Assembly (NCBI RefSeq): GCF_900167975.1
Contig: NZ_FUZU01000002.1
Coordinates: 193,501-257,500, forward strand
DNA: 64,000 nucleotides
Source of the DNA: Ohtaekwangia koreensis
GTDB taxonomy: Bacteria; Bacteroidota; Bacteroidia; Cytophagales; Cyclobacteriaceae
Direction: 5' to 3'
Below the pieces are notes generated by a model. That model saw only the letters and a list, made by a program, of their open reading frames with translations, was not told the DNA's origin and did not search any database. A program made the translations under genes and the position numbers. The number at the start of each line of letters is the position of its first letter. The stretch's first letter is position 1. Of the stretch, positions 1 through 64,000 are shown piece by piece.

Positions 1-26
1 GGGAATGTCTTGTACATTTACGGGAT

Positions 27-878
27 ATGGAAATCAAGAACTTGTTTGAACCATTCGAGATTGAATACCTTGAAATGAAGGAATGCCCGGTAACTGCGCA
101 CAAACATAATTTCTTTGAGCTGGTATATATACTGGAAGGAACCGGCATGCAATGCATCAATAAAAACAAACTCCCATATGCATCTGAGAAGCTATTCCTG
201 CTCATGCCGCAGGATTGTCATTCCTTTGAAGTGAAAACCGTTACCAAGTTCTTCTTCATTCGTTTCAATGATATATACCTCAAAACACAAAGCAAAGAAT
301 GGATCCAAAAACTGGAATTCATTTTTCAGAATAACACACACCTTCCCGGTTGTATTGTAAAGAATAAAACCGATAAGCCTCTTGTAAAAGCGATGGTCGA
401 GGCGTTGATCCGTGAGCACATCAACAAACAACACTATCACCTGGAAGTAGTGAAGCAGATTGTAAATACACTGATCACAATCGTTGCACGAAATATATCG
501 ATGAACATTCCCCTGAAGGAAAGTGTAAAGACCAACGCATCGCTGGAGATCATCAACTACATTCACCAGAATATATATTCCTCCGAGCACCTGAAAGCCG
601 AAAGCATTGCGCAGCGATTTAACATTTCACCAACCTATATAAGCGAATACTTTAAAAAACTAACGGGCGAAAGTCTGCAGCAGTATATAATAGACTATAA
701 GTTGAAACTGATTGAAACGCGCCTCCAATACAGCGATCTGCGCATGAACGAAATTGCTTACGAGTTGGGCTTTACTGATGAGAGTCACCTGACGAAGACC
801 TTCAAGAAATATAAAGGAGTAAGTCCTTCGGAGTTCCGGAAACATTTTAACAACAAGATGAAAGTAGCCGTAGCATGA
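27..878 (+). CDS. AraC-family transcriptional regulator with N-terminal cupin sensor
   Basis: A 283-residue cytoplasmic DNA-binding regulator. Residues about 10-100 form a cupin-like sensor arm (AHKHNFFELVYILEG is typical of AraC arms), and residues about 172-275 hold the paired helix-turn-helix segments, ending in the family signature ELGFTDESHLTKTFKKYKG followed by SPSEFR. The stop overlaps the pirin start by ATGA (875-878), so the two are translationally coupled. It heads a chromate-resistance operon and probably controls it, which is inference from position. The reading frame stays open from the ATG at 27 back to the window edge, so an earlier start cannot be excluded, although the N-terminus looks complete for the family. 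Confidence 0.88.
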   Translation: MEIKNLFEPFEIEYLEMKECPVTAHKHNFFELVYILEGTGMQCINKNKLPYASEKLFLLMPQDCHSFEVKTVTKFFFIRFNDIYLKTQSKEWIQKLEFIFQNNTHLPGCIVKNKTDKPLVKAMVEALIREHINKQHYHLEVVKQIVNTLITIVARNISMNIPLKESVKTNASLEIINYIHQNIYSSEHLKAESIAQRFNISPTYISEYFKKLTGESLQQYIIDYKLKLIETRLQYSDLRMNEIAYELGFTDESHLTKTFKKYKGVSPSEFRKHFNNKMKVAVA

Positions 879-1729
879 GAACCGTTTCGAAAATATACCC
901 GGCAGAGTCAAATCCTATAGGCAACCTGATAACGTACCGCGCGCTACCGACACGGTCGATTGATTATGTGGACCCGTTTCTGTTTCTTAATCATCATGGC
1001 CCCCAGATATACCCAAAGAATAATACGGGCTTACCCTTCGGCCCCCATCCACATCGTGGCATGGAAACCGTTACATTTATTCTCGATGGCGACATCTCGC
1101 ATAAAGACAGTGGCGGTCATGAAAGTATCATTCATGCGGGAGGTGTACAATGGATGACGGCCGGCAGCGGGCTTATTCATGCAGAAGTATCTTCCGATGA
1201 CTTTAAGAAGAACGGTGGTAAGCTTGAGATCCTTCAACTCTGGATAAATTTACCAGCGCGGTCAAAAATGACAACGCCGTTTTACAAGGGCTTTGAGAAA
1301 AATGATATACCAAGTATCACGCTTGATGACGGTAAAGTGAACGTTAATCTTATAGCAGGAAGCTGGAACTACAAAAAAGCTGCTTTTGAATCTGGCATCG
1401 GAGTACATTTAAATACTATATATTTTCAGCCAGGCGGCCGAATAACCATTCCGGTCGCCCAGGCTCACAACATTTTCTTTTATGTTATTCGCGGTGTGTT
1501 GCACGTAACCAATACAGATATACCTGCACTAAACCTGGCAACATTCAATCATGATGGCAACGAAGTAACCATAACAGCAAAAGAGGAAAGTATCTTACTC
1601 TTTGGCCATGCGCAACCGCTCCAGGAACCCGTTGTTGCACAAGGTCCTTTTGTTATGAATACCGAACAGGAGATCAAAGAAGCCTACCGGGATTATCAGC
1701 TTGGAAAATTTGGATCGTGGGATCATTAA
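875..1729 (+). CDS. Pirin family protein (bicupin, Fe-binding)
   Basis: A 284-residue pirin. The four metal ligands of the family are all visible: H58 and H60 in GPHPHRGMETV, and H102 and E104 in GSGLIHAE. A second cupin half follows at about 160-270. Pirins are cytoplasmic iron proteins; some have quercetin dioxygenase activity and others act as redox-responsive cofactors. The gene overlaps the upstream AraC gene by 4 bp and the next start lies 43 bp downstream, so it is in the operon. Within a chromate/superoxide gene set a redox-sensing or ring-cleavage role is plausible but inferred. Confidence 0.93.
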   Translation: MRTVSKIYPAESNPIGNLITYRALPTRSIDYVDPFLFLNHHGPQIYPKNNTGLPFGPHPHRGMETVTFILDGDISHKDSGGHESIIHAGGVQWMTAGSGLIHAEVSSDDFKKNGGKLEILQLWINLPARSKMTTPFYKGFEKNDIPSITLDDGKVNVNLIAGSWNYKKAAFESGIGVHLNTIYFQPGGRITIPVAQAHNIFFYVIRGVLHVTNTDIPALNLATFNHDGNEVTITAKEESILLFGHAQPLQEPVVAQGPFVMNTEQEIKEAYRDYQLGKFGSWDH

Positions 1730-1772
1730 TGGTATACAGAATGATCCAATCCCTTTCTCTATAATATATACT

Positions 1773-2615
1773 ATGCAGTGGATTACCCGTGAACGCCCGA
1801 AGATTGACCGTATAGCCTGTCCGTGGTTGATCAAAAGATTTATTGATCCGGAAGCAACGTTCATTTATGTTCCATTCAACCTGGTGAAAATAAAGGCTGC
1901 AGAACTCAACGCTATACCTTTTGATATACCGGATGTGGAGTTCACACATTATGGCGATGAATGTACCTTTGATTACTTCATACGAAAGTATGAGCTGAAA
2001 GACGATGCTCTTAAAACGCTTGCCGTCATTGTACGCGGAGCGGATACAGATCGTCATGATCTTGCGAGCCAATCATCCGGACTTTGGGCTATCGCTGCAG
2101 GGTTGTCCTATAACATCACAGACGACCAGGCGTTGCTGCAACAAGGAATGATTATCTATGACGCGCTCTATGCCTGGGCGAAACATCTGCAACACGAAAA
2201 GCACACTCAGAATCCTATCGAGAATTTACTGTTGGATGTATATCAGCGGTTCATTAAACAAAAATCGGAATCAAAGAAGATTCCTTCGTGGGCGAAAGAG
2301 TTAAAGGAAATTATACAAGACCAGATTGACACGAATCTGAGTTTAAGCTTGAAAGAGATTTCACAAAGTCTTAACGTACACCCGACATATCTTTCAAGAG
2401 AGTTTGCAAAATATTTTGACGACCTTTCTTTTGGAGACTATATCCGGAAGTTACGAATCGAAAAAGCTATTCATCTTCTCGAAGATCCCAAGTATTCACT
2501 GGGAGAGATCGCATACCTGACGGGATTTTCCGATCAAAGTCACTTGAATCGGATTTTTAAAAAACACTTTGGGAAAAATCCATCTGATTACAGAAAAAGT
2601 CTATCGAAAAAGTAA
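1773..2615 (+). CDS. ChrB-type chromate resistance domain fused to an AraC-type HTH
   Basis: A 280-residue two-domain protein. Residues about 1-140 match the C-terminal domain of ChrB chromate-resistance proteins: QWITRERPKIDRIACPWLI, then RFIDPEA, the VEFTHYGDECTFD segment and QGMIIYDALYAWA. Residues about 176-276 are an AraC helix-turn-helix pair with LTGFSDQSHLNRIFKKHFG. Proteobacterial ChrB, as I recall, carries its regulatory winged helix N-terminally, so an AraC domain here is a different architecture. I chose ATG 1773 because the longer frame begins with TTG at 1701 inside the pirin gene and the ChrB domain starts exactly at 1773. It is likely the chromate-responsive regulator of the following chrA and sod genes (inference). 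Confidence 0.85.
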   Translation: MQWITRERPKIDRIACPWLIKRFIDPEATFIYVPFNLVKIKAAELNAIPFDIPDVEFTHYGDECTFDYFIRKYELKDDALKTLAVIVRGADTDRHDLASQSSGLWAIAAGLSYNITDDQALLQQGMIIYDALYAWAKHLQHEKHTQNPIENLLLDVYQRFIKQKSESKKIPSWAKELKEIIQDQIDTNLSLSLKEISQSLNVHPTYLSREFAKYFDDLSFGDYIRKLRIEKAIHLLEDPKYSLGEIAYLTGFSDQSHLNRIFKKHFGKNPSDYRKSLSKK

Positions 2616-2691
2616 AACGGATACAAATAGTAAATTTCGTTCTATCGGGCTTTATAAAAACTGTATAGCATTGCTATCAGATTTTTAAAGT

Positions 2692-3453
2692 ATGTGCATT
2701 TACAACCGGTATATCTTTGCTGTTACCCTGTTCTTCCTGGTGACACTTTCGTGTTTTTCACAAACTGTAGAAAAACATGTCCATTCACGCGAACAACTAT
2801 GGTTTGGTTATTTCAATCAAACGCGGCTCAGTAATAAGTTTGGAATTTGGCTGGACGTTCATTACAGGCAAACCGATAATTTTGTCGATCGCCCTTTTCA
2901 ATTTATGTTCCGGCCGGCCGTAACATATTTCATTAAAGACAATCTACGGTTTAATGTCGGCTATGCGCTTGTTGAACACTTCCCTGCCAAAGGATTGGAA
3001 ACAACGCGTCCTGAACACCGCGCGTGGCAACAGATCTGGTGGAATCAAAAGTATAGCGGACTTACTACATTGCAGTGGCTAAGACTCGAAGAGAGGTTCA
3101 ACCGGAAAATTGCAAACGATGTTTTGCTGGATGACTATAACTTCAATTATAGGCTGCGCTATAATATGTCGTTCTTTATTCCACTCAAAGGAAAAGAGAT
3201 CGTGGCGCACACACCGTTTGTTGCTGTTATGAACGAAGTGTTTCTTAATTTCGGAGGGAAGATCGTCTACAATACATTTGATCAGAATCGATTCTTTGCC
3301 GGATTTGGATATCAATTTTCAAAACATTTGAACAGCCAGTTAGGATACATGAATATATACCAGCAGGAGGCTACCGGAAATAACTATATGGTGACGCATG
3401 CCATCCGGCTTTTCTTCTTTCACACACTTGATCTGCGAAAAGCAAAAGAATAA
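2692..3453 (+). CDS. DUF2490 family outer-membrane protein
   Basis: A 253-residue protein with a signal peptide (hydrophobic residues 8-22, cleavage after CFSQ) followed by alternating aromatic and polar strands typical of a small outer-membrane beta barrel. Segments such as QLWFGYFNQTRLS, RPAVTYFI, RAWQQIWW and LRLEERF match the DUF2490 family as I know it. The last residues FFFHTLDLRKAKE look like a terminal strand. The gene sits 76 bp after the ChrB/AraC gene and 23 bp before chrA, so it is probably co-transcribed. Its function is unknown; an outer-membrane channel serving the chromate system is speculative. Confidence 0.82.
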   Translation: MCIYNRYIFAVTLFFLVTLSCFSQTVEKHVHSREQLWFGYFNQTRLSNKFGIWLDVHYRQTDNFVDRPFQFMFRPAVTYFIKDNLRFNVGYALVEHFPAKGLETTRPEHRAWQQIWWNQKYSGLTTLQWLRLEERFNRKIANDVLLDDYNFNYRLRYNMSFFIPLKGKEIVAHTPFVAVMNEVFLNFGGKIVYNTFDQNRFFAGFGYQFSKHLNSQLGYMNIYQQEATGNNYMVTHAIRLFFFHTLDLRKAKE

Positions 3454-3476
3454 TTACGACAGAATATAGCTACACA

Positions 3477-4622
3477 ATGTCATCAGAAAAATATACTCTA
3501 AAGAACCTTATACTTTACTTTTTAAAGCTAGGTACATGGGGCTTCGGTGGGCCGGTAGCGCTTGTAGGGTATATGCATCGCGATCTGGTCGAAAACAAAA
3601 AATGGATCACTGAAGAAGACTATAAAGAAGGGCTTGCCCTTGCGCAGCTTGCACCAGGACCTCTCGCGGCACAACTTGCAATTTATATAGGGTACGTACA
3701 TCACCGCATCCTGGGTGCAACACTCGCGGGTATAGCGTTCGTTATTCCTTCATTTTTAATGGTACTCGGCATAGGCTATGCCTATACTTTATTGGGCGGT
3801 CTCCCATGGATGCAAGCTATATTTTACGGAGTAGGCGCATCGGTTATTGGCATCATTACTCTATCAAGTTACAAGCTTACGCTGAAAAGCATTGGGAAAG
3901 ACTATTTGTTATGGGCCATATTCATAATGCTTGCTGTCACAACGTTCGTCACTGAAGAAGAAAATATAGTCTTGATCCTGGCAGCTGGTATATTGGTTTG
4001 GTTTGTGAAGGCGCCACCTAATTTCGCCAAGGCCCCGACATTGTTCACACTTCCAATATTAGTGCAAGCAGCGCCCGCTATATCTCAATCAACAAAATTA
4101 TACCAGATCGCCTGGTTCTTTACCAAAGCCGGTGCGTTTGTATTTGGTAGCGGACTGGCTATTGTTCCATTCCTGTATGGTGGTGTGGTAAAAGAATATC
4201 AGTGGTTGAATGAACAACAATTTGTAGATGCCGTGGCAGTCGCGATGATTACACCAGGACCCGTTGTAATCACTGTAGGTTTCATTGGATATTTAGTGGC
4301 CGGAGTTCCCGGAGCATGTGTAGCAGCGCTTGCTACATTTCTGCCCTGTTACTTATTTACCATACTTCCTGCTCCCTATTTTAAAAAGTATGGAAAACAT
4401 CCCGCTATAAAAGCCGCGGTTGATGGTGTTACCGCAGCTGCCATTGGAGCGATCGCTGGCGCTGTATTAGTATTGGGAAAAAGAACACTCACAGATATAC
4501 CATCCGTTGTGATTATGCTATGCACGGTTGTTATTTTGTTTAAATTTAAAAAAATACAAGAGCCGCTTATCATTGCAGCGGCCGCTTGCATAGGTGTGAT
4601 CTTAAAAACAATTTTGATATGA
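3477..4622 (+). CDS. chrA: Chromate transporter ChrA (two-domain CHR family)
   Basis: A 381-residue inner-membrane protein made of two homologous CHR halves. The first half has FLKLGTWGFGGPVALVGYM and LAQLAPGPLAAQLAIYIGY; the second has FTKAGAFVFGSGLAIVPFL and AVAMITPGPVVITVGFIGY. The paired FGGP/FGSG and PGP motifs are the family hallmarks, and the length is typical of long-chain ChrA. It exports chromate from the cytoplasm using the proton motive force. The stop overlaps the superoxide dismutase start by ATGA at 4619-4622. Confidence 0.95.
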   Translation: MSSEKYTLKNLILYFLKLGTWGFGGPVALVGYMHRDLVENKKWITEEDYKEGLALAQLAPGPLAAQLAIYIGYVHHRILGATLAGIAFVIPSFLMVLGIGYAYTLLGGLPWMQAIFYGVGASVIGIITLSSYKLTLKSIGKDYLLWAIFIMLAVTTFVTEEENIVLILAAGILVWFVKAPPNFAKAPTLFTLPILVQAAPAISQSTKLYQIAWFFTKAGAFVFGSGLAIVPFLYGGVVKEYQWLNEQQFVDAVAVAMITPGPVVITVGFIGYLVAGVPGACVAALATFLPCYLFTILPAPYFKKYGKHPAIKAAVDGVTAAAIGAIAGAVLVLGKRTLTDIPSVVIMLCTVVILFKFKKIQEPLIIAAAACIGVILKTILI

Positions 4623-5341
4623 ACCGAAAAGACTTTATAAAGAATTCCGTCATCCTCAGTGGTGCAACGTTACTGCCTCCGAACAACGCATTTACCGCTG
4701 GACTGCAACAAAGTGGCATGGATAAACTTACTGATGAGAATGGAAACTTTGCTTTACAACCATTGCCGTATGCAGAAAATTTTCTAGAGCCAAACATGGA
4801 CCAGGAAACGGTTCATCTACATTATACTTTTCATCATGGTGATGCTGTGAAAGCTGCGAATAAAGATATGCAGATGATTCAAAAAGCACTGGATGAAAAT
4901 AGTATAGAGACTGTTGATTACTGGACAAAGAAATTATCCTATCATCTTTCATCGCATATTCTTCACACCATTTTCTGGACGAACCTTTCAAATAAGAAAA
5001 GCGACCCGAAGGGAGCGTTACTCAAACAGATTGAAAAAGATTTCGGGAGCTACGATAAATTCAAAATGCTGATTGCAAAAACATCCAAAGGTGTTGATGG
5101 AAACGGCTGGGGAATTCTTGGCTACCATCCAGCCACACGAAAGTTAACCGTCATGCAATGTGAGAATCATGAAAAGCTCACACAATGGGGAGTGATACCG
5201 GTGCTGGTTATCGATGTTTGGGAGCACTCATATTATTTAAAGTATCGTAACAGACGCGCGGAGTTTGTAGATAACCTGTTCAGTGTTTTGAACTGGGAGA
5301 ATGTAGCCGCTCGTTTTGAACTGGCTCAAAAAATTGGTTAG
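4619..5341 (+). CDS. Fe/Mn superoxide dismutase with a Tat-like export signal
   Basis: A 240-residue Fe/Mn-type superoxide dismutase. Metal ligands are visible: H68 in LHYTFHH, the His of LHTIFW, and the Asp and His of DVWEHSYY. An N-terminal extension of about 35 residues beginning NRKDFIKNSVILSG resembles a twin-arginine signal with an R-K pair, suggesting a periplasmic enzyme. I chose ATG 4619, which overlaps the chrA stop, over an earlier ATG at 4586 that would break the signal. Chromate reduction generates superoxide, and chrB-chrA-chrC operons in Proteobacteria also carry a dismutase-like chrC, so the context fits (established knowledge recalled from memory). Confidence 0.93.
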   Translation: MNRKDFIKNSVILSGATLLPPNNAFTAGLQQSGMDKLTDENGNFALQPLPYAENFLEPNMDQETVHLHYTFHHGDAVKAANKDMQMIQKALDENSIETVDYWTKKLSYHLSSHILHTIFWTNLSNKKSDPKGALLKQIEKDFGSYDKFKMLIAKTSKGVDGNGWGILGYHPATRKLTVMQCENHEKLTQWGVIPVLVIDVWEHSYYLKYRNRRAEFVDNLFSVLNWENVAARFELAQKIG

Positions 5342-5343
5342 TA

Positions 5344-5364
5344 GTATACCCAAACCGGGTATAC
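5344..5364 (+). terminator. Inverted repeat just after sod, possible terminator
   Basis: A perfect 8-bp inverted repeat, GTATACCC / GGGTATAC with a 5-nt loop, begins 3 bp after the superoxide dismutase stop. The following sequence is AT-rich but lacks a clean run of T, so it may be a weak terminator or an mRNA-end stabiliser for the chromate operon. Confidence 0.5.
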
Positions 5365-5649
5365 TTATTATAATTATATATGGACTAACATATATACCAA
5401 TACCTTATAAATCCGGTATAAAAAATTCAAATTGATTACTCCCAAAATGTTTTTATACCCCGTTTATGTGATTAAAGTAAAGCTATAGCATTAGGTAATT
5501 ATCATCGTTCAACTCATTTTTATTCATGTAAAAACAACTTTCATGTCGTTGGACGGAAATAAACGTAAGGTTATCTGAAACACGTTTTCAAAGTATATAT
5601 ACCTGTAAACTATTTGGTATATTGTTCAGTAACCAAAACCGTTTACGTT
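5365..5649. other. AT-rich intergenic region before the metalloprotease gene
   Basis: No open reading frame of note. The stretch is AT-rich and dense in TATA words. It must hold the promoter of the metalloprotease gene, but I could not pick a convincing TAnnTTTG element in it. Confidence 0.5.
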
Positions 5650-8604
5650 ATGAAGAAAAATTTACTGCTCCTGGCAGTCATGATCATGACTGCTACACTG
5701 GGTTTTACCCAAAATCGTCCAAACTACTGGACTAAGTCTGTAGAACCTCCGATTGAAAATCAATTAGCGCAAGGTCGTTCCAAGCCTTCTGCCTATCAGA
5801 TATTCGACCTGGATCTTTCCGGATTCCAAAAAGAAATAAGTAAAGCGCCTGTCCGGGGACTCCCCTCTACAAATGCCGAGCTTATTATCAGCTTTCCCGA
5901 CCCTGATGGAAACATCGGCCGCTTCCGTGTAACCGAAGCTTCGGTTCTGCATCCTGATCTGGCAGCAAAGTACCCGGGTATAAAATCATATGCTGGCCAA
6001 GGCATTGATGACCCTACGGCTACTATACGCTTCAGCGTTTCTAACCAGCAGGGGTTCCATGGTATGGTATTCTCCAGCAAGAGTCACACATACTATATAG
6101 ATCCATTCTCAACCGACAAGAAAAGTTATTCAATCTATAACCGTGAAAATTTATCAGCGCACGACATGGATTTCGAATGTCTTACCGATGGAGCATCGCG
6201 GCCAGCGGAAGGATCACGAAGTGCAGCGAACGCCCGCACCAACGACAAGAAGCTACGGAAATACAGGCTTGCGCTTTCGTGTACAGCAGAGTATGGAAAT
6301 CTCTTTGCGGGCTCATCCGGTACGGACGCACAAAAAAAAGCCAATATTCTCGCGCAGATGAACGTAACCATGACACGCGTGAATGGTGTATATGAACATG
6401 ATCTCGCCGTTACCATGGAGATCGTTCCTAACAATGATCTTATTATATACTATGGAAGTACATCTGCAGATCCATGGGCAAGTGAGTGGAATACAAAAAC
6501 ACAACAAGTAATAGACGCTGCTATAGGAAATGCCAATTACGACATCGGTCATAATTTCAATACTACTGGCGGAGGAAATGCCGGATGTATAGGTTGCGTA
6601 TGTACTACCGGCAGCAAAGGCAGTGGCTATACAGGCCGGTCTAATCCTACCGGAGATGCTTTTGATATAGATTATGTAGCGCATGAAATGGGACACCAGT
6701 TCGGAGGCTATCATACACAAAGCAATTCTTCCTGCAGAAGCGGAAGCGGAACTACGGAAGTAGAACCTGGCAGCGGAAGTACTATCATGGGATATGCAGG
6801 TATATGTGCTGCCAATGTTCAGAGCAACAGCGATGCCTATTTTCATTACGTAAACATTCGTGATATTTCTGCTAACGTTCAGAGTGGCGCAAGCTCAGGT
6901 TGTGCGCAGGTTGTTAATCTTGTAAACAATCCTCCGACTGCCAATGCTGGTGCAGACTATATTATACCAAAGTCGACAGCGTTTGTTTTAAAAGGGCAAG
7001 GATCTGATCCGGATGGTGATGCACTGACCTATACATGGGAACAGAACGATGCGGGAAATCCAAATTCAAACTCGGCTCCTACCTCTACACGAACCGTTGG
7101 CCCAATGTTTCGGTCTCGTGTAGGTACATCTTCACCGAACCGTTACTTCCCACAAATCAGCGATGTAGTTGCTAACAATCTGACACCTACCTGGGAAGTT
7201 ATACCATCCGTAGCACGTACGTTGAATTTCGCATTGACCGTACGCGATAACAAAGCAGGAGGTGGACAAACATCAGACGATCTGATGGTGGTAACGGTAA
7301 ATGGCACTGCAGGTCCCTTTGTAGTTACGGCACCGAATACGGCCATTACGTGGAGCGTTGGATCGAGCCAAACGGTAACATGGAATGTAGCGAGTACAAG
7401 TGCATCGCCTATAAATTGTGCGAATGTAAATATACTCTTATCTACCGATGGCGGATTTACATACCCTATAACACTGTTGGCAAATACTCCGAATGACGGA
7501 ACACAGGCTATCACGGTTCCAAATAACGCAACCACTACAGCACGCGTTAAAGTGGAAGCTGCAGGAAATATATTCTATGATATATCGAATGTAAATTTTA
7601 CTATATCTACCGGTACCGCTACGTGTACAGCAACGGTGCCTACGGGATTGGCAGCATCTGCAATCACTACCACCGGGGCAACACTTGCGTGGACTAGTGT
7701 AGCGAATGCTACATACGATGTTCAATACCGCGCTACCGGAACTACCACGTGGACAACGGTTGCTGTAAGCAGTGCATCGACCTCCTTAACCGGACTAACA
7801 GCCGGCACTCAATATGAAGCGCAAGTAAGAAGTAAATGTACCAGCACTACCTCTGCATATAGTGCATCGGTAAACTTTACTACATCTACTACATCTGTAA
7901 CGTATTGCGCTTCCAAAGGCAATAATATTACCGATGAATATATAGGTCGTGTACAACTGGGTACAATCAATAATAGTACAGGGGCAAATGCCGGATACGG
8001 AAACTTCACTGCGATCTCGACAAACCTTACAGTTGGTGCTTCCAATACCATTACGGTAACACCGACCTGGACCAGCACCATCTACAGTGAAGGATATGCT
8101 GCATGGATTGACTATAATAAAGATGGAGACTTTGCAGATACCGGTGAGCTTATCTGGTCACGTACAGCTACCACGACCACACCGGTGAGTGGTACATTTA
8201 CAGTGCCCGCTGCTGCTTCTTTAGGAACCACACGCCTGCGTGTATCCATGAAGTACAACGGTGTACCTACTTCTTGCGAAACGTTCACATATGGTGAAGT
8301 GGAAGACTATAGTGTAAATATTACTACGGGAAGCGCATCAAAAACTGAGCGTGGTGAAGTTACGGCTTGGTCAAACACAGGAAGAGTAGTGTATCCAAAT
8401 CCTGTAAAAGATTACCTTATACTAAAACTGGCAGAAGGCACTTCCGTTCAATCGCTGAAAGTATCAACGTTAAATGGTGCCACGCTTCAGGCTACCGAAA
8501 AGTATGAGGAGCAGCTTAATGTTTCCGGACTTCCATCCGGTATGTATATACTTTCTATCAAGACCGATAAAGGATTGATCCGCGAGAAATTCGTTAAGGA
8601 GTAA
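5650..8604 (+). CDS. Secreted reprolysin-like zinc metalloprotease with T9SS sorting domain
   Basis: A 984-residue multidomain exoenzyme. Residues 1-21 are a signal peptide ending in GFTQ. A propeptide-like region precedes a metzincin domain with the zinc motif HEMGHQFGGYH (H345, H349, H355) and a Met-turn STIMGYAG around residue 380. A PKD/cadherin-like segment follows (ANAGADYIIPKS), then a fibronectin type III domain (about 657-750), a GEVED domain (about 755-895, ending TYGEVEDYSVNI) and a C-terminal T9SS sorting domain starting at VVYPNPVKDYL. I chose ATG 5650 because the signal peptide starts there. It is probably secreted and surface-attached, degrading external protein. Confidence 0.93.
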   Translation: MKKNLLLLAVMIMTATLGFTQNRPNYWTKSVEPPIENQLAQGRSKPSAYQIFDLDLSGFQKEISKAPVRGLPSTNAELIISFPDPDGNIGRFRVTEASVLHPDLAAKYPGIKSYAGQGIDDPTATIRFSVSNQQGFHGMVFSSKSHTYYIDPFSTDKKSYSIYNRENLSAHDMDFECLTDGASRPAEGSRSAANARTNDKKLRKYRLALSCTAEYGNLFAGSSGTDAQKKANILAQMNVTMTRVNGVYEHDLAVTMEIVPNNDLIIYYGSTSADPWASEWNTKTQQVIDAAIGNANYDIGHNFNTTGGGNAGCIGCVCTTGSKGSGYTGRSNPTGDAFDIDYVAHEMGHQFGGYHTQSNSSCRSGSGTTEVEPGSGSTIMGYAGICAANVQSNSDAYFHYVNIRDISANVQSGASSGCAQVVNLVNNPPTANAGADYIIPKSTAFVLKGQGSDPDGDALTYTWEQNDAGNPNSNSAPTSTRTVGPMFRSRVGTSSPNRYFPQISDVVANNLTPTWEVIPSVARTLNFALTVRDNKAGGGQTSDDLMVVTVNGTAGPFVVTAPNTAITWSVGSSQTVTWNVASTSASPINCANVNILLSTDGGFTYPITLLANTPNDGTQAITVPNNATTTARVKVEAAGNIFYDISNVNFTISTGTATCTATVPTGLAASAITTTGATLAWTSVANATYDVQYRATGTTTWTTVAVSSASTSLTGLTAGTQYEAQVRSKCTSTTSAYSASVNFTTSTTSVTYCASKGNNITDEYIGRVQLGTINNSTGANAGYGNFTAISTNLTVGASNTITVTPTWTSTIYSEGYAAWIDYNKDGDFADTGELIWSRTATTTTPVSGTFTVPAAASLGTTRLRVSMKYNGVPTSCETFTYGEVEDYSVNITTGSASKTERGEVTAWSNTGRVVYPNPVKDYLILKLAEGTSVQSLKVSTLNGATLQATEKYEEQLNVSGLPSGMYILSIKTDKGLIREKFVKE

Positions 8605-8639
8605 CTATACTTTTTTAGCACAGTTATACTTTATTTAAG

Positions 8640-8705
8640 GCCTCCTGGTCTGCTGGCAGTTATAGTTTAAAAAGCCATAACTGTTGAAAGGCCGGGAGGC
8701 TTTTT
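8640..8705 (+). terminator. Rho-independent terminator after the metalloprotease
   Basis: Stem GCCTCCTGG (8640-8648) pairs with CCGGGAGGC (8692-8700, one G-U), with an inner CAGTTAT / ATAACTG stem, followed by TTTTT. Confidence 0.85.
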
Positions 8706-8737
8706 ATTTCTGGTACTTTGTTTGATATATTGAACCC

Positions 8738-9184
8738 ATGATACGCATGATCCATATTCTTATTCTCTGTAGCCTGATGCTGGGGTGTCTGAGTGTACGC
8801 TCCCAGATTCCTGACGCCATTCGCAAAATTGAGTATACCACACTTACACGTGGTTATCAGAAACATGTTGTTATATCACCGGATAGTATTACTACAAAAG
8901 TAGAGGGTCGGGGAGAAGATCAATCACACAAACGCGCGCTTACAAAAGGAGAATGGAGCATGCTGATCGATTGTCTCAGAAATATAAAACTCGCGGAGAT
9001 ACCCGATTTGAAATCACCCTCTATGAAAAGAGCATACGATGGTGCACTTCACTCCACGTTAACACTTACTACCAAAGACGAAAAAGTGTTATCGCACTCT
9101 TTCGATAATGAAGACGCAAATGAAAAATTACTACCGTTGATGAAGGGCGTTAAGAAGCTTGAAGGGGACGGCGATAAAGAGTAG
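8738..9184 (+). CDS. Small secreted hypothetical protein
   Basis: A 148-residue protein with an N-terminal export signal (hydrophobic residues 5-18, likely cleavage after VRSQ). The mature part is charged and probably beta-rich, with one predicted helix in the middle. A Cys in LMLGC is not a good lipobox, so secretion or periplasmic location is more likely than lipidation. I do not recognise the family. It is flanked by terminators on both sides (8640-8705 and 9263-9308) and is therefore a single-gene transcript. Confidence 0.7.
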   Translation: MIRMIHILILCSLMLGCLSVRSQIPDAIRKIEYTTLTRGYQKHVVISPDSITTKVEGRGEDQSHKRALTKGEWSMLIDCLRNIKLAEIPDLKSPSMKRAYDGALHSTLTLTTKDEKVLSHSFDNEDANEKLLPLMKGVKKLEGDGDKE

Positions 9185-9262
9185 ATTTTTTTACCAGTAA
9201 AATAGATTCGAGTTGTGCTGTGCGCCAAAGCTTGAGTGTACCAATTAAGATTCTCTATGGCG

Positions 9263-9308
9263 CATTAAAGACTATCACTCGTCAGCCAGTGATAGCCTTT
9301 AATGTTTT
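9263..9308 (+). terminator. Strong terminator hairpin between convergent genes
   Basis: A 17-nt arm CATTAAAGACTATCACT (9263-9279) pairs with 9288-9304 apart from one mismatch, loop 8 nt, followed by TTTT. It ends the 8738 gene and may also act on the opposite strand for the GH89 gene. Confidence 0.85.
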
Positions 9309-9358
9309 AGAGAAATTCAAAAAGCAAGAAAGATAAAGAGACGCGCTAGAGCGCATGC

Positions 9359-11581
9359 CTATTCAACATATATCTTTACTACTTTGTCTTTATACTTTTC
9401 ATATATACCTTTTGCTGCATCTATAGAGTTACCGACAGGTTCCGATTGATATTCGTTGTTTAATGTGTTCACCCATTTCCACTCCCATTCTTTTATTCTC
9501 TCTTCAAATGCGACAAGGTCTGCTTTCTTTCCTTGCTTCATGCTTTGAGATGTATATTCGAAGAATTGTTCCCAGCGGGGTTTATAAAATCCTTTCAGCA
9601 ACCCTGACCACTGACGATTTGAATACTCATGAAGCTCGCTATTCTTATCGCCCCATAGCGTTACCTGATCGCGCGCATTAAATTCATATATATTCTTTTC
9701 TTCCAGGGTAATGCCCCAACGCTGTGCATCGGTTACCCACTTACCAAAAAGGAATTCCTGGCGTGTAGCAAGTAAGGCATCCATATCATCAATAAGCTCA
9801 AGGAATTCTATACTATATTTCTGAAATGCGACTTTATCTTTTTTCTGATACGCAAGCGCTATCTTTTGCTGTAAGGGTGAAGCATAGTTTGCCAGCACTT
9901 GTCGGGTTACATCGATCAGGTCATATTGAAAGGCTCTACTATTACTAAACGAATCTGCAACATGGATAAATAACTCCCAACCCTTAACCAACTCGCGTGA
10001 ATCATAATCAAGTTTAGTCAACACCCGGTGACCTTTTACATCGAACGTTGGCCGCGCTACAATAATGGATTCAGGTCCACCTTCACCGAGTCCTCCATTA
10101 TATACTGTATTTTTTAAATAGTCCCATGCTTTTACAACGGATGGGTTATCGGCACCGTAACGTCTGTGAGCATAACCCTTAAGCCAGACATCTACATTAA
10201 TTGGTGTATCCTGCCATACATTTTCCAACATCAACTCAAACAGCGCAGGGTTTTGTTCATTGCCTTCCGGGGTTAATCCTATACCTGTTAGTTTCCCTGA
10301 CTTGGGATCATGCAATGCCGCAGACGGATCTTCCGCTACATTTGACATCCTGCCAAACATACTTACGTTGCCTCCAAAATTTTGAAGCATATTCCAGATC
10401 CATGGTTTGCCATAGTATGCATCATTGGTTTTCCACACCGGGTGACTTTCGCTATATAGATCCAAAACGATCATGTGATCATCAGGCACTGCTGCAAACA
10501 ATGCCTGCATTTGCACAGGCTTCCAAAAATCTGAATTATAGTGGAACATCCACCCTTGCATTACCCAAACAGCTTTCGGATCGGTGTTCGCCATCGAGCG
10601 AAACACTTTACCACTGATCTTACTCAAAAATGTAGAATCATTTGTTGGCGGAACATTTTCATTAAAGGTATCTGCAGAGTAAAAATGATCAGTGCCATAC
10701 TCTTTTGTTTGCGTTTCCAGGAAGAGTGCACCTATTTTTTCGAATAATGAATCTTCAGCGTCCAGTATATATACATCGTTGAAGCCAGCGCCCCAATTCG
10801 TCTTCTTTACTTTCGCATTTGGGAACTTCTCTATAAATGAAGGAGGCACGTGTCCTGTAAATGCGGGTAAAACAGTTGTCATGCCGAATGACCTTTCCTG
10901 CGCCAATATTTTTTTCTGTAGGTCTTTATGTGTGTCCATCCAATGTTGTGGCAACGGCCCGCCCCAGCCATCTATATTTCCCATCCACAACCAGGAAAAA
11001 TACGCGGGACCGCTGAAGAAAGCATCCAACGCTTTATCCGTAAAACCGAGTGTATGGTATACATCGCGCCAAATCGCTTCTTCGCCTGTAAGCGCAAGGG
11101 GCATATTTATACCATTCAGTGCCATCCAGTCAATCTCCTGCTGCCAGCGTTCCCAGTCCCACCAAGCCATAGTATAGTTGAACGTACAGTAATTCAGATA
11201 ATAGCGATATTTATAGGGAGACGTTTTACGAATCTTGCTCTCTACCACGGGTAGAGTTTCCGTGAGGTGAGCTTGCATATTATTCCAGGATATATCCTGG
11301 TGACAATAATACTTCAGGTAATAATTAAGTGCGGAAGCAACGGATATACCATTATTACCTCGGAGGACGATCTTATCATCTTTACTTTCCAGTTCAAAGA
11401 CATCCTTTCCATTGTCCTGTTGGATGTACTCAATCGTGAAGGCATCCGCTTTGTCATTTACAATTCGTTTGACAAGCGCGGTCGCAGCGTCATCTTCTTT
11501 CTGTTCTTTTTTTTCAGGAGTACATCCGGCAAGCAAGGCAAGGCAAACACCGGTATACAAAATCGATTTGAAGGTATTCAT
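9359..11581 (-). CDS. Alpha-N-acetylglucosaminidase (GH89) lipoprotein
   Basis: A 740-residue glycoside hydrolase of the NAGLU/GH89 family. A lipoprotein signal with lipobox LLAGC is at residues 1-20. Family segments include WWDWERWQQEIDWMALNGIN, LALTGEEAIWRDVY, FFSGPAYFSWLWMGNIDGWG, and PAFTGHVPPSF. The N-terminal small domain, the TIM-barrel core and the helical C-terminal domain all appear present, and the length is normal. It removes terminal alpha-linked GlcNAc from glycans, probably at the cell surface or in the periplasm. It is a single-gene unit, upstream of nothing on its strand. Confidence 0.95.
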   Translation of the reverse strand: MNTFKSILYTGVCLALLAGCTPEKKEQKEDDAATALVKRIVNDKADAFTIEYIQQDNGKDVFELESKDDKIVLRGNNGISVASALNYYLKYYCHQDISWNNMQAHLTETLPVVESKIRKTSPYKYRYYLNYCTFNYTMAWWDWERWQQEIDWMALNGINMPLALTGEEAIWRDVYHTLGFTDKALDAFFSGPAYFSWLWMGNIDGWGGPLPQHWMDTHKDLQKKILAQERSFGMTTVLPAFTGHVPPSFIEKFPNAKVKKTNWGAGFNDVYILDAEDSLFEKIGALFLETQTKEYGTDHFYSADTFNENVPPTNDSTFLSKISGKVFRSMANTDPKAVWVMQGWMFHYNSDFWKPVQMQALFAAVPDDHMIVLDLYSESHPVWKTNDAYYGKPWIWNMLQNFGGNVSMFGRMSNVAEDPSAALHDPKSGKLTGIGLTPEGNEQNPALFELMLENVWQDTPINVDVWLKGYAHRRYGADNPSVVKAWDYLKNTVYNGGLGEGGPESIIVARPTFDVKGHRVLTKLDYDSRELVKGWELFIHVADSFSNSRAFQYDLIDVTRQVLANYASPLQQKIALAYQKKDKVAFQKYSIEFLELIDDMDALLATRQEFLFGKWVTDAQRWGITLEEKNIYEFNARDQVTLWGDKNSELHEYSNRQWSGLLKGFYKPRWEQFFEYTSQSMKQGKKADLVAFEERIKEWEWKWVNTLNNEYQSEPVGNSIDAAKGIYEKYKDKVVKIYVE

Positions 11582-11684
11582 GGAGCGAAAGCGGGTTAGT
11601 ATTCTTCTTCAGGTGTTACTACAGGTAAGTGATGCTTTACCACTACATGAAGCTATAAATTATGCCACTATAATGACGTAAGTT

Positions 11685-11721
11685 AAAAAAAGAAAAGGCG
11701 AAGAGAATCTCCTCGCCTTTT
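11685..11721 (-). terminator. Terminator of the ABC/OmpA operon
   Basis: Read on the minus strand, AAAAGGCGA (11713-11721) pairs with TCGCCTTTT (11693-11701), with an inner GAGA/TCTC stem, and is followed by a T run (11685-11691). Confidence 0.88.
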
Positions 11722-11739
11722 ACGAAATATACTTGATTA

Positions 11740-12537
11740 CTAAATCTTGTGTTTGATCTGGGACACCAGCGTCTGGAAGACTTGATTCTCGCGAATGTTC
11801 GGATTCCAGGCGAGTCCTAATTCGATCAGATCCAAGGTCTCGGTAATAGTCGCTCCTTCCTTGTCTTTTTCACGCGCCAGAATGAACGCGGTATCAGATA
11901 TAGCCAGGGAGTTTTCTACATCGTGACTAATGATCACCAAAGTATTCAATTCATGGAGAGTCGAAATGCCCAACAACAACTCCATTACGCGATCGATCAT
12001 CAAGGCATCAAGTCCCGAGAAGGGTTCATCCAACAAAATAAACCGATTGCCCGTGAGCACTTGTTGTATGATACTGGCTCGTTGACGTTGTCCTCCGGAA
12101 AGCTGCATCGGGTATTTTTTAAGATGCTCCGCGAGGTCGAACTTCTCGGCGTATTCATTTATCAATGCATCCTTCTCTTTATCATTTTGCGTATTGCTTG
12201 AGTGCTTCATAGCGAGACGCAAATTATCATGCACGGTACGGTGATTGAAGAGTATATAGTTTTGTGCTACGATACCAACTTCACCTGCTACTACAGGGTG
12301 TTGATCTAACCCGACCTTTACGGTGCCTGAGCCCGGTTGTATAAGACCCGCGAGGATTTTAAACAATTGTGTTTTACCTATACCACTCCGACCGATCAGT
12401 GATATAACTTGTCCCTGATTTACATCCGGCCGAACTATATTGTGGATACGAAAATTTATATCCCGCAAAATCTGTTTATCGTACGACAGGCTTACCCCCT
12501 GCACTTCGATCAGTAATTCATTCTTCGAATACTTCAT
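11740..12537 (-). CDS. ABC transporter ATP-binding protein (SsuB/TauB-like)
   Basis: A 265-residue ABC ATPase with every catalytic motif present: Walker A GRSGIGKT, Q-loop VAQNYILF, signature LSGGQRQR, Walker B FILLDEPFSGLD and switch His in ISHD. It resembles the ATPases of nitrate, taurine and sulfonate importers. Its start overlaps the permease stop by 4 bp (12534-12537), so the two are coupled. It is the last gene of a five-gene operon whose other members are a permease, a substrate-binding/OmpA fusion and two coiled-coil proteins. The substrate is unknown. Confidence 0.92.
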   Translation of the reverse strand: MKYSKNELLIEVQGVSLSYDKQILRDINFRIHNIVRPDVNQGQVISLIGRSGIGKTQLFKILAGLIQPGSGTVKVGLDQHPVVAGEVGIVAQNYILFNHRTVHDNLRLAMKHSSNTQNDKEKDALINEYAEKFDLAEHLKKYPMQLSGGQRQRASIIQQVLTGNRFILLDEPFSGLDALMIDRVMELLLGISTLHELNTLVIISHDVENSLAISDTAFILAREKDKEGATITETLDLIELGLAWNPNIRENQVFQTLVSQIKHKI

Positions 12538-13322
12538 TTTCGCACGTGAATTTTGGTATAGGGGAAAAGCCAGAAGCGCATATTCTTCAATAAGAAATCG
12601 AAAAATATACCAATCGCAAAAATGATCACCAGTATAGCAAACACAGTACTAAGATCTATATACTTGTTAGACTTGATCAGCATGGTACCCAAACCTCCTT
12701 CAGACATACTGAGTCCTTCCACCATAGTAATCATCATCCAGGCAATGGCAAAATTCTGACGCATTACTTCAAATACCTGATCGAGTCGTCCGATGATAAC
12801 AACTTCAAGCAAAGCCTGCCAGTTGTTCATGCGAAGTGTTTTACAAAGCTCATACTCTTGCACGTTTATCGATTCTATAATCGACAACAGTGATGTAACA
12901 AAGAATGGAACTATACCAAAGATCAGCAAGCTGAGCTTCAGTTGATGACCATCCTGAGTTATTAGTGTAAACAGAAAGATCAAGCCGGTTAAAGTAAGGT
13001 ATCTGCACTTCACTATAAATCTTGCGAGTGGTGAAAATACCGGGATCAACGAAAGATAACTTACGACCAGTGCGATTACAATTGAAATGCCCATGCCTGT
13101 TAACGTAAGGCCAAGGCTGCTGAAAAAATTATCAATAAAATACTCTGTCGTAATTATTGATACCACTGACTTCATTATTCTTAGTGGCGTTGGTATTAGT
13201 CCGTTGCCACCAAAAATCTCCCAAAATAAAAGGGCGGCAATCGCTTGAGTAACGATCAACATTACCAGCGTGCGCCCTTTTATATGGGTCAATGGATTAA
13301 AGATGTTTTTTATTTCCTCCAT
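12534..13322 (-). CDS. ABC transporter permease (SsuC/TauC-like)
   Basis: A 262-residue inner-membrane permease with about six hydrophobic segments. The ATPase-coupling loop is visible as LCKTLRMNNWQALLEVVIIGRLDQV, followed by AIAWMMITMVEGLSMSEGGLG, a pattern shared with nitrate and sulfonate importer permeases. It overlaps the ATPase gene by 4 bp and lies 13 bp downstream of the substrate-binding/OmpA gene. It should pair with that binding protein and the ATPase to form an importer, or a transporter-like envelope device (inference). Confidence 0.9.
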   Translation of the reverse strand: MEEIKNIFNPLTHIKGRTLVMLIVTQAIAALLFWEIFGGNGLIPTPLRIMKSVVSIITTEYFIDNFFSSLGLTLTGMGISIVIALVVSYLSLIPVFSPLARFIVKCRYLTLTGLIFLFTLITQDGHQLKLSLLIFGIVPFFVTSLLSIIESINVQEYELCKTLRMNNWQALLEVVIIGRLDQVFEVMRQNFAIAWMMITMVEGLSMSEGGLGTMLIKSNKYIDLSTVFAILVIIFAIGIFFDFLLKNMRFWLFPYTKIHVRK

Positions 13323-13335
13323 TGACTTTTTTGAA

Positions 13336-15102
13336 TTACTCTCCTAATACAATTTGTACACGTCTGTTTTGTGCTCGGCCCACAGCCGTAGCGTTGTTAC
13401 CGATTGGTTCAGCCGGGCCAAATCCTTTTGATTCGATACGATCTATTACCAAACCTTTACTTACCAGGTAACTCTTTACAGAGTTCGCTCTGTCTTCAGA
13501 AAGCTTTTGGTTCGCCGCAGCGTTACCAGTATTGTCCGTGTGTCCATATACACCTACTTTCAAACCTTCGGCTACAACAGAGCTTTGCAGAATCTCATCC
13601 AGTAATTTATAGGACTCTGGCTTGATGATGGCGCTACCGGTTTCAAACTGAATCTGATATGATTTCGAAGAAACCTTGCTGGTGATCTCATTTGAGTATG
13701 TAACCTGTAAAGCTTTACCTTCCATCAGCTCACTGTGATTTACAATCACGGATTGCAAGAAAGATTTATCTACCACTTGTGCGTATGGAGGGTACGTTGC
13801 CATATACTCCGGATACATTTTAGACAAGATGTCTCCAAATGTATTGTACACGATTTTATAGCGGTCGATACCATCTTTACCCAAGCCGAATGTATTCGCA
13901 GCATCCTGCAGGTTAAAGGCCATTGATCCACCCAACGCTACATCAAGTCCTTGCATATCTTTCTCTGTTACACCGTTGTAGTACTTCAACCAGTACTCAC
14001 CGCTTTGTTCATTATATACTTTCGCAGAGATCTTGGCAGCAAACGCTTTTGCTTCATTGAATGATCGTACCTGGTCACCCGCCTGGCTCAAAGCCATGAT
14101 CAGGTTTTCGATATCTGTTCTGTGATCGTATGCAAACTTTTTAATCGTGATCGTGATGTTCGGCATCTGCGAAGCATACTGCTTTGTGTTAGCAATGGTG
14201 ATCAAACCACCTTTTTGTTTCGCGATGTTTACATCACCAGGTGTCCATGTAGCAACACCGTCTACCCCTACCGTTGCTTCTTCACTTCCCTTCTTACCAT
14301 CTTTCACAATCTTTCTGCTTTCCTTGTAACCGGTGATATACTTGTTACCGGCATCCAGGAAATCGTTCGCAGCAATGATGTTGATCGCATCCTTATCATA
14401 TGTAGTTTCATCCGGGTTCACGCGCAGGTTATTATCACCAGCCCACTTTAACAAGATGTTCATATCACCATCACGCAACACACAGGCTACTGTTTTTCCG
14501 ATAGCCGACTTCGGATCTTTCTTCCAGTCTGGAGGACCCATCAGCTGATCTTCACCATATGATTTACCCATGGCATAGAAAGCAATTGGCTGATACTCCG
14601 GCCCAAGAGGTTCAAGTTCTTTACTTAAACCAGCGAAGAATGCAGGCATACCATCTCCCATGAAGGAAGCAAATACAGCAGGCGTCTCCGGATTGTTCTT
14701 ATAGTCTTGTGCAAATTTTACAATATCTGCTATAGATTTAAAGCAATCATCCTGACGCACTATATCTACCTGCAGTTTTGATTTATCAAACAGTGAACCC
14801 TTTGTAGTCAGTGCTCCACCGTTCGCATACATCAATGGGAACTGTGAATTCCACGCCATTACTTTCCAGATAATGTGCGTACCTCCGTTGACAGATTCCT
14901 GATCAGAAGGTAAAGGAAATACACTTGCATTACCCACGAGCGAAGCTTCCGGTGCATCCGGTAATGCTACGCGCCCGATCTCTTGCGATACTTTTGCTTC
15001 TTGTGGTCTTTTATCCCACCACAATACTTTTCCGGCGAAGATTGCACCCAGTACGAGTATAATCATCAATACCTTTCCGGAGGTTTTTACTTTAATAGCC
15101 AT
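13336..15102 (-). CDS. Membrane-anchored substrate-binding protein fused to an OmpA peptidoglycan-binding domain
   Basis: A 588-residue fusion. Residues about 10-28 are a single hydrophobic anchor without an obvious cleavage site. Residues about 75-430 look like a type 2 periplasmic substrate-binding protein of the NMT1/nitrate-taurine type (for example the VGVDGVATWTPGDV stretch). Residues about 475-588 are an OmpA/MotB C-terminal domain with QIQFETGSAIIKPES, VYGHTDNTG and NRRVQIVLGE, the motif that binds peptidoglycan. Together this tethers a ligand-binding domain between inner membrane and cell wall. It lies between the coiled-coil genes and the permease. Ligand unknown. Confidence 0.88.
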   Translation of the reverse strand: MAIKVKTSGKVLMIILVLGAIFAGKVLWWDKRPQEAKVSQEIGRVALPDAPEASLVGNASVFPLPSDQESVNGGTHIIWKVMAWNSQFPLMYANGGALTTKGSLFDKSKLQVDIVRQDDCFKSIADIVKFAQDYKNNPETPAVFASFMGDGMPAFFAGLSKELEPLGPEYQPIAFYAMGKSYGEDQLMGPPDWKKDPKSAIGKTVACVLRDGDMNILLKWAGDNNLRVNPDETTYDKDAINIIAANDFLDAGNKYITGYKESRKIVKDGKKGSEEATVGVDGVATWTPGDVNIAKQKGGLITIANTKQYASQMPNITITIKKFAYDHRTDIENLIMALSQAGDQVRSFNEAKAFAAKISAKVYNEQSGEYWLKYYNGVTEKDMQGLDVALGGSMAFNLQDAANTFGLGKDGIDRYKIVYNTFGDILSKMYPEYMATYPPYAQVVDKSFLQSVIVNHSELMEGKALQVTYSNEITSKVSSKSYQIQFETGSAIIKPESYKLLDEILQSSVVAEGLKVGVYGHTDNTGNAAANQKLSEDRANSVKSYLVSKGLVIDRIESKGFGPAEPIGNNATAVGRAQNRRVQIVLGE

Positions 15103-15141
15103 ATATATTTTACAGGTTTAATAGATTAGTTTCAAAAAACA

Positions 15142-16107
15142 TTATTTCAAAAGGTCGCCAAAATCACCAGTTAAAGGAGTTGCTACCCGGGTGTTTGAAC
15201 CAGTAGTAAGCTTGAACTCATTCTCCGGATTGAAAGTCTCCAGCATGCGCAAGCCTTCCTTCTCATAGGTAGCGTTGTCAAGGTCTATAGAGCGCATAAA
15301 ATCTGACGAGTAACTGATCGCCTTTTTCATGTTGGCCAATTTGCTCGCTATATCTTCCTTCAGATACTCCATAGATTGCTCTACCATTAATTTCTTCTCA
15401 GGGTCACCCTTGAATATTTTAAGGGCGGACGTAAGCGCTCTGTTGCCTGAAGTAACGGATCTATATAGATCACGCTTCAGTTCCAATTCATTCTTCGCAT
15501 CTTCAATCAGGTATGCACTGTTTTTATGAATACGTGTCAGGTAGTCACCAATCCGGAATAAATTATCGCGTATCGGTGTAAGCTGTTTGATATACTCATT
15601 CAATCTTCCGATCTGACGTGTAGCGTTGCCTAACTCCGGCAGCATGTTTTTTTCTTTAGCTGTTTGCGCCTTCGTCATCAACTTGGTGATCTCACTTTCT
15701 TTTTCTTTTATTTTCAGATCGATCTTTTCTTTCTGTCCATCAACTTCGACAGATTGTTTATATAGTTTCTCACGCTCTTCCTGCATGTCGTTGATGTAGT
15801 CTTCAGCAATGATGAAAGGATCCAGCTCGATCACTATACCGACCAGTTTCTTCATGAGGATCTCATAAAAGTAAAAGAGACTCAATCTGAATTTCCGGTG
15901 TGTAACAACATATAGAAATATACCCAGGCAGGCTAGTGCTACACCGAAGTTGAATGTATTCCATACAATCTTCGTAAGGATTGGAAATACATAGTATCCG
16001 ATCAATCCCGCTATACCTAAAGCAGCCAATGTACCGAACTTTCCACCGGGTCTGTTCCAGTATGATTTCAATTGCTGAGCATCTGTAGGGAAAATCTGTG
16101 TTTCCAT
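15142..16107 (-). CDS. Membrane protein with two TM segments and a long coiled coil
   Basis: A 321-residue protein. Two hydrophobic segments lie at about 25-45 and 50-68, then a mostly helical, highly charged region runs from about 90 to 280, with the YINDMQEEREKLYKQ and KIKEKESEITKL heptads. The tail is Thr/Ser-rich and unstructured. I do not recognise a named family beyond a loose resemblance to PspA-like or envelope scaffold proteins. It follows the 217-residue coiled-coil gene by 6 bp and precedes the substrate-binding/OmpA gene by 39 bp, so it belongs to the same operon and may be its inner-membrane scaffold (inference). Confidence 0.8.
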   Translation of the reverse strand: METQIFPTDAQQLKSYWNRPGGKFGTLAALGIAGLIGYYVFPILTKIVWNTFNFGVALACLGIFLYVVTHRKFRLSLFYFYEILMKKLVGIVIELDPFIIAEDYINDMQEEREKLYKQSVEVDGQKEKIDLKIKEKESEITKLMTKAQTAKEKNMLPELGNATRQIGRLNEYIKQLTPIRDNLFRIGDYLTRIHKNSAYLIEDAKNELELKRDLYRSVTSGNRALTSALKIFKGDPEKKLMVEQSMEYLKEDIASKLANMKKAISYSSDFMRSIDLDNATYEKEGLRMLETFNPENEFKLTTGSNTRVATPLTGDFGDLLK

Positions 16108-16113
16108 AGTTTG

Positions 16114-16767
16114 TTATAAGGTTGTCTGTATTTTAGATATATCGTCTGTTATCTTCTTCATCATGGCTTCGCAGGCCATGTTATAGCCTTGCTTGTTGCT
16201 GATAAGTTTACCTTCCTCTTCGGCAATGGTAGTCTTCAGTTTACCCATGGCAACTTGTGCATCGGTGATTTCTTTCGTCAGTTTTTGAATCATTTCAGAA
16301 TGCTTTACAATGGAGTCTTCCAGTAATTGCAATTCCTTTTTCTTATGACCGATTTCTTTTTCACCTTTCTCACGTGCTACTTTCTCAAATTGTATTTTAT
16401 CCTGATTGATAAGCTCTTTGTATTTGTTAGCAGAGTCGATCAGTTTATCTTTTGTCAATCCTTGAATTGCCAGCGATGCATAGGTTGCTGAAAGACGGGC
16501 TTTCTCATCCTTGATATGCGCCTCAAGTGTCTCCGCCATTTTCCAGAACTCATAGTAATCTGGGCCTGGTAGATTAGCCTGGTCAAACATCTTCTCGAAG
16601 TGCTTTTCGAACTTATCAAAATCTTCGTCATTCAATGTCGTCCTTGCAGGTGCTGAAACCCGAGTTGGTTCATGAGATGACGAAGGTGATTTTGCAGGGG
16701 CAGACTTGTCCGGGTCCTCTTCAAATTCTACGAAGAGGCCCATAGCTTTTTTAAAAATACCAGCCAT
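16114..16767 (-). CDS. Cytosolic coiled-coil protein, first gene of the ABC/OmpA operon
   Basis: A 217-residue protein with no signal or membrane segment. After a short amphipathic N-terminus (MAGIFKKAMGLFVEF) and a disordered Ser/Pro stretch, residues about 75-215 are helical with long charged heptads (KKKELQLLEDSIVKHSEMI). The amphipathic start plus coiled coil recalls the layout of PspA/IM30 membrane-binding proteins, but I see no sequence motif that proves kinship. It is the promoter-proximal gene of the operon that ends with the ABC permease and ATPase, with a TAnnTTTG box 64 bp upstream. Confidence 0.78.
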   Translation of the reverse strand: MAGIFKKAMGLFVEFEEDPDKSAPAKSPSSSHEPTRVSAPARTTLNDEDFDKFEKHFEKMFDQANLPGPDYYEFWKMAETLEAHIKDEKARLSATYASLAIQGLTKDKLIDSANKYKELINQDKIQFEKVAREKGEKEIGHKKKELQLLEDSIVKHSEMIQKLTKEITDAQVAMGKLKTTIAEEEGKLISNKQGYNMACEAMMKKITDDISKIQTTL

Positions 16768-16830
16768 AGGTTATATGTGTTTTAGATTAGGTTTCGAAGG
16801 ATAAAAATTTTCCACAATAGGGTCAGCTTT

Positions 16831-16838
16831 CAAAGATA
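16831..16838 (-). promoter_or_regulatory. Bacteroidota -7 element for the ABC/OmpA operon
   Basis: Reads TATCTTTG on the minus strand, an exact match to TAnnTTTG, 64 bp before the first start codon. No clear TTG-type -33 box was found at the usual spacing. Confidence 0.55.
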
Positions 16839-17130
16839 AATAGAAAGCAACAAAGGCCGTACATCTTTAGGGTTAAGCCTACGATTAAATGTTAGTCCGA
16901 GAAGAATAAGTCCAGCCTTTATGAATTAGAAATTGGCAGGGGGATCACTGATCATGGTGCAGATATGCTTGAAATTGTGATGATAAACGAGAGAGTTTTA
17001 GAATGGATGCAGGGTTACATACAAATATTTATTTTTTCAAAATCTTGCAGATTGTTTAGAAAATAATATCAGAATCCTGTGGATTTAGTGTCTAATGCTT
17101 TTGCAGTCAACTCATTAAAATAACAAACAG
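16839..17130. other. Intergenic region with no visible gene
   Basis: The gap between the coiled-coil gene and the response regulator runs 16768-17213. Apart from the -7 box and the hairpin listed separately, I see no gene, repeat or structured element here. Confidence 0.5.
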
Positions 17131-17158
17131 GGTTGAAACGTGTGTGCGTCTCTCAACC
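17131..17158 (-). terminator. Hairpin downstream of the response regulator
   Basis: GGTTGA (17131-17136) pairs with TCAACC (17153-17158), with an inner ACG/CGT pair. Read on the minus strand it lies about 55 bp past the response-regulator stop and is followed by a T-rich stretch, so it may end that transcript. Confidence 0.4.
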
Positions 17159-17213
17159 ATTATTTCGGGGAATATATAGTATCGCTAAAATAAAGGCCCT
17201 ATATCTGTCAACT

Positions 17214-17648
17214 TCAGGATTTACTTACACTGCGCGTTATCACTGCAAATGAGTCTTTCAACATGTGAAATACTTTTGAAAGCGATTCCGTTAGTGCTTC
17301 TATTGTAATGGGCTTTTCAATGAAATCCGTGGCACCATGATGAAGTGCATCTTTCAGGTATTGAGGATGCACCGTGGTTGAATACATAACGATCGGCACC
17401 TGGCTGATCCGATCTATTTTTCGCAGTTCCTGTAAACATTGCTGTCCATTCATGCGCGGCATATTCAAATCAATGAAGATACAATGCGGAAGAAACGATG
17501 TGTCGTTTTGAATTCGTGTGATGGCTTCAACTCCGTCATTGGCAAACTCGAGCCGAGTGGATGCCTTCACGCCTTGTAATGCCAAACTAAAAATTTCCTG
17601 GTCATCCGCATCGTCATCCACCAGGAAGAAACAAATCGTATTCTCCAT
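17214..17648 (-). CDS. Single-domain response regulator (Rcp1-like)
   Basis: A 144-residue receiver domain with the acidic triad D11-D13 (VDDDADDQE), phospho-acceptor D60 in FIDLNMPRMNG, the switch Ser/Thr in MYSTT and Lys in IEKP. The FIDLNMPRMNG type is common in stand-alone regulators that partner with membrane or phytochrome-like kinases. I chose ATG 17648; a longer frame to 17693 adds 15 residues unlike the family. No kinase is adjacent. There is no output domain, so it acts by protein contact. Confidence 0.9.
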   Translation of the reverse strand: MENTICFFLVDDDADDQEIFSLALQGVKASTRLEFANDGVEAITRIQNDTSFLPHCIFIDLNMPRMNGQQCLQELRKIDRISQVPIVMYSTTVHPQYLKDALHHGATDFIEKPITIEALTESLSKVFHMLKDSFAVITRSVSKS

Positions 17649-17943
17649 ACTCCTTTTAATGTTTTCCGGAATCCATTTGTAAACACTACACACAAATTAA
17701 AATTCATGCATGTTTAAACAATCAAGAAAAACAGTTAACGTGTGAAAAGATAACAATTCCGTATACATCCCAAGTGGTCACTGATTTAATATTCTATTAT
17801 TTTTATTCATCCGGTATATTTACAGCATAAATAGCAACATCTTATTTGCGGAATGATATAGTAGCGGGTGGAAATAAATCAAACGTTATCTGTACGCACC
17901 TCGAAAAACAGTTTGACTATATTTCAATGTCCGCATAAAAAAC

Positions 17944-18435
17944 ATGGCTTTTAATCTTCTCATAATTTTTCTCGGCTTATGTCTGCTCACATTTATAGCC
18001 ATTGGTTTAGTGTTTTACCTGGGTATGGTCGCAAACCGCAAAGACTCTATAATATCACCCATTAAGTCAACAACCTTCCAACGGGCGCAAGCATCACGGC
18101 CCGCACCGAGGATCGAACAAAAAAGCGCGATCGCAGCAGGACTATATCATGTTTTACCTGTACAGGATGAAGGCACTACATATACTGTGATGGCAGAGAG
18201 AACTCGGAACCCGGAGAAAGAGACACAATTTGTCATCGCCCTGGATGCTTCCAATGTTGAGGTTTGGAAAACTCCTTTTTACTCACGAGAGTATGTGCCC
18301 CACCTTGAGACGGATGTTCAGTCGGTATATGTAGTCTATCTTTATATTAACAACGACCACCTCTGTATAAAACTTGAAAACGGAGCAATCAGTAAAATCA
18401 ACAAGAGAAATGGCGAACTACTGACGTCTCTGTAA
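17944..18435 (+). CDS. Small membrane-anchored hypothetical protein
   Basis: A 163-residue protein with one strong N-terminal hydrophobic segment (residues 4-29, no cleavage site), a basic Ser/Pro linker, then a compact beta-rich domain (about 65-163) ending IKLENGAISKINKRNGELL. The topology suggests an inner-membrane anchor with a soluble domain. I do not recognise the family. It begins 70 bp before the next gene on the same strand and faces the response regulator divergently across a 295-bp gap that shows only near-matches to promoter elements. Confidence 0.65.
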   Translation: MAFNLLIIFLGLCLLTFIAIGLVFYLGMVANRKDSIISPIKSTTFQRAQASRPAPRIEQKSAIAAGLYHVLPVQDEGTTYTVMAERTRNPEKETQFVIALDASNVEVWKTPFYSREYVPHLETDVQSVYVVYLYINNDHLCIKLENGAISKINKRNGELLTSL

Positions 18436-18505
18436 TTTTCAAAAAAAGACATGCCTATATGGAAAATGACCTGCCGTTGCATCATACGGTAATAAATCTA
18501 TTTCC

Positions 18506-19225
18506 ATGAAGAAATCAATTACGCTCTCTGTCCCAAAGCCTTGCAATGAGCGGTGGGAGAATTTTACGCCTACAACCCGTGGCGGCTTTTGTAAAGGATG
18601 TCAAAAAGAAGTGATTGACTTTACCGCCTGGAGTGATGATGCTCTTCAAAAGTATATATTTAAACAGGGCCGCATTCCGTGCGGACGTTTCAATCCTTCG
18701 CAACTGAAAGTATATACTGCCGATGAACCACGTTATGCAGTTTACACCTGGCTCCCCGTTTCTATGCTCTCTGCGATGTTGTTAGTCTCACCTGCGGTTG
18801 CTGCGCAAAGCCAGGAACCTACCGCGCATGTCAACGATAGTGTTAGTAATAGTAATTCCAGGCATACCAGATCATTGCGAAAGGATAAAGCTCGCGTCAC
18901 TATTAAAGGTGTTGTGCATGATCAGTATGCCAACGAACCACTGCCTGGTGTATCAATATATATTAAAGGATCTACCACTGGAACAGTCACTAACGATCAT
19001 GGTGAATTTAGCCTCACATTTCCGCACTTAAGGAACGACACCTTGATAGCATCATTCATTGGTTATGAAACGCAGGAACTTCCTCTCAACAGTGTTGCCA
19101 TCCGCGATAGCATTATGTTCAATCTGCAAATGGATGTTACTGTACTCGGCGGACCCGAGCTATACTTCACTAACCGATGGACACCCAGATCGATATGGTG
19201 GAAGATCAAAAATCTTTTCAGGTAA
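18506..19225 (+). CDS. Carboxypeptidase-regulatory-like domain protein
   Basis: A 239-residue protein. The N-terminus has a Cys-rich segment (CNERWENF ... FCKGCQKEVIDFTAWSDD) common to a family of Bacteroidota membrane proteins. A hydrophobic segment lies at about 75-98, followed by a CarboxypepD_reg-like beta domain from about 131 (ARVTIKGVVHDQYANEPLPG, GSTTGTVTNDHGEFSL, ASFIGYETQEL), the domain that usually precedes TonB-dependent receptors. The C-terminus is basic. It lacks any receptor barrel. Function unknown; probably envelope-associated. Confidence 0.8.
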   Translation: MKKSITLSVPKPCNERWENFTPTTRGGFCKGCQKEVIDFTAWSDDALQKYIFKQGRIPCGRFNPSQLKVYTADEPRYAVYTWLPVSMLSAMLLVSPAVAAQSQEPTAHVNDSVSNSNSRHTRSLRKDKARVTIKGVVHDQYANEPLPGVSIYIKGSTTGTVTNDHGEFSLTFPHLRNDTLIASFIGYETQELPLNSVAIRDSIMFNLQMDVTVLGGPELYFTNRWTPRSIWWKIKNLFR

Positions 19226-19244
19226 CATGAATTATACAGACCAG

Positions 19245-19279
19245 CAATCTATACTTGATCTACCAATGGGGATAGATTG
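19245..19279 (+). terminator. Inverted repeat after the carboxypeptidase-regulatory gene
   Basis: CAATCTAT (19245-19252) pairs with ATAGATTG (19272-19279) across a 19-nt loop. It lies 20 bp past the stop and is followed only by a weak T-rich stretch, so it is a tentative terminator. Confidence 0.35.
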
Positions 19280-19367
19280 TTGATTAGTTTTGAAGCACGT
19301 ACGTTTACCAGTATCAGACATTTTGTATCTAGCAGCTTAAATACTAATCTAACCTTAATATACCTGT

Positions 19368-20966
19368 ATGGTCAAGCACTTGTGTGTTGTTTTCCTATTT
19401 GTTATTCACGCGTTGGCGGTTCATGCGCAATCAAAAGTTACCGTTGGCAAGCCGTATGCAGTTATTGATGCCGAGAGTAAATATTACTTTACGAACAACG
19501 GTGAAATTCTCACTGTAAAAATTCATAAGCGAGCGATCACGCTTCAAAAGATGAATGCCGTTAATCTTTCATTTCAAAAAATAAAGCTGTATGACGATTT
19601 CCCGAAAGATTTTCAATTGGAAAAAATAACGGAGTTTAAAGACCGGTATTATTTCTTTTACTCCTTATGGGAAAACGAGGAAGAACAACTTTTCTGCAGA
19701 GAGATTGATTTTGCTTCGTGCTCTTTTAAAGGTCCTGGTAAAAAAGTAATCACTGTAAAAGAAGAAATCTCCGGCTCACTTGTAAGGGCTGGTATGTGGC
19801 GGATGGCACTTTCTGATAAGTTTGATTTCTTCTTCTCATACGATTCTACTTCACTGGTAATTCAATATCGTTTAAAACCTGAAAAACGAAATGACAGCAA
19901 GAATTACGATGTGATCGGTATGCACGTTTTTGATAAAAACTTAAAAGAGAAGTGGAGTAATCGGATAAAAATGCCATACACTGAAAAGAAAATGGACAAT
20001 CTTGATTATTCAGTGGACTCCAAAGGGAATGTATATATCGTAACACGTGTGTTCAACGATAATACCACCGATGAAAAGAAACGTGGTGACGATGATGCCA
20101 ACTATCATTTGGAAATTCTGAAAGTAGCTACTTCGAGCGGAGCAATTACTACTACCAAAGTAGATGTAGCGGATAAATTCGTGCAAACCATATGGCTATA
20201 CGAAAGTGCTCAAGGCCATATGATCTGCGCGGGTTTTTACAATACAGGTAAGAACATGGATAATGTTGATGGCGTGATTCTTTTTAAGTTCAGCCCTGAC
20301 GGAAAATTGTTTGATTTGAATTCATACGAAATCCCGGTGGAAATATTAAACCAGTATGCCAGCGGAAAAACAAAACGCAAGAACGATCGTAAAGATGATG
20401 ACGACAAGGCTGAATTCGAAAACCTGGATCTGCAACATGTGGAAGTACAAAAAGATGGAAGTATAGTATTGGTGAGTGAGCAAAAGTATATCAGAACACA
20501 CACAACCTATACCAACGGAAGAAGCAACACATACTATACCTATCATTGCAATGATATATTCATCACCAAAATCAACGCTTCCGGCAAGCTTGCGTGGATG
20601 AAGAAACTGCCGAAGCGACAGGAAGGTGGTGCCGGATTTGGAGGCATGTCATATTGCTATTTCATCAGCGATAAAAATCATTATATGATATTCCTCGACA
20701 ATGAGAAGAATATGGATTTACCTCTTACAGAAGTGCCGGCTCGCCATGTAGATGGTGCAGGTGGATTTTTGACAGCCTATAAAATAAACGATGCCAGTGG
20801 AGCCGTAGAGAAAGTGTCTTTACTAAATACACGTGATGTTAATGGCATTGAAGTGTTTCAGTTTGCACCCCATCGCATCATGGCTACAGATGTAAACACC
20901 CTTGTATTTGAAGCCTATAAGAAAAAGAAGGAAGATATATTGGTAAAAATCGTTCTGGAAGATTAA
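19368..20966 (+). CDS. Large secreted hypothetical protein (beta-propeller-like)
   Basis: A 532-residue protein with a signal peptide (residues 1-20, ending AVHAQ). The mature part has repeated beta-strand blades with sequence such as FDKNLKEKWSNRIKMP, KGNVYIVTRVFND and GSIVLVSEQKYI, which suggests a propeller-like fold; this is inference. An acidic-basic stretch rich in Lys and Asp sits at about 328-343. It is probably periplasmic. I do not recognise a named family. The convergent hairpin at 20976-21007 follows its stop. Confidence 0.75.
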   Translation: MVKHLCVVFLFVIHALAVHAQSKVTVGKPYAVIDAESKYYFTNNGEILTVKIHKRAITLQKMNAVNLSFQKIKLYDDFPKDFQLEKITEFKDRYYFFYSLWENEEEQLFCREIDFASCSFKGPGKKVITVKEEISGSLVRAGMWRMALSDKFDFFFSYDSTSLVIQYRLKPEKRNDSKNYDVIGMHVFDKNLKEKWSNRIKMPYTEKKMDNLDYSVDSKGNVYIVTRVFNDNTTDEKKRGDDDANYHLEILKVATSSGAITTTKVDVADKFVQTIWLYESAQGHMICAGFYNTGKNMDNVDGVILFKFSPDGKLFDLNSYEIPVEILNQYASGKTKRKNDRKDDDDKAEFENLDLQHVEVQKDGSIVLVSEQKYIRTHTTYTNGRSNTYYTYHCNDIFITKINASGKLAWMKKLPKRQEGGAGFGGMSYCYFISDKNHYMIFLDNEKNMDLPLTEVPARHVDGAGGFLTAYKINDASGAVEKVSLLNTRDVNGIEVFQFAPHRIMATDVNTLVFEAYKKKKEDILVKIVLED

Positions 20967-20975
20967 TGAACTTAT

Positions 20976-21007
20976 TATAGTCCTCGGGATCCTTACCGAG
21001 GACTATA
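20976..21007. terminator. Perfect hairpin between convergent genes
   Basis: TATAGTCCTCGG (20976-20987) pairs exactly with CCGAGGACTATA (20996-21007), loop 8 nt. It sits between the end of the 19368 gene and the end of the small membrane gene at 21034, so it probably terminates both directions, although no T run is evident. Confidence 0.65.
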
Positions 21008-21033
21008 TACTATATCCCGATAGGCATCCTTCG

Positions 21034-21234
21034 CTATACGGCCTTGATCATCTTAAAGGGAAATAAAAGTATAGCACCTATAAGCTTGAATACGATCTCC
21101 AGGCTAAAGCCCAGTATTCTGAATGGAAGCAGGATGAGCCAAACGATGGGTAACACAAATATCATTACCAGCGCCAGGGGCCAGCACAATACAAACAAGA
21201 TGCACCAGAGTAAGATCGCGAGTATTGTCTTCAT
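21034..21234 (-). CDS. Small hydrophobic membrane protein
   Basis: A 66-residue protein made almost entirely of two or three hydrophobic helices separated by Pro (LCWPLALVMIFVLPIVWLIL, then a second half with FRILGFSLEIVFKLIG). It starts at an ATG and stops before the shared hairpin at 20976-21007. Small conserved hydrophobic proteins of this type occur in Bacteroidota genomes, and the sequence is not a shadow of another frame. Function unknown. Confidence 0.6.
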   Translation of the reverse strand: MKTILAILLWCILFVLCWPLALVMIFVLPIVWLILLPFRILGFSLEIVFKLIGAILLFPFKMIKAV

Positions 21235-21450
21235 ACTTCATTTTGATTTGGAATTGCTTTATCAAATCACTCACCAATTTAATTTTAGCTGATTTTCAAG
21301 GAGTTCGGGCACTAAAGATCCGATTATTATTCGATTTTGTACAGCCGAGTGAACGATCGCGTACAGATCGATCCTAAAATCTTCTCCTTTTTTGATTGTC
21401 GGTTAAACCTTTCATTGGCTATGATGTCAAAGGAGAAAATCGATGAGATC

Positions 21451-22047
21451 ATGAAAAAAGCAACATTTCTTTCCTTCCTTATATTAACCCTTGGTGTATT
21501 ACTGGGTACTTCAGATACTGTGGAGGCACAAAGACGCGAACGTGTTCACAGGAGACATCACCGACATGCCGTGCGCGTTCATGTGCGTGTAACACGAAGA
21601 GCACATATTCGTTACGCGCATCATCCGCGTTGGGGAGCCGTTGTAGTTGCTGCACCTCGTAACGCTGTTGTTATCCGCCATGCGGCAACGCCTTATTATT
21701 TTAATGATGGTATATATTACGTACAACGCAACACAGGATTCGTAGTGGTGCGTCCTGCGCCTGGCATTCGCATCCGTGTTTTACCTGTTGGATATAGAAC
21801 TGTTGTTGTCCGTAGTCATCGCCCATACTATTATTACTATGGAACCTTCTATACAAAAGTCAACAATAGCGATGAGTATGAAGTTACCGCTGCTCCAGAA
21901 GGCGCTATAGTAGATGCTCTACCGGATGGATATGAAGTGAAAACTATAAAGGATCAGGAGTACTATGTGCTGGACGATGTATACTATGCGGAAGTTGAAG
22001 CAGAAGAAATGGAAGATGGCGTAGGGTATCAAGTTGTACGTTTATAG
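21451..22047 (+). CDS. DUF6515 family secreted protein
   Basis: A 198-residue exported protein: a signal peptide (MKKATFLSFLILTLGVLLG), a His/Arg-rich basic stretch, then paired Tyr-rich repeats with PYYFNDGIYYVQRN, YYYYYGTFYTKVN and YYVLDDVYYAEVE. These repeated YY-hydrophobic units match the DUF6515 family as I know it. I chose ATG 21451 because the signal peptide starts there; earlier in-frame ATGs exist at 21421 and 21424. Probably periplasmic or outer-membrane associated; the role is unknown. A perfect hairpin follows the stop. Confidence 0.8.
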   Translation: MKKATFLSFLILTLGVLLGTSDTVEAQRRERVHRRHHRHAVRVHVRVTRRAHIRYAHHPRWGAVVVAAPRNAVVIRHAATPYYFNDGIYYVQRNTGFVVVRPAPGIRIRVLPVGYRTVVVRSHRPYYYYYGTFYTKVNNSDEYEVTAAPEGAIVDALPDGYEVKTIKDQEYYVLDDVYYAEVEAEEMEDGVGYQVVRL

Positions 22048-22054
22048 TACTGTT

Positions 22055-22087
22055 AAGCGTTATCGGTTTTACGAATCGATAACGCTT
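22055..22087 (+). terminator. Hairpin after the DUF6515 gene
   Basis: AAGCGTTATCG (22055-22065) pairs exactly with CGATAACGCTT (22077-22087), loop 11 nt, followed by ATCGTTTT. It also lies 48 bp beyond the retron reverse transcriptase stop on the other strand, so it may serve both. Confidence 0.75.
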
Positions 22088-22135
22088 ATCGTTTTACGTT
22101 GCACTTATCCATTTACAAATATTAATATATAATGA

Positions 22136-23650
22136 TCAAGCCCAGAATTTCCACCAGGGCTTTTTCTTTTGTGCTGCCTGCTCTTCTGTTTGAACAGCTG
22201 CTGCTGTCTGCGGTGGCTTTGGCTTGTGCTTTATGATATGCTTAAATCCGTGTGTCTCTAAAATTTTATTGGTTCGCTCTACAAATGGTTTACCTTTTAT
22301 AGGGTCGACCATGGCTACAAAACTTGCATATCCTTTTATGGAGGCCAGCAGATTTGGTGAGTTCTTCCAATGTTTACCTTCCAGTGTGCCGTCCTTTTCA
22401 ATTTGAAAGAGTAAAGCTCTGAAACGATCAAGCTCTTTGGCGTTCACTGCTGGCTTATCATTTACAATTACTCCGGTAACTTCTTTTCGTGCCCCTTTGC
22501 GCAGCACTCGAAATTTATCAGGATGAATAGTAAGGTTTTCTTCCTTGATAATTCTTTTGATGAAGCCTAGTAATGTTTTCGTGTTGTTCACGTTTTCCCC
22601 CGAAGCAGAGAAGGTAAGGTCATCTGCATAACGGGTATAGGCAAAGTTTAATTTCGAAGCTATACCTTTTAACCGGGCATCAAGCTTACGACAAATTATA
22701 TTGGTTATAGCCGGGCTGGTTGGAGCTCCTTGTGGAAGAAATCTGTCAATGCCCGCTGCATAGTATATTTCACCATCAAGCTCAATCTGGTCGCATTCTG
22801 ATTCTGTAGAGATCAATCCGAATATAGTAGACAGTTGTTCGGAGTAACCAAGCGATCTATAGAGACCTTTTACACGCTGGTAGCTGATTGTAGGAAAAAA
22901 ATCTTTCAGATCTATATTGATAACAACTTCTGCTTTTACATGAGGCAATGCATTAGTAACGATAGACCGCTTCATCACAAAGCCGTGTGCATGGTCATCT
23001 ATCGATACTTTGTTGAGTATATTCTCGAGAATCCAGTGCTGCGCTTTTTTAAGGCGCGGCATCGGTGTTGAGATCAATCTCTTCCCCCCGGTTTTTTTAG
23101 GTATATAAAAGCGTTTATAGTGATTGATTTTACTAACGGTACGGTTATACGCCAGAAAGCGAAGTTCACCAACGGTTATACCCATCGCGTTCGCAAGTTC
23201 ATCCGCCATGTGCATCTCCGGCAACTGATATGTTGCCAGTTTAGTTAGGTCACTTGCTTTATTGTTTAATCCCTTCGATACATCTTCACCGAGGTATATA
23301 ATATCTTTCTCCTTACGCTCTTTCCATTGTGCTGCCTTTGCTTCACGTTTTTGCTTCCGGAGTTTTTTATTCTCTTCACGCTTCAGACGTGATTGCTCCA
23401 GGCGTGCCTTGCGAATTTCTTTGAGCGCCTCTTCCTTGTTTTTGTATTTGCGTTGCTGATCCAGCAGCACGTGAAGTTCCTGTGTAAGTATAGATTCTTT
23501 GGTGATGAGAATTTCAGGCAGCGAAGGAATGCCATCATCTTTTTTCCAGAAGCCGAGGCGCTTCATCTCTTCCAATATAACAGAATCACGTGTGGAAGCT
23601 TTAATCCTGTCGTAGAGTTGCTGACGGGTAACTTGCGAGTTGTCTGCCAT
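22136..23650 (-). CDS. Retron reverse transcriptase with an N-terminal charged extension
   Basis: A 504-residue reverse transcriptase. Core motifs are visible: INIDLKDFFPTI (D247), LPQGAPTSPAITNIICRKLD (about 305-324), the catalytic YADD (341-344, in TRYADDLTFS), and VTGVIVN (391-397), the VTG motif typical of retron enzymes. The LPQG form rules out a diversity-generating type. Retron enzymes are usually 300-400 residues; here about 150 extra N-terminal residues form a Lys/Glu-rich coiled coil (about 55-118), and a Pro/Gln tail ends KKKPWWKFWA. The start lies 14 bp after the ncRNA end. It is the last gene of the WGR, SWIM, ncRNA, RT series and makes msDNA from the RNA. Confidence 0.94.
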   Translation of the reverse strand: MADNSQVTRQQLYDRIKASTRDSVILEEMKRLGFWKKDDGIPSLPEILITKESILTQELHVLLDQQRKYKNKEEALKEIRKARLEQSRLKREENKKLRKQKREAKAAQWKERKEKDIIYLGEDVSKGLNNKASDLTKLATYQLPEMHMADELANAMGITVGELRFLAYNRTVSKINHYKRFYIPKKTGGKRLISTPMPRLKKAQHWILENILNKVSIDDHAHGFVMKRSIVTNALPHVKAEVVINIDLKDFFPTISYQRVKGLYRSLGYSEQLSTIFGLISTESECDQIELDGEIYYAAGIDRFLPQGAPTSPAITNIICRKLDARLKGIASKLNFAYTRYADDLTFSASGENVNNTKTLLGFIKRIIKEENLTIHPDKFRVLRKGARKEVTGVIVNDKPAVNAKELDRFRALLFQIEKDGTLEGKHWKNSPNLLASIKGYASFVAMVDPIKGKPFVERTNKILETHGFKHIIKHKPKPPQTAAAVQTEEQAAQKKKPWWKFWA

Positions 23651-23664
23651 AGGTTAGAAAAAAT

Positions 23665-23882
23665 GGTAGCGGAGGATACCTTCGTCATGCTGAGGACTGG
23701 ATCGGTCAACTCAAGCGAGACGCTACCAGTACGTTATTTCAATTCCCGGAATTCGCACCGGAAATGACGTACTGGTAGCAGGATCGCACAGTTAAGAACG
23801 GGCCAGTGGCGCGTTAGTAAGCTGTGTACAGGGACGGTGATACACCGCCCGGATTGCAAGGTTTTTATACCCTTCCGCTACC
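23665..23882 (-). ncRNA. Retron msr-msd non-coding RNA
   Basis: A structured, gene-free stretch of about 218 nt directly upstream of the reverse transcriptase. Its ends are complementary: GGTAGCGGA at the 5' end (23874-23882) pairs with TCCGCTACC at the 3' end (23665-23673), as the a1/a2 repeats of a retron do. Between them are a hairpin at about 23832-23850 (8 bp, 3-nt loop), a longer one at 23787-23826 (CACAG/CTGTG, TTA/TAA, AACG/CGTT and GCC/GGC stacked with symmetric bulges), and a 19-bp msd-type stem at 23722-23779. The layout matches msr then msd. The branching guanosine could not be fixed by eye. Confidence 0.88.
23722..23779 (-). repeat. 19-bp msd stem of the retron RNA
   Basis: Arms 23761-23779 and 23722-23740 are complementary over 19 positions with a single G-U pair; the loop is 20 nt (23741-23760) and can form a small inner CCGG-type hairpin. 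This is the most stable element of the ncRNA and the expected DNA part of the msDNA. Confidence 0.85.
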
Positions 23883-23886
23883 GTGT

Positions 23887-23918
23887 TAAAACTAATTTTA
23901 TAATTATACTTTGCAAAA
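23887..23918 (-). promoter_or_regulatory. Candidate promoter of the retron RNA
   Basis: On the minus strand, TTTTGC (23913-23918) and TAGTTTTA (23887-23894) resemble the Bacteroidota -33 and -7 elements (TTG ... TAnnTTTG, one mismatch in the last base) with 18 bp between them. They lie between the SWIM gene stop and the ncRNA, and predict transcription starting within a few bases of the a1 repeat. Confidence 0.5.
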
Positions 23919-23923
23919 TTTTA

Positions 23924-25561
23924 TTACTCCTTTTCTCGTAATGCTATTCGTAAAGCAAGCATGTGCTCGCACGGACCTTGCATCAATTTATTCTGCTGGT
24001 AAAAATTACAGGTACATTTCCCACTTATCGCCCGCTCATCTGTGTCAATCAACAACTCGGGTTGATACGTTTTGTCTTTATCTTTTACCGTTCCACTCAA
24101 TGCCTTCTTTCCTTCGCGGTTGATATATATACTTGCCGTTACATTCTTCGTCAACACAAAACGAGTTGCAGCTTCTTCGCGCGGGTTGGCAAAACGCAGC
24201 TCTTCCATTGGAAGCGACTCGCGGGATAATTCACGAATTCGGTAAGAGTTATTATTAATATCATAAATCACTCTGCCAACTTGTGTAAAAGCAGAAAGAG
24301 CACCCAACACAATTTTCTTGTCAAGGTTCAGCCGGACCGCAAGACTCTCCGGTTTTTCAACCCAGTTTTCCCGTAGACCGGTATATACCTTTTGCATCGT
24401 CATGCTGTCCACCTCGATGCGCGGTGCCAGGAGATCGAAATTACCAAGTCGCGACCAGTCATTTACGGTCCAGCCAGACAACCCCAATGTAAAATTAAGA
24501 TCACCCAGGTCCGCTATATAAAACGATGGAAGCCCTGAACCCAGTAGTACCACTTTAAAGTGATTCGCTACCGGGATAAGTCTTTCGAGTAATAGTAATC
24601 TTCGCCTTCCCCACACACGTACCTCTCTGGCCTCAGTACCTTCATATATAGTGCGCCCGCATTTCACTTCGTAGTTCCACGGTTCAAAAATCAGCTTTAC
24701 TGGTTCACCCGGTTTCAAAACCCAACGCAAAGATCGCGGCCCTTCTTTCTCCTTATACCTTCGCAGCATAAAGCAAATATTATATACATCCATGGGATGT
24801 AGATTGAAAGATGTAGCGGGTATAGTCATCGCCGAGCTCACTTGCAGAAACCCTCGCACCCAACTTGCCGGCACATCAATCTTTACTTCTTTATAGCTTT
24901 CTTCTCGAGTCGTTTGTACCTCGAAGCCGGAAGGATCGATAGCAAAGTGCGTCTCTTTGTATTCACGGATCTTCTGAAATTCATTATATAGATCTGAAGA
25001 GTAGTCAATATTGGTTGTGCCGCACTTGAACTCATTTACTTTATTAAATACATTATAGTTACAGCCAACTTTTCCATATGAAGATTCATCCTGGCTAAAG
25101 CATTCAAAAAACAATTCATCCGGATGCACGGTGATCACCGGGTCCAACACGATCCACTGATCACGGTTAGCATGATATAGATAGTCGAAATATTTACGCT
25201 TCGCTTTATGAAACGGCCCGCTGATTTCTTCCTTCTGCCTGCGTATAGTTTCAAGTTCCGTGCGTACTGCTTTCAGCTTCTGTTCCACTTCAACCGAGCC
25301 ACGCATATATTCCGCCAGCCATATATCTTCCTGCTGCTTCGCCCACTCTTTATAATCTGATTTATCCTTTGGCTTAAATCTAAAATCCGACACAACGATA
25401 TCATGCAATGCAGAAATGGCTTCGCGAAAAGGTATATGTTTATTCAGGTATCCTGAAAAGTAAGTAGGATCTCGGTATACATCAGGCGCAAAGCTCATGT
25501 TGGTAGCATGTGCATTGCCTGTAACAGCTGTATCGCCTTTAAATTTATAGTTAAACTCCAT
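23924..25561 (-). CDS. SWIM zinc-finger protein with winged helix (retron partner, WHSWIM type)
   Basis: A 545-residue protein. The C-terminus carries a SWIM finger: C516-x-C518, then C531-x-H533 (GKCTCNFYQ ... GPCEHML). Before it lies a winged-helix-like segment (LDKKIVLGALSAFTQVGRVIYD). The N-terminal 400 residues are mixed alpha/beta with no motif I can name. It follows the WGR/HEAT gene by 5 bp and its stop is 41 bp before the retron RNA. In the retron classification I recall, a WHSWIM protein plus an ARM-repeat protein defines type XIII. A DNA-sensing or effector role is inference. E. coli yehQ is a distant analogue with a SWIM finger next to a WGR protein. Confidence 0.85.
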   Translation of the reverse strand: MEFNYKFKGDTAVTGNAHATNMSFAPDVYRDPTYFSGYLNKHIPFREAISALHDIVVSDFRFKPKDKSDYKEWAKQQEDIWLAEYMRGSVEVEQKLKAVRTELETIRRQKEEISGPFHKAKRKYFDYLYHANRDQWIVLDPVITVHPDELFFECFSQDESSYGKVGCNYNVFNKVNEFKCGTTNIDYSSDLYNEFQKIREYKETHFAIDPSGFEVQTTREESYKEVKIDVPASWVRGFLQVSSAMTIPATSFNLHPMDVYNICFMLRRYKEKEGPRSLRWVLKPGEPVKLIFEPWNYEVKCGRTIYEGTEAREVRVWGRRRLLLLERLIPVANHFKVVLLGSGLPSFYIADLGDLNFTLGLSGWTVNDWSRLGNFDLLAPRIEVDSMTMQKVYTGLRENWVEKPESLAVRLNLDKKIVLGALSAFTQVGRVIYDINNNSYRIRELSRESLPMEELRFANPREEAATRFVLTKNVTASIYINREGKKALSGTVKDKDKTYQPELLIDTDERAISGKCTCNFYQQNKLMQGPCEHMLALRIALREKE

Positions 25562-25566
25562 ACTAC

Positions 25567-28500
25567 TTACTCTTTAACATAGTCTGAATACTGTTTCAAA
25601 ACGAGTGGCGATTGAATGGCTGGATACCGGGTGCGAATATCACGAAGTGCAGCTATACATTCCGCTCTTTCGGTAATGGCAACGGAGACTGATACTCTCG
25701 TAAAAATATCAGATGCTATTTTAGCTGTCTCTTCATTCTTAAGTGACTCCTTCCTGAGAAAATCCATTACTCTGATCTTCGCGACTCTGCCTTTGTTCAC
25801 CTGCGAAAGAAGCGTAATGAAATATGATTTCAGTTCCTGTATGATCTCGTAATTATCCGCTGCGTATTTCTCAAGATAAGCGGTTGTAAACAACTGCACT
25901 TTTGTATTGGGATGCTGACTTAATTTCAACAGATACTCCATTCCATTTTCTGCCTGAAAAAACTTTGTGATCATCTCGCGGCCGAAATCCTGAACATCTT
26001 CCCGTACGGTATCACACAGTGCTATCAGCAGGTCAGTTGTCCAATCGGAAGAAGAGAATGTATTCCGGAAGTAATCAAAAGCGAAAATGCGTGTATCATC
26101 CCAATACGAATCCGTTATACGCAATGCTTCCTCTTTATCAGCCTTAACGCGCTCCGGATATTTCTTGAATATATTCCAGGTATATACGCGTACTTCCTGA
26201 AGTGGATTGCTTCCAAGCTTCACCAGTTCAGATATAGTCAACTCTTCCTCCTTGATATTTTTCCTCAATAATATCAATCCCATTTGCTGCGCAGCCTTGA
26301 ACTTCGACTGAAGAAGAAGTAATGATCTTTCTTTTGGAATAATGGATAAACTTTCACTCAACTCATTGGCGAGTAAATGCAAAAGATCATCGTGCAATCC
26401 TTCGTATGATTCCTTCATGAGAAAGGCCGGCACAAAAAGATCAACCAGCTCAGTGCCAAAGGAAGGGTATGCTTTTGTAAGCTTGAAGATCAAAGGCTTC
26501 ACTGCATTTCTAACGTCAGGCAATGATGAGAGACAAAAGCTCACGAGTATCTCTTTCTTCGCGAGTAAAGCATTTTCGGGAAACCGGCCTAACAACGCAA
26601 TGCCTATACCGCGTGAATGTATATTATTGGATTGCAATAATATTTGCAGAAAATCTTCCGGTAGGTTCTCCGCATTTACTTCATGCATCATCAGAATCTT
26701 TCCGGCCAGTGTATGAATTTCTTCCGCCTGATGACGGAACAGATCTTTGACTATATCCAGACTAATGTTTCGCAGGTTTCCTGAGAAGGAAATTACCAAT
26801 GTATCGGAGAGCTGTGATACGAGACGTTTGTCTTCGTCTGTCTCTATATCCATGGTAACGAGGTGAGAAATTGTTTTCGCTATAATAATTTCGGCTTGCT
26901 CCCTGGTGAAGGTGACCGTTGTTAAAAATCCGCGCAGCCATGCATGGGCATCGGATTTTTTCATCTTCAAAAGATCCGTAACAAATTCCGTGTCCGATAA
27001 TAATGTAGCCTTCTGTTCTACGATCCACTGCTCTGCCTGCGCTCGTGCTTCAGCCAGACTATTATCGAGCATCGCCTTCAATAACAACTTGTCGGGTATA
27101 TTTCGATCATACTTCTTTCGTGCCAACGCCAGGCCTAGCTGTTGAGTCTGCACAAAAGCAGACTGCAAAAAATTCAGTACATGCGACATGTCAACCTGGT
27201 TTTCAAAACCAGGGTTCGCCTGAAATACCTTTATAGCAAATTCATGTACGCGAAGCGATTTACTAAACGACAACAATTGAATAATCTCGTCCGGAGCCTT
27301 GTCCCATAAGTGCGGGAAAGCTTCTTCCCGTGTTGAAGGTGCAGCATCACCCGGGATATAGGGTGCTACACATACCCATGCTGTTTCTTTCTGAATATAC
27401 CTTGGACTATTCTTATACAGTATTGTACTAAACGACTGAAAGTTGCTATAGCTATCAAAATGTATAACACGTTCCTGCCGGATGTTGCGTCTGGTTTCGG
27501 TGTTATACTGATACGAGATATCGGATACGTGGTAGGGAGGTGTGAGGTCTTTTGTATCATCAAACGCCAGCAGTATAGCAGAGGCCATCTCTGTATAGGA
27601 TGATTCATTTGCCTCTCCATAGTGACGAAGGAAGCGAAGAACACGCTTTGTCAGGTAACCTTTCGTTTTGTTGGAGAAGGCCATGTTCTTCTTATGGTCG
27701 GGCCCCATCCACGGATTGGATCTATAGCCTGCCGGTTTCTTCTCAACATTCTTGGCGATTACACCATAGGTTGAATAATCTTCCAGCATTTCTGCTGTCT
27801 TGAAAATATGGCGTATATACTTGAAATAATTTATCGTCAACGGTATATCTTCCAGCACCTTCATGAACACAGCATGTAGTGCGGGGTCTTGTCGCGAGAG
27901 CTGGTATATACCGATCAGATATTCGTTCGAAGCCGTCTTTAATTCGAACAGGAATTCACGCAACTGCTTCTCAATGAGTTTATAATTCCTTTCACCTATA
28001 CTTTTTTGAAATGGGAGCGGTAACGTCTGAATAATGGCTTGATTCAGTACTTCCTTGTCTTTGCCTTCGGAGAATTTAAGCAGTACTTCCTGCAGCAATT
28101 GCTTTGTATGAGGTTGCAGCGGTTTCGACTGCAGGTCTTGTAAAAAAGGAAGTGCATTATCGGTTCCACATCTTCCGATAGACCAGATGACAGAGTATAT
28201 ATTGAAAGGATCTGAAGAATCAGTAAGTTTAATACTATAGGGAATCGCTTCTGTGATCTTTAGATCGCCCGCCCGCCAGATAACTCTCGACAACGGCCAG
28301 GCTTCCGGTTCTTCTCCGGCCACAGCCGTTTTCAGAATCTTAATGATTGCCTTTTTACGTTTATCGGTTCCGGGCTTTACCTTCGATTCTGTCGAGGTGA
28401 TGACCTGCGCTTCTCCGGCAGCTACATATCCTTTTTTGCGCTTCTCTTGTTCGAGTGCATCAAACACCTTCTCAGCTTCCTGAAGCCCTACCGGGAAAAT

Positions 28501-28650
28501 GGTTTTAGTACCATCCTTTAAGGCAGCTCCCCGTCTTCCATAACGAAAGTTTACTATATACCCTTCGCCTGCTTCACAAAGATCAATTTCATATACCTTA
28601 TCAGAAGAACCTTCCTGAAAAAACAGCTTGACTTGCTTTACTAGTTTCAA
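25567..28650 (-). CDS. WGR domain plus HEAT/ARM-repeat protein (retron partner)
   Basis: A 1027-residue protein. Residues about 1-80 form a WGR domain (KLFFQEGSSDKVYEIDL, then VNFRYGRRGAALKDGT), a nucleic-acid or PARP-associated module. From about 130 to the end the protein is helical with repeated two-helix units typical of HEAT/ARM solenoids, such as VRNAVKPLIFKL and VRVYTWNIFKKYPERV. It resembles the MolR/YehI group. It is the first gene of the retron operon and the SWIM gene follows by 5 bp. I infer an effector or scaffold role in the retron; no enzymatic site is visible to me. Confidence 0.88.
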   Translation of the reverse strand: MKLVKQVKLFFQEGSSDKVYEIDLCEAGEGYIVNFRYGRRGAALKDGTKTIFPVGLQEAEKVFDALEQEKRKKGYVAAGEAQVITSTESKVKPGTDKRKKAIIKILKTAVAGEEPEAWPLSRVIWRAGDLKITEAIPYSIKLTDSSDPFNIYSVIWSIGRCGTDNALPFLQDLQSKPLQPHTKQLLQEVLLKFSEGKDKEVLNQAIIQTLPLPFQKSIGERNYKLIEKQLREFLFELKTASNEYLIGIYQLSRQDPALHAVFMKVLEDIPLTINYFKYIRHIFKTAEMLEDYSTYGVIAKNVEKKPAGYRSNPWMGPDHKKNMAFSNKTKGYLTKRVLRFLRHYGEANESSYTEMASAILLAFDDTKDLTPPYHVSDISYQYNTETRRNIRQERVIHFDSYSNFQSFSTILYKNSPRYIQKETAWVCVAPYIPGDAAPSTREEAFPHLWDKAPDEIIQLLSFSKSLRVHEFAIKVFQANPGFENQVDMSHVLNFLQSAFVQTQQLGLALARKKYDRNIPDKLLLKAMLDNSLAEARAQAEQWIVEQKATLLSDTEFVTDLLKMKKSDAHAWLRGFLTTVTFTREQAEIIIAKTISHLVTMDIETDEDKRLVSQLSDTLVISFSGNLRNISLDIVKDLFRHQAEEIHTLAGKILMMHEVNAENLPEDFLQILLQSNNIHSRGIGIALLGRFPENALLAKKEILVSFCLSSLPDVRNAVKPLIFKLTKAYPSFGTELVDLFVPAFLMKESYEGLHDDLLHLLANELSESLSIIPKERSLLLLQSKFKAAQQMGLILLRKNIKEEELTISELVKLGSNPLQEVRVYTWNIFKKYPERVKADKEEALRITDSYWDDTRIFAFDYFRNTFSSSDWTTDLLIALCDTVREDVQDFGREMITKFFQAENGMEYLLKLSQHPNTKVQLFTTAYLEKYAADNYEIIQELKSYFITLLSQVNKGRVAKIRVMDFLRKESLKNEETAKIASDIFTRVSVSVAITERAECIAALRDIRTRYPAIQSPLVLKQYSDYVKE

Positions 28651-28794
28651 CGGATAAAAAGGTTTGGGTTGAGCGCTTTATTTCAATTCTACTTACGAAC
28701 TGAAATATATAGTAATCGCTCAAATTTTTATAACCGCAGATCATTTTTTTATGAATTCGCACAAATCAATAGCTTTTTGCCAACCCTGAGCTTA

Positions 28795-29318
28795 TTACTC
28801 GCCCCACAGGTGATAGACAGACATTTCTTCCCCATCAGCACCGATTACTATATAACCATTATTTTCCGTGTCGCGTGCATTGCCGGGTTCAACGGCTATC
28901 CACCCGGTTTTAAATCTATAGAGGTGAACGTCTGAAGTTATCCAACGGGGAAATGTAGATGTCTGCATATCCTCATCTGAAAAATCCGCATACGTAAAAG
29001 GAAAAGTCGGTCCATTCAAATCCCATTTTATTAAGTCGTTCACGGAAAAAAAATACTGTCTGTAATCTGCCAACCGTTTTCAGCTGCAAAATCGATTACT
29101 TCAGCTGGCCTGAAAGTATATTTAAAATCCGCACGCCAATATAACGCTCGATGTCCGCCCCAAGGACCTTGATCATTCTCGCTTTCAATAAGATATTCTT
29201 CCTTATAGTCTACCCAAAAACCAGCGGGTGTGACTTTACTACAGGAAAATAATAGTATACCCGCAACCAAGATAATCAAGCTACTATATCTCCCTGAAAT
29301 CATACTACATACCTTCAT
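28795..29318 (-). pseudogene. Lipoprotein gene split by a frameshift in an 8-T tract
   Basis: Two overlapping 92-codon frames (29040-29318 and 28795-29073) join into one protein of about 174 residues if one T is added to the run of eight T read on the minus strand (29046-29053). The first frame ends DSIFFP-stop; the restored frame reads DSIFFSVNDLIKW and continues into the second. The N-terminus has a lipoprotein signal (LLFSC). The family is unknown to me. The break could be a sequencing error in the homopolymer, a true pseudogene, or slippage-based expression; the sequence alone cannot tell which. Confidence 0.75.
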
Positions 29319-29402
29319 TGTAATACTTTAACTTGACATCTGCTGTCGCTAAGCACTATATAAATATTATCAGTTACAAGTATACTTCGAAGTAAATAAA
29401 TA

Positions 29403-29978
29403 CTACTGTTTCAAATATCCTAAAGGCGGGCCAACTCTTTCAAAGCCATGCTTTTTCCTATACTCATTGCGTTCGGCCTCAGACATTTTCTCCAATACAC
29501 CTTCACTTGTGGCTTTGAAAAATTCTTCCATTTTACCGGCAGGTTGAAAGATCATTAAGAGCTTCGCCTCGCCTTCGCTTATCTTGGCAAAAGTATGCGG
29601 CACCATGCGTGGACCGAAAACACTATCGCCAGGTTTGGCGTGATATGTTTCTTCACCAATCTTAATCTGAAACTCTCCCTGAAGGACATACCACCACTCG
29701 TCCTGATCATAATGAAAATGAAAGGATGGTCCTCCTTTTTTCACGCGTGTTGACTCGAATACATATAGGTCACCGTTAGAATCGGAAGGAGAGATCTTGG
29801 TAAAAAAAGTATCGCCTTCAAATAAACTCGTGCTTTTGTCATTTCTATCTTTACCAGCATCAACTTTAAATCCTTTATCTGTCCGAAAAGGATTCATACG
29901 TTTGGCTTGTGTAACGACAGGTGTAATCAGTACAGTAGCAAGTGCTGCTGCATGACGCAGAAAGGAGGTTCTTTTCAT
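29403..29978 (-). CDS. Exported cupin-domain protein
   Basis: A 191-residue protein with an N-terminal export signal (residues 1-26, MKRTSFLRHAAALATVL, cleavage near TQAK). The body is a single cupin barrel: FHFHYDQDEWWYVLQGE supplies His and Glu ligands, and VPHTF supplies the second-motif His, with GEETYHAKPGDSVFGPR between them. A helical C-terminal region (MEEFFKATSEGVLEKMSEAER) follows. Enzymes of this kind include dioxygenases and isomerases, but the substrate cannot be read from the sequence. It faces the SRPBCC gene divergently across 297 bp. Confidence 0.88.
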   Translation of the reverse strand: MKRTSFLRHAAALATVLITPVVTQAKRMNPFRTDKGFKVDAGKDRNDKSTSLFEGDTFFTKISPSDSNGDLYVFESTRVKKGGPSFHFHYDQDEWWYVLQGEFQIKIGEETYHAKPGDSVFGPRMVPHTFAKISEGEAKLLMIFQPAGKMEEFFKATSEGVLEKMSEAERNEYRKKHGFERVGPPLGYLKQ

Positions 29979-30275
29979 GGGTATTAATTTATAGTTTGAG
30001 GATCAATGTATATCGTATATAACCAAAGCGACATTACGAGACAGCACTTCATAAGAAATATATTCTGATCATCGTGAAATAGTATCGATAATCAAAGTAC
30101 TATGAAACGTGTCTTGACTTTGTAATTTAGTAATACATGTGAATAAAAAACCGCTTACTACCCAAATGGGTAATGGGCATGCTTGCGCCATTGTGACGTC
30201 TGATGCAATGGTGTGGACTTGAATCACCTGGCAGAGTTTTTATAGGTCCTATGCATTACCAACTTAAAAAACAAA
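29979..30275. promoter_or_regulatory. Divergent promoter region with inverted repeats
   Basis: The region between the cupin and SRPBCC genes holds a symmetric TACCCAAATGGGTA (30159-30172) and a second imperfect repeat CCATTG ... CAATGG around 30190-30210. Both sit upstream of the + strand gene and could be operators, but this is pattern evidence only. Confidence 0.3.
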
Positions 30276-30716
30276 ATGGAAAACCTTGAGTATAACATTC
30301 AGATTACAGCCGACAAGAAGAAAGTATGGAGTATCATGTTGGAACCTGATACTTATAAGGAATGGGCGGGAGTAAGCTGGCCGGGATCGGACTACGAAGG
30401 CGCTTGGGACAAAGGGGAAAGCATTAAGTTTGTTTCACCCGGCCAAGGTGGTACGCTAGCCCAAATAACAGAATATAGACCGCACGACTTTGTATTGGCA
30501 GAACACATTGGTATCATCAATGCAGATGGCTCAGAGGATAGAGACAGTGATGCAGCCAAAGGTTGGATCGGGACAACTGAAAGCTACACTTTCACAACGC
30601 AGAACGGGAAAACGGATTTGAAAGTAAACATCAAGTGTCCTCCCGAATGGGTAAGTATGTTTGACGAGGGCTGGCCGAAAGCTCTTGACAAATTGAAGGA
30701 AATGTGTGAAGGGTAA
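30276..30716 (+). CDS. SRPBCC (START/AHSA1-like) domain protein
   Basis: A 146-residue single-domain protein of the SRPBCC superfamily. The pattern of an N-terminal strand YNIQITADKKKVWSIMLEP, the GESIKFVSPGQGG turn, TLAQITEYRPHDF and a C-terminal helix WPKALDKLKEM is typical of AHSA1-like lipid- or ligand-binding folds. No signal peptide, so it is cytoplasmic. No enzymatic residue can be assigned. It is convergent with the OsmC gene. Confidence 0.88.
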   Translation: MENLEYNIQITADKKKVWSIMLEPDTYKEWAGVSWPGSDYEGAWDKGESIKFVSPGQGGTLAQITEYRPHDFVLAEHIGIINADGSEDRDSDAAKGWIGTTESYTFTTQNGKTDLKVNIKCPPEWVSMFDEGWPKALDKLKEMCEG

Positions 30717-30743
30717 AATTTTGATTTACACATCTACACTTTA

Positions 30744-31142
30744 TCACCTGCTTATCGCTATACTAACGCCTTTACGCAGTGTATTATGAATCTCTGCAAC
30801 GTGGTCGGTATGCGCGATCAATTCATCAATCACGGCAGTGGGAGCATCTGAAGTAACATTGACTTTATACTGAAAGTTAAAGCCGGGTTCTCCTTCTGCT
30901 CCAAACTCTGCGCTACATATAACTTCGACTCCTGCTATAGCTATATTTCTCTTGTTTGCCTCACGATACAGATCGTTACAAAAGCAAGTGGCTAATGCAA
31001 GCAACAGGAGTTCGCCTCCATTTACGGACGAACCATAACCTGTTGCCTTGACGGGAATTTGAACCTGCTGAGAGATATCATTGGTTGCAACAACCGCTTC
31101 ATGTTTATTAAAATTATTCTTTATTGTAGCTGAAATTTTCAT
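30744..31142 (-). CDS. OsmC family peroxiredoxin-like protein
   Basis: A 132-residue OsmC/Ohr-fold protein. The second-Cys motif lies in GGELLLLALATCFCNDLYREA, and the segment AEIHNTLRKGVSI closes the fold. A clear first catalytic Cys/Glu pair of classic Ohr is not obvious by eye, so peroxidase activity is not certain; it may be a general OsmC-family member that protects against organic hydroperoxides. It is convergent with the SRPBCC gene and stands alone. Confidence 0.85.
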   Translation of the reverse strand: MKISATIKNNFNKHEAVVATNDISQQVQIPVKATGYGSSVNGGELLLLALATCFCNDLYREANKRNIAIAGVEVICSAEFGAEGEPGFNFQYKVNVTSDAPTAVIDELIAHTDHVAEIHNTLRKGVSIAISR

Positions 31143-31297
31143 AACGCTAAAGGCCTAAAAAAAGTCCAGTCGAATATATAGTTACAACCGACAGAAATAC
31201 CGAACGCTTTTTGGACAATGAGATGCGGATTGTCGGCCCGGGGCTGAAAATCGAGTGGTGCTATATTTAACCGCTTTATGGAGCTCACCAGATATAC

Positions 31298-31963
31298 CTA
31301 ATCGTTACCTGATTTAGCACCGGGTAATCTTCCTTTAATCCACTTGATCTGTCCATTGTGATTAGACTCATGTTCACAGACGTGAAACCACTTGCAGTAA
31401 TTATTCGTCGGTCCCCATGGCCAAGCTTCATCAACACTGAAGAGCCACTTGTCATCCCGTTTTTTAAATTCTTTTATAGTGTTCTCCCGCACTTCTTTTA
31501 AAGTATTCAAATAGTAATCAAGGTTGTTGCCTTTTATTTTTTCTCTTGCTTCATCGCCAAGTCTCATAGCAACATCAAATCGTTTCTTGTCCGGCTCACT
31601 CCAATCGCCCCACTTTCTACCTTCGAAAGTATGGATCTGGTAGAAGCGTTCGGTAGCTGCAAGGTGAAGTAACATCGACCCTATAGAATTCGATTTCTCA
31701 TCATGTATATAGTCCAATTGTTCCGGAGTCATCTTATCGACCGGATATAGTATAGTACTTCTCATCCAACTCATCATGGAAAGTAATGTCCCTATATGAG
31801 GCGAGAGTCCCTGACGTGGACCAATAATGTTTTCACGCTCATCAACCATGAAAGATGTATTGGTGTCTAACGCTGATACAGAGGTTAATCCAAGGGTACT
31901 TGATGTGAAAATCGCAGATGATTTAATGAAATCTCTGCGATCAAGTTGGTTTAAGCTTTTCAT
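31298..31963 (-). CDS. DinB-like four-helix protein with a Tat-type signal
   Basis: A 221-residue protein of the DinB/YfiT metal-binding four-helix superfamily. Residues about 6-33 start with LDRRDFIKSSAIF, a twin-arginine signal. The helix LGSMLLHLAATERFYQ supplies a His, and CEHESNHNGQIKW supplies further His ligands, ending in RLPGA. DinB-type proteins often act as thiol-dependent enzymes with a divalent metal, so a periplasmic thiol-related role is possible. I cannot name a substrate. The stop is followed by 155 bp without a gene. Confidence 0.82.
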   Translation of the reverse strand: MKSLNQLDRRDFIKSSAIFTSSTLGLTSVSALDTNTSFMVDERENIIGPRQGLSPHIGTLLSMMSWMRSTILYPVDKMTPEQLDYIHDEKSNSIGSMLLHLAATERFYQIHTFEGRKWGDWSEPDKKRFDVAMRLGDEAREKIKGNNLDYYLNTLKEVRENTIKEFKKRDDKWLFSVDEAWPWGPTNNYCKWFHVCEHESNHNGQIKWIKGRLPGAKSGND

Positions 31964-32247
31964 GGGATAGTCGTTTGGTGGGTTTTATTGTAAGTAAATA
32001 TAGCAACCACGCATGATATAGTCGACATGAGTTATAGAACTTTACAAGGCTTCTACAGAGAAGACCTATAGCCCATTGATTGCTATACATCCTTCTTCAT
32101 TAAGTACTCATACCAAATACTTCCGACACATTAAATGGGTCGCTCCTATACTATAAACCCCTGATTCTTAAAAGAATGCCTCACTAATACGCGTTGGCAC
32201 AACTTTTTTAAGATGCTACCGCTGGATTTATACTTATTACTATCTTT

Positions 32248-32745
32248 ATGAAAAAAACTTTTAAAACGATTCTTGTGGTGATCATCCTGATGATGACTCC
32301 GATGATCGGTTCATATACCAAAGAGGCCGGCATCAAACATACTATACGCATTACCAAGGAATATACCGCTGTTCTTGAAACATTAACGATCTATAATCCC
32401 GTTAAACGCCAATGTGACAATACACCCCTGGTCACAGCAAGCAACGCCAGAATTGACGTTACAAAATTGAAAAAACAGGAGATCCGCTGGCTGGCGCTGT
32501 CGCGGAATTTACTGAAGCGTTGGAATGGCAATTTCCACTATGGAGATACGGTTAAGCTCTCTTCCGGTGATCCAAGCATCGATGGTGTGTGGATAATTCA
32601 GGACAATCTTAACAAACGCTACAAGAACTGTGGCGATCTTCTATTTGATAGCAATGTGCGCAAGCTCGGCAAGTGGAAGAATGTGAAAATCTCGAAAGTG
32701 ATTTCAACTTCGGTGCTGCATCCTATAGGGCTACCCATTGAATAA
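32248..32745 (+). CDS. 3D-domain / RlpA-like double-psi barrel protein
   Basis: A 165-residue exported protein. A hydrophobic signal (residues 5-21) precedes a beta-rich domain with TIYNPVKRQCDNTPLVTASN, LALSRNLLKRW, FHYGDTVKLSSG and IDGVWIIQDNLNKRY, ending LLFDSNVRKLGKWKNVKIS. The run resembles the 3D-domain/double-psi beta barrel of RlpA-like and YuiC-type cell-wall proteins. A lytic or scaffolding role in the periplasm is likely, but I cannot see a definite catalytic Asp triad. Upstream lies 284 bp without a gene. Confidence 0.65.
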   Translation: MKKTFKTILVVIILMMTPMIGSYTKEAGIKHTIRITKEYTAVLETLTIYNPVKRQCDNTPLVTASNARIDVTKLKKQEIRWLALSRNLLKRWNGNFHYGDTVKLSSGDPSIDGVWIIQDNLNKRYKNCGDLLFDSNVRKLGKWKNVKISKVISTSVLHPIGLPIE

Positions 32746-33014
32746 TTTGAAAAGCTTTTCAAGTTATTCTATATATCGAGCACCTATGGCTGCATGTCAT
32801 TGATTACTACAGGCAGTAATAATACTTTGGTGTCTGCATCAGCGGTGTTAATTGTAACCGACTGCTACACAAGCTGGGGAAGCGCTTTCGATGCTGTGTA
32901 ATACTTTCCTTCGTTTCATGATGTTCTCTTTCTGTAGCGACAGGTATAGAAATTTATTCGGAAGATGTATGATCCGCGCTGCGGAATTATACAACAACTT
33001 AACTATAAATCATC

Positions 33015-33269
33015 ATGGAAACCACTGTTTTAAAAAGCACAGAACGTAAAGAAGGTAAAGTAGCGAAGGCTATCGAACAACAAACATCAAAGGTACCATC
33101 CGATACATTTCTTTGGGCTTCGCTTGGCGCAATGGCTGCGTCACTTACATTAAAGACCTTCAAGAAAGATCACCTTGCTTTATTTGTAGGGCAATGGGCG
33201 GCTCCTTTTCTTCTCTTGGGAATCTATAATAAAATTGTAAAGGTAGAGGGGCATGACAAAGAATCCTAA
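33015..33269 (+). CDS. Small membrane protein
   Basis: An 84-residue protein with a charged N-terminus (TERKEGKVAKAIEQQTSKV) and two hydrophobic segments at about 31-45 and 55-72 (DTFLWASLGAMAASLTLKTF, then FVGQWAAPFLLLGIYN). It lacks a signal peptide and is probably an inner-membrane protein. It starts at an ATG preceded by a pyrimidine-poor AT-rich stretch and ends before a good terminator. Family unknown to me; proteins of this size and layout occur in Bacteroidota. Confidence 0.6.
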   Translation: METTVLKSTERKEGKVAKAIEQQTSKVPSDTFLWASLGAMAASLTLKTFKKDHLALFVGQWAAPFLLLGIYNKIVKVEGHDKES

Positions 33270-33277
33270 GGGCAATT

Positions 33278-33312
33278 AAACTCCGGTATATCAGTATATC
33301 GGAGTTTTTTTT
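33278..33312 (+). terminator. Rho-independent terminator
   Basis: AAACTCCG (33278-33285) pairs with CGGAGTTT (33300-33307), with an inner TATAT/ATATA pair, followed by a run of T (33305-33312). Confidence 0.85.
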
Positions 33313-33344
33313 ATCTATACCCTATAGCTTCCAATAATTACAAC

Positions 33345-34469
33345 TTATAATCCTGTCCACCATGTCGATGGCGGAGCGATAGCATCCAGTTTAACAGGTT
33401 CTCCTATCTTAGGCGTTGTCATTTTAACATGAAGCTTATCAGCATGTTTTAATGCACGCTCAATAGGTTCCCGCCACGGGTGAAGCGCTAATTTGAATTT
33501 GCTCCAATGTACGGGCATAAATACTGTAGCACGTAAATCTATACTTGCCTGCACAGATTCTTCTGGCATCATGTGAATATAGGGCCACTGTTCATCATAC
33601 TGTCCACACTCCAGCATAGCGACATCAAAAGGCCCATACATTTCACCTATCTTTTTAAACGAATCATCGTAACCCGAATCGCCTCCTATAAATAAACTAT
33701 AGTCGCCAGCTTTCAACACATAAGATGCCCATAGTGTTTTATTATTGACAAGACCTCTTCCTGAGAAATGCCGCGCTGGCGTTGCAATCAACTCAATGCC
33801 GGGGATGGCTATAGCCGCGTGATCCCACCAGTCCAATTCTTGAATCCGCTCTTGTGAAATCCCCCAATGAATCAAGTGCGATCCTACGCCAAGCGGTGCA
33901 CAGAACACCTTCGCTTGGTCTTTCAACTTTACAATTGTACTATAGTCAAGATGATCGTAATGATCATGTGTAATAATAACCAGGTCTATTTCCGGAAAGT
34001 CATCCGGAGTATATAGCATGGTACCTATAAAACTTTTAGAGCCTACATATTGTACAGGTGAAGGCCGTTCACTGAAAACGGGATCGACTAGTATATTTTT
34101 ACCGTGAATTGAAATAAAGTAAGAAGAATGTCCGAACCATATAATTACCGGTTCGCTTGGAGATAATGTTTTCAAGTTTGTTTTAACGTGCGGCAAGGCA
34201 ATAAGGGGCTCGCGATCTATACCTTTACTAAAGAAGAAATCCTTCATCACGCTAATGTATGAAGCGTCTTCCGACAGCATAGGAGTTTCGTGCAGGTTTT
34301 GAAAACGCCCGTTCTTGTAGTGCGAGGATGCTTTTATTTTTTCGAGATGTTCTCCCGCTGGAGCCTTACCAAAAGATCTTTGTTGCATAAATAAAAAAAT
34401 AATTGCGGCTAACAGCACTGCGACAATCGCCAGTGTCTTCAAAAGCCTCCAAATTGTTTTCATGTACAC
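33345..34469 (-). CDS. Membrane-anchored MBL-fold hydrolase (NAPE-PLD-like)
   Basis: A 374-residue metallo-beta-lactamase fold protein. The metal motif HDHYDH is in LVIITHDHYDHLDY, a second His lies in ARHFSGRG, then GGDSGYDDSF and MPVHWSKFKLALHPW. The order and spacing match the NAPE-PLD/UlaG-like group. A hydrophobic N-terminus (residues 10-28) suggests a membrane anchor. It hydrolyses phosphodiester or related bonds in lipids, but the substrate is unknown. It stands alone on this strand, upstream of the ECF operon terminus. Confidence 0.88.
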   Translation of the reverse strand: MYMKTIWRLLKTLAIVAVLLAAIIFLFMQQRSFGKAPAGEHLEKIKASSHYKNGRFQNLHETPMLSEDASYISVMKDFFFSKGIDREPLIALPHVKTNLKTLSPSEPVIIWFGHSSYFISIHGKNILVDPVFSERPSPVQYVGSKSFIGTMLYTPDDFPEIDLVIITHDHYDHLDYSTIVKLKDQAKVFCAPLGVGSHLIHWGISQERIQELDWWDHAAIAIPGIELIATPARHFSGRGLVNNKTLWASYVLKAGDYSLFIGGDSGYDDSFKKIGEMYGPFDVAMLECGQYDEQWPYIHMMPEESVQASIDLRATVFMPVHWSKFKLALHPWREPIERALKHADKLHVKMTTPKIGEPVKLDAIAPPSTWWTGL

Positions 34470-34561
34470 CTGTAGTCGGTGACAGTAAAAAATTATTGTA
34501 AAACCTGCGATAAAAGATTAGCATAACTGTAGCGATTACATAAGCATCGTATTCGCAATAC

Positions 34562-35161
34562 TCAATTCAGGGCTCCTTGTATCCGCTTTAAATTCTCAAT
34601 AGTAGCTATAACACGTTGCTCCTCCTTTTTGGTAGTTCGCTTGCGCACTACGAACCAACCGAAAATTACCCATGCGCCATAGCCGATAAATATACTTACC
34701 CGCTGCGCAATGGTATAGGTTTGAAGTGCTTCCAAAAAGAATAATACCATGAACAGGTTAAACGATACAAAATATACCGGACCGCTCACGGCAAGCATTC
34801 TTCTTCGTAACTCGAAATAATTTTCCCAGGCGTGAATGTGTACGGTTGGCTCCTGCAAGGGCTCGATCTTTAAAAGCTTTCTGCCTGCATATAACTCTAC
34901 GATTCCCTGCAACAAGCATAGCATCCCCAATCCAGCCACAGAAATAAAAGAGAGCGTAGACGCAATACCAAATCCATCGCTAAAAAGAAAATAGAGAACG
35001 ACTATGCCTGTTATCGCTAACACAGTACCGCGAAAAAACATAGCCTGCATTAATTTATCCTTCGCTGTTTTATTTTCTTCCTTCAGTGATTCTATCGCTG
35101 GAATTACCACAGCAGGTTCTTGCTTATTCCAGAGTGATTGTAATTTTTCAAAGTCTGCCAT
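34562..35161 (-). CDS. Integral membrane protein, possible anti-sigma factor
   Basis: A 199-residue protein with about four hydrophobic segments (for example LAITGIVVLYFLF, TLSFISVAGLGMLCLLQ, FVSFNLFMVLFFLEAL and VSIFIGYGAWVIFGWF) after a charged start DFEKLQSLWNKQEP. It has no zinc-binding anti-sigma domain. It starts 3 bp downstream of the ECF sigma gene stop, so they are co-transcribed, which suggests a membrane-bound regulator of the sigma factor. That role is inference from position. Confidence 0.72.
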   Translation of the reverse strand: MADFEKLQSLWNKQEPAVVIPAIESLKEENKTAKDKLMQAMFFRGTVLAITGIVVLYFLFSDGFGIASTLSFISVAGLGMLCLLQGIVELYAGRKLLKIEPLQEPTVHIHAWENYFELRRRMLAVSGPVYFVSFNLFMVLFFLEALQTYTIAQRVSIFIGYGAWVIFGWFVVRKRTTKKEEQRVIATIENLKRIQGALN

Positions 35162-35163
35162 AG

Positions 35164-35673
35164 TTATTTATTTTCAATTGCAGAATATATAGTTGCCAGC
35201 TGTTGTTTGATGCGGTAGATCTTTACCCGCAGTGTTCCTTCGCGAATTCCTATCGCTTGTGCAATTTGATCATAGGGGAGCTCCTGTAAAACCATACTGA
35301 TAATAAGACGATCTGCCTCTTCCAGTTGTTGTATAGCTTCATAGAGTAACTGTATAGCACGTTCTTCGCCCGCGCTGTTCTCATCCATTTTCTCCTCCAC
35401 TGAATGATCTTCCAGTGATACCGTTTTACTTTTTTTATCCTGACGGATATACCCCAGGCATGTATTCACCGCGATGCGATAGATCCAGGTGCCGATCTGT
35501 GAGTCGCCCCGAAATTTATCTTTGTTTTTCCATACACTGATAAAAGTATCCTGAAGTAAATCCTTGGCTATATCTGCATCGTTGCAATAGCTCATACACA
35601 GATAGTATATATTTTTGGAATAGGTGCTGTACAAAGCCGCAAACTCTTTATCAGCGTTTAGCAATTCACTCAC
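35164..35673 (-). CDS. ECF-type RNA polymerase sigma factor
   Basis: A 169-residue extracytoplasmic-function sigma factor. Region 2 is visible in DADIAKDLLQDTFISVWKNKDKF and GTWIYRIAVNTCLGYIR; region 4 in ELPYDQIAQAIGIREGTLRVKIYR. It probably directs an envelope-stress or nutrient regulon. The gene is transcribed between an alpha/beta-hydrolase-fold gene (10 bp upstream) and the membrane protein (2 bp downstream), so the three form an operon. Confidence 0.93.
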   Translation of the reverse strand: MSELLNADKEFAALYSTYSKNIYYLCMSYCNDADIAKDLLQDTFISVWKNKDKFRGDSQIGTWIYRIAVNTCLGYIRQDKKSKTVSLEDHSVEEKMDENSAGEERAIQLLYEAIQQLEEADRLIISMVLQELPYDQIAQAIGIREGTLRVKIYRIKQQLATIYSAIENK

Positions 35674-35683
35674 TGATGACAGA

Positions 35684-36550
35684 TCACTTTTGTAAAAACA
35701 TCGTTACTTCTTTTATGAACCACTGCGATTCATCCCAGTGCATAAAGTCTTTGGCTGTCTCCGTTAACTTCACAGTGTGATCCGGTAATGTTGTATAAAA
35801 TTTTTCATGCATCTGGTAGCCCTCTTCAGTTGTCATCTTTTTCATCGTTCTGCCAAAATACCATGTTCCGAAACATAAAACCGGAATTTTTATTTCAGGC
35901 AGCAAATTTCTCAAGTCGGTAGACATCTGATCAGCAAGCACTGTTGCTATAGTCTTTCGATCGGATTGCGCATTCCAGTCTGCATAAAGTTTTGCTCGCA
36001 CGGTGTCGTGTGTAATCATATTCTTTCCCATCTGGTACATCATTCCCTGAAAAGCATTGTCGGGCGAGCTCATGTATGCATTCTTCATGTTGCCTGCAAA
36101 TGTATTTGCCTGCTCTTGAGTAATGTTCGCGTTCAAGACCTGTGCAAGAAAAGGATATGTATCCATAACAATCAATCGCTTGATCAATGCTGGTTGCGCA
36201 GCAAGCTGAAGTCCTATAAATCCACCATAGTTCATGCCTACTACGGTAACATTCTTTAGTTTTTTAGTGACGATATAGTTACGGATGGATTCTTTATACT
36301 GTTGGGTATAATTGCTATCCAGAGGTTGAAGTCCGGCAAAACCTGCCAGATAAAACACATGGCATTCGTTGGTCTTGGACATTTCTTTAACGGCATCATT
36401 CCACATGTCACCTGAACAACCGATGTGTGGTATAAACAGAACCGGATTTCCCTTACCGGTTACCTTCACCTGAAAAACGTTTTTCTCGGCACATGCTACA
36501 CCTGCTGTTAAAAGGATACAGAGTAATAAAAAGCTTGTAAAATTCTTCAT
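35684..36550 (-). CDS. Alpha/beta-hydrolase fold protein with an Asn at the nucleophile position
   Basis: A 288-residue exported protein. A signal peptide occupies residues 1-21 (ending ACAEK). The core has the alpha/beta-hydrolase layout with PHIGCSGDMW and a late His in DFMHWDESQWF. The nucleophile elbow is GMNYGG, so the expected Ser (as in GHSxGG) is Asn at residue 107. This predicts loss of, or change in, catalysis. I chose ATG 36550 because a longer frame to 36649 lacks a signal peptide. It is followed by the ECF sigma gene after 10 bp and is the first gene of that operon. Confidence 0.82.
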   Translation of the reverse strand: MKNFTSFLLLCILLTAGVACAEKNVFQVKVTGKGNPVLFIPHIGCSGDMWNDAVKEMSKTNECHVFYLAGFAGLQPLDSNYTQQYKESIRNYIVTKKLKNVTVVGMNYGGFIGLQLAAQPALIKRLIVMDTYPFLAQVLNANITQEQANTFAGNMKNAYMSSPDNAFQGMMYQMGKNMITHDTVRAKLYADWNAQSDRKTIATVLADQMSTDLRNLLPEIKIPVLCFGTWYFGRTMKKMTTEEGYQMHEKFYTTLPDHTVKLTETAKDFMHWDESQWFIKEVTMFLQK

Positions 36551-36633
36551 ATTATTAAATTTTGCCGTTAGATACCAGTGTCCTTGAATTGTTACAGAAA
36601 CCAAAAAGTTTTTTTTACTGTGAACTCGTCCGT

Positions 36634-37899
36634 ATGAAATTCGCCACAAAAATTATTATCAGTTGCCTTCTTGCAATGGTTGTGTGCACCTCTATATACC
36701 TGAACGCAGCGCTATATTATAAGCCGGAGATCAAAACGGAGGAACAGGACACGATCAACTATGATTTGCTTCTTCAACTACGTTATTTAAAAGGAGCTAT
36801 TGCCTCCGGTGAGGCGGAAGCGATGCAAAAGCTTTATCCAGAAGGATATATATTTATGCATGCCCTCACTGCATTAGCCTGGCATGACTTCGCACGGCAA
36901 TGTGATCCTTCATTAGCACTATATGAAGAGGCGCATACTGAGATCTCAAAATCCTGCAGCGCGATAACTGACGATTTGGCAAAATCAACCTTCGATCCAT
37001 ATCTGCAACTTCCATACGGAGCGTTTTATACGGGCTGGAGTAATTTTCTATTGGGCAAGAAATTGGGTCTAGAATCCATGAGTAAAAGAAATATAGAAGA
37101 AGTCAATTTATTTAAACAGCAGTGTGAGTCTATTGCGCATGCTCTTGATTCAAGCGTCTCTCCTTACCTTGAATCGTATTACAAGGCAGCATGGCCAGCC
37201 GATATGCTTATGTGTATTGCATCACTTGGGCTTCACGATCAATTATATACTCCACGCTATACAGCTACCATAGAAACCTGGCTTAAAAAAGTAAAGACTA
37301 ATCTTGATGTAAACGGGTTGATCCCGCATGCAGCAGATGCTGTTACTGGCAAACCAAATGAAGATGCACGTGGATCATCACAAAGTCTTATGCTGGTCTT
37401 TCTTTACGAAATCGATCCTGACTTTGCACGCCAACAATTCGAACTATATAAGAGATGTTTTTTGGGATCATGTCTTGGTTTGCCGGGTATACGTGAGTAT
37501 TGCAACGGTACGGCTGGATCAGGAGATATTGATTCCGGCCCTGTGATCTTTGGTATGGGCGCCGCTGCCACGTTGGTTGGCATGCGCACAATGGCTACTT
37601 ACCATGATCACTCCAATGCGAATGCATTGGAGTGTGGCATTGAAGCGTTTGGTATCCCCATAAAGAATGATCACGAAAAGAAGTATATCTTCGGCACCTT
37701 ACCAATAGCCGATGCATTCATTGCCTGGGCACATGCAGGCTTACCACGAAAGACGAATGTCGAGAATGATGTTTCCTGGAGAAATTATTTCCACATATAT
37801 AGCATCCTAATTGTAACCGTTGCCATGCTCTTATTAATCATAGTATGGAGCTATAAAAAGTCATTCAAAAAATCGAACGAGCGATCGAACCTGTCATAA
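36634..37899 (+). CDS. Membrane-anchored alpha/alpha-toroid protein (linalool dehydratase-like, tentative)
   Basis: A 421-residue protein with an N-terminal membrane segment (residues 5-25) and a C-terminal hydrophobic helix followed by a basic tail (ILIVTVAMLLLIIVWSYKKSF). The middle is helical; PYGAFYTGWSNFLLG, YYKAAWPADMLMCI, GSSQSLMLVFLYEID and SGPVIFGMGAAATLVG recall the alpha/alpha barrel of the linalool dehydratase/isomerase-like family. The match is from memory and weak. I chose ATG 36634 because the longer frame starting at 36562 adds a segment unlike the rest. It is divergent from the hydrolase/ECF operon across 83 bp. Confidence 0.65.
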   Translation: MKFATKIIISCLLAMVVCTSIYLNAALYYKPEIKTEEQDTINYDLLLQLRYLKGAIASGEAEAMQKLYPEGYIFMHALTALAWHDFARQCDPSLALYEEAHTEISKSCSAITDDLAKSTFDPYLQLPYGAFYTGWSNFLLGKKLGLESMSKRNIEEVNLFKQQCESIAHALDSSVSPYLESYYKAAWPADMLMCIASLGLHDQLYTPRYTATIETWLKKVKTNLDVNGLIPHAADAVTGKPNEDARGSSQSLMLVFLYEIDPDFARQQFELYKRCFLGSCLGLPGIREYCNGTAGSGDIDSGPVIFGMGAAATLVGMRTMATYHDHSNANALECGIEAFGIPIKNDHEKKYIFGTLPIADAFIAWAHAGLPRKTNVENDVSWRNYFHIYSILIVTVAMLLLIIVWSYKKSFKKSNERSNLS

Positions 37900-37961
37900 A
37901 AAAATGATTCTTCCTTAAATCAAACCTGCTAACTTGCAAGCGATGTAAACATTGTAGCATA

Positions 37962-39092
37962 ATGATTCTTACTAAACTTTTCAGCGACTTCTTTAACAGT
38001 GAACGTTCCTCCGGGGTTGTCCTGATCTGTTGCACAATATTCTCATTGGTGGTAACGAATATATTTCCTCCCTATCTGGAATTCTGGCACATAGAATTTG
38101 CAGGGCATCACATAACGCATTGGATCAATGATGGATTGATGACTATATTTTTTCTGTTGATCGGACTGGAGCTTGAGCGTGAAGTATATATAGGCGAGCT
38201 CTCGGACATCAAGAGTGCTTTGCTTCCGGCACTGGCTGCGCTGGGGGGAATGGTATTGCCTGCATCCATTTATTTTCTTGTAAATATGAATGGAGGCAAT
38301 CTGCGCGGTGTTGGAATTCCGATGGCAACAGATATCGCTTTTGCTTTGGGGGTGCTTTCACTGCTAGGGAAACGAGTACCAACCTCTCTGAAAATTTTTC
38401 TAACTGCACTTGCCGTAATCGATGATCTGGGAGCCATCCTTGTTATCGCTATATTTTATACCAGTACCCTCAGTTGGTTAAACCTTGGTATAGCGTTCGG
38501 AATTTTACTTCTGTTGTTTGCCTTTAATCGATTGAAGATCCATTCACCATGGCCATACCTGATCGGTGGCGTTGTAATGTGGTACTTTATGCTACACTCC
38601 GGAGTGCACGCTACTATTACCGGAGTGCTGGTGGCTTTCGCTATACCTTTCGGAAAAGGAACAGAACATACGCTCTCGTATAGGCTGCAACACTTCCTTC
38701 ACAAGCCTGTAGCATTTTTTATACTTCCGCTTTTTGCCCTGGCGAATACCAGCATTCCTATCAGTAGTGATTTTTACTATGCGTTGGGAGGAGCCGTCAG
38801 TCTTGGTATTATAGGAGGATTGTTGATTGGAAAGCCAGTGGGAATTGTACTGTTCAGCTACGCAACCGTGAAGTTAAAATTGAGCAGCCTGTCTCCAGAT
38901 ATTTCCTGGAAACATATTATAGGTGCCGGAATTTTAGGAGGCATCGGTTTTACAATGTCGATCTTTATAAGCTTGCTTGCCTTTGATAGTGAAGTGTTCA
39001 TCGATCAGGCGAAGATCGCAATCATGTTGGTCTCTACTGTTAGTGGTGTTACTGGATTCCTGTATCTCAAATCTGTGCTGAAGGAAAGCTAA
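37962..39092 (+). CDS. nhaA: Na+/H+ antiporter NhaA
   Basis: A 376-residue inner-membrane antiporter with about eleven transmembrane segments. The ion-binding Asp pair is in LTALAVIDDLGAILVIAIFY; other landmarks are FFLLIGLELEREVYIGELSD, PMATDIAFALGVLSLLGKRV and GIGFTMSIFISLLAF. It exchanges cytoplasmic Na+ for external H+, helping salt and alkaline tolerance. It begins 62 bp downstream of the preceding gene, so it may be co-transcribed with it. Confidence 0.95.
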   Translation: MILTKLFSDFFNSERSSGVVLICCTIFSLVVTNIFPPYLEFWHIEFAGHHITHWINDGLMTIFFLLIGLELEREVYIGELSDIKSALLPALAALGGMVLPASIYFLVNMNGGNLRGVGIPMATDIAFALGVLSLLGKRVPTSLKIFLTALAVIDDLGAILVIAIFYTSTLSWLNLGIAFGILLLLFAFNRLKIHSPWPYLIGGVVMWYFMLHSGVHATITGVLVAFAIPFGKGTEHTLSYRLQHFLHKPVAFFILPLFALANTSIPISSDFYYALGGAVSLGIIGGLLIGKPVGIVLFSYATVKLKLSSLSPDISWKHIIGAGILGGIGFTMSIFISLLAFDSEVFIDQAKIAIMLVSTVSGVTGFLYLKSVLKES

Positions 39093-39176
39093 TAGGCTAT
39101 ATTTGCTGACAAGATATATAGTTACCACAGCCTTGACACAACAATGGCATGCATGCGTATACACAAGGATATTGCT

Positions 39177-39395
39177 TTACACGACCACTTCCCATTTACC
39201 ACGTTCGTCCTTTGAATAGGACAAGCCATTACTCATAACGTGTACTTGTTTTCCCGCATTATCCGTATAGTTCTTCTGTTCATATACACGAATTCCGCCA
39301 TTCTCGTTTGTCAGAAAAGCAATTAGTGCATTCATGGTTGGCGACACATCGTGCAGCCACAGATCATCATTTTCACGAACAAAGGCCTGACTCAT
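39177..39395 (-). CDS. Small conserved hypothetical protein
   Basis: A 72-residue soluble protein (MSQAFVRENDDLWLHDVSP ... GKWEVVV) without signal or membrane segment. Its beta-rich, evenly charged composition and sensible start make it more likely real than random. I recall similar short proteins in Bacteroidota but no assigned function. It lies between the NhaA gene end and the VOC gene, on the strand of the latter. Confidence 0.5.
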   Translation of the reverse strand: MSQAFVRENDDLWLHDVSPTMNALIAFLTNENGGIRVYEQKNYTDNAGKQVHVMSNGLSYSKDERGKWEVVV

Positions 39396-39446
39396 TGTAT
39401 TGAAAGTTAAAGTATAAATTGATAAAAAATGGTGCCTGCAAAAGCA

Positions 39447-39935
39447 CTATTCGAGTTCTTTTAACAAGCCTTGTAAATCCAGTGGGCGAGTATACATTTC
39501 GATTGTGCCATCATGTTTCAAGGGCCACTCCTCCTTTGGGCGATCCCAATATAATTCAATACCGTTGTTATCCGGATCGTTTAAATATAGCGCTTGTGAA
39601 ACACCGTGATCGGAGGCTCCTGTAAAAGGATACGCGGCTTTGTGCAGCCGGTCAAAAATAACAGCAAGATCTTTCCGTGTCGGATAGAGTATAGCAACAT
39701 GGAACAGTCCTACACCATGTTGTAGAGCGGGAGGAGCATCTTTACTATACCACGTGTTTAAACCTATATGGTGATGATAACCACCTGCCGAAACAAAGGC
39801 AGCCTGCGTTCCGTACCGCGTGACGAGTTCAAACCCAAGTAGTCCGCAATAAAACTCTATAGCGCGATCAAGATCAGACACCTTCAAATGAACGTGACCA
39901 ATGCGTGTATTCGATGGTACTGTGTAAGGCTCCAT
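39447..39935 (-). CDS. VOC-family (glyoxalase/extradiol dioxygenase-like) protein
   Basis: A 162-residue VOC-fold protein. The first motif half has RIGHVHLKVSDLDRAIEFYCGLLGF and the second has HVAILYPTRKDLAVIFD with NGIELYWDRPKEEW at the end; the His and Glu ligands of the fold (H in GHVHL, H in GLFHVAI, E in IELYW) are present. The segment YHHHIGLNTW is typical of the CatE-like catechol dioxygenase branch, but activity is not proven. It overlaps nothing and probably forms a transcript with the 72-residue gene. Confidence 0.9.
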   Translation of the reverse strand: MEPYTVPSNTRIGHVHLKVSDLDRAIEFYCGLLGFELVTRYGTQAAFVSAGGYHHHIGLNTWYSKDAPPALQHGVGLFHVAILYPTRKDLAVIFDRLHKAAYPFTGASDHGVSQALYLNDPDNNGIELYWDRPKEEWPLKHDGTIEMYTRPLDLQGLLKELE

Positions 39936-40096
39936 ATTTTATGAATATATAGTGTTAAGAAAACTCTGCTTTGGCAATACTCCCGGTGAATAAATAAATT
40001 AATTTATTATCAGTCATCCAGAACGAAATAAACAATGACAGCAACGATTTACCAATTTATGGAATACTCGTACATTCGAACAAATCAAACTAAATC

Positions 40097-40387
40097 ATGA
40101 AAGCCTATATTATTGTTGAAGTAAACGTAACGGATCCGGTATTATATGAAGACTATAAGAAGTTAACACCGGCATCGCTCGTACCATTCGAAGGAAAATT
40201 TATTGTGCGTGGTGGTGTTACTGAAACACTGGAGGGAGATTGGAAACCCGGACGCTTTGTAGTACTTGAATTCCCATCAGTAGAAAAAGCAAAAGCGTGG
40301 TGGTCGTCTGACACCTACGCTCCTGCTAAAGCCTTACGGCAATCGGCCTCACATACCCAGATGATTCTGGCGGAAGGCTTGGAATGA
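40097..40387 (+). CDS. DUF1330 domain protein
   Basis: A 96-residue dimeric alpha/beta barrel family protein (DUF1330): MKAYIIVEVNVTDPVLYEDY, FIVRGGVTETLEGDW, PGRFVVLEFPSVEKAKAWW and a closing helix. It has no signal peptide and is cytoplasmic. Proteins of this family resemble EthD/ABM-type folds and their biochemical role is unknown. It is convergent with the FKBP gene, ending 5 bp before it. Confidence 0.9.
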   Translation: MKAYIIVEVNVTDPVLYEDYKKLTPASLVPFEGKFIVRGGVTETLEGDWKPGRFVVLEFPSVEKAKAWWSSDTYAPAKALRQSASHTQMILAEGLE

Positions 40388-40392
40388 TATTG

Positions 40393-41124
40393 TTAGTTTA
40401 CCTTGATCAGCTCTACTTCAAAAATCAATGCAGCGTATGGCGGAATTTGTCCACCGGCACCACGTTCGCCATAGCCGAGCTCTTGTGGTATAAATACTTG
40501 CCACTTGTCTCCTTCATGCATTAACTGAAGTGCTTCTGTCCAACCGGGTATAACTTCACTTACACCGAACGTTACAGGCTCGCCACGTTCTACAGAACTG
40601 TCGAATACAGTGCCGTCTACCAACTTGCCAATGTAATGTACTGTAACATTGTCTGTAGCTTTCGGTGCTTTACCTTTTCCTGCTGTAATAACTTTATACT
40701 GCAAGCCGCTTGCTGTGCTGATCACGCCTTCTTTTGTTTTATTTTCTTTCAGGAAGATCTGACTACCTTCTCTCAGCTTGGCATTTTTCTTCGCGGCAGC
40801 CTGCTGCATATACTGTTGCACGATCGTCATTGCTTCCTGCTGTTCGATCTTTAATGTTTTATTCTGGTATACATCACGAATGGCAATCGTCAGTGCTTCA
40901 ACATCGAGTGAATCTCCACCTTGCGTTTTCAAATTAGATGCTACAAGTACTCCCAAACCATAACTTGCTTTCTTTACGGTATCGGTTAATACTATATCCT
41001 TGGGTTTCTTCAGTTGTTCAATTTCAGCTTTCAGCTTTGTTACTTCTGCCTGCAACTCTTTCTTCGATTGTGCAAAAAGTGGCAAGGCAATGATCATGGA
41101 AAAACAAAAAACAAATAATTTCAT
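40393..41124 (-). CDS. FKBP-type peptidyl-prolyl isomerase (Fkp/FkpA-like)
   Basis: A 243-residue exported protein: signal peptide (residues 1-18, ALPLFAQS), a coiled-coil and Fkp N-terminal dimerisation domain (about 20-125), then an FKBP domain from about 145 with VTVHYIGKLVDGTVFDSSVE, VIPGWTEALQLMHEGDKW and GYGERGAGGQIPPYAAL. It catalyses proline isomerisation and helps fold outer-membrane and periplasmic proteins. It follows the MoxR gene by 49 bp on the same strand, closing a run of envelope-folding genes. Confidence 0.94.
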   Translation of the reverse strand: MKLFVFCFSMIIALPLFAQSKKELQAEVTKLKAEIEQLKKPKDIVLTDTVKKASYGLGVLVASNLKTQGGDSLDVEALTIAIRDVYQNKTLKIEQQEAMTIVQQYMQQAAAKKNAKLREGSQIFLKENKTKEGVISTASGLQYKVITAGKGKAPKATDNVTVHYIGKLVDGTVFDSSVERGEPVTFGVSEVIPGWTEALQLMHEGDKWQVFIPQELGYGERGAGGQIPPYAALIFEVELIKVN

Positions 41125-41173
41125 TATATATAGTTAAACGTTAAAAATTCAGAATTACAAAAGAGATATATAC

Positions 41174-42139
41174 CTATATCAGTTTACCGATAAGGTCATC
41201 GACACTAATGCCTTCGGCCTCTGCCTTGAAATTGCGTACAATGCGATGACGCAATACAGGCTTGGCTATAGCTTGTACATCTTCAATATCAGGAGAGTAT
41301 TTACCATTGAGCAATGCGTTGCATTTTGCTCCGAGCACCAGGTATTGTGAAGCACGCGGACCTGCACCCCACTCAAGGTAATCTTTCGATACAGAAGAAC
41401 TTCCGGCAACTCCCGGACGGGTTTTATTAGCCAGGTTTACCGCGTACTCAATTACATTATCCGGCACCGGCACTCTGCGCACCAGATGCTGGAAGTATGT
41501 GATCTCCTCCGCATTTAATATTTTATTTACGGTCTTTACTTCGTCTGACGTTGTGTTCTTAACGACAGTCACTTCATCCTGTATAGATGGATATGTGAGA
41601 AGTATATTAAACATGAAACGATCGAGCTGAGCTTCCGGAAGCGGATATGTACCTTCTTGCTCAATCGGATTTTGTGTTGCCAATACGAAGAACGGCCTTG
41701 GAAGATCGTACCGTTGTCCTGCGATCGTCACAGAATATTCCTGCATAGACTCCAGCAGCGCTGCCTGTGTTTTCGGAGGCGTCCGGTTGATTTCATCTGC
41801 CAATACTATATTCGCGAACACAGGGCCCTTCACGAATTTGAAGTTACGCTCTTTATCCATCGTCTCAGCGCCCACTATATCAGAAGGCATTAAGTCTGGC
41901 GTAAACTGAATACGCTTGAATTGAAGATCGAGGGAAGTAGCGATGGTTTGCACCAACAATGTTTTAGCCAACCCAGGAACGCCTACCAGCAAGGAGTGTC
42001 CTTGACAGAAAACTCCAGTGAGTACCTGGCGGACGACCTCTTCTTGTCCAATAACGATTTTAGAGATTTCGGTTCTCAGATTCTTGTAAGCAATAGCCAT
42101 TGCGTTGGCTGCTTCAACATCGGATGCAAATTTTGTCAT
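41174..42139 (-). CDS. MoxR-family AAA+ ATPase
   Basis: A 321-residue AAA+ ATPase. Walker A is GVPGLAKTLL, Walker B and sensor are ADEINRTPPKTQAALLESMQE, and ATQNPIEQEGTYPLPEAQLDRF follows, all typical of MoxR. I chose ATG 42139; it overlaps the upstream surA stop by ATGA (42136-42139). MoxR ATPases usually remodel von Willebrand-factor or metalloenzyme partners; no such partner gene is adjacent here, and the gene instead ends a chaperone cluster. The partner is unknown. Confidence 0.93.
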   Translation of the reverse strand: MTKFASDVEAANAMAIAYKNLRTEISKIVIGQEEVVRQVLTGVFCQGHSLLVGVPGLAKTLLVQTIATSLDLQFKRIQFTPDLMPSDIVGAETMDKERNFKFVKGPVFANIVLADEINRTPPKTQAALLESMQEYSVTIAGQRYDLPRPFFVLATQNPIEQEGTYPLPEAQLDRFMFNILLTYPSIQDEVTVVKNTTSDEVKTVNKILNAEEITYFQHLVRRVPVPDNVIEYAVNLANKTRPGVAGSSSVSKDYLEWGAGPRASQYLVLGAKCNALLNGKYSPDIEDVQAIAKPVLRHRIVRNFKAEAEGISVDDLIGKLI

Positions 42140-43503
42140 TGGTTCTCGTCTAAAATTCCACAATTATCATAAGTCGGATCAATACTTATAAAAACATCTT
42201 TCCGGGCTTTATCGAACCACTTCTGAAGGATCTTATCTTTTTTCTCGTTTAAGGTAGCAGCTTGTATACGCGACCAATCATTTTCCAAAGAAGCCTGGTG
42301 TGGTGCGAACCTTGATTTATAGTATAGAATACGCACGGCATTCTTTCCATCATCCGTACGATAAGTGATTGGTTTAGACACATCGCCAACCTGCATCGAA
42401 TCCAGTTTAAAGAACACTACAGGATCCAGCTCGTCAACCATTAATCTTGTGCCGCCATCGCCATCACTAAAAAATCCACCGTTGCCTTTTGTCTCTACAT
42501 CATCCGAGTATTCTTTCGCTGCATTTTGAAACCGTATACTATCCGATACTATTCTGCTGCGAAGGCTATCAAGATAGCGTGTTGCTTTTTTAATATCGTT
42601 GGCAGACGGCTTTGGTGAAATAAGTATATGGCGTGAGTGGTATTCATTTCCTCTTCGTTCAATCAACTGCATGATGTGAAAACCAAATTGTGATTTGAAC
42701 GGCATCGATATTTCATTCGGCTTTAATTTGAATGCCATCGCTTCGTACTCGGGTACCATCCGTCCGCGACCTGACCAACCCATATCGCCTGCATTGGACG
42801 TGACGCTGGGGTCATCCGAATGCTTCTTCGCGAGCGTTGCAAAATCTTCTCCCGATAAAATCCTGTTGCGTATACCTGTTAACTCTGCACGTGTTAAATT
42901 CTCCTGCTCTTCACTAACGGTAGCGATCTTTACAATCTGTGCTACCTCCACCGATGCAGAAAAATAGGGCAAACTATCTTTCGGAATTTTACTGTAAAAA
43001 CGTTTTACTTCTGCCGGAGTAACACCTATACCTTTTGTTATTTCTTCCTGCATTTTACGCACTACAAGTTGTTCACGTTCCTGATCGCGAATCTCCAAGC
43101 GAATCTGCTCCAATGTTTTTCCGTAGCGTTCTTCGAGTTCGTCAGGTGATACGCCCGCTTGCGCGATAATCATATCCATCTTACGTTGTGTATACTGATC
43201 TACATCTGCATCCGCTACTACCACGGAATCTATTTCCGCTTTCGCCATCATCAGTTTATTACGGATGAGAAGCGCGAGATACTGGCAGCGCACCTGTGGG
43301 GAGGCAGAACCTCCGTTCGTCAGGTAATCCTGGTAAGCACGCTCGAGATCAGATTTCAATACGATATAGTTATCAACTTTCGAGATGATCTTATCCACTA
43401 CGAAGCCTTTGTTCTCAGGTTCCGCTGTCTCTTGCGCCCATGCCGATGGAATAATTATTCCAAGCGCCAACACGAGCATTATATGTTTTACTATACTCTT
43501 CAT
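42136..43503 (-). CDS. SurA-like periplasmic peptidyl-prolyl isomerase
   Basis: A 455-residue exported chaperone with a signal peptide (residues 1-23, ending AWAQE). An N-terminal SurA domain (residues about 30-180, VVDKIISKVDNYIVLKSDLE) precedes two parvulin-type domains (VAQIVKIATVSEEQ ... GWSGRGRMVPEYEAMAF and SRHILISPKPSANDIKK). I chose ATG 43503; a longer frame to 43617 lacks a signal peptide. It follows the lipoprotein gene by 1 bp. It should help fold outer-membrane beta barrels. Confidence 0.92.
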   Translation of the reverse strand: MKSIVKHIMLVLALGIIIPSAWAQETAEPENKGFVVDKIISKVDNYIVLKSDLERAYQDYLTNGGSASPQVRCQYLALLIRNKLMMAKAEIDSVVVADADVDQYTQRKMDMIIAQAGVSPDELEERYGKTLEQIRLEIRDQEREQLVVRKMQEEITKGIGVTPAEVKRFYSKIPKDSLPYFSASVEVAQIVKIATVSEEQENLTRAELTGIRNRILSGEDFATLAKKHSDDPSVTSNAGDMGWSGRGRMVPEYEAMAFKLKPNEISMPFKSQFGFHIMQLIERRGNEYHSRHILISPKPSANDIKKATRYLDSLRSRIVSDSIRFQNAAKEYSDDVETKGNGGFFSDGDGGTRLMVDELDPVVFFKLDSMQVGDVSKPITYRTDDGKNAVRILYYKSRFAPHQASLENDWSRIQAATLNEKKDKILQKWFDKARKDVFISIDPTYDNCGILDENQ

Positions 43504-43504
43504 A

Positions 43505-44473
43505 TCATTTAAAAATCTCAAATTCTTTTTGGTCTGCACCATTGTTATATACTTCGTCTTCCAGCTTGTCTGCAAGCTCCACTTTGCGTTTGTTGAGAAT
43601 AATATTCCGGATGTCATCCTTTACAAACTCCAGGGGCGATACGTTGTCCGAAATGCGGTACTGATCTACCTTTAAAAAGTAAAGATAGCCATCATCGGAA
43701 GTTTCGTAATAGGGGTTTGATTTTAAAAACTGAATTTTATTCGGGATTTCCACCAAAGGCGAATTCCTTACAAGATCATCAAAAATCATCCAGCTTGAGT
43801 CGGAGATATGATATGCTGATGAAAAGCTCAGGCAATACGATTTAAGCTCTTTCTCATCTTTTTCACGCTTTGAGAAAATGAGCTCTTTGATCCTCGCTGT
43901 TCGCGGAGCATTCTTGGGAACCTTAATAAAAGTAGCTTGTACAATGTTCTGCTTCAGCAGAAAGTTATCGATGTTCCCTTTGTAATATTTTTCAACCTCC
44001 GCATTGGATATGATCGTGTCCAAATGCTGCTTAACGTAGTAGTTCTGATACTCGTACGCAATAATGCTATAGCGATAATCCAGGATCTTGCGTTCAACAT
44101 CGGCTTCATTGATATCAATTTTTCGGGTCGCTTCCTGAATGAGTAGCTGTTTACGAATCCAGCTATTTATATATGCCTCCACGCGTGTTGTGCTATCGCG
44201 TTTGGTTGTGCCCGGAGCAATGATGCCTTCGAGTTCGTCTTTATAAAGATACGTATTGTCAACCCGGGCAATAGGCTGACGGTCTTCATCACTTCCGGAT
44301 GAATCCTTCTTCATTTTTATGAAATCACATCCGGCAAGCGTTAGTCCTGTCAAGACAAACAAAACGAATAAATTCCTTTTAGTATATACATGAAAAGGGT
44401 TAAACGAATTTCGCTTACTCGGTAGATTACTTTTGCTGAAGGTTTTGAAATACGTATTGCTTCCCTTTTTCAT
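43505..44473 (-). CDS. SurA-type lipoprotein without a recognisable parvulin domain
   Basis: A 322-residue lipoprotein (hydrophobic LFVLFVLTGLTLAGC, lipobox LAGC, after a basic leader). The mature part is mostly helical and resembles a SurA N-terminal chaperone domain (RVEAYINSWIRKQLLIQEA, NEADVERKILDYRYSI) with no clear catalytic prolyl isomerase motif. Its ATG lies 47 bp inside the previous gene (44427-44473), an overlap large enough to suggest translational coupling. It forms a tandem trio with the two isomerase genes on either side. Confidence 0.85.
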   Translation of the reverse strand: MKKGSNTYFKTFSKSNLPSKRNSFNPFHVYTKRNLFVLFVLTGLTLAGCDFIKMKKDSSGSDEDRQPIARVDNTYLYKDELEGIIAPGTTKRDSTTRVEAYINSWIRKQLLIQEATRKIDINEADVERKILDYRYSIIAYEYQNYYVKQHLDTIISNAEVEKYYKGNIDNFLLKQNIVQATFIKVPKNAPRTARIKELIFSKREKDEKELKSYCLSFSSAYHISDSSWMIFDDLVRNSPLVEIPNKIQFLKSNPYYETSDDGYLYFLKVDQYRISDNVSPLEFVKDDIRNIILNKRKVELADKLEDEVYNNGADQKEFEIFK

Positions 44474-46391
44474 TCACTTTCACAGAATATTTCTTCTTTA
44501 ATTGCTGAACCCAGTTCTTCTCCAGGTATGTTTGATAATCGGAGATAACCGCTGGTCTTGCTTCCTCAAACGACATCGGACCGGGAGGAAGTATATCCTT
44601 AAGCCACGCAAGGTAATACATTCCGTTATTTTCCGTTGAATGAACGCCTGCTGTCCACGGAACCTTCCGCAGGATTGTTTTTTCTTCTTTTTTATAAAAG
44701 CCTGTCTCAGTCTTAAGCTTGTTTTGTGCTACAAATTCCTGAATTGCCTTTTCGTCACCCGCTTCCAAAATTGGTTTAAGCTTCGCCACAAAATTATTAG
44801 AGGCTGTAAAATAAAAGGATGCCTTGGCACGCTCACCTGCCTGGTAATCATTCACATGGGCATCATAGTATTTGTGCTGTCCTACAGAATCATCTGATGC
44901 TTTATTCCAGACTTCTTTTTCCATGATCTCAAACAACAGAATACCTTCGTAGTATTCCTGAAGGAGATATGTATAATCGGGGTTCTCACGCATAATTTTT
45001 TCTTCCTGCAGCGTTAGGATGCTCGCATCAACAAAATGGTTGTAGAGTTCTTCCAAATACTTTGCAGGAAGTTGAGACGTAGGTTTTTGATTTTTTTGCG
45101 CGTAGTCGAGGAAGTCCTTTACTGAATAATTTTTTCCGGTGAGCGAGAACAGGATTTCTTTATTTGCTTTCGGATATGCAGGTGCTTTCCACTTCCCGGT
45201 TTGAATACTTGTATCGGCTAAAGCCAGCACTTTTGTTTTAGCAGCAGGTTGTTCTGTAAACTGAAAATCCTTTCGGAGTTTCAAGGTGAGTGCTTGCTTA
45301 GACACTTGTGTGCGCTCATCGCGGTTAACTCGGCTCTTCAGCGATGCATTTAATTCTTCAAATGGTGCGAGCGGAATTTTACGCTCAAGTTTCATGATGT
45401 GCCAGCCATATTGCGTTTGAAACGGATCAGATATTTCTCCGGGTTTATTCAATGAAAACGCAATACGCTCGAACTCTGGTATACTTGCCATGGCTCCTAC
45501 TCCGAACTGCTTGAGTTTACCTCCGCTATCTTTTGATCCGGGGTCTTCCGAGTACTGCCTGCAAAGTTCATCCCATTTTACACCGGCTTGCAATTCATCA
45601 TATATATCAAAGATGGTATTCTTTACTTTTTCGTTGTCTTTGCCATCCCCGGTCCGAAGCATGATGTGTGAGATTTCTACTTCACCTCGCGCAGGTCTGC
45701 GGTCCGTTACATATATAATGTGATAACCAAATCGTGATCGTATCGGCATGGAGACCTCACCAACCTTTGTACTATATGCTGCCGACTCAAACGGATATAC
45801 CATCTGCATCGCAGTGAAATAACCGAGGTTACCCTGGTTGGTTCTTGCCGATGGATCTTCAGAAAACTCTGATGCTATCATTCCAAAGTCTTCACCTTTT
45901 TTAATTTTATTTCGAAGATCAATGATTTTATTGTAAGCCTTTAAAGTGTCTTCCGGTGAAGCATCGGGTTTAACATTGATCAAAATATGTGAAGCTCTCA
46001 CCTCTTCCTTCATGCGGTTATAAGTAAGCCGCACCAGGCTGTCGGTTAGTTTCGTATCCGGGAGGTACGGCTTCCGAAGTTCATCTTTATACTGGCTATA
46101 TTCTTTGATGAAGGCTTGTGTGGTATCAAGACCTCTCGCTTTTGCTTCTTCAACTTTTAGTTTGAAGTTTATAAACAGATCCAGGTATTCCTGAATTTTT
46201 TCATTGGTAAAATCTTCTGATTTATTCTGGTGATTCTTTTTATACAGGTATATAAACTCGTTAGTGGTTACAGTTTTTTTATTCACTGTAAAAAGAGTCT
46301 GCGATTTGGGGGCTTTTTGTTTTTTGCCTTGCGCAAAACTGAATGTAATCATTGCGCTGCCGAGCAGCATCAGGATTGCAAATCGTCTCAT
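44427..46391 (-). CDS. Tandem parvulin-domain peptidyl-prolyl isomerase
   Basis: A 654-residue exported foldase: signal peptide (residues 1-20, SFAQG), an N-terminal SurA-like helical domain (about 35-130), two parvulin domains (RASHILINVKPDASPED and GNLGYFTAMQMVYPFESAAY; then EISHIMLRTGDGKDNE and FGVGAMASIPEFERIAFSL) and a long helical C-terminal part. It is the first of three tandem chaperone genes and starts 15 bp after the anti-sigma-like kinase gene, so it may be under the same control. Confidence 0.92.
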   Translation of the reverse strand: MRRFAILMLLGSAMITFSFAQGKKQKAPKSQTLFTVNKKTVTTNEFIYLYKKNHQNKSEDFTNEKIQEYLDLFINFKLKVEEAKARGLDTTQAFIKEYSQYKDELRKPYLPDTKLTDSLVRLTYNRMKEEVRASHILINVKPDASPEDTLKAYNKIIDLRNKIKKGEDFGMIASEFSEDPSARTNQGNLGYFTAMQMVYPFESAAYSTKVGEVSMPIRSRFGYHIIYVTDRRPARGEVEISHIMLRTGDGKDNEKVKNTIFDIYDELQAGVKWDELCRQYSEDPGSKDSGGKLKQFGVGAMASIPEFERIAFSLNKPGEISDPFQTQYGWHIMKLERKIPLAPFEELNASLKSRVNRDERTQVSKQALTLKLRKDFQFTEQPAAKTKVLALADTSIQTGKWKAPAYPKANKEILFSLTGKNYSVKDFLDYAQKNQKPTSQLPAKYLEELYNHFVDASILTLQEEKIMRENPDYTYLLQEYYEGILLFEIMEKEVWNKASDDSVGQHKYYDAHVNDYQAGERAKASFYFTASNNFVAKLKPILEAGDEKAIQEFVAQNKLKTETGFYKKEEKTILRKVPWTAGVHSTENNGMYYLAWLKDILPPGPMSFEEARPAVISDYQTYLEKNWVQQLKKKYSVKVNEKGKQYVFQNLQQK

Positions 46392-46406
46392 AGGTTTAGG
46401 GAGAAT

Positions 46407-46826
46407 TTATTGATAGTGAACGGATTTTATCAGGCGACAAACATTTCGCCCGCTTCGGTTTTGATATTCGACTTTGTCCATGATGGATTTCACTAACCGA
46501 ATTCCAAGGCCGCCTTTACGCTTTTGATGAACGATATTATCAATGGCCGGTTCGTGAAATTGATTGATGTCAAAGACTGTTCCATCATCTACAATTTCAA
46601 AAACAACGGGATTATTTTTATCTACCAGAATATGTAATTCAAACAAGTCATCCGGATTACAATGATGTGCATGGATCATAAGGTTTGAGCACATCTCATC
46701 GATGGCCAGCACGATCTCGCTGATCTGCAAGTCAGCCACACCATGATTCTTCAATGATGTACGGATAAAATCCCGCACACCTTTCAGATTCTCGATGCTA
46801 CATCCAACTTTATACGTATAGTTCAT
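46407..46826 (-). CDS. Anti-sigma-type serine kinase (RsbW/SpoIIAB-like ATPase)
   Basis: A 139-residue HATPase_c protein. The N-box is EIVLAIDEMCSNLMIHAH, the G1 box EIVDDGTVFD, and the lid region GGLGIRLVKSIMDKVEY. Proteins of this type phosphorylate a STAS antagonist and bind a sigma or other target. Its start overlaps the STAS gene stop by 4 bp (46823-46826), so the pair is coupled. It precedes the parvulin gene by 15 bp, a close link between partner switching and folding genes. Confidence 0.9.
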   Translation of the reverse strand: MNYTYKVGCSIENLKGVRDFIRTSLKNHGVADLQISEIVLAIDEMCSNLMIHAHHCNPDDLFELHILVDKNNPVVFEIVDDGTVFDINQFHEPAIDNIVHQKRKGGLGIRLVKSIMDKVEYQNRSGRNVCRLIKSVHYQ

Positions 46827-47161
46827 GCGACCATTTGCTTTGCCTCTACCTTATCTTTTCCAATCTGGAGCAGCTCATTCAACCCGAGAATACTAAATGT
46901 ATTCGCTACTCTTTCGCTCATGCCATAGAGTACCATACGAATGTCCCGATCTTTAAACTCTTCGATATAGGACATAAATACTCCCAATCCGGCAGATGAA
47001 ATATATTCGAGCGCTCCGCAGTCCACAAGGATCTTAGTAAATCCTTCTCCCACACTTTTGGCAATTGCCAAATCAAGCTCTATGGAAGAGCTGGCGTCAA
47101 TTTCACCAATGAGGGCAATGACGTCTGCACCATCTTCCTGCATTCTCTTGATGTGGATCAT
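46823..47161 (-). CDS. STAS-domain anti-sigma antagonist
   Basis: A 112-residue STAS protein (RsbV/SpoIIAA-like). The phosphorylatable site is in EYISSAGLGVFM, most likely S56. VIALIGEIDASSSIELDLAI is the first conserved strand. It should switch between a phosphorylated inactive form and a free form that captures the HATPase encoded next, with the upstream PP2C phosphatase resetting it. It starts 104 bp past the phosphatase stop. Confidence 0.92.
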   Translation of the reverse strand: MIHIKRMQEDGADVIALIGEIDASSSIELDLAIAKSVGEGFTKILVDCGALEYISSAGLGVFMSYIEEFKDRDIRMVLYGMSERVANTFSILGLNELLQIGKDKVEAKQMVA

Positions 47162-47265
47162 AGGGATTTAACGTTTTTTAGTTTTTTATGTTCTCTTCGT
47201 TTTATCTCGGCTTCCCTCAGGCAGTCCGTTGTCAATTCTTATTCTTTAATGCCTCACGTTCCCTA

Positions 47266-49329
47266 TCACTTGAACTTGACGATCATAGTCGTATAGTCAT
47301 CATTGATATTTTCAGTTCCCGTGAATTCGTACAGTTTTTTGATCAGGTGATCCTGGATTTCTTTCGGTCCAAGAGTCCTTACTTCGTTTACCACGCTTTC
47401 CAAACGTTCATACCCGAACTCGTCACCTTTCGGATCTTTCGCTTCGGTAATGCCATCGGTATATAGCACCATAACATCGCCTGATTTATATTCAAATTCA
47501 TTTGCCTGGATGAAGTTCTTATAGCTTTTATTTCGAACCATTCCCAGGGCTATACCTTTATCTTTAAAATATAACGCCTGTTCTTTTCCTGCACAGAAAT
47601 ATAGCACGGGACAATGTCCTGCGCGGGCATATCGGATCTTCTTTGTCTGGGTGTTGATAACAAAGTATATCGCTGAGATAAAGGAACCGCGTTCCAAACA
47701 ATACACCAGCGCCTGGTTAGAGCGAACCATGAATGTATCGGGTTCTATATCTTCCTGCGCAAGGCTGTGAAAAATTCCTTTCATCTGCGACATATGGAAA
47801 GCCGCAGTAGTTCCTTTTCCTGAAACGTCTGCAATGATGAGTGATACGAGATGATCGTTGATGCGAATGGTATCGTAATAATCGCCTCCTACTTCATCAG
47901 CAGATTCCGAGAAAGCTTCAATTTCGAAATCATTATCTTTTTCAAGAACATCGGGGAGCAGGCTTTTTTGCACCATCTTGGCGATCTTGAGCTCTTCCTT
48001 GTAACGTTCATTTTGCAGCGCCTCCTCCATTAACCGAAAATTCTCAATAGAAATTCCCGCCTGGTTGGCAAACGTTGAAACGATTTTGGTCATTTCCTTA
48101 TTGAAGCCTTCGGGTAATTCTTTCAACAACGCGAGTGTCCCTATATTTTCACCCTTTACAAAAATCGGGAACGCCAGGATGGATCGGAATCGTGAACCTT
48201 TCAGCGAAGCCAAATGCTTCGACATGTTTTTGGTCTTGTCACTGCTTTGCTCCAGTATACCTTTTACGTTATGCGTTTTAAGATGCGAAATAATGTCATG
48301 CGCTTCTTTGTCGGTAATCTTATAGGTAAACAGTTTATAGTTGAGTTGCTTGCTATTCACTTCAAGCCACGCAGCATCCGCGAATACTGTACTGACGGAT
48401 GTCTCCAGTAAAATATTGTAAACGCTCTCTTCGTTCTGCTCTGTCTGTATAGATTGACTGATCCGTTGGAAATTCACAACCTCTTCCAGCTTTTGCTCAA
48501 ACACTGATGTTGTCGGCAGGTTGAACAGAATAACAAGGAAGGAAAATGTACTATAGATGGTGACGAAAACAATTAGCGAAAGCACGAAAATGTGATGCCT
48601 GTAATCGGTGAAATGCGGTACTGTATTCGCGATACTTTCCGATAGCGAGCTGTTTGTGTAAAAGAGATACAGCAGATAAAAAATCGTAAGCAGCAATAAC
48701 AATAAGCTCGTCCACTTCTGGCGAAAGTTCAGATATGCTACCCACTTCATATTCCCAGACAATACGAGTCCGGCCATAACGAATACACTGAGAAGCGTAA
48801 CGTATAACCACTCCGTCATCGGAATGTCAAACGTGTTGTATAGCAGAGAGAATAATAAGCCTACTTCAAAAAATGCCCACAGGCGTAAAAGCCATTTTGA
48901 CTTTTGATATAGTATAAGTCGCTTCCAGGCCGTGAATGCCATCAGCAGGAAGCCGATCATCAACGCGAGGTTGATCAGGTAAATCAGATCTTTAAAAACA
49001 ACATTGGTGGTAAGTCGGGTGCTGCCCATCAAAAATTCAAGCAATCGCAACGAAAGTGATATTACCGTAAACACCAACCCCGTTGCAAACACGCGCCACA
49101 GAAGATCCACAAAGTTTAATACTTCATCGCGCTCAATCTTCAGTTTGAAATAATAAAAAACGGAGAGGATATATAAGTTCAGAATAACACCAGGAAGCCA
49201 CGTGGGCAGCTCTTGTTTAATATTGGCGTTGGATGAGCTGAAAACAATGGAAATATCCGTAAACAGCAAGGCCAGCCAGGTGATAACACCTACCAGAAAG
49301 AGTAATCGGGTAATGGCCTTGGTACGCAT
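47266..49329 (-). CDS. Membrane GAF/PP2C (SpoIIE/RsbU-type) serine phosphatase
   Basis: A 687-residue protein with about seven or eight N-terminal transmembrane segments (residues up to about 270), a GAF domain (about 310-440), a short coiled-coil linker and a C-terminal SpoIIE-type PP2C domain with EVGGDYYDT, IADVSGKGTTAAFHM and MVLYTDGITEAKD. I chose ATG 49329; a longer frame to 49371 starts inside a terminator hairpin. It should dephosphorylate the STAS protein encoded downstream, in response to membrane or small-molecule signals sensed by the N-terminal part and the GAF domain (inference). Confidence 0.93.
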   Translation of the reverse strand: MRTKAITRLLFLVGVITWLALLFTDISIVFSSSNANIKQELPTWLPGVILNLYILSVFYYFKLKIERDEVLNFVDLLWRVFATGLVFTVISLSLRLLEFLMGSTRLTTNVVFKDLIYLINLALMIGFLLMAFTAWKRLILYQKSKWLLRLWAFFEVGLLFSLLYNTFDIPMTEWLYVTLLSVFVMAGLVLSGNMKWVAYLNFRQKWTSLLLLLLTIFYLLYLFYTNSSLSESIANTVPHFTDYRHHIFVLSLIVFVTIYSTFSFLVILFNLPTTSVFEQKLEEVVNFQRISQSIQTEQNEESVYNILLETSVSTVFADAAWLEVNSKQLNYKLFTYKITDKEAHDIISHLKTHNVKGILEQSSDKTKNMSKHLASLKGSRFRSILAFPIFVKGENIGTLALLKELPEGFNKEMTKIVSTFANQAGISIENFRLMEEALQNERYKEELKIAKMVQKSLLPDVLEKDNDFEIEAFSESADEVGGDYYDTIRINDHLVSLIIADVSGKGTTAAFHMSQMKGIFHSLAQEDIEPDTFMVRSNQALVYCLERGSFISAIYFVINTQTKKIRYARAGHCPVLYFCAGKEQALYFKDKGIALGMVRNKSYKNFIQANEFEYKSGDVMVLYTDGITEAKDPKGDEFGYERLESVVNEVRTLGPKEIQDHLIKKLYEFTGTENINDDYTTMIVKFK

Positions 49330-49336
49330 TGAGGAT

Positions 49337-49365
49337 AAAAAAAGCCAATCAAGCGATGATTGGCT
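49337..49365 (-). terminator. Terminator before the phosphatase gene
   Basis: Read on the minus strand, AGCCAATCA (49357-49365) pairs exactly with TGATTGGCT (49343-49351), loop 5 nt, followed by a run of T (49337-49343). It ends transcripts from guaB and lies at the immediate 5' side of the phosphatase start. Confidence 0.85.
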
Positions 49366-49573
49366 CCGCAATTATAGGAATAAATCGGTAAGATTTATTC
49401 AATTACAGTCTTCTGAATAAGTCTTCCTTGAGGCTCTGGGCTTTATTTTTTTCCGACTCGGAAAAAAGTCCGGCCATTTCCGGTTATGGAATTTAAAGAA
49501 GAGACAAGGTTTCCATATGCTCTCTTGAAAGTGCTTTAAGAACTAACTTCCGAAACCTTGTTTCCAAAAAAGT
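49366..49573 (-). other. Structured 3' region downstream of guaB
   Basis: Gene-free 208 bp after guaB. A 10-bp repeat ACAAGGTTTC / GAAACCTTGT encloses 38 nt (49504-49561) with possible inner pairing, and TTATTCA / TGAATAA (49395-49420) forms a second hairpin before the terminator at 49337-49365. It may be just a long guaB 3' UTR or a small processed RNA. Confidence 0.35.
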
Positions 49574-51046
49574 TTATTTACGGCTGTAGTTTGGAGCTTC
49601 CCGGGTGATGCTTACATCGTGCGGATGGCTTTCTGTAACTCCGGCAGACGTTATCTTAACGAACTTGGCCTGCTTAAGCTTTTCAATATTCTTTGCTCCA
49701 CAATATCCCATCCCGGCTTTTAATCCTCCTACCAGTTGATATAGCACTTCCGATACCAATCCTTTGAATGGCACCCTTCCGGAGATTCCTTCCGGAACGA
49801 GTTTTTTAATATCATCTTCTACATCCTGGAAGTAACGGTCTTTCGAGCCATCTTCCATTGCTTCCAGTGAACCCATGCCGCGATAGCTCTTGAATTTTCT
49901 TCCTTCATAAATGATCACTTCTCCAGGAGCTTCTTCTGTTCCTGCGAGGAGAGAACCAATCATGATACTATCCGCTCCGGCAGCTATAGCTTTCACCAGG
50001 TCACCTGAGAAACGTATACCACCATCGGCAATAATTTTCATTCCGGAACCCTTCGCTGCTTTCGCTGCTTCATATACAGCGCTGAGCTGTGGCAAGCCTA
50101 CACCGGCAACTACCCGCGTTGTACAGATACTGCCGGGGCCAACGCCAACTTTAACAGCACTGGCACCAATTTTAGCAAGTGCTTTTGCTGCTTCGCCTGT
50201 CGCTATATTTCCTACGATGAGATCGAGTTCAGGATATTTTTTCTTAACACGTTTCGCTGCATCCATCACACCTTTCGAATGCCCGTGTGCAGTATCAATA
50301 CTGATTACATCTACACCTGCAATTCGCAGTGCCTCGATACGATCGAGTATATCTGGTGTCACCCCAACAGCTGCCCCTACACGCAATCTTCCGAACTGAT
50401 CATTACATGCATTCGGCTTATTCTTTTTCTTTTGAATGTCTTTGAAAGTGATAAGCCCGGTAAGCTTTCCTTTTTTATTGACGATCGGAAGTTTTTCGAT
50501 TTTATACTTCTTCAGCGTTCCTTCTGCCTGATCGAGTGTTATACCTTCTGAAGCAGTGATCAGATTATCTTTCGTCATGATCTTTTCAACCGCTGCATCC
50601 ATGTCTTTTTGAAAACGCAGATCACGATTTGTGATGATACCCACAAGTTTACCACCTTGATCAACTACGGGAATACCACCAATGCGATACTCACGCATAA
50701 TCTTTTCAGCTTCGCGCACAGTGGCATGAATTTCCAAAGTAATCGGATCAAGTATCAGTCCGCTTTGTGAGCGTTTTACTTTACGCACCTGTTCAGCCTG
50801 TTGTTCGATCTTCATGTTTTTATGAATGAATCCAAGGCCGCCCTCCAGTGCCATGCTAATGGCAAGTTCAGCTTCCGTTACCGTATCCATAGCAGCCGAA
50901 ACAATTGGAATGTTAAGCTGAATGTTGCTGGTTAGGAAGCTTGTTGTAGATGTTTCGCGTGGAAGGACTTCAGAATACGCAGGAACAAGAAGCACATCAT
51001 CGTATGTGAGCGCTTCAAAGAGAAATTTAGAATTATCGAGCGGCAT
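49574..51046 (-). CDS. guaB: IMP dehydrogenase
   Basis: A 490-residue IMP dehydrogenase. N-terminal barrel DDVLLVPAYSEVLP, two CBS domains (about 95-205, ITNRDLRFQKDMDA and TGLITFKDIQKKKN) and the catalytic loop KVGVGPGSICTTRVVAGVG, with the catalytic Cys in GSICTT, followed by GMGSLEAM. It oxidises IMP to XMP using NAD+, the committed step to GTP. A TAnnTTTG promoter box lies 34 bp upstream, and a terminator follows at 49337-49365. Confidence 0.97.
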   Translation of the reverse strand: MPLDNSKFLFEALTYDDVLLVPAYSEVLPRETSTTSFLTSNIQLNIPIVSAAMDTVTEAELAISMALEGGLGFIHKNMKIEQQAEQVRKVKRSQSGLILDPITLEIHATVREAEKIMREYRIGGIPVVDQGGKLVGIITNRDLRFQKDMDAAVEKIMTKDNLITASEGITLDQAEGTLKKYKIEKLPIVNKKGKLTGLITFKDIQKKKNKPNACNDQFGRLRVGAAVGVTPDILDRIEALRIAGVDVISIDTAHGHSKGVMDAAKRVKKKYPELDLIVGNIATGEAAKALAKIGASAVKVGVGPGSICTTRVVAGVGLPQLSAVYEAAKAAKGSGMKIIADGGIRFSGDLVKAIAAGADSIMIGSLLAGTEEAPGEVIIYEGRKFKSYRGMGSLEAMEDGSKDRYFQDVEDDIKKLVPEGISGRVPFKGLVSEVLYQLVGGLKAGMGYCGAKNIEKLKQAKFVKITSAGVTESHPHDVSITREAPNYSRK

Positions 51047-51079
51047 AGCAAATAATATTACGATTCATTATTTGCCGGG

Positions 51080-51087
51080 CAAAGATA
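51080..51087 (-). promoter_or_regulatory. Bacteroidota -7 element of guaB
   Basis: Reads TATCTTTG on the minus strand, an exact TAnnTTTG match 34 bp before the guaB start codon. Confidence 0.6.
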
Positions 51088-51190
51088 TACTTAAATTATA
51101 TAAATCACTAATAAGATATTAAACTGGCTGATATTTATTCCCTTTATCCATTCTAAGCGACATTTATTCTTATTAATCCAGGTGCTGATT

Positions 51191-51198
51191 TATTTTTG
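51191..51198 (+). promoter_or_regulatory. Bacteroidota -7 element of the rlpA gene
   Basis: Reads TATTTTTG, an exact TAnnTTTG match 19 bp before ATG 51218. It overlaps an earlier GTG at 51200, supporting the ATG as the real start. Confidence 0.5.
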
Positions 51199-51217
51199 AG
51201 TGGTAAACCAATTTTTT

Positions 51218-51901
51218 ATGAGAAGAATATTCTTTACCCTTTTTTTTAATTTTTTAATCATCGTTGCTTTTGCTCAGGTACAAACAGGTAAGGCGTCGTT
51301 CTATGCAGATAAGTTTGATGGTGTTACTACTGCCAGTGGAGAAAAATACCGTCACAACAAATTTACCGGAGCTCATAAATCTCTTCCCTTCGGGACGAAA
51401 GTTCGCGTTACAAACCTTGCCAATGATAAATCTGTAGAAGTAAGAATCAACGACAGGGGCCCTTGGGTAGAAGGCCGCATCATTGATTTATCAAAGGCCG
51501 CTGCAGAAGAACTTGGCTTCGTGAATAAAGGTGTTGCCGATGTAAAGATTGAAATTGTTGATGCTGGCGATGGCAAGACCAGCGATCCGGGGAGACCGAT
51601 TGAACATGTAATGGTTGAAGAAAAAGAATTTTATGAATTCGAGATCACGCGTCTTAATCCTAAAGGATACGGTGTACAGATCGGCACATACCAGGAATTA
51701 GTAAACCTGATGCGTTTATCAGACAACCTGAAGAACTCGTACAAAAAGCAAGTTACCATTCAGGTAAAGGTTATTAACGGCATCAAGTATTACGGAATTA
51801 TTTTGGGAAAATTCTCTTCACGTTCCAAGGCTGAAGAATTTCGTGAAGAGTTGAAGATGAAGTTTCCGGATGCGTTTATTGTAGAGTATAACAGACTTTG
51901 A
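51218..51901 (+). CDS. rlpA: RlpA-family protein with SPOR domain
   Basis: A 227-residue exported protein: signal peptide (residues 1-20, ending AFAQ), a double-psi beta barrel with GKASFYADKFDGVTTASGEK, SLPFGTKVRVTN and INDRGPWVEGRIIDLS, and a C-terminal SPOR-type domain (YGVQIGTYQELV, YYGIILGKFSSRSKAEEF). RlpA proteins act on denuded peptidoglycan at division sites; whether this one is a lytic transglycosylase or only binds is not decided by the sequence. It is divergent from guaB. Confidence 0.92.
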   Translation: MRRIFFTLFFNFLIIVAFAQVQTGKASFYADKFDGVTTASGEKYRHNKFTGAHKSLPFGTKVRVTNLANDKSVEVRINDRGPWVEGRIIDLSKAAAEELGFVNKGVADVKIEIVDAGDGKTSDPGRPIEHVMVEEKEFYEFEITRLNPKGYGVQIGTYQELVNLMRLSDNLKNSYKKQVTIQVKVINGIKYYGIILGKFSSRSKAEEFREELKMKFPDAFIVEYNRL

Positions 51902-51983
51902 TTTCCCTTTTTATATTCCTGCCAATCTCTAGCGACTAACTCGACAAGTTCTTTTTGGCCAGAAATAAGTTTTCCTTTGCATA

Positions 51984-52021
51984 CCCTATAGTTTGTAATT
52001 CCACCAACACAAACTATAGGG
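51984..52021 (+). promoter_or_regulatory. Perfect 13-bp inverted repeat before the TauE/SafE gene
   Basis: CCCTATAGTTTGT (51984-51996) and its exact complement (52009-52021) flank a 12-nt loop and end 7 bp before ATG 52029. It could be an operator, or a 5' hairpin covering the start region. There is no T run, so a terminator is unlikely. Confidence 0.5.
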
Positions 52022-52028
52022 ATGTTTC

Positions 52029-52814
52029 ATGGAGATTATCGGATATATCGCATCAATTTGCATTGGGTTGATCTTGGGATTGCTGGGAGGAGGAGGTTCC
52101 ATTCTATCGATCCCGATCCTGGTATATATTTTTCAGATCGATGCCGTAACGGCCTCTGCCTATTCACTCTTCATTGTAGGAGTAACCAGTTTGGTCGGTG
52201 CTGTTCCAAAGTATAAAGAACATTTAGTGAACATCCGTACCGGATTACTGTTCGGCATACCTTCCATCATAAGTATATTTATTACCCGCAAGTGGATCGT
52301 TCCCGCTATACCAGATGTTATCTACCAATCATCTTCCATGGTGATCAGCAAGCGGGTTTTATTGCTGGGTATATTTGCGATCCTGATGATCCTGGCATCT
52401 GCTTCCATGATCCAGAATAAAAAAGAGATTACGCATGACGAAGACCGGTTCAGAACTTTTCTTGTTTTAATAGAAGGTATACTCATTGGCTTCCTTACAG
52501 GATTAGTTGGTGCTGGTGGAGGCTTCCTGATTATACCCGCATTGATACTGCTCACAGGCCTCCCGTTCAAAACCGCAGTAGGCACTTCGTTGTTTATTAT
52601 TGCCATCAATTCACTGATGGGCTTCCTGGGCGATGTTTTAAACTATACCATGGACTGGTTGTTTCTTTTATCGATCACATCGTTAGCCATCATCGGTATA
52701 CTTATAGGCAACAAACTTTCCGGAGCTATATCTTCGACAAAACTACGCAAAGCCTTTGGATGGTTTGTGTTGGTGATGGGCTGCTGGATTTTAATACGGG
52801 AAGTGCTTCTTTAA
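52029..52814 (+). CDS. TauE/SafE-family sulfite or anion exporter
   Basis: A 261-residue inner-membrane protein with about eight transmembrane segments. Both repeat halves carry the Gly-rich signature: GLLGGGGSILSIPILVY and GLVGAGGGFLIIPALILL, followed by AYSLFIVG and GTSLFIIA. Family members export sulfite, sulfoacetate or related anions; the substrate here is unknown. It ends 4 bp before the convergent permease gene. Confidence 0.9.
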   Translation: MEIIGYIASICIGLILGLLGGGGSILSIPILVYIFQIDAVTASAYSLFIVGVTSLVGAVPKYKEHLVNIRTGLLFGIPSIISIFITRKWIVPAIPDVIYQSSSMVISKRVLLLGIFAILMILASASMIQNKKEITHDEDRFRTFLVLIEGILIGFLTGLVGAGGGFLIIPALILLTGLPFKTAVGTSLFIIAINSLMGFLGDVLNYTMDWLFLLSITSLAIIGILIGNKLSGAISSTKLRKAFGWFVLVMGCWILIREVLL

Positions 52815-52817
52815 TTT

Positions 52818-55451
52818 CTATTCGCACTTCAGCGTATCTACCGGGTTAGCTCTTGCCGCTCGTATAGTCTGTGAAAAAATTGTGGCAAGTCCAAGCAAGA
52901 ACATTAGCGACAAGCTTATTACAATCTCAAGTATACCAACGGGAACATGATAATATTGCATCCGTACAAATACCTGGTCGAAGAACAGGTATGCCAGAGG
53001 TATAGCAATCAGGGCCGCAATACTCATCAACTTCATAAAATCTTTTGACAGAATAACGATTATACTTGTTGTAGAAGCTCCCATTACTTTTCGGATACCA
53101 ACTTCCTTCACTCTGTTCTCCACGGTAAATACAACCATACCCAATAATCCAAGGCAGGAAATAGTAATTGCCAGTAACCCGAGGAAGCCGCACATCTTTA
53201 CCATTACAAAATAAAAAGCGTAAGTCGCCTTAATCTCATCATCAAAAAATTGTGCAGTAAATTTGTCTTCACCGGCAATCATCTTCCAGGCCGATTCCAT
53301 TTCCGTGATGGAAGTAAATACATCGGTAGTGACCATTTTAATATTGGCGTATTGAAAGCGACTTGAATCGTAGCGAAAGAAAAAGCTTTTTATAGGATAC
53401 CGAAGTGGCATATAGTGAAAGTTCTTCACTACTCCGCTCACGGTTATTTCATCACCACCTGGTAAAACATACGACTGACCGATTGCATGTGCCGGATCCT
53501 TAATGCCAAATGTTTTCAGGAATTCTTCATTCACAATCGCATGCTTTTTATTCTGTGCTATATCTTCTGTAAAGTTGTTACCTGCCAACAGCGACAGATT
53601 CAGATTTGAGATATACCTCTCATCAACAAACATCTGGTATACTTCCGTAGAATCCGTTACATGCAGATCTTTCAGCCATATACTTTCAGAAGCTCCGGTG
53701 CCTGCAATATGCGAAGACATTGATATAGATTGTACCGACACAAGTTTTGCAAATTCATTCCTCAAAATTTGCGGATTGGCACTTTGCAATTCAACATCAA
53801 GGATGTTCTCCTGATCAAAACCAAAATCATGATTTAATGAATGTCGGTATTGATTTAATACGACAACAACGCCCATGATGAATCCAAGTGACAGTGCAAA
53901 CTGTGACACAATTAAAACTTTTCGAAAGCTTATCCCCGAAAAGCCTTTACTAACAGGTTTTGTTTTCAATGCTTGTATAGGTGTGAGTCTTGCGAAATAA
54001 AGTGCAGGAATAATACCTGCAACCAGTCCCACGAAAAGAGCAAAGAGTATAAAATAAGCGATGGTATAAAAATCCGTGGAGAGATCCATACCAACACGAT
54101 CTGCCAACATTGATAAAAATTCTGATCGCACCAATGTAAATATATAGTATGCAAAGACCAGTGCAATCATCGCAATGATTACAGTCTCCATGATAAATTG
54201 CAAAAAGATCTGATCACGTTGTCCGCCCATAACTTTGCGCAGACCAATTTCCTTCATACGCTTCAGCGCACGCGATATTGAAATGTTAGCATAGTTGAAA
54301 CAAGCTGGTAACAATATCAGGATCGTAAGAAAAATAAAGATACTTAGCGAAGCATAATCCCACGCAGGTCCGATGGAGTAACGGAGATCGCGTCCGGGCG
54401 CTATATCATTCAAGGCTTGCAGCTCAAATGTGGCTCTTAAATTTTTCTCTTTCGCGTATATAGGTGCAGAAACTTTGTTCAGATATGCTTCGATAGCTTC
54501 CGTATTATGGTGCGCAGGAAGAAGCAGGTATATATAGGACTTCCTGAAATCAACCCAAGAATCAGTGCTTTGTGTCGAGTTGGCTTGTGAAGATTGAAGC
54601 AAGGTCTGGTACGAGGCGAGCACTTCAAATTGCATGTGAGAATTCTTCGGAACGTTCTTCAGAATACCGGTGATTTCGAAATCCTTTTCGTCCATTGTAA
54701 TTACTTTTCCGATGGGGTCTTCAGCGTTAAACATTTTAACTCCTGCTGCCTCCGTTATTATCATACTGTTCGGTTTGGAAAGCACCGTTGCGATATTTCC
54801 CTTCAGAAGTGGAAATGTAAATACTTGCAGGAAGTTGCTATCTACATAATATCCCTCCAGCGGTATTTCTTTATCCTTATAGGATGCCTCTGCTGTTAGG
54901 GTTGAGTTTATCCGTACCACCTCATCTATACCTGTATATTCATCTCGTAATTTCTGAGCAACGGCAACAGGAGCAGTGGCAAGTGGATCGGTGCGCTGTT
55001 TATCCGTTACAACGGAAATGACGCGATACATTCTGTCCTTGTTAACATGAAATGTATCGTATCGCCAGAGAAAAGACATGAACGCTATCAACAACAGGCT
55101 TATGGACATGCCTACGGCCAGGCCGAGTACATTAACAATGGTGAAGAACCGATGCTTCGACAGGCTTCGTATACCAATGAGAAAGTAATTTTTTAACATA
55201 GCGGGATGGAAAGAAGTGAATGCGTAATGATGATGTGCAGCCTTTTGCTTTCGTTTTTTTACAGCGTACGAAAACAACAGTGAGGCTACACGCTGCCAGT
55301 ATTTTAATTTAGCACGCCTTACAGACATATACTCTAAATCATGATTGAACAGTTCTTCAAGATCTCCATGAAGATCTTCCATCGATGTTGTGTCGCAGTA
55401 CCAGGTAAAGATCCGATCTGCCAATCGCGGTGGTTTTATGGAGTGCTTCAT
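52818..55451 (-). CDS. FtsX/MacB-type ABC permease with an N-terminal prefix domain
   Basis: An 877-residue inner-membrane permease. An N-terminal prefix (residues about 5-70, RIFTWYCDTTSMEDLHGDLEE) precedes two MacB-type halves: each has a periplasmic core and FtsX transmembrane block, with ENRVKEVGIRKVMGAS and RMKEIGLRKVMGGQRDQ. This layout occurs in Bacteroidota next to PadR regulators. The start ATG 55451 overlaps the PadR stop by 4 bp (55448-55451). No ATPase gene is adjacent, so an ATPase encoded elsewhere may serve it. It is likely an efflux or lipoprotein/peptide-related transporter (inference). Confidence 0.92.
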   Translation of the reverse strand: MKHSIKPPRLADRIFTWYCDTTSMEDLHGDLEELFNHDLEYMSVRRAKLKYWQRVASLLFSYAVKKRKQKAAHHHYAFTSFHPAMLKNYFLIGIRSLSKHRFFTIVNVLGLAVGMSISLLLIAFMSFLWRYDTFHVNKDRMYRVISVVTDKQRTDPLATAPVAVAQKLRDEYTGIDEVVRINSTLTAEASYKDKEIPLEGYYVDSNFLQVFTFPLLKGNIATVLSKPNSMIITEAAGVKMFNAEDPIGKVITMDEKDFEITGILKNVPKNSHMQFEVLASYQTLLQSSQANSTQSTDSWVDFRKSYIYLLLPAHHNTEAIEAYLNKVSAPIYAKEKNLRATFELQALNDIAPGRDLRYSIGPAWDYASLSIFIFLTILILLPACFNYANISISRALKRMKEIGLRKVMGGQRDQIFLQFIMETVIIAMIALVFAYYIFTLVRSEFLSMLADRVGMDLSTDFYTIAYFILFALFVGLVAGIIPALYFARLTPIQALKTKPVSKGFSGISFRKVLIVSQFALSLGFIMGVVVVLNQYRHSLNHDFGFDQENILDVELQSANPQILRNEFAKLVSVQSISMSSHIAGTGASESIWLKDLHVTDSTEVYQMFVDERYISNLNLSLLAGNNFTEDIAQNKKHAIVNEEFLKTFGIKDPAHAIGQSYVLPGGDEITVSGVVKNFHYMPLRYPIKSFFFRYDSSRFQYANIKMVTTDVFTSITEMESAWKMIAGEDKFTAQFFDDEIKATYAFYFVMVKMCGFLGLLAITISCLGLLGMVVFTVENRVKEVGIRKVMGASTTSIIVILSKDFMKLMSIAALIAIPLAYLFFDQVFVRMQYYHVPVGILEIVISLSLMFLLGLATIFSQTIRAARANPVDTLKCE

Positions 55452-55777
55452 TTTGTCAACGAAAGTGTTGCCTTTGATAGCTTCCACAGTTCATCACGCA
55501 AAGCCTTCATATTATGAAGTTCAATCTTGCCCTGATGCGTCACTTCAAAATACCGCTTGCGCCTTCCGCCCCGTTCTTGTGTAGGTTCCCCAAGCCACGA
55601 TTTTAGATATCCTTTTTCCTCCAGGCGTGTAATCGTAGAATGAAGCGCTCCTATACTAATGCTTCGATCTGCTCTTTTCTCAATGGATTCCTTAATGGCT
55701 ACACCATAGGCATCTTCAGCAAGGCTAGCTATCGTAAGCAGTACCAGTTCCTCAAATTCTCCAATAAATCCTTTCAT
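55448..55777 (-). CDS. PadR-family transcriptional regulator
   Basis: A 109-residue winged-helix protein of the PadR group: LVLLTIASLAEDAYGVAIKES, SIGALHSTITRLEEKGYL, GGRRKRYFEVTHQGK and a short C-terminal helix. It is coupled to the permease gene by a 4-bp overlap and should repress it until a ligand binds. A 15-bp perfect inverted repeat lies 40 bp upstream and is the obvious candidate operator. Confidence 0.93.
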   Translation of the reverse strand: MKGFIGEFEELVLLTIASLAEDAYGVAIKESIEKRADRSISIGALHSTITRLEEKGYLKSWLGEPTQERGGRRKRYFEVTHQGKIELHNMKALRDELWKLSKATLSLTK

Positions 55778-55816
55778 GAAAATATGTTCTACAGTACTTA
55801 TACTGCAAACATGCCT

Positions 55817-55854
55817 AATATGTTTCTATTTTTAAGATTAAATAGAAACATATT
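55817..55854 (-). promoter_or_regulatory. Candidate PadR operator (15-bp perfect inverted repeat)
   Basis: AATATGTTTCTATTT (55817-55831) and its exact complement (55840-55854) are separated by 8 nt. The repeat includes the ATGT and ACAT half-sites known from PadR-type operators. No T run follows, so it is not a terminator for the ParB-like gene on either strand. Confidence 0.55.
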
Positions 55855-55915
55855 TTCTCAGTGCTTGAGAGTAGTACCTCTGATGTCTATAAAGACAAAA
55901 CGAAATTTTTGATTT

Positions 55916-56284
55916 TCAACAGAAAAATATACTCTTCAAATGAGACTCCAACGCAGGGTCGATAAATTTGAATCTGTTCAGTGTGTGTTCGTAAAACATA
56001 TCAACACCGCTTCCGAAGTGCATAATTACTTCCACCGGAACCGTAGTATAGCCCAAGCGTTTGGCGGCAACAATGCGGTGATTGCCGTCGGTGAGCAAGG
56101 CGGTATTTTTTATAACTGTTAACTCTAAAGGAGTAAGGCCGTGCTTCTGCACATAGGCCGTTACTTCATCGACACCATGCCGCTGTATAAAAGGTACATG
56201 TGGTGCTGGGGTTTCATCACGTTTAAATTCGCGGTAACCCCAAAGAACATCAATAGAAATTTCAGTTTCCCTTTTGTAGATCAT
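55916..56284 (-). CDS. Small ParB/Srx-fold protein
   Basis: A 122-residue protein. The motif LLTDGNHRIVAAKRLGYTTVPVEVI is the ParB/Srx nucleotide-binding signature (GxHRxxAAK). There is no helix-turn-helix, so it is not a chromosome-partition ParB. The C-terminal segment (YEHTLNRFKFIDPALE) is family-unspecific. It stands alone upstream of the PadR operon. It could be a small CTP- or ATP-using enzyme; no function is assigned. Confidence 0.8.
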   Translation of the reverse strand: MIYKRETEISIDVLWGYREFKRDETPAPHVPFIQRHGVDEVTAYVQKHGLTPLELTVIKNTALLTDGNHRIVAAKRLGYTTVPVEVIMHFGSGVDMFYEHTLNRFKFIDPALESHLKSIFFC

Positions 56285-56861
56285 ATGGTTTGCCCTCCTG
56301 TCAACTTCTCAGGAGTGATAAATCAAACCCTATACCTCTGCTCAAAAAATCGTTTTAAAGACGATAGAGAGTATATATCAAAAAATATTATCTCAACTTA
56401 ATCACATATATCTCATATTGGGAGATGAACCTGACCTTTTTACCCTATAGCTGTAAGGGTATCTTCTTTAGCAAGGGAATCTAAATTGCTAGGCAACCTG
56501 ACGTGGTCTGCTCGTGATTGTGCCGATTGTCTAAGTGCGTCACGTGTACTGTTAGAATTCAGAAACGAAAGAATGCTTTTAAACTTCGATGCTTACTCTG
56601 CACTGAGCCTGAAGGAAGGGAAATCTTTACCGAAACAACAACGTAATATTTACGATCAATGTAAACCGTTCTTTATACACGAATCTGTTTTGCATGATAT
56701 GTCAATTTTACCGATCAACACAAAGGCATGAGAATTATTAGTAACATAACGTACTATGGTTATATTTGCAACATCGTTGGATGCCACGGTTTAGTGTATT
56801 AACAATGAATAAATGTAAATATTGATATTCCGTTGTTTTGATTCGCATTTCTTAGCCCAAG
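56285..56861. other. Region without a confident gene
   Basis: About 580 bp. A hairpin with arms GGTTTG ... CAAACC (about 56288-56327, inner CTCCTG/CAGGAG) lies near the start. A weak repeat TACCC / GGGTA sits around 56449-56461. An open frame at 56486-56731 begins with TTG; the inner ATG at 56573 would give a 52-residue unrecognised protein. Low confidence, so it is not called as a gene. Confidence 0.4.
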
Positions 56862-56893
56862 AAAAAGGGGAGGTTAAACAGCCTTCCCTTTTT
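56862..56893 (-). terminator. Terminator of the chemotaxis operon
   Basis: AAAAAGGGGAGG (56862-56873) pairs with CCTTCCCTTTTT (56882-56893) with one G-U. It has an A/T run on both sides, so it can act in either direction. Confidence 0.85.
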
Positions 56894-56909
56894 ACTTTTA
56901 AGAGAATGC

Positions 56910-57416
56910 TTAACAACTAAATCCTCTACGGATTGCCTCGTTAACTTCAGCAGCAGATCGTGATAACATAAACATCTTGACTTTACTGGTAGCAGTATTG
57001 AAAATAATTTTTCGTCCATAACTACCTCCTGTGTGTTGGGCGATTATCTGTATACCGGTTTGTTGAAGCAAAGTGTTGGCTACTTCTACATTTCGTTTCC
57101 CAACCGAAAACAACGGATGATCATTTGACCACGAGTTGCATCCTCCAAAAACTTTCGCTTCAATATTCTCAACATGCGCACCTCGATTGAGCATCGATCG
57201 GATCAACATTGCAATGGAAGAATAACCAAGATCAGCATCTCCTTTCGGACTGTCCTTTGAGCCTGGTAACAGATAGTGATTCATTCCTGCCATTTGGCGT
57301 TGTTTATCCCACAAGCAAACGGAAACACAAGAACCCAACACAGTATATATTTCAGTCTGTGCCGTGGTGATCAGAAATTGCCCGTTGGTTATAAAGTAAC
57401 GCTTAAGCGATGCCAT
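56910..57416 (-). CDS. cheD: Chemoreceptor glutamine deamidase CheD
   Basis: A 168-residue CheD. Catalytic Cys is in TVLGSCVSVCLWD and His in AGMNHYLLPG; VFGGCNSW and QHTGGSYGRKIIFN follow. It deamidates glutamines in chemoreceptors and so tunes adaptation. Its start overlaps cheR by 14 bp (57403-57416). It is the last gene of the chemotaxis operon. Confidence 0.95.
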   Translation of the reverse strand: MASLKRYFITNGQFLITTAQTEIYTVLGSCVSVCLWDKQRQMAGMNHYLLPGSKDSPKGDADLGYSSIAMLIRSMLNRGAHVENIEAKVFGGCNSWSNDHPLFSVGKRNVEVANTLLQQTGIQIIAQHTGGSYGRKIIFNTATSKVKMFMLSRSAAEVNEAIRRGFSC

Positions 57417-58260
57417 AAGGAACCTGATATATAGTTGGGTTGATTTGCTTTAGCGGAACATTCATATTCATGATCGATTCACTATGACCCAGGAACAAAA
57501 TACCCCCCGGCCTTAAACTGGCTGTGAGTTTCCGGATTACTTTCTCCTGCACCACTTTATCAAAATATATCAGAACGTTTCGGCAGAAAATTATATCCTG
57601 AGATACTGCATTGTAGCTCTGATCCATAAGATTAATGCGTTGATATGTAATTTTATTTCTCAAAGCAGGTTTAATACGAACCAGATTACTTGAACGATCT
57701 TTACTTCTAAGAAAATAATCGCGTTTCCACTCCGGTGGGATTGCACTGATTTTATCGAGTGTATATATACCATGATGTGCTGACTGAATTACTCGCAGAG
57801 ATATATCACTGGCCATAACCGAGTAATTAAAAAACGGATTGGTCTTCTTGAACTCCTCCAATACCATCATAATGGTATAGGGCTCTTCGCCTGTGGAACA
57901 GGCTGCCGACCATACTTTAAGGGTTCGCGATCCATATGTGCGAAAGTATTCCGGTAAAAATGAGTCCGATAAAAACTTAAAGTGCAGGGGCTCGCGCAGA
58001 AAATCGGTTTTATTAGTTGTAATGAGATCTATTACATTCAATAGCTCACTATGTTTTCCTTCCTTACTAAAAACAAGATCCAATAATTCCCTATATGTAC
58101 TTAAGCCTAACGATTTCACTTTTTTATTCAGGCGACTTTCCAACATGGACCGTTTCGCGGGAGGCAATTTAATACCGTAGACGGTTGTAACATATTGACT
58201 AAGCCTTTCAAAGCTCTCATCGTCCATGCGAAGGATTGAAATAGGATCTGAAGTTTCCAT
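57403..58260 (-). CDS. cheR: Chemotaxis protein methyltransferase CheR
   Basis: A 285-residue CheR. The SAM pocket motif is LKVWSAACSTGEEPYTI, with IIFCRNVLIYFDKVVQEKVI and GILFLGHSESIM toward the end. The N-terminal helical domain is present. It methylates glutamates of the MCP encoded upstream. It is separated from the MCP by 126 bp holding a hairpin (58347-58375). Confidence 0.96.
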   Translation of the reverse strand: METSDPISILRMDDESFERLSQYVTTVYGIKLPPAKRSMLESRLNKKVKSLGLSTYRELLDLVFSKEGKHSELLNVIDLITTNKTDFLREPLHFKFLSDSFLPEYFRTYGSRTLKVWSAACSTGEEPYTIMMVLEEFKKTNPFFNYSVMASDISLRVIQSAHHGIYTLDKISAIPPEWKRDYFLRSKDRSSNLVRIKPALRNKITYQRINLMDQSYNAVSQDIIFCRNVLIYFDKVVQEKVIRKLTASLRPGGILFLGHSESIMNMNVPLKQINPTIYQVPYGIA

Positions 58261-58346
58261 CGGTCGCTTGATATATATTTAGTGCTTGTATTGACTTGGC
58301 GCGCCCGGGTACATTACTGCATAGCCAACGGCTCTATAAAATTTAG

Positions 58347-58375
58347 ATCCTGCATATACTATAACTGCAGGATCC
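58347..58375 (-). terminator. Internal hairpin between mcp and cheR
   Basis: GATCCTGCA (58347-58355) pairs exactly with TGCAGGATC (58367-58375), loop 11 nt. On the minus strand it is followed by TAAATTTTAT, so it may partly terminate the operon and lower cheR/cheD expression relative to upstream genes. Confidence 0.5.
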
Positions 58376-58386
58376 GAACTCTGTAT

Positions 58387-60531
58387 TTAAAATTCTGTGA
58401 ATTCACTATCTAAGGGACCATTATCAAGTTTAAGGTCGAATCCCTTATGATTACCCGAGAAAGCATGCTGAACATCTTTTTCGGAATATTTCTGTTTGTC
58501 TTTCGTAATCTTTCCGGTTGATCGCGCGCTGGTTTTAGCATCGATTTTAAAATAACTGATTGCGGCCTTTAATTCTTCTGCCTGCGTGTTGAGCTCTTCT
58601 GCATTTGAAGACATCTCCTCTGCTGCAGATGCATTTCCCTGTGTAACTTGTGACAACTGTTGAATGGCCTTATTTACCTGGCTTGCGCCTTGATTTTGTT
58701 CAAGACTTGAAGCAGCAATTTCCTGCACAAGCTCAGCAGTTTTATTTATATCCGGCAAGGTATTGATCAGTAGCTCTTTTGATTCCTTTGCTTGTCTAAC
58801 GGTTTGTGCTGAAATCTCATTAATCTCCGCGGCAGCACGCTGACTCCGCTCGGCAAGCTTGCGCACTTCCGCTGCAACTACAGCAAAGCCCTTACCATGT
58901 TCTCCGGCACGTGCAGCTTCAACAGCTGCATTAAGTGCAAGCAAATCTGTTTTAGAAGCTATCTCTTCTATGATTATAATTTTATCTGCAATGGTTGTGA
59001 TAGCCTCCACGGCTTGTGATACAGATTGACTTCCTGCCTGAATATCTTTTAAAGCTTTGTTTGCAATCTTCTCTGTCTCACGCGAGTTATCGGTATTTTG
59101 AAGAATGTTAGCAGCCATTTGCTCCATTGAAGAAGATACCTCTTCTGCGGCACTCGCCTGCTCTTGTGCTCCTTGTGACATCTGTTGTGATGCTGACGCC
59201 ACTTGTTGACTGGCCGCGGTTACATTATCTGCTCCATTATATATAGTGACCGCTATATCTCGCAGATTGTTTACCATTTGTTCGAGTGCTTCGTCCAATT
59301 CACCGCCATGACTTTTCTGAGCACTAAAATCAATCATCAGGTCACCTTTGGAAACTCGCTTTGCTACATCCACGGAATTCCGAAGCTTCACGATCATAAA
59401 CTGTAGCTCCTTCAGCATCAATCCTATTTCGTCTTCTATTGTAATTTTAACATCGGCAGAGAAATCTCCGGCAGATAATTTCTTCACCGCCAGTGTAGCA
59501 ATATTTAGTGATGATGAAATTCCTCGCAATAACCATACAGCCATCATTACACTGATCAGAACCGCCAACAGGATAATCATGCACATAATTACTACTGAAT
59601 TATAGTATAGATCACTGGTTTCCAGTCTATCGTTTTCCATCTTTGCGTTTATAATGCCCAGGTAGCTATCAATTACAGCGGCTAACTCTGAACCTGTTGA
59701 ATCACCTTTATCATTAGACATCGTCATTGCTCTGGCGTTGGTAGCATTACCCGCGAGGCTCATAACTTCTTTGTGGACGGTATAGAAGTTTGATGATTGA
59801 CGTTGATACTTATCGAGAAGTAATGACACATCACCGGTTGCACCTCTGCTAAGGCGCGTAATAGAGATCTCCAGTTCGTTTTCTATACTGGAAGCTTCGG
59901 CGATAATGCTCTCTCGTAACCGCGCATTCGATGACAGGATCAAAGCTTTCTCCTCGCTATAAAGTTTTAAGAAGAGTTCCTTAATCCGAGAGGCTAAAAG
60001 TAATTGATCCTTAGTGCCGCTATTGTTAATATATATAATCAGCTCCTCTAACGTAGCACTGGCTTTCAAAAACTCGGTGTAGCTATCATTGAAAGAACTT
60101 GCCTTTGCTATATTTTCACTATTTATAGTTGCTAATTTTACTATTTCGGCATTGGTCTTGAAAAAATCATCCAGCTTAATTTCCATTTGTGATATGATCG
60201 GAGTCAATTCGCCAGAGCTTATTGATTTCAGAATATCAAATTCACTCCGGGCTTTGGTTACACTCGCATCGATTGACCTCGACAATTCGTTAATTTCCTG
60301 ATCGGTCTCGGCAATAATAACTTTTTTCTGATCCCTCATTATTACCATTATCATCTGCCTGACGCGTGTAATGGATGCCTGTTGTTTAACAGTGCCATCC
60401 ATAATCATATTGATGCGGTTATTCATATTGCCGATCCGTAAAAAGGCAACAGCAAAGATTATGATCATCAACGTCACCAGCATTGCGAATGCAAGTACGA
60501 GTTTGTTTCGGATTGTCATTTTGTTTAACAT
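58387..60531 (-). CDS. Methyl-accepting chemotaxis protein
   Basis: A 714-residue chemoreceptor: a transmembrane segment at about 10-30, a periplasmic helical sensor (about 35-305), a second transmembrane segment ([20 protein letters not shown]), a HAMP region and the cytoplasmic signalling hairpin with [20 protein letters not shown] and [17 protein letters not shown]. Multiple Gln/Glu pairs suited to methylation and CheD action are present. The ligand is unknown. It lies between cheW and cheR. Confidence 0.95.
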
Positions 60532-60558
60532 ATAGTATATATTTTATTCATAGGCCTA

Positions 60559-61035
60559 TTAAAATTCATTTACAATGCTTATATCAGCAGTCGAGAACAC
60601 CTTGTTTATATCAATGATCATCGTGATATCCCCTTGATTATTAACAATGCCCGTAACCGGTGTTGAGTGTCTATAGCTATCAATATCTGCAGGCTTTTGT
60701 ATCTGTTGCATATTAATCTCTACCACCTCTCTGGCAACATCTACAATCGCACCGATCTGTATAGTTTTTTCATCCGCTTCTGCAATTTCCAAAATCAATA
60801 TTCTGTTTTTACTGGTTCTTTCACCAGCCGGCAAGCCAAGCTTGAGACGCGTGTCCAACAAGGGAAGTACCCTGCCACGCAGATTAATTATACCCAGCAT
60901 ATAGTCTGGTGTATTGGGAACTTTAGTGATTTGATTCAACTCAACAACTTCCTGCACGTTGTCTACATGAACAGCAAATTTTTCATCGCCCAGAAGAAAT
61001 GTGAGGTAAGCGCCAGACACGGAGGCTGTTTCCAT
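60559..61035 (-). CDS. cheW: Chemotaxis coupling protein CheW
   Basis: A 158-residue CheW: VDNVQEVVELNQITKVPNTP, YMLGIINLRGRVLPLLDTRL and IDVAREVVEINMQQIQKP are its family landmarks. It links the MCP to CheA. It lies 8 bp downstream of cheA's stop and 27 bp before the MCP start. Confidence 0.95.
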   Translation of the reverse strand: METASVSGAYLTFLLGDEKFAVHVDNVQEVVELNQITKVPNTPDYMLGIINLRGRVLPLLDTRLKLGLPAGERTSKNRILILEIAEADEKTIQIGAIVDVAREVVEINMQQIQKPADIDSYRHSTPVTGIVNNQGDITMIIDINKVFSTADISIVNEF

Positions 61036-61043
61036 ATATATAC

Positions 61044-63062
61044 TTAGTTTACAAAAATCGATTCTTTAAAAAGTCGTTGAGGGTCCAACACCAACGCCAT
61101 TGTTCCATCGCCCAGGATCGTACCACCTGAAATAAAATCAACCTGCTGATAATGCTCACCCAGTGGTTTTAACACAGCCTGTATTTTCCCTTGGATACTA
61201 TCTACCGCTATACCCTTCGTTACCCCATTAAATCCAACCGAGATAATGTCGGTTGTTTTAGGAGGAATGGCTGTACTATAAAATTTTTTACGAAGAGAAA
61301 ATACCGGGAGCAATTCTTCATTTACAAGTACATCTACACATACATGGTTCTCGCGGTCCAATGAAGTATAGGGTATCCGATCAATACGTTCTATAACATT
61401 GAGCGGTATTACATAATGGGTAGTATCTACCAAAACGAGTAGTCCATCAATAATAGAGCGCGACAGAGGAAGCTTAATATGGAAAGATGTGCCTTTGCCT
61501 TCGGTGCTTGATATTAAGATGCTCCCGCGAAGTTCGGTTATTCGCTGATTCACTACGTCCATTCCTACACCTCGACCCGACACATCTGATATAACTTCGG
61601 CTGTCGATAAGCTTGAGCAAAAAATCAGATTAAAAATTTCCTGTTCTGTCAGTTCATCATCAGGCTTGATCACACCTCGCTCAGTGGCTTTCTGTAATAC
61701 TTTCCGGGTATCTATACCTTTACCATCGTCACTTACAACCAGGTTGATAAAAGTGTTGGACCGATAAGCTTTTAATTTTATTGTTCCATATTCCGGTTTC
61801 CCCGCAAGACTTCTTTCTTCCGGAGTTTCTACACCATGATCTATAGCATTACGAATAAGATGCATGATGGGGGCTGTCATCATTTCGATCACATCTTTAT
61901 CCATTTCCGTTTCAGTTCCTTTGGATAAAAAATTGATTTTTTTTCCTTGCTGCTTTGAAAGGTCGCGAACGAGACGTTTGAATTTTGTTACGAGTGCTTC
62001 TATAGGCACAAGACCTATTTCGAGAGAAGTATCGCGCAGATGGTTGGTCACCGTTTCCATGCGCTCTGTAATTTCATCTAACGCAGCGATACGATCACGC
62101 TGTGCAATATTCAGAAGCTGTGCTTGTAAAATGATCAGCTCACTGATCCAATTGATAAGGTCATCAATTTTATGTTTACTGACTTTGATAACAGTATCGT
62201 CCTGCGTCTTACTTTTTCTTTGAATGCCGGCATCCTCCACAACTGTGTTTTGCTTTCGTGCGGAAGTACTTTTTTCGGAAAGCCAGGATGCACATATTTT
62301 TAATTCCTCCGGATTTCGTGCGCTACCTTGGTGGTAATCATCCACTGCCTTTTTGAACTCCACTTCCTGCAGCAAATTTCCGTCTGCCAGCTGCTCAAGC
62401 AAAATTTCACATTCGTGCTCAACAAATATAAAGTAGCTTTCAATTTCACTTCGTGGAATCGACGTTGCAATTACAACGCTCCAATCAGTAATATACCCTT
62501 CATCGTCTTTATACTGGTGTGTTTTAATAGTTCCTAACGCTTCAAGATCCTTTACGATGAAAATGAGCGGATGATTTTCTTGTTCAGAAATTCCTATCGT
62601 AGGTTTTACCTGTAATAGATAAGTGGCCAGACTATTTTTGTTATAACCTGTTGACAGACCTATTGCAGTAGCAGCAGCATATTCAACGTCTTTTAAAAAC
62701 TGGGACGCCAGTGCTAGATGTATATCAAGATTATCAGATTGCGTTGTGTCACCTTTATTCTTCTTCCCAAGTAAATCGCGAACCCTATCAAAGGCTTGCA
62801 GCGTAAGGCTTATCAGATTATCAGATACCGGCAAGTGGCCTTGTCTTACTTTATCAAATAACGTTTCCAGTAAGTGTGCAAGCCGACTTATATTTTCAAA
62901 ACCAAACATACTGGCTGCGCCTTTGATGGTATGCATGGTTCTGAATACTTGTTCGAGTGGTGCAATAGCCAACGGGTTAGACTCAAGTTGCAGAAGGCCC
63001 TCGTCCAACTCATTCAACAGATCAAGCGTGTCTTCTATAAAACGCTTTTGATTATTGTCCAT
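61044..63062 (-). CDS. cheA: Chemotaxis histidine kinase CheA
   Basis: A 672-residue CheA. The N-terminal Hpt domain has the phosphorylated H44 in RTMHTIKGAASMFGF. A linker with a possible extra domain (about 130-250) follows, then dimerisation helices, a kinase domain with LIRNAIDHGVETPEER, DDGKGID and SDVSGRGVGMDVV, and a C-terminal CheW-like regulatory domain. It phosphorylates the CheY encoded upstream. It starts 11 bp inside the CheY gene (63052-63062). Confidence 0.96.
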   Translation of the reverse strand: MDNNQKRFIEDTLDLLNELDEGLLQLESNPLAIAPLEQVFRTMHTIKGAASMFGFENISRLAHLLETLFDKVRQGHLPVSDNLISLTLQAFDRVRDLLGKKNKGDTTQSDNLDIHLALASQFLKDVEYAAATAIGLSTGYNKNSLATYLLQVKPTIGISEQENHPLIFIVKDLEALGTIKTHQYKDDEGYITDWSVVIATSIPRSEIESYFIFVEHECEILLEQLADGNLLQEVEFKKAVDDYHQGSARNPEELKICASWLSEKSTSARKQNTVVEDAGIQRKSKTQDDTVIKVSKHKIDDLINWISELIILQAQLLNIAQRDRIAALDEITERMETVTNHLRDTSLEIGLVPIEALVTKFKRLVRDLSKQQGKKINFLSKGTETEMDKDVIEMMTAPIMHLIRNAIDHGVETPEERSLAGKPEYGTIKLKAYRSNTFINLVVSDDGKGIDTRKVLQKATERGVIKPDDELTEQEIFNLIFCSSLSTAEVISDVSGRGVGMDVVNQRITELRGSILISSTEGKGTSFHIKLPLSRSIIDGLLVLVDTTHYVIPLNVIERIDRIPYTSLDRENHVCVDVLVNEELLPVFSLRKKFYSTAIPPKTTDIISVGFNGVTKGIAVDSIQGKIQAVLKPLGEHYQQVDFISGGTILGDGTMALVLDPQRLFKESIFVN

Positions 63063-63432
63063 TTACAATGGCGTTTTCAATCAACGCAAAAAAGGTATCT
63101 GCTTTGTACGGTTTCTTTACCCAGGCAGCAAGACCGGCCTTTTGCGCCTCACGCATTTTTTCAGGATCACGCTCTGTTGTTAGAAAAATGACGGGAATTT
63201 TTGATGTTCCTGTCTGCCCCTTTATTTTATTTAAAAGTTCAAGACCAGTACATTCCGGCATATTATAGTCAGAAAGGACCAGATCAACTGAAATTGTCTC
63301 GTTGTTAAGTACCCCAAATGCCTCATTACCATTCGATGTTGCAATCGTTGCATAGCCAGCTCGCTCCAGCGTATCGCATAGAAAATTTCTGATGCTAGTG
63401 AAGTCTTCAACAACAAGTATTGTTTTTTTCAT
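63052..63432 (-). CDS. cheY: Chemotaxis response regulator CheY
   Basis: A 126-residue receiver domain with E9/D10, phospho-acceptor D55 in LSDYNMPECTG, switch Thr in FLTTE and Lys in VKKPYK. No output domain. It is the first gene of the che operon and overlaps cheA. I chose ATG 63432 (MKKTILVVED); a longer frame to 63447 adds five residues. The motor it acts on is not in view. Confidence 0.93.
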   Translation of the reverse strand: MKKTILVVEDFTSIRNFLCDTLERAGYATIATSNGNEAFGVLNNETISVDLVLSDYNMPECTGLELLNKIKGQTGTSKIPVIFLTTERDPEKMREAQKAGLAAWVKKPYKADTFFALIENAIVNGQ

Positions 63433-63865
63433 TGTAGATGAGGTCATGTGCCTCGTTTTTATAAAGCAAGTTTACCAGTTGTTCACCAGTCCCCTATTCA
63501 GGACTATTATAGAATGATGGTTAGTTTAATTACTTAAGTGCATGTCCGTATTTTTACTTATACAATTGCGGTTACACTGAAGCGAGCCTTAAAAAGGAGA
63601 TGGATACATTGATCTCTAACACAATTTTCTGATGTATATCAGATCAATTGCTATGATTTGAAATATCAATATACCCCATCTTCTGCACCAAGATGACGTT
63701 CATAGCTAACTTTTTACTTGCCAGCGCATCCGAATAACAAACCTGCCATACATATATAGTTCAACTTTCGCGGATATACCGCGAAAGGCTACAGCATGTA
63801 AAAATTTTTATTGCACAAGCGCAGAGTCCAAAAAATAACATCAAAAATTCTCAAAATATTTAGGC
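63433..63865. other. Gap with a perfect 9-bp inverted repeat
   Basis: No gene found. CTTTCGCGG (63765-63773) and CCGCGAAAG (63779-63787) flank a 5-nt ATATA loop. There is no T run, so an operator or a protein-binding site is possible. The che operon promoter should lie near 63433-63500. Confidence 0.45.
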
Positions 63866-63976
63866 ATGACTCTATTCGAAGATCACACACCCACAATTGA
63901 CTTTAACTTAGAACCACATTTTTCATTTAACTTTCCAACTAGGCGTCTTTACAGAAAACAAGATGAAATAACATGA
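63866..63976 (+). CDS. Possible 36-residue ORF
   Basis: An open frame starting MTLFEDHTPTIDF, ending before an overlapping ATGA (63973-63976) that opens another frame running off the window edge. The coupling suggests a real gene pair, but the length gives little support. Confidence 0.3.
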   Translation: MTLFEDHTPTIDFNLEPHFSFNFPTRRLYRKQDEIT

Positions 63977-64000
63977 CCGAGGAAAATGAGATTAGCTATT

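Follow-up and report, generated by a model that had tools for sequence, protein, structure and literature searches.

A chromosomal type XIII retron in Ohtaekwangia koreensis with a predicted sliding-clamp fold in its SWIM partner

The partner proteins of type XIII retrons lack an evident toxic enzyme domain and therefore give few clues to how the type works. The classification of retrons into types, type XIII among them, is reportedly that of Mestre et al. The minus strand of the window, by which we mean the whole 64,000-nucleotide stretch of O. koreensis DNA analysed here, raises this question at positions 22136–28650: is a complete retron of this type encoded there, and by what means might its partners act? 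A first-pass annotation had read the locus as apparently type XIII, and its claims are taken up below together with the results that bear on them.

In the 5′ to 3′ direction, the locus comprises a gene for a WGR-HEAT protein, a gene for a SWIM protein, a 218-nt non-coding RNA (ncRNA) and a retron reverse transcriptase (RT) gene. Both partner genes run in the same direction as the RNA and the RT and directly precede them, and their coordinates (25567–28650 and 23924–25561, respectively) confirm the 5-nt spacing that had been annotated. In PADLOC, the RT scored 630 bits with the RT_XIII profile and 294 bits with the next family; the SWIM protein scored 779 bits with SWIM_XIII and matched no other family; and the WGR-HEAT protein scored 1175 bits with WGR_XIII and 104 bits with the next profile, HEAT-ARM_XIII. 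All three proteins are thus best matched by type XIII profiles, which places the locus in an already known retron type and bears out the initial assignment. These scores, together with covariation of the RNA in 47 relatives, argue that the elements did not arise by chance. The RT also groups with retron RTs, both by PADLOC profiles and by sequence matches in the Protein Data Bank (PDB), a result on which the assignment had been staked beforehand. The region is best explained as a complete chromosomal type XIII retron, a reading to which we return jointly with its proposed mechanism.

The RT (504 amino acids; 22136–23650, minus strand) matched Pfam RVT_1 at 84.5 bits and was placed in a tree of 82 RTs. 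The YADD catalytic motif (residues 341–344; 22619–22630) and the VTG motif (residues 391–393; 22472–22480) are present as first annotated, and the RT alignment adds an NAxxH motif (residues 233–237; 22940–22954); NAxxH, YxDD and VTG are what we take to be the customary names of the retron-RT motifs. Among 86 aligned RTs, the frequencies of N, A and H in NAxxH are 1.00, 0.99 and 1.00, and that of VTG is 0.99. NCBIfam retron RT models match the protein as well, all below their curated cut-offs (for example, St85 at 213 versus 235 bits). The protein begins with an N-terminal extension (about residues 1–135) and ends in an aromatic tail, WWKFW (residues 499–503; 22142–22156), identified in a tail survey in which 57 of 80 tails contained WW or FW, against 13.2 expected. 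Flavobacterial tails have the look of an amphipathic helix, and tails elsewhere are rich in tryptophan.

The ncRNA (msr-msd; 23665–23882, minus strand) measures exactly 218 nt from the outer end of a1 to the outer end of a2, in agreement with the first-pass annotation. Its complementary ends, a1 at the 5′ end (23867–23882) and a2 at the 3′ end (23665–23680), form a duplex of −26.1 kcal/mol that 1 of 100 shuffles equalled, and the whole RNA folds at −95.2 kcal/mol, compared with −63.1 (s.d. 4.6) kcal/mol for shuffled sequences (z = −7.05; 0 of 200 shuffles as good). Across the 47 relatives, the covariation score was 0.672, versus 0.215 for shuffled and at most 0.143 for slid alignments, and 39 of 43 pairs show changes on both sides. 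Helix 1 of this analysis is the msr stem-loop SL1 (23832–23850), in which 98.4% of cells are paired and 6 of 8 pairs change on both sides. Helices 2 and 3 (96.2% and 90.2% paired; both-side changes in 8 of 10 pairs) close the msr onto the base of the msd through a 5′ arm (CACUGG..., 23796–23808) and a 3′ arm (...CCAGU, 23696–23707), and helices 4–8 fall within the msd hairpin (23715–23787). This hairpin had been annotated as a 19-bp stem; its presence is upheld and its length was put too short, as it contains 22 pairs in the whole-RNA fold and 27 in a fold of the msd segment by itself, bulges included. The covariance model R1 scores the window RNA, which is among its 47 training sequences, at 204 bits; in the window's genome, where 150 of 840 candidates were scored, it finds one match. 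At the gathering score, no Rfam entry matches this covarying RNA family. Adjoining the a1/a2 helix is the sequence CUUGC (23856–23860), in which G at 23857 is, by analogy with known retrons and from its location after the duplex, a candidate 2′–5′ branch nucleotide; the invariance of CUUGC in our alignment A4 is by construction, since CUUGC was used as the search anchor.

The WGR-HEAT protein (1027 amino acids; 25567–28650, minus strand) was modelled with AlphaFold2 (AF2) at a pLDDT of 89.1. Its TTG start is supported by alignment of the N-terminal residues with relatives, whose own starts were chosen by the analyst. A WGR domain (about residues 2–80; Pfam WGR, 26.9 bits versus a cut-off of 22) is followed by a long HEAT solenoid, and the best 50 of 185 Foldseek matches to the model at E ≤ 0.001 appear from their descriptions to be helical-repeat solenoids, with low TM scores. 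Pfam and NCBIfam scans found no toxic enzyme domain in this protein or in the SWIM partner.

The SWIM partner (545 amino acids; 23924–25561, minus strand) carries the zinc finger ligands C516-x-C518 ... C531-x-H533 (23963–24016) at a frequency of 1.00 in 76 aligned homologues. Pfam SWIM matched 40 of 40 homologues at E ≤ 10; the window protein itself scored 17 bits, under the curated cut-off of 19.6. A winged-helix region (residues ~375–442; 24236–24439) is indicated by secondary structure and by weak Pfam winged-helix matches, which reach at most 5 of the 40 homologues for any one family. The AF2 monomer model, built from a 40-sequence alignment (pLDDT 78.9), predicts for residues ~34–361 (24479–25462; limits set by the analyst from the model) a fold of two domains and four β-α-β-β-β repeats, with a helical insert at residues 68–131 in the first repeat. 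With Foldseek, this model has 471 matches in the PDB at E ≤ 0.001, and each of the best 50 is PCNA itself or a complex containing it, with E values of 2.0e-10 to 1.5e-08, TM scores (target) of 0.62–0.76, except 0.24 for a 758-residue entry, and 7–14% identity to the SWIM protein. Among the 50 matches listed from a viral structure library, 24 are named PCNA, 2 are named DNA polymerase III beta and 24 have either no name or an uninformative one. The same pipeline, run on the WGR-HEAT protein, gave helical solenoids and no clamp among the best 50 of 185 matches. Profile scans of the 40 SWIM homologues gave no clamp family among the first 25 of 46 Pfam families or the first 25 of 60 PHROGs families listed. 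These structural matches suggest that the SWIM partner shares a PCNA-type sliding-clamp fold, the fold of proteins that encircle DNA as rings while it is replicated; if true, this would to our knowledge be the first such fold known in a retron. In the literature searched, which did not include the type-defining papers, we found no statement of a clamp fold for SWIM_XIII or of a type XIII ncRNA model. An archaeal virus protein whose length fits one of the listed structure matches was considered as a clamp reference and set aside; Pfam does not recognize PCNA in it, and the relatives found of this putative clamp are close copies only.

How might such a locus act? Our full best explanation, held at a probability of roughly 0.42, is a type XIII retron whose clamp-fold effector blocks replication when its msDNA is disturbed. 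Within the 218-nt RNA, the msd would serve the RT as template for RNA-linked msDNA, the DNA of which would form a hairpin of ~27 bp. In the resting cell, the msd duplex would be the means by which the RT–msDNA complex silences both the clamp-fold protein and WGR-HEAT, the solenoid of the latter probably linking its clamp-fold partner to the RT and to DNA ends. Phage infection would alter the msDNA, and the freed clamp-fold protein might then bind replicating DNA, or encircle it as a ring, and bring replication to a stop, such that no phage would be released from the infected cell. That a type XIII locus, this one included, would defend against phage is what we infer from other retron types, which are known to act against viruses. 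In favour of the explanation as a whole are the wide margins of the type XIII profiles, the covariation of the RNA, the co-occurrence of RT and SWIM and their conservation beside WGR-HEAT described below, the structural matches to PCNA, the basic helices of the second clamp domain and the regulation of effectors by msDNA in Eco8, Ec86 and Ec83. Against it are the non-basic helices of the first clamp domain, the profile scans without a clamp family, the modest pLDDT of a monomer model, the partners without a detected toxic enzyme domain, the four RTs that lack SWIM and the setting outside an obvious defence island.

An alternative that we consider unlikely, although it is the most probable of those weighed here, has WGR-HEAT as the effector and the clamp-fold SWIM protein as an assembly or processivity partner of the RT, sitting on the msd duplex while reverse transcription proceeds or once it has ended; the aromatic tail of the RT might hold it there. 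It draws on the distribution of the genes: of 395 genomes from the phylum, the same 6 contain RT and SWIM, the window's own included (at most three candidates scored per genome). It draws also on conservation, as the aligned sequences share 50–81% identity with the window's SWIM protein and 25–67% with its WGR-HEAT protein, and the better conserved SWIM is what would be expected of a core part of the machine. Flavobacterial RT tails such as KVSSFFKK presumably resemble clamp-binding peptides, an analogy that would suit such a role. However, the RT of locus L036 is without the aromatic tail although both partners are present, no enzyme domain was found in WGR-HEAT by profile scans, its model or Foldseek, and the deep relative L012 retains SWIM beside a solenoid that shows no detectable WGR domain. 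The initial annotation had also made its claim depend on the partners being kept beside related RTs, and they are: SWIM was found at 71 and WGR-HEAT at 66 of 80 related loci, at cut-offs chosen by the analyst; the four RTs without SWIM where it might be expected are those of L021, L033, L052 and L077.

Similarly unlikely, and second among the alternatives, is that the clamp fold is real but serves only as a scaffold, ring formation and DNA encircling having been lost, with the winged helix and the SWIM finger binding DNA or RNA. Certain clamp-fold proteins are known to work without a closed ring, and the would-be ring-lining helices of the first domain here are non-basic (mean net charge −0.7 and +0.4), the first repeat being further interrupted by the large helical insert. 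By contrast, the second domain has two conserved, strongly basic helices: R319–R321 and R327 are basic in 70 of 70, with arginines at a frequency of 1.00, which argues against a mere scaffold.

Related loci show variation in the RNA itself. Of 78 loci with an ncRNA, 8 carry two to four tandem copies ahead of one RT; the window locus has a single copy. In 4 of 7 arrays compared, the framework is 85–97% identical and the msd stem 37–47%; in 17 of 18 copies, the best partner of a1 is the a2 of the same copy. The framework is very conserved between loci, so the duplications are not datable from it. The window's six close relatives vary in a segment of the msd stem (5′ arm, 23767–23780; 3′ arm, 23722–23734): mean identity is 47% over an overlapping 17-nt segment of the 5′ arm and 55% over an overlapping segment of the 3′ arm, versus 90% for the msr, and the msd tip (23735–23766) is better conserved, at 77%. 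As the RTs of this group are 73–76% identical, drift with pairing kept could account for the divergence of the stems. Fast-changing stems were rejected as a general rule, given that the contrast is weak or absent in L019, L020 and L022 (stem 73%, framework 80%) and in six RT-first loci (stem arms 73 and 85%, framework 81%). Palindromic stems, considered because several stem arms resembled sites with two-fold symmetry, were also rejected as a general feature: 6 of 70 distinct 14-nt segments reached p < 0.05 against shuffles, compared with 3 of 70 for a control segment, and the mean palindrome score was 0.94 versus 0.49 shuffled for the stems and 0.49 versus 0.37 for the control. Five of the six scoring segments share the pattern ACYATAG, and one clade may have two-fold symmetric msd sites. 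A wider proposal, speculative and in our judgement doubtful, is that type XIII is a clamp-based immunity with a modular RNA locus, in which one RT would serve one to four ncRNAs with a fixed framework, orthogonal a1/a2 ends and exchangeable msd stems of ~14–17 bp; the duplex stems would form a repertoire of baits for phage proteins with DNA-binding, DNA-modifying or DNA-cutting activity, and a clamp-fold partner resting on the duplex would sense the loss of a stem.

Less probable again is action at the membrane, with the RT tail anchoring the complex and activation damaging the membrane. A hydropathy script found a membrane-like segment in the long C-terminal tail of 13 of 86 RTs, all from Pseudomonadota, and the amphipathic look of the flavobacterial tails and the W-rich tails elsewhere would fit such an anchor. 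However, WW or FW lies N-terminal to the membrane-like segment in 13 of 13 of these RTs, and the aromatic motif is therefore distinct from the segment; the operon encodes no effector-like membrane protein, and the case is one of hydropathy only.

That the locus is degenerate or has no part in defence, being a housekeeping RT with an RNA unconnected to phage, is very improbable. In its favour, the 10 neighbours scanned include no convincing defence gene, and the literature passage found for retron type XIII describes no experiment on it. Against it, frames and motifs are intact, covariation is strong and, as in defence systems, the spread is patchy (6 of the 395 genomes), with a Limnohabitans RT nested in a Bacteroidota clade of the tree of 82 RTs. 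The sole PADLOC matches among the 10 flanking proteins were those of ZorB (≤35 bits) to an OmpA-domain protein, and the locus lies outside any obvious defence island. As for carriage by mobile elements, 80% of the RT is covered in none of the 8 phage records that match it and in 1 of 34 such plasmid records, and viral contigs gave one weak match.

The preferred reading, a type XIII retron with a predicted clamp-fold effector, offers a mechanism open to experiment for a retron type that has been little studied. Predicted in the better conserved partner, the fold poses a direct question: is it the msDNA hairpin that the protein would encircle, or the replication fork? The tandem arrays of relatives, alike in framework and differing in stems and ends, show a way in which a single RT might drive several msDNAs, and they matter for retron biology as well as for editing tools built on retrons.

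Known systems resemble the locus to different degrees. In E. coli K-12, yehI and yehQ likewise join a SWIM protein to WGR-type, MoxR and VWA genes in a cluster; YehI, recorded in databases under the name DUF4132, is what we take to be a WGR-HEAT-like protein. Kinship was rejected, as neither of the two BLASTP comparisons gave any similarity (best E 1.4 and 0.12). PCNA-type clamps share the predicted fold of SWIM residues ~34–361, whereas the SWIM protein has the first-repeat insert and the non-basic first-domain helices, carries a winged helix and a SWIM finger besides, and has no clamp loader in its operon. Ec86 (Eco1), Ec83 and Eco8 share the RT core, by PDB sequence matches, and the RT–RNA–effector logic, msDNA being described as regulating the effectors of all three retrons (PMC13158370). 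The window locus differs from them in pairing a WGR-HEAT solenoid with a protein of predicted clamp fold, neither with a detected enzyme domain, and in its RT, which is extended by 130 residues at the N terminus and ends in an aromatic tail. The closest likeness is to retron type XIII, with which the locus agrees in all three proteins, in the RT motifs NAxxH, YADD and VTG, in the ncRNA lying between partners and RT and, without difference, in gene content; the predicted clamp fold of SWIM and the ncRNA model are what the present analysis adds to that type.

The retron locus lies on the minus strand of the window (22136-28650) and comprises, in order, the gene for the WGR-HEAT partner (28650-25567), that for the SWIM partner (25561-23924), which follows after 5 nt, the ncRNA (23882-23665) and the RT gene (23650-22136). 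As the first-pass annotation had proposed, the locus almost certainly belongs to retron type XIII: the best PADLOC profile for the RT is RT_XIII, at 630 bits with the runner-up at 294, and the two partners score 779 bits (SWIM_XIII) and 1175 bits (WGR_XIII). NCBIfam retron RT models also matched the RT, with all scores under their cut-offs. The host genome spans 7.24 Mb in 6 contigs. Domain searches of it gave a single WGR match and, for Pfam SWIM, nothing at E<=0.001; the SWIM finger of the locus itself falls below that family's cut-off. Among 395 genomes of the phylum, with at most three candidates scored per genome, the RT (E<=1e-60) and the SWIM profile (E<=1e-10) were present in the same six, the window's own included. 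The closest named relative of the RT is on a 99% identical MAG contig labelled 'uncultured Bacteroides sp.', and the next are from Bacteroidota such as Pseudochryseolinea and Parachryseolinea (73-76%).

A scan of genome contigs confirmed at least 363 RT relatives, the best 80 of which were retained for locus counts. SWIM is encoded beside the RT in 71 of these 80 loci (>=500 bits) and WGR-HEAT in 66 (>=250 bits; only 152-207 bits in L085, L086 and L089). Five of the nine loci without SWIM are near contig ends (L024, L048, L055, L079 and L085), with the SWIM gene cut in L048 and the WGR gene cut in L085; the others are L021, L052, L077 and L033, the last with just 1.6 kb of upstream sequence. 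The gene order is RT-WGR-SWIM in 13 of the 66 loci with WGR-HEAT, and there the ncRNA still precedes the RT, although in L087 the contig ends within it. This last retron (L087:175-6655) is on a contig labelled Limnohabitans (Pseudomonadota), with its RT inside the Bacteroidota RT-first clade, reflecting either horizontal transfer or a mis-binned contig. WGR-beta-propeller proteins are encoded upstream of a type XIII RT that lacks SWIM (L021:8143-9696) and, at L032:4807-6243, in addition to the usual partners. At L052:2709-4491, an RT with a full ncRNA has a penicillin-binding protein gene upstream, and neither partner was found in the 3 kb upstream or the 10 kb downstream. A deep relative (L012:5372-9657) has kept SWIM (565 bits, SWIM_XIII), and its 826-aa solenoid partner is matched by WGR_XIII over the C-terminal part alone. 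Seven of the nine WGR-HEAT residues at frequency 1.00 are in the C-terminal part (821-960).

SWIM is the better conserved partner: aligned homologues are 50-81% identical to the window's SWIM protein, versus 25-67% for WGR-HEAT. A sequence search of solved structures with SWIM returned nothing better than E 0.16. A structure search with its AlphaFold2 model (pLDDT 78.9, pTM 0.74, from a 40-sequence alignment) returned 471 PDB matches (E<=0.001), and all 50 of those listed were PCNA entries or PCNA complexes (identity 7-14%, probability 1.00, E 2.0e-10 to 1.5e-08). Of 50 matches listed from a viral structure library, 24 were named PCNA and 2 DNA polymerase III beta subunit, the remaining 24 having no name or no telling one. 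The secondary structure of the model is compatible with four beta-alpha-beta-beta-beta repeats, the first of which contains a helical insert. The WGR-HEAT model (pLDDT 89.1), the sole control of this model-and-match pipeline, matched helical-repeat solenoids with low TM values; none of the 50 matches listed, out of 185, was a clamp. We put the probability that the SWIM partner has a PCNA-type sliding-clamp fold at roughly 0.85. The second predicted clamp domain has two basic helices (mean net charge +2.1 and +3.0), whereas those of the first are not basic (-0.7 and +0.4).

Most RTs carry, after the RT domain, a linker with an aromatic motif at its end, which is WWKFW for the window's RT, WWNIF at several RT-first loci and FFKK in many Flavobacteriaceae. 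In 80 tails (86 rows minus six incomplete or duplicate), WW or FW occurs in 57, against 13.2 expected from shuffling, and 75 have WW/FW or a terminal aromatic pair; the patterns used found no aromatic motif in L033, L036, L055, L084 and L088. Thirteen of the 86 RTs, all from Pseudomonadota, have long tails with membrane-like segments after WW or FW (L049, L050, L051, L054, L060, L062, L063, L066, L075, L083, L086, L089 and L091). On a 3-kb contig, the type XIII RT frame at L079:206-2665 (820 aa) is extended by 340 residues at its C-terminus. A clamp-binding role for the aromatic tail would be a guess.

The window RNA folds with z = -7.05, and a comparison of the window with Rfam gave no family at or above its gathering score. 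Regex anchors (CUUGC, GAGU and CGA, invariant by construction) gave 73 candidate ncRNA cores from 81 loci; four were discarded (three doubtful, one with Ns), and 47 representatives of the remaining 69 were aligned. RNAalifold returned 43 pairs, of which 39 show one or more changes affecting both partners; paired cells (88.2% versus 62.5% shuffled and <=41.9% slid) and covariation score (0.672 versus 0.215 and <=0.143) are biased towards structure because the structure was derived from that alignment itself. A covariance model from the 47 RNAs found the ncRNA in 78 of 84 sources (47 by construction; L087 partial), recovering L025, L037, L059 and L083, where the anchor search had failed or picked the wrong place; it found no ncRNA in L021, L033, L055, L077, L079 or the deep relative L012. 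In the window's genome it matched once, with 150 of 840 candidates scored. The hairpin part expected to be reverse transcribed (msd) has a stem of 24-44 pairs, median 30, in 83 ncRNAs (93 matches minus 10 duplicate, partial or weak ones). For the complementary ends, a1 was compared with 100 shuffled a2 sequences: no more than 2 paired equally well for 36 of the 47 representatives, and 3-7 did so for the remaining 11, apart from the RT-first loci L067 (14), L043 (32) and L061 (41), with AT-rich ncRNA ends.

In eight loci, from Acidobacteriota and Saprospiraceae, the covariance model found tandem ncRNA copies before one RT, two weak minus-strand matches (E 0.009 and 0.16) being set aside: four copies at L038:8900-9902; three at L048:678-1429, L027:1606-2708 and L024:1-913 (one cut by the contig end); and two at L026:9242-9836, L034:8801-9643, L046:9423-9907 and L069:9517-9873 (one partial, with Ns). 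Across the seven arrays compared (all but L069), msd stems and a1/a2 ends differ and the framework is more alike, with framework and stem identities of 94% and 46% in L038, 97% and 37% (range 21-65%) in L048, 97% and 47% in L026, and 85% and 41% in L046. The contrast is weaker in L024, where the msr part of the RNA is 74% identical and the stem arms 59 and 65%; in L034 and L027 even the msr reaches just 76 and 56%, against 25-35% for the stem arms. The best partner of a1 was its own a2 in 17 of 18 copies, the exception being the first of L034. The differing stems may be baits or may reflect plain drift. In two groups of single-copy relatives, the stem-framework contrast is small or absent. Framework identity between L038 and L048 is 93% and stem identity 39%, nearly the values found among the L038 copies themselves, so the duplications need not be recent.

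The locus is a member of a known retron type, which a passage of PMC11953036, the one paper that literature searches returned for it, names as a PADLOC hit in Variovorax. The searches found nothing on a retron with WHSWIM or with SWIM and WGR. Among the matches listed, judged by title, there was nothing linking a retron to a sliding clamp or PCNA (two papers with a retron term concern other subjects, and retron-and-clamp papers may lie outside the listing), and nothing on clamps in defence systems or natural tandem retron ncRNAs. XIII, SWIM, WGR and tandem are all absent from the text of PMC12548924, which does refer to published work on engineered retron arrays. The clamp fold or natural arrays may have been mentioned before, for example in type classification literature. 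Clamp-based action on DNA is a tentative proposal that we consider somewhat doubtful; its outcome would be a replication block, the weakest step. In other retrons, according to passages of PMC13158370, the effector is kept inactive by the RT-msDNA complex and freed when phage proteins bind, modify or destroy the msDNA, and it is because of this analogy that the msd duplex is proposed to hold both the clamp-fold protein and the WGR-HEAT solenoid at this locus.
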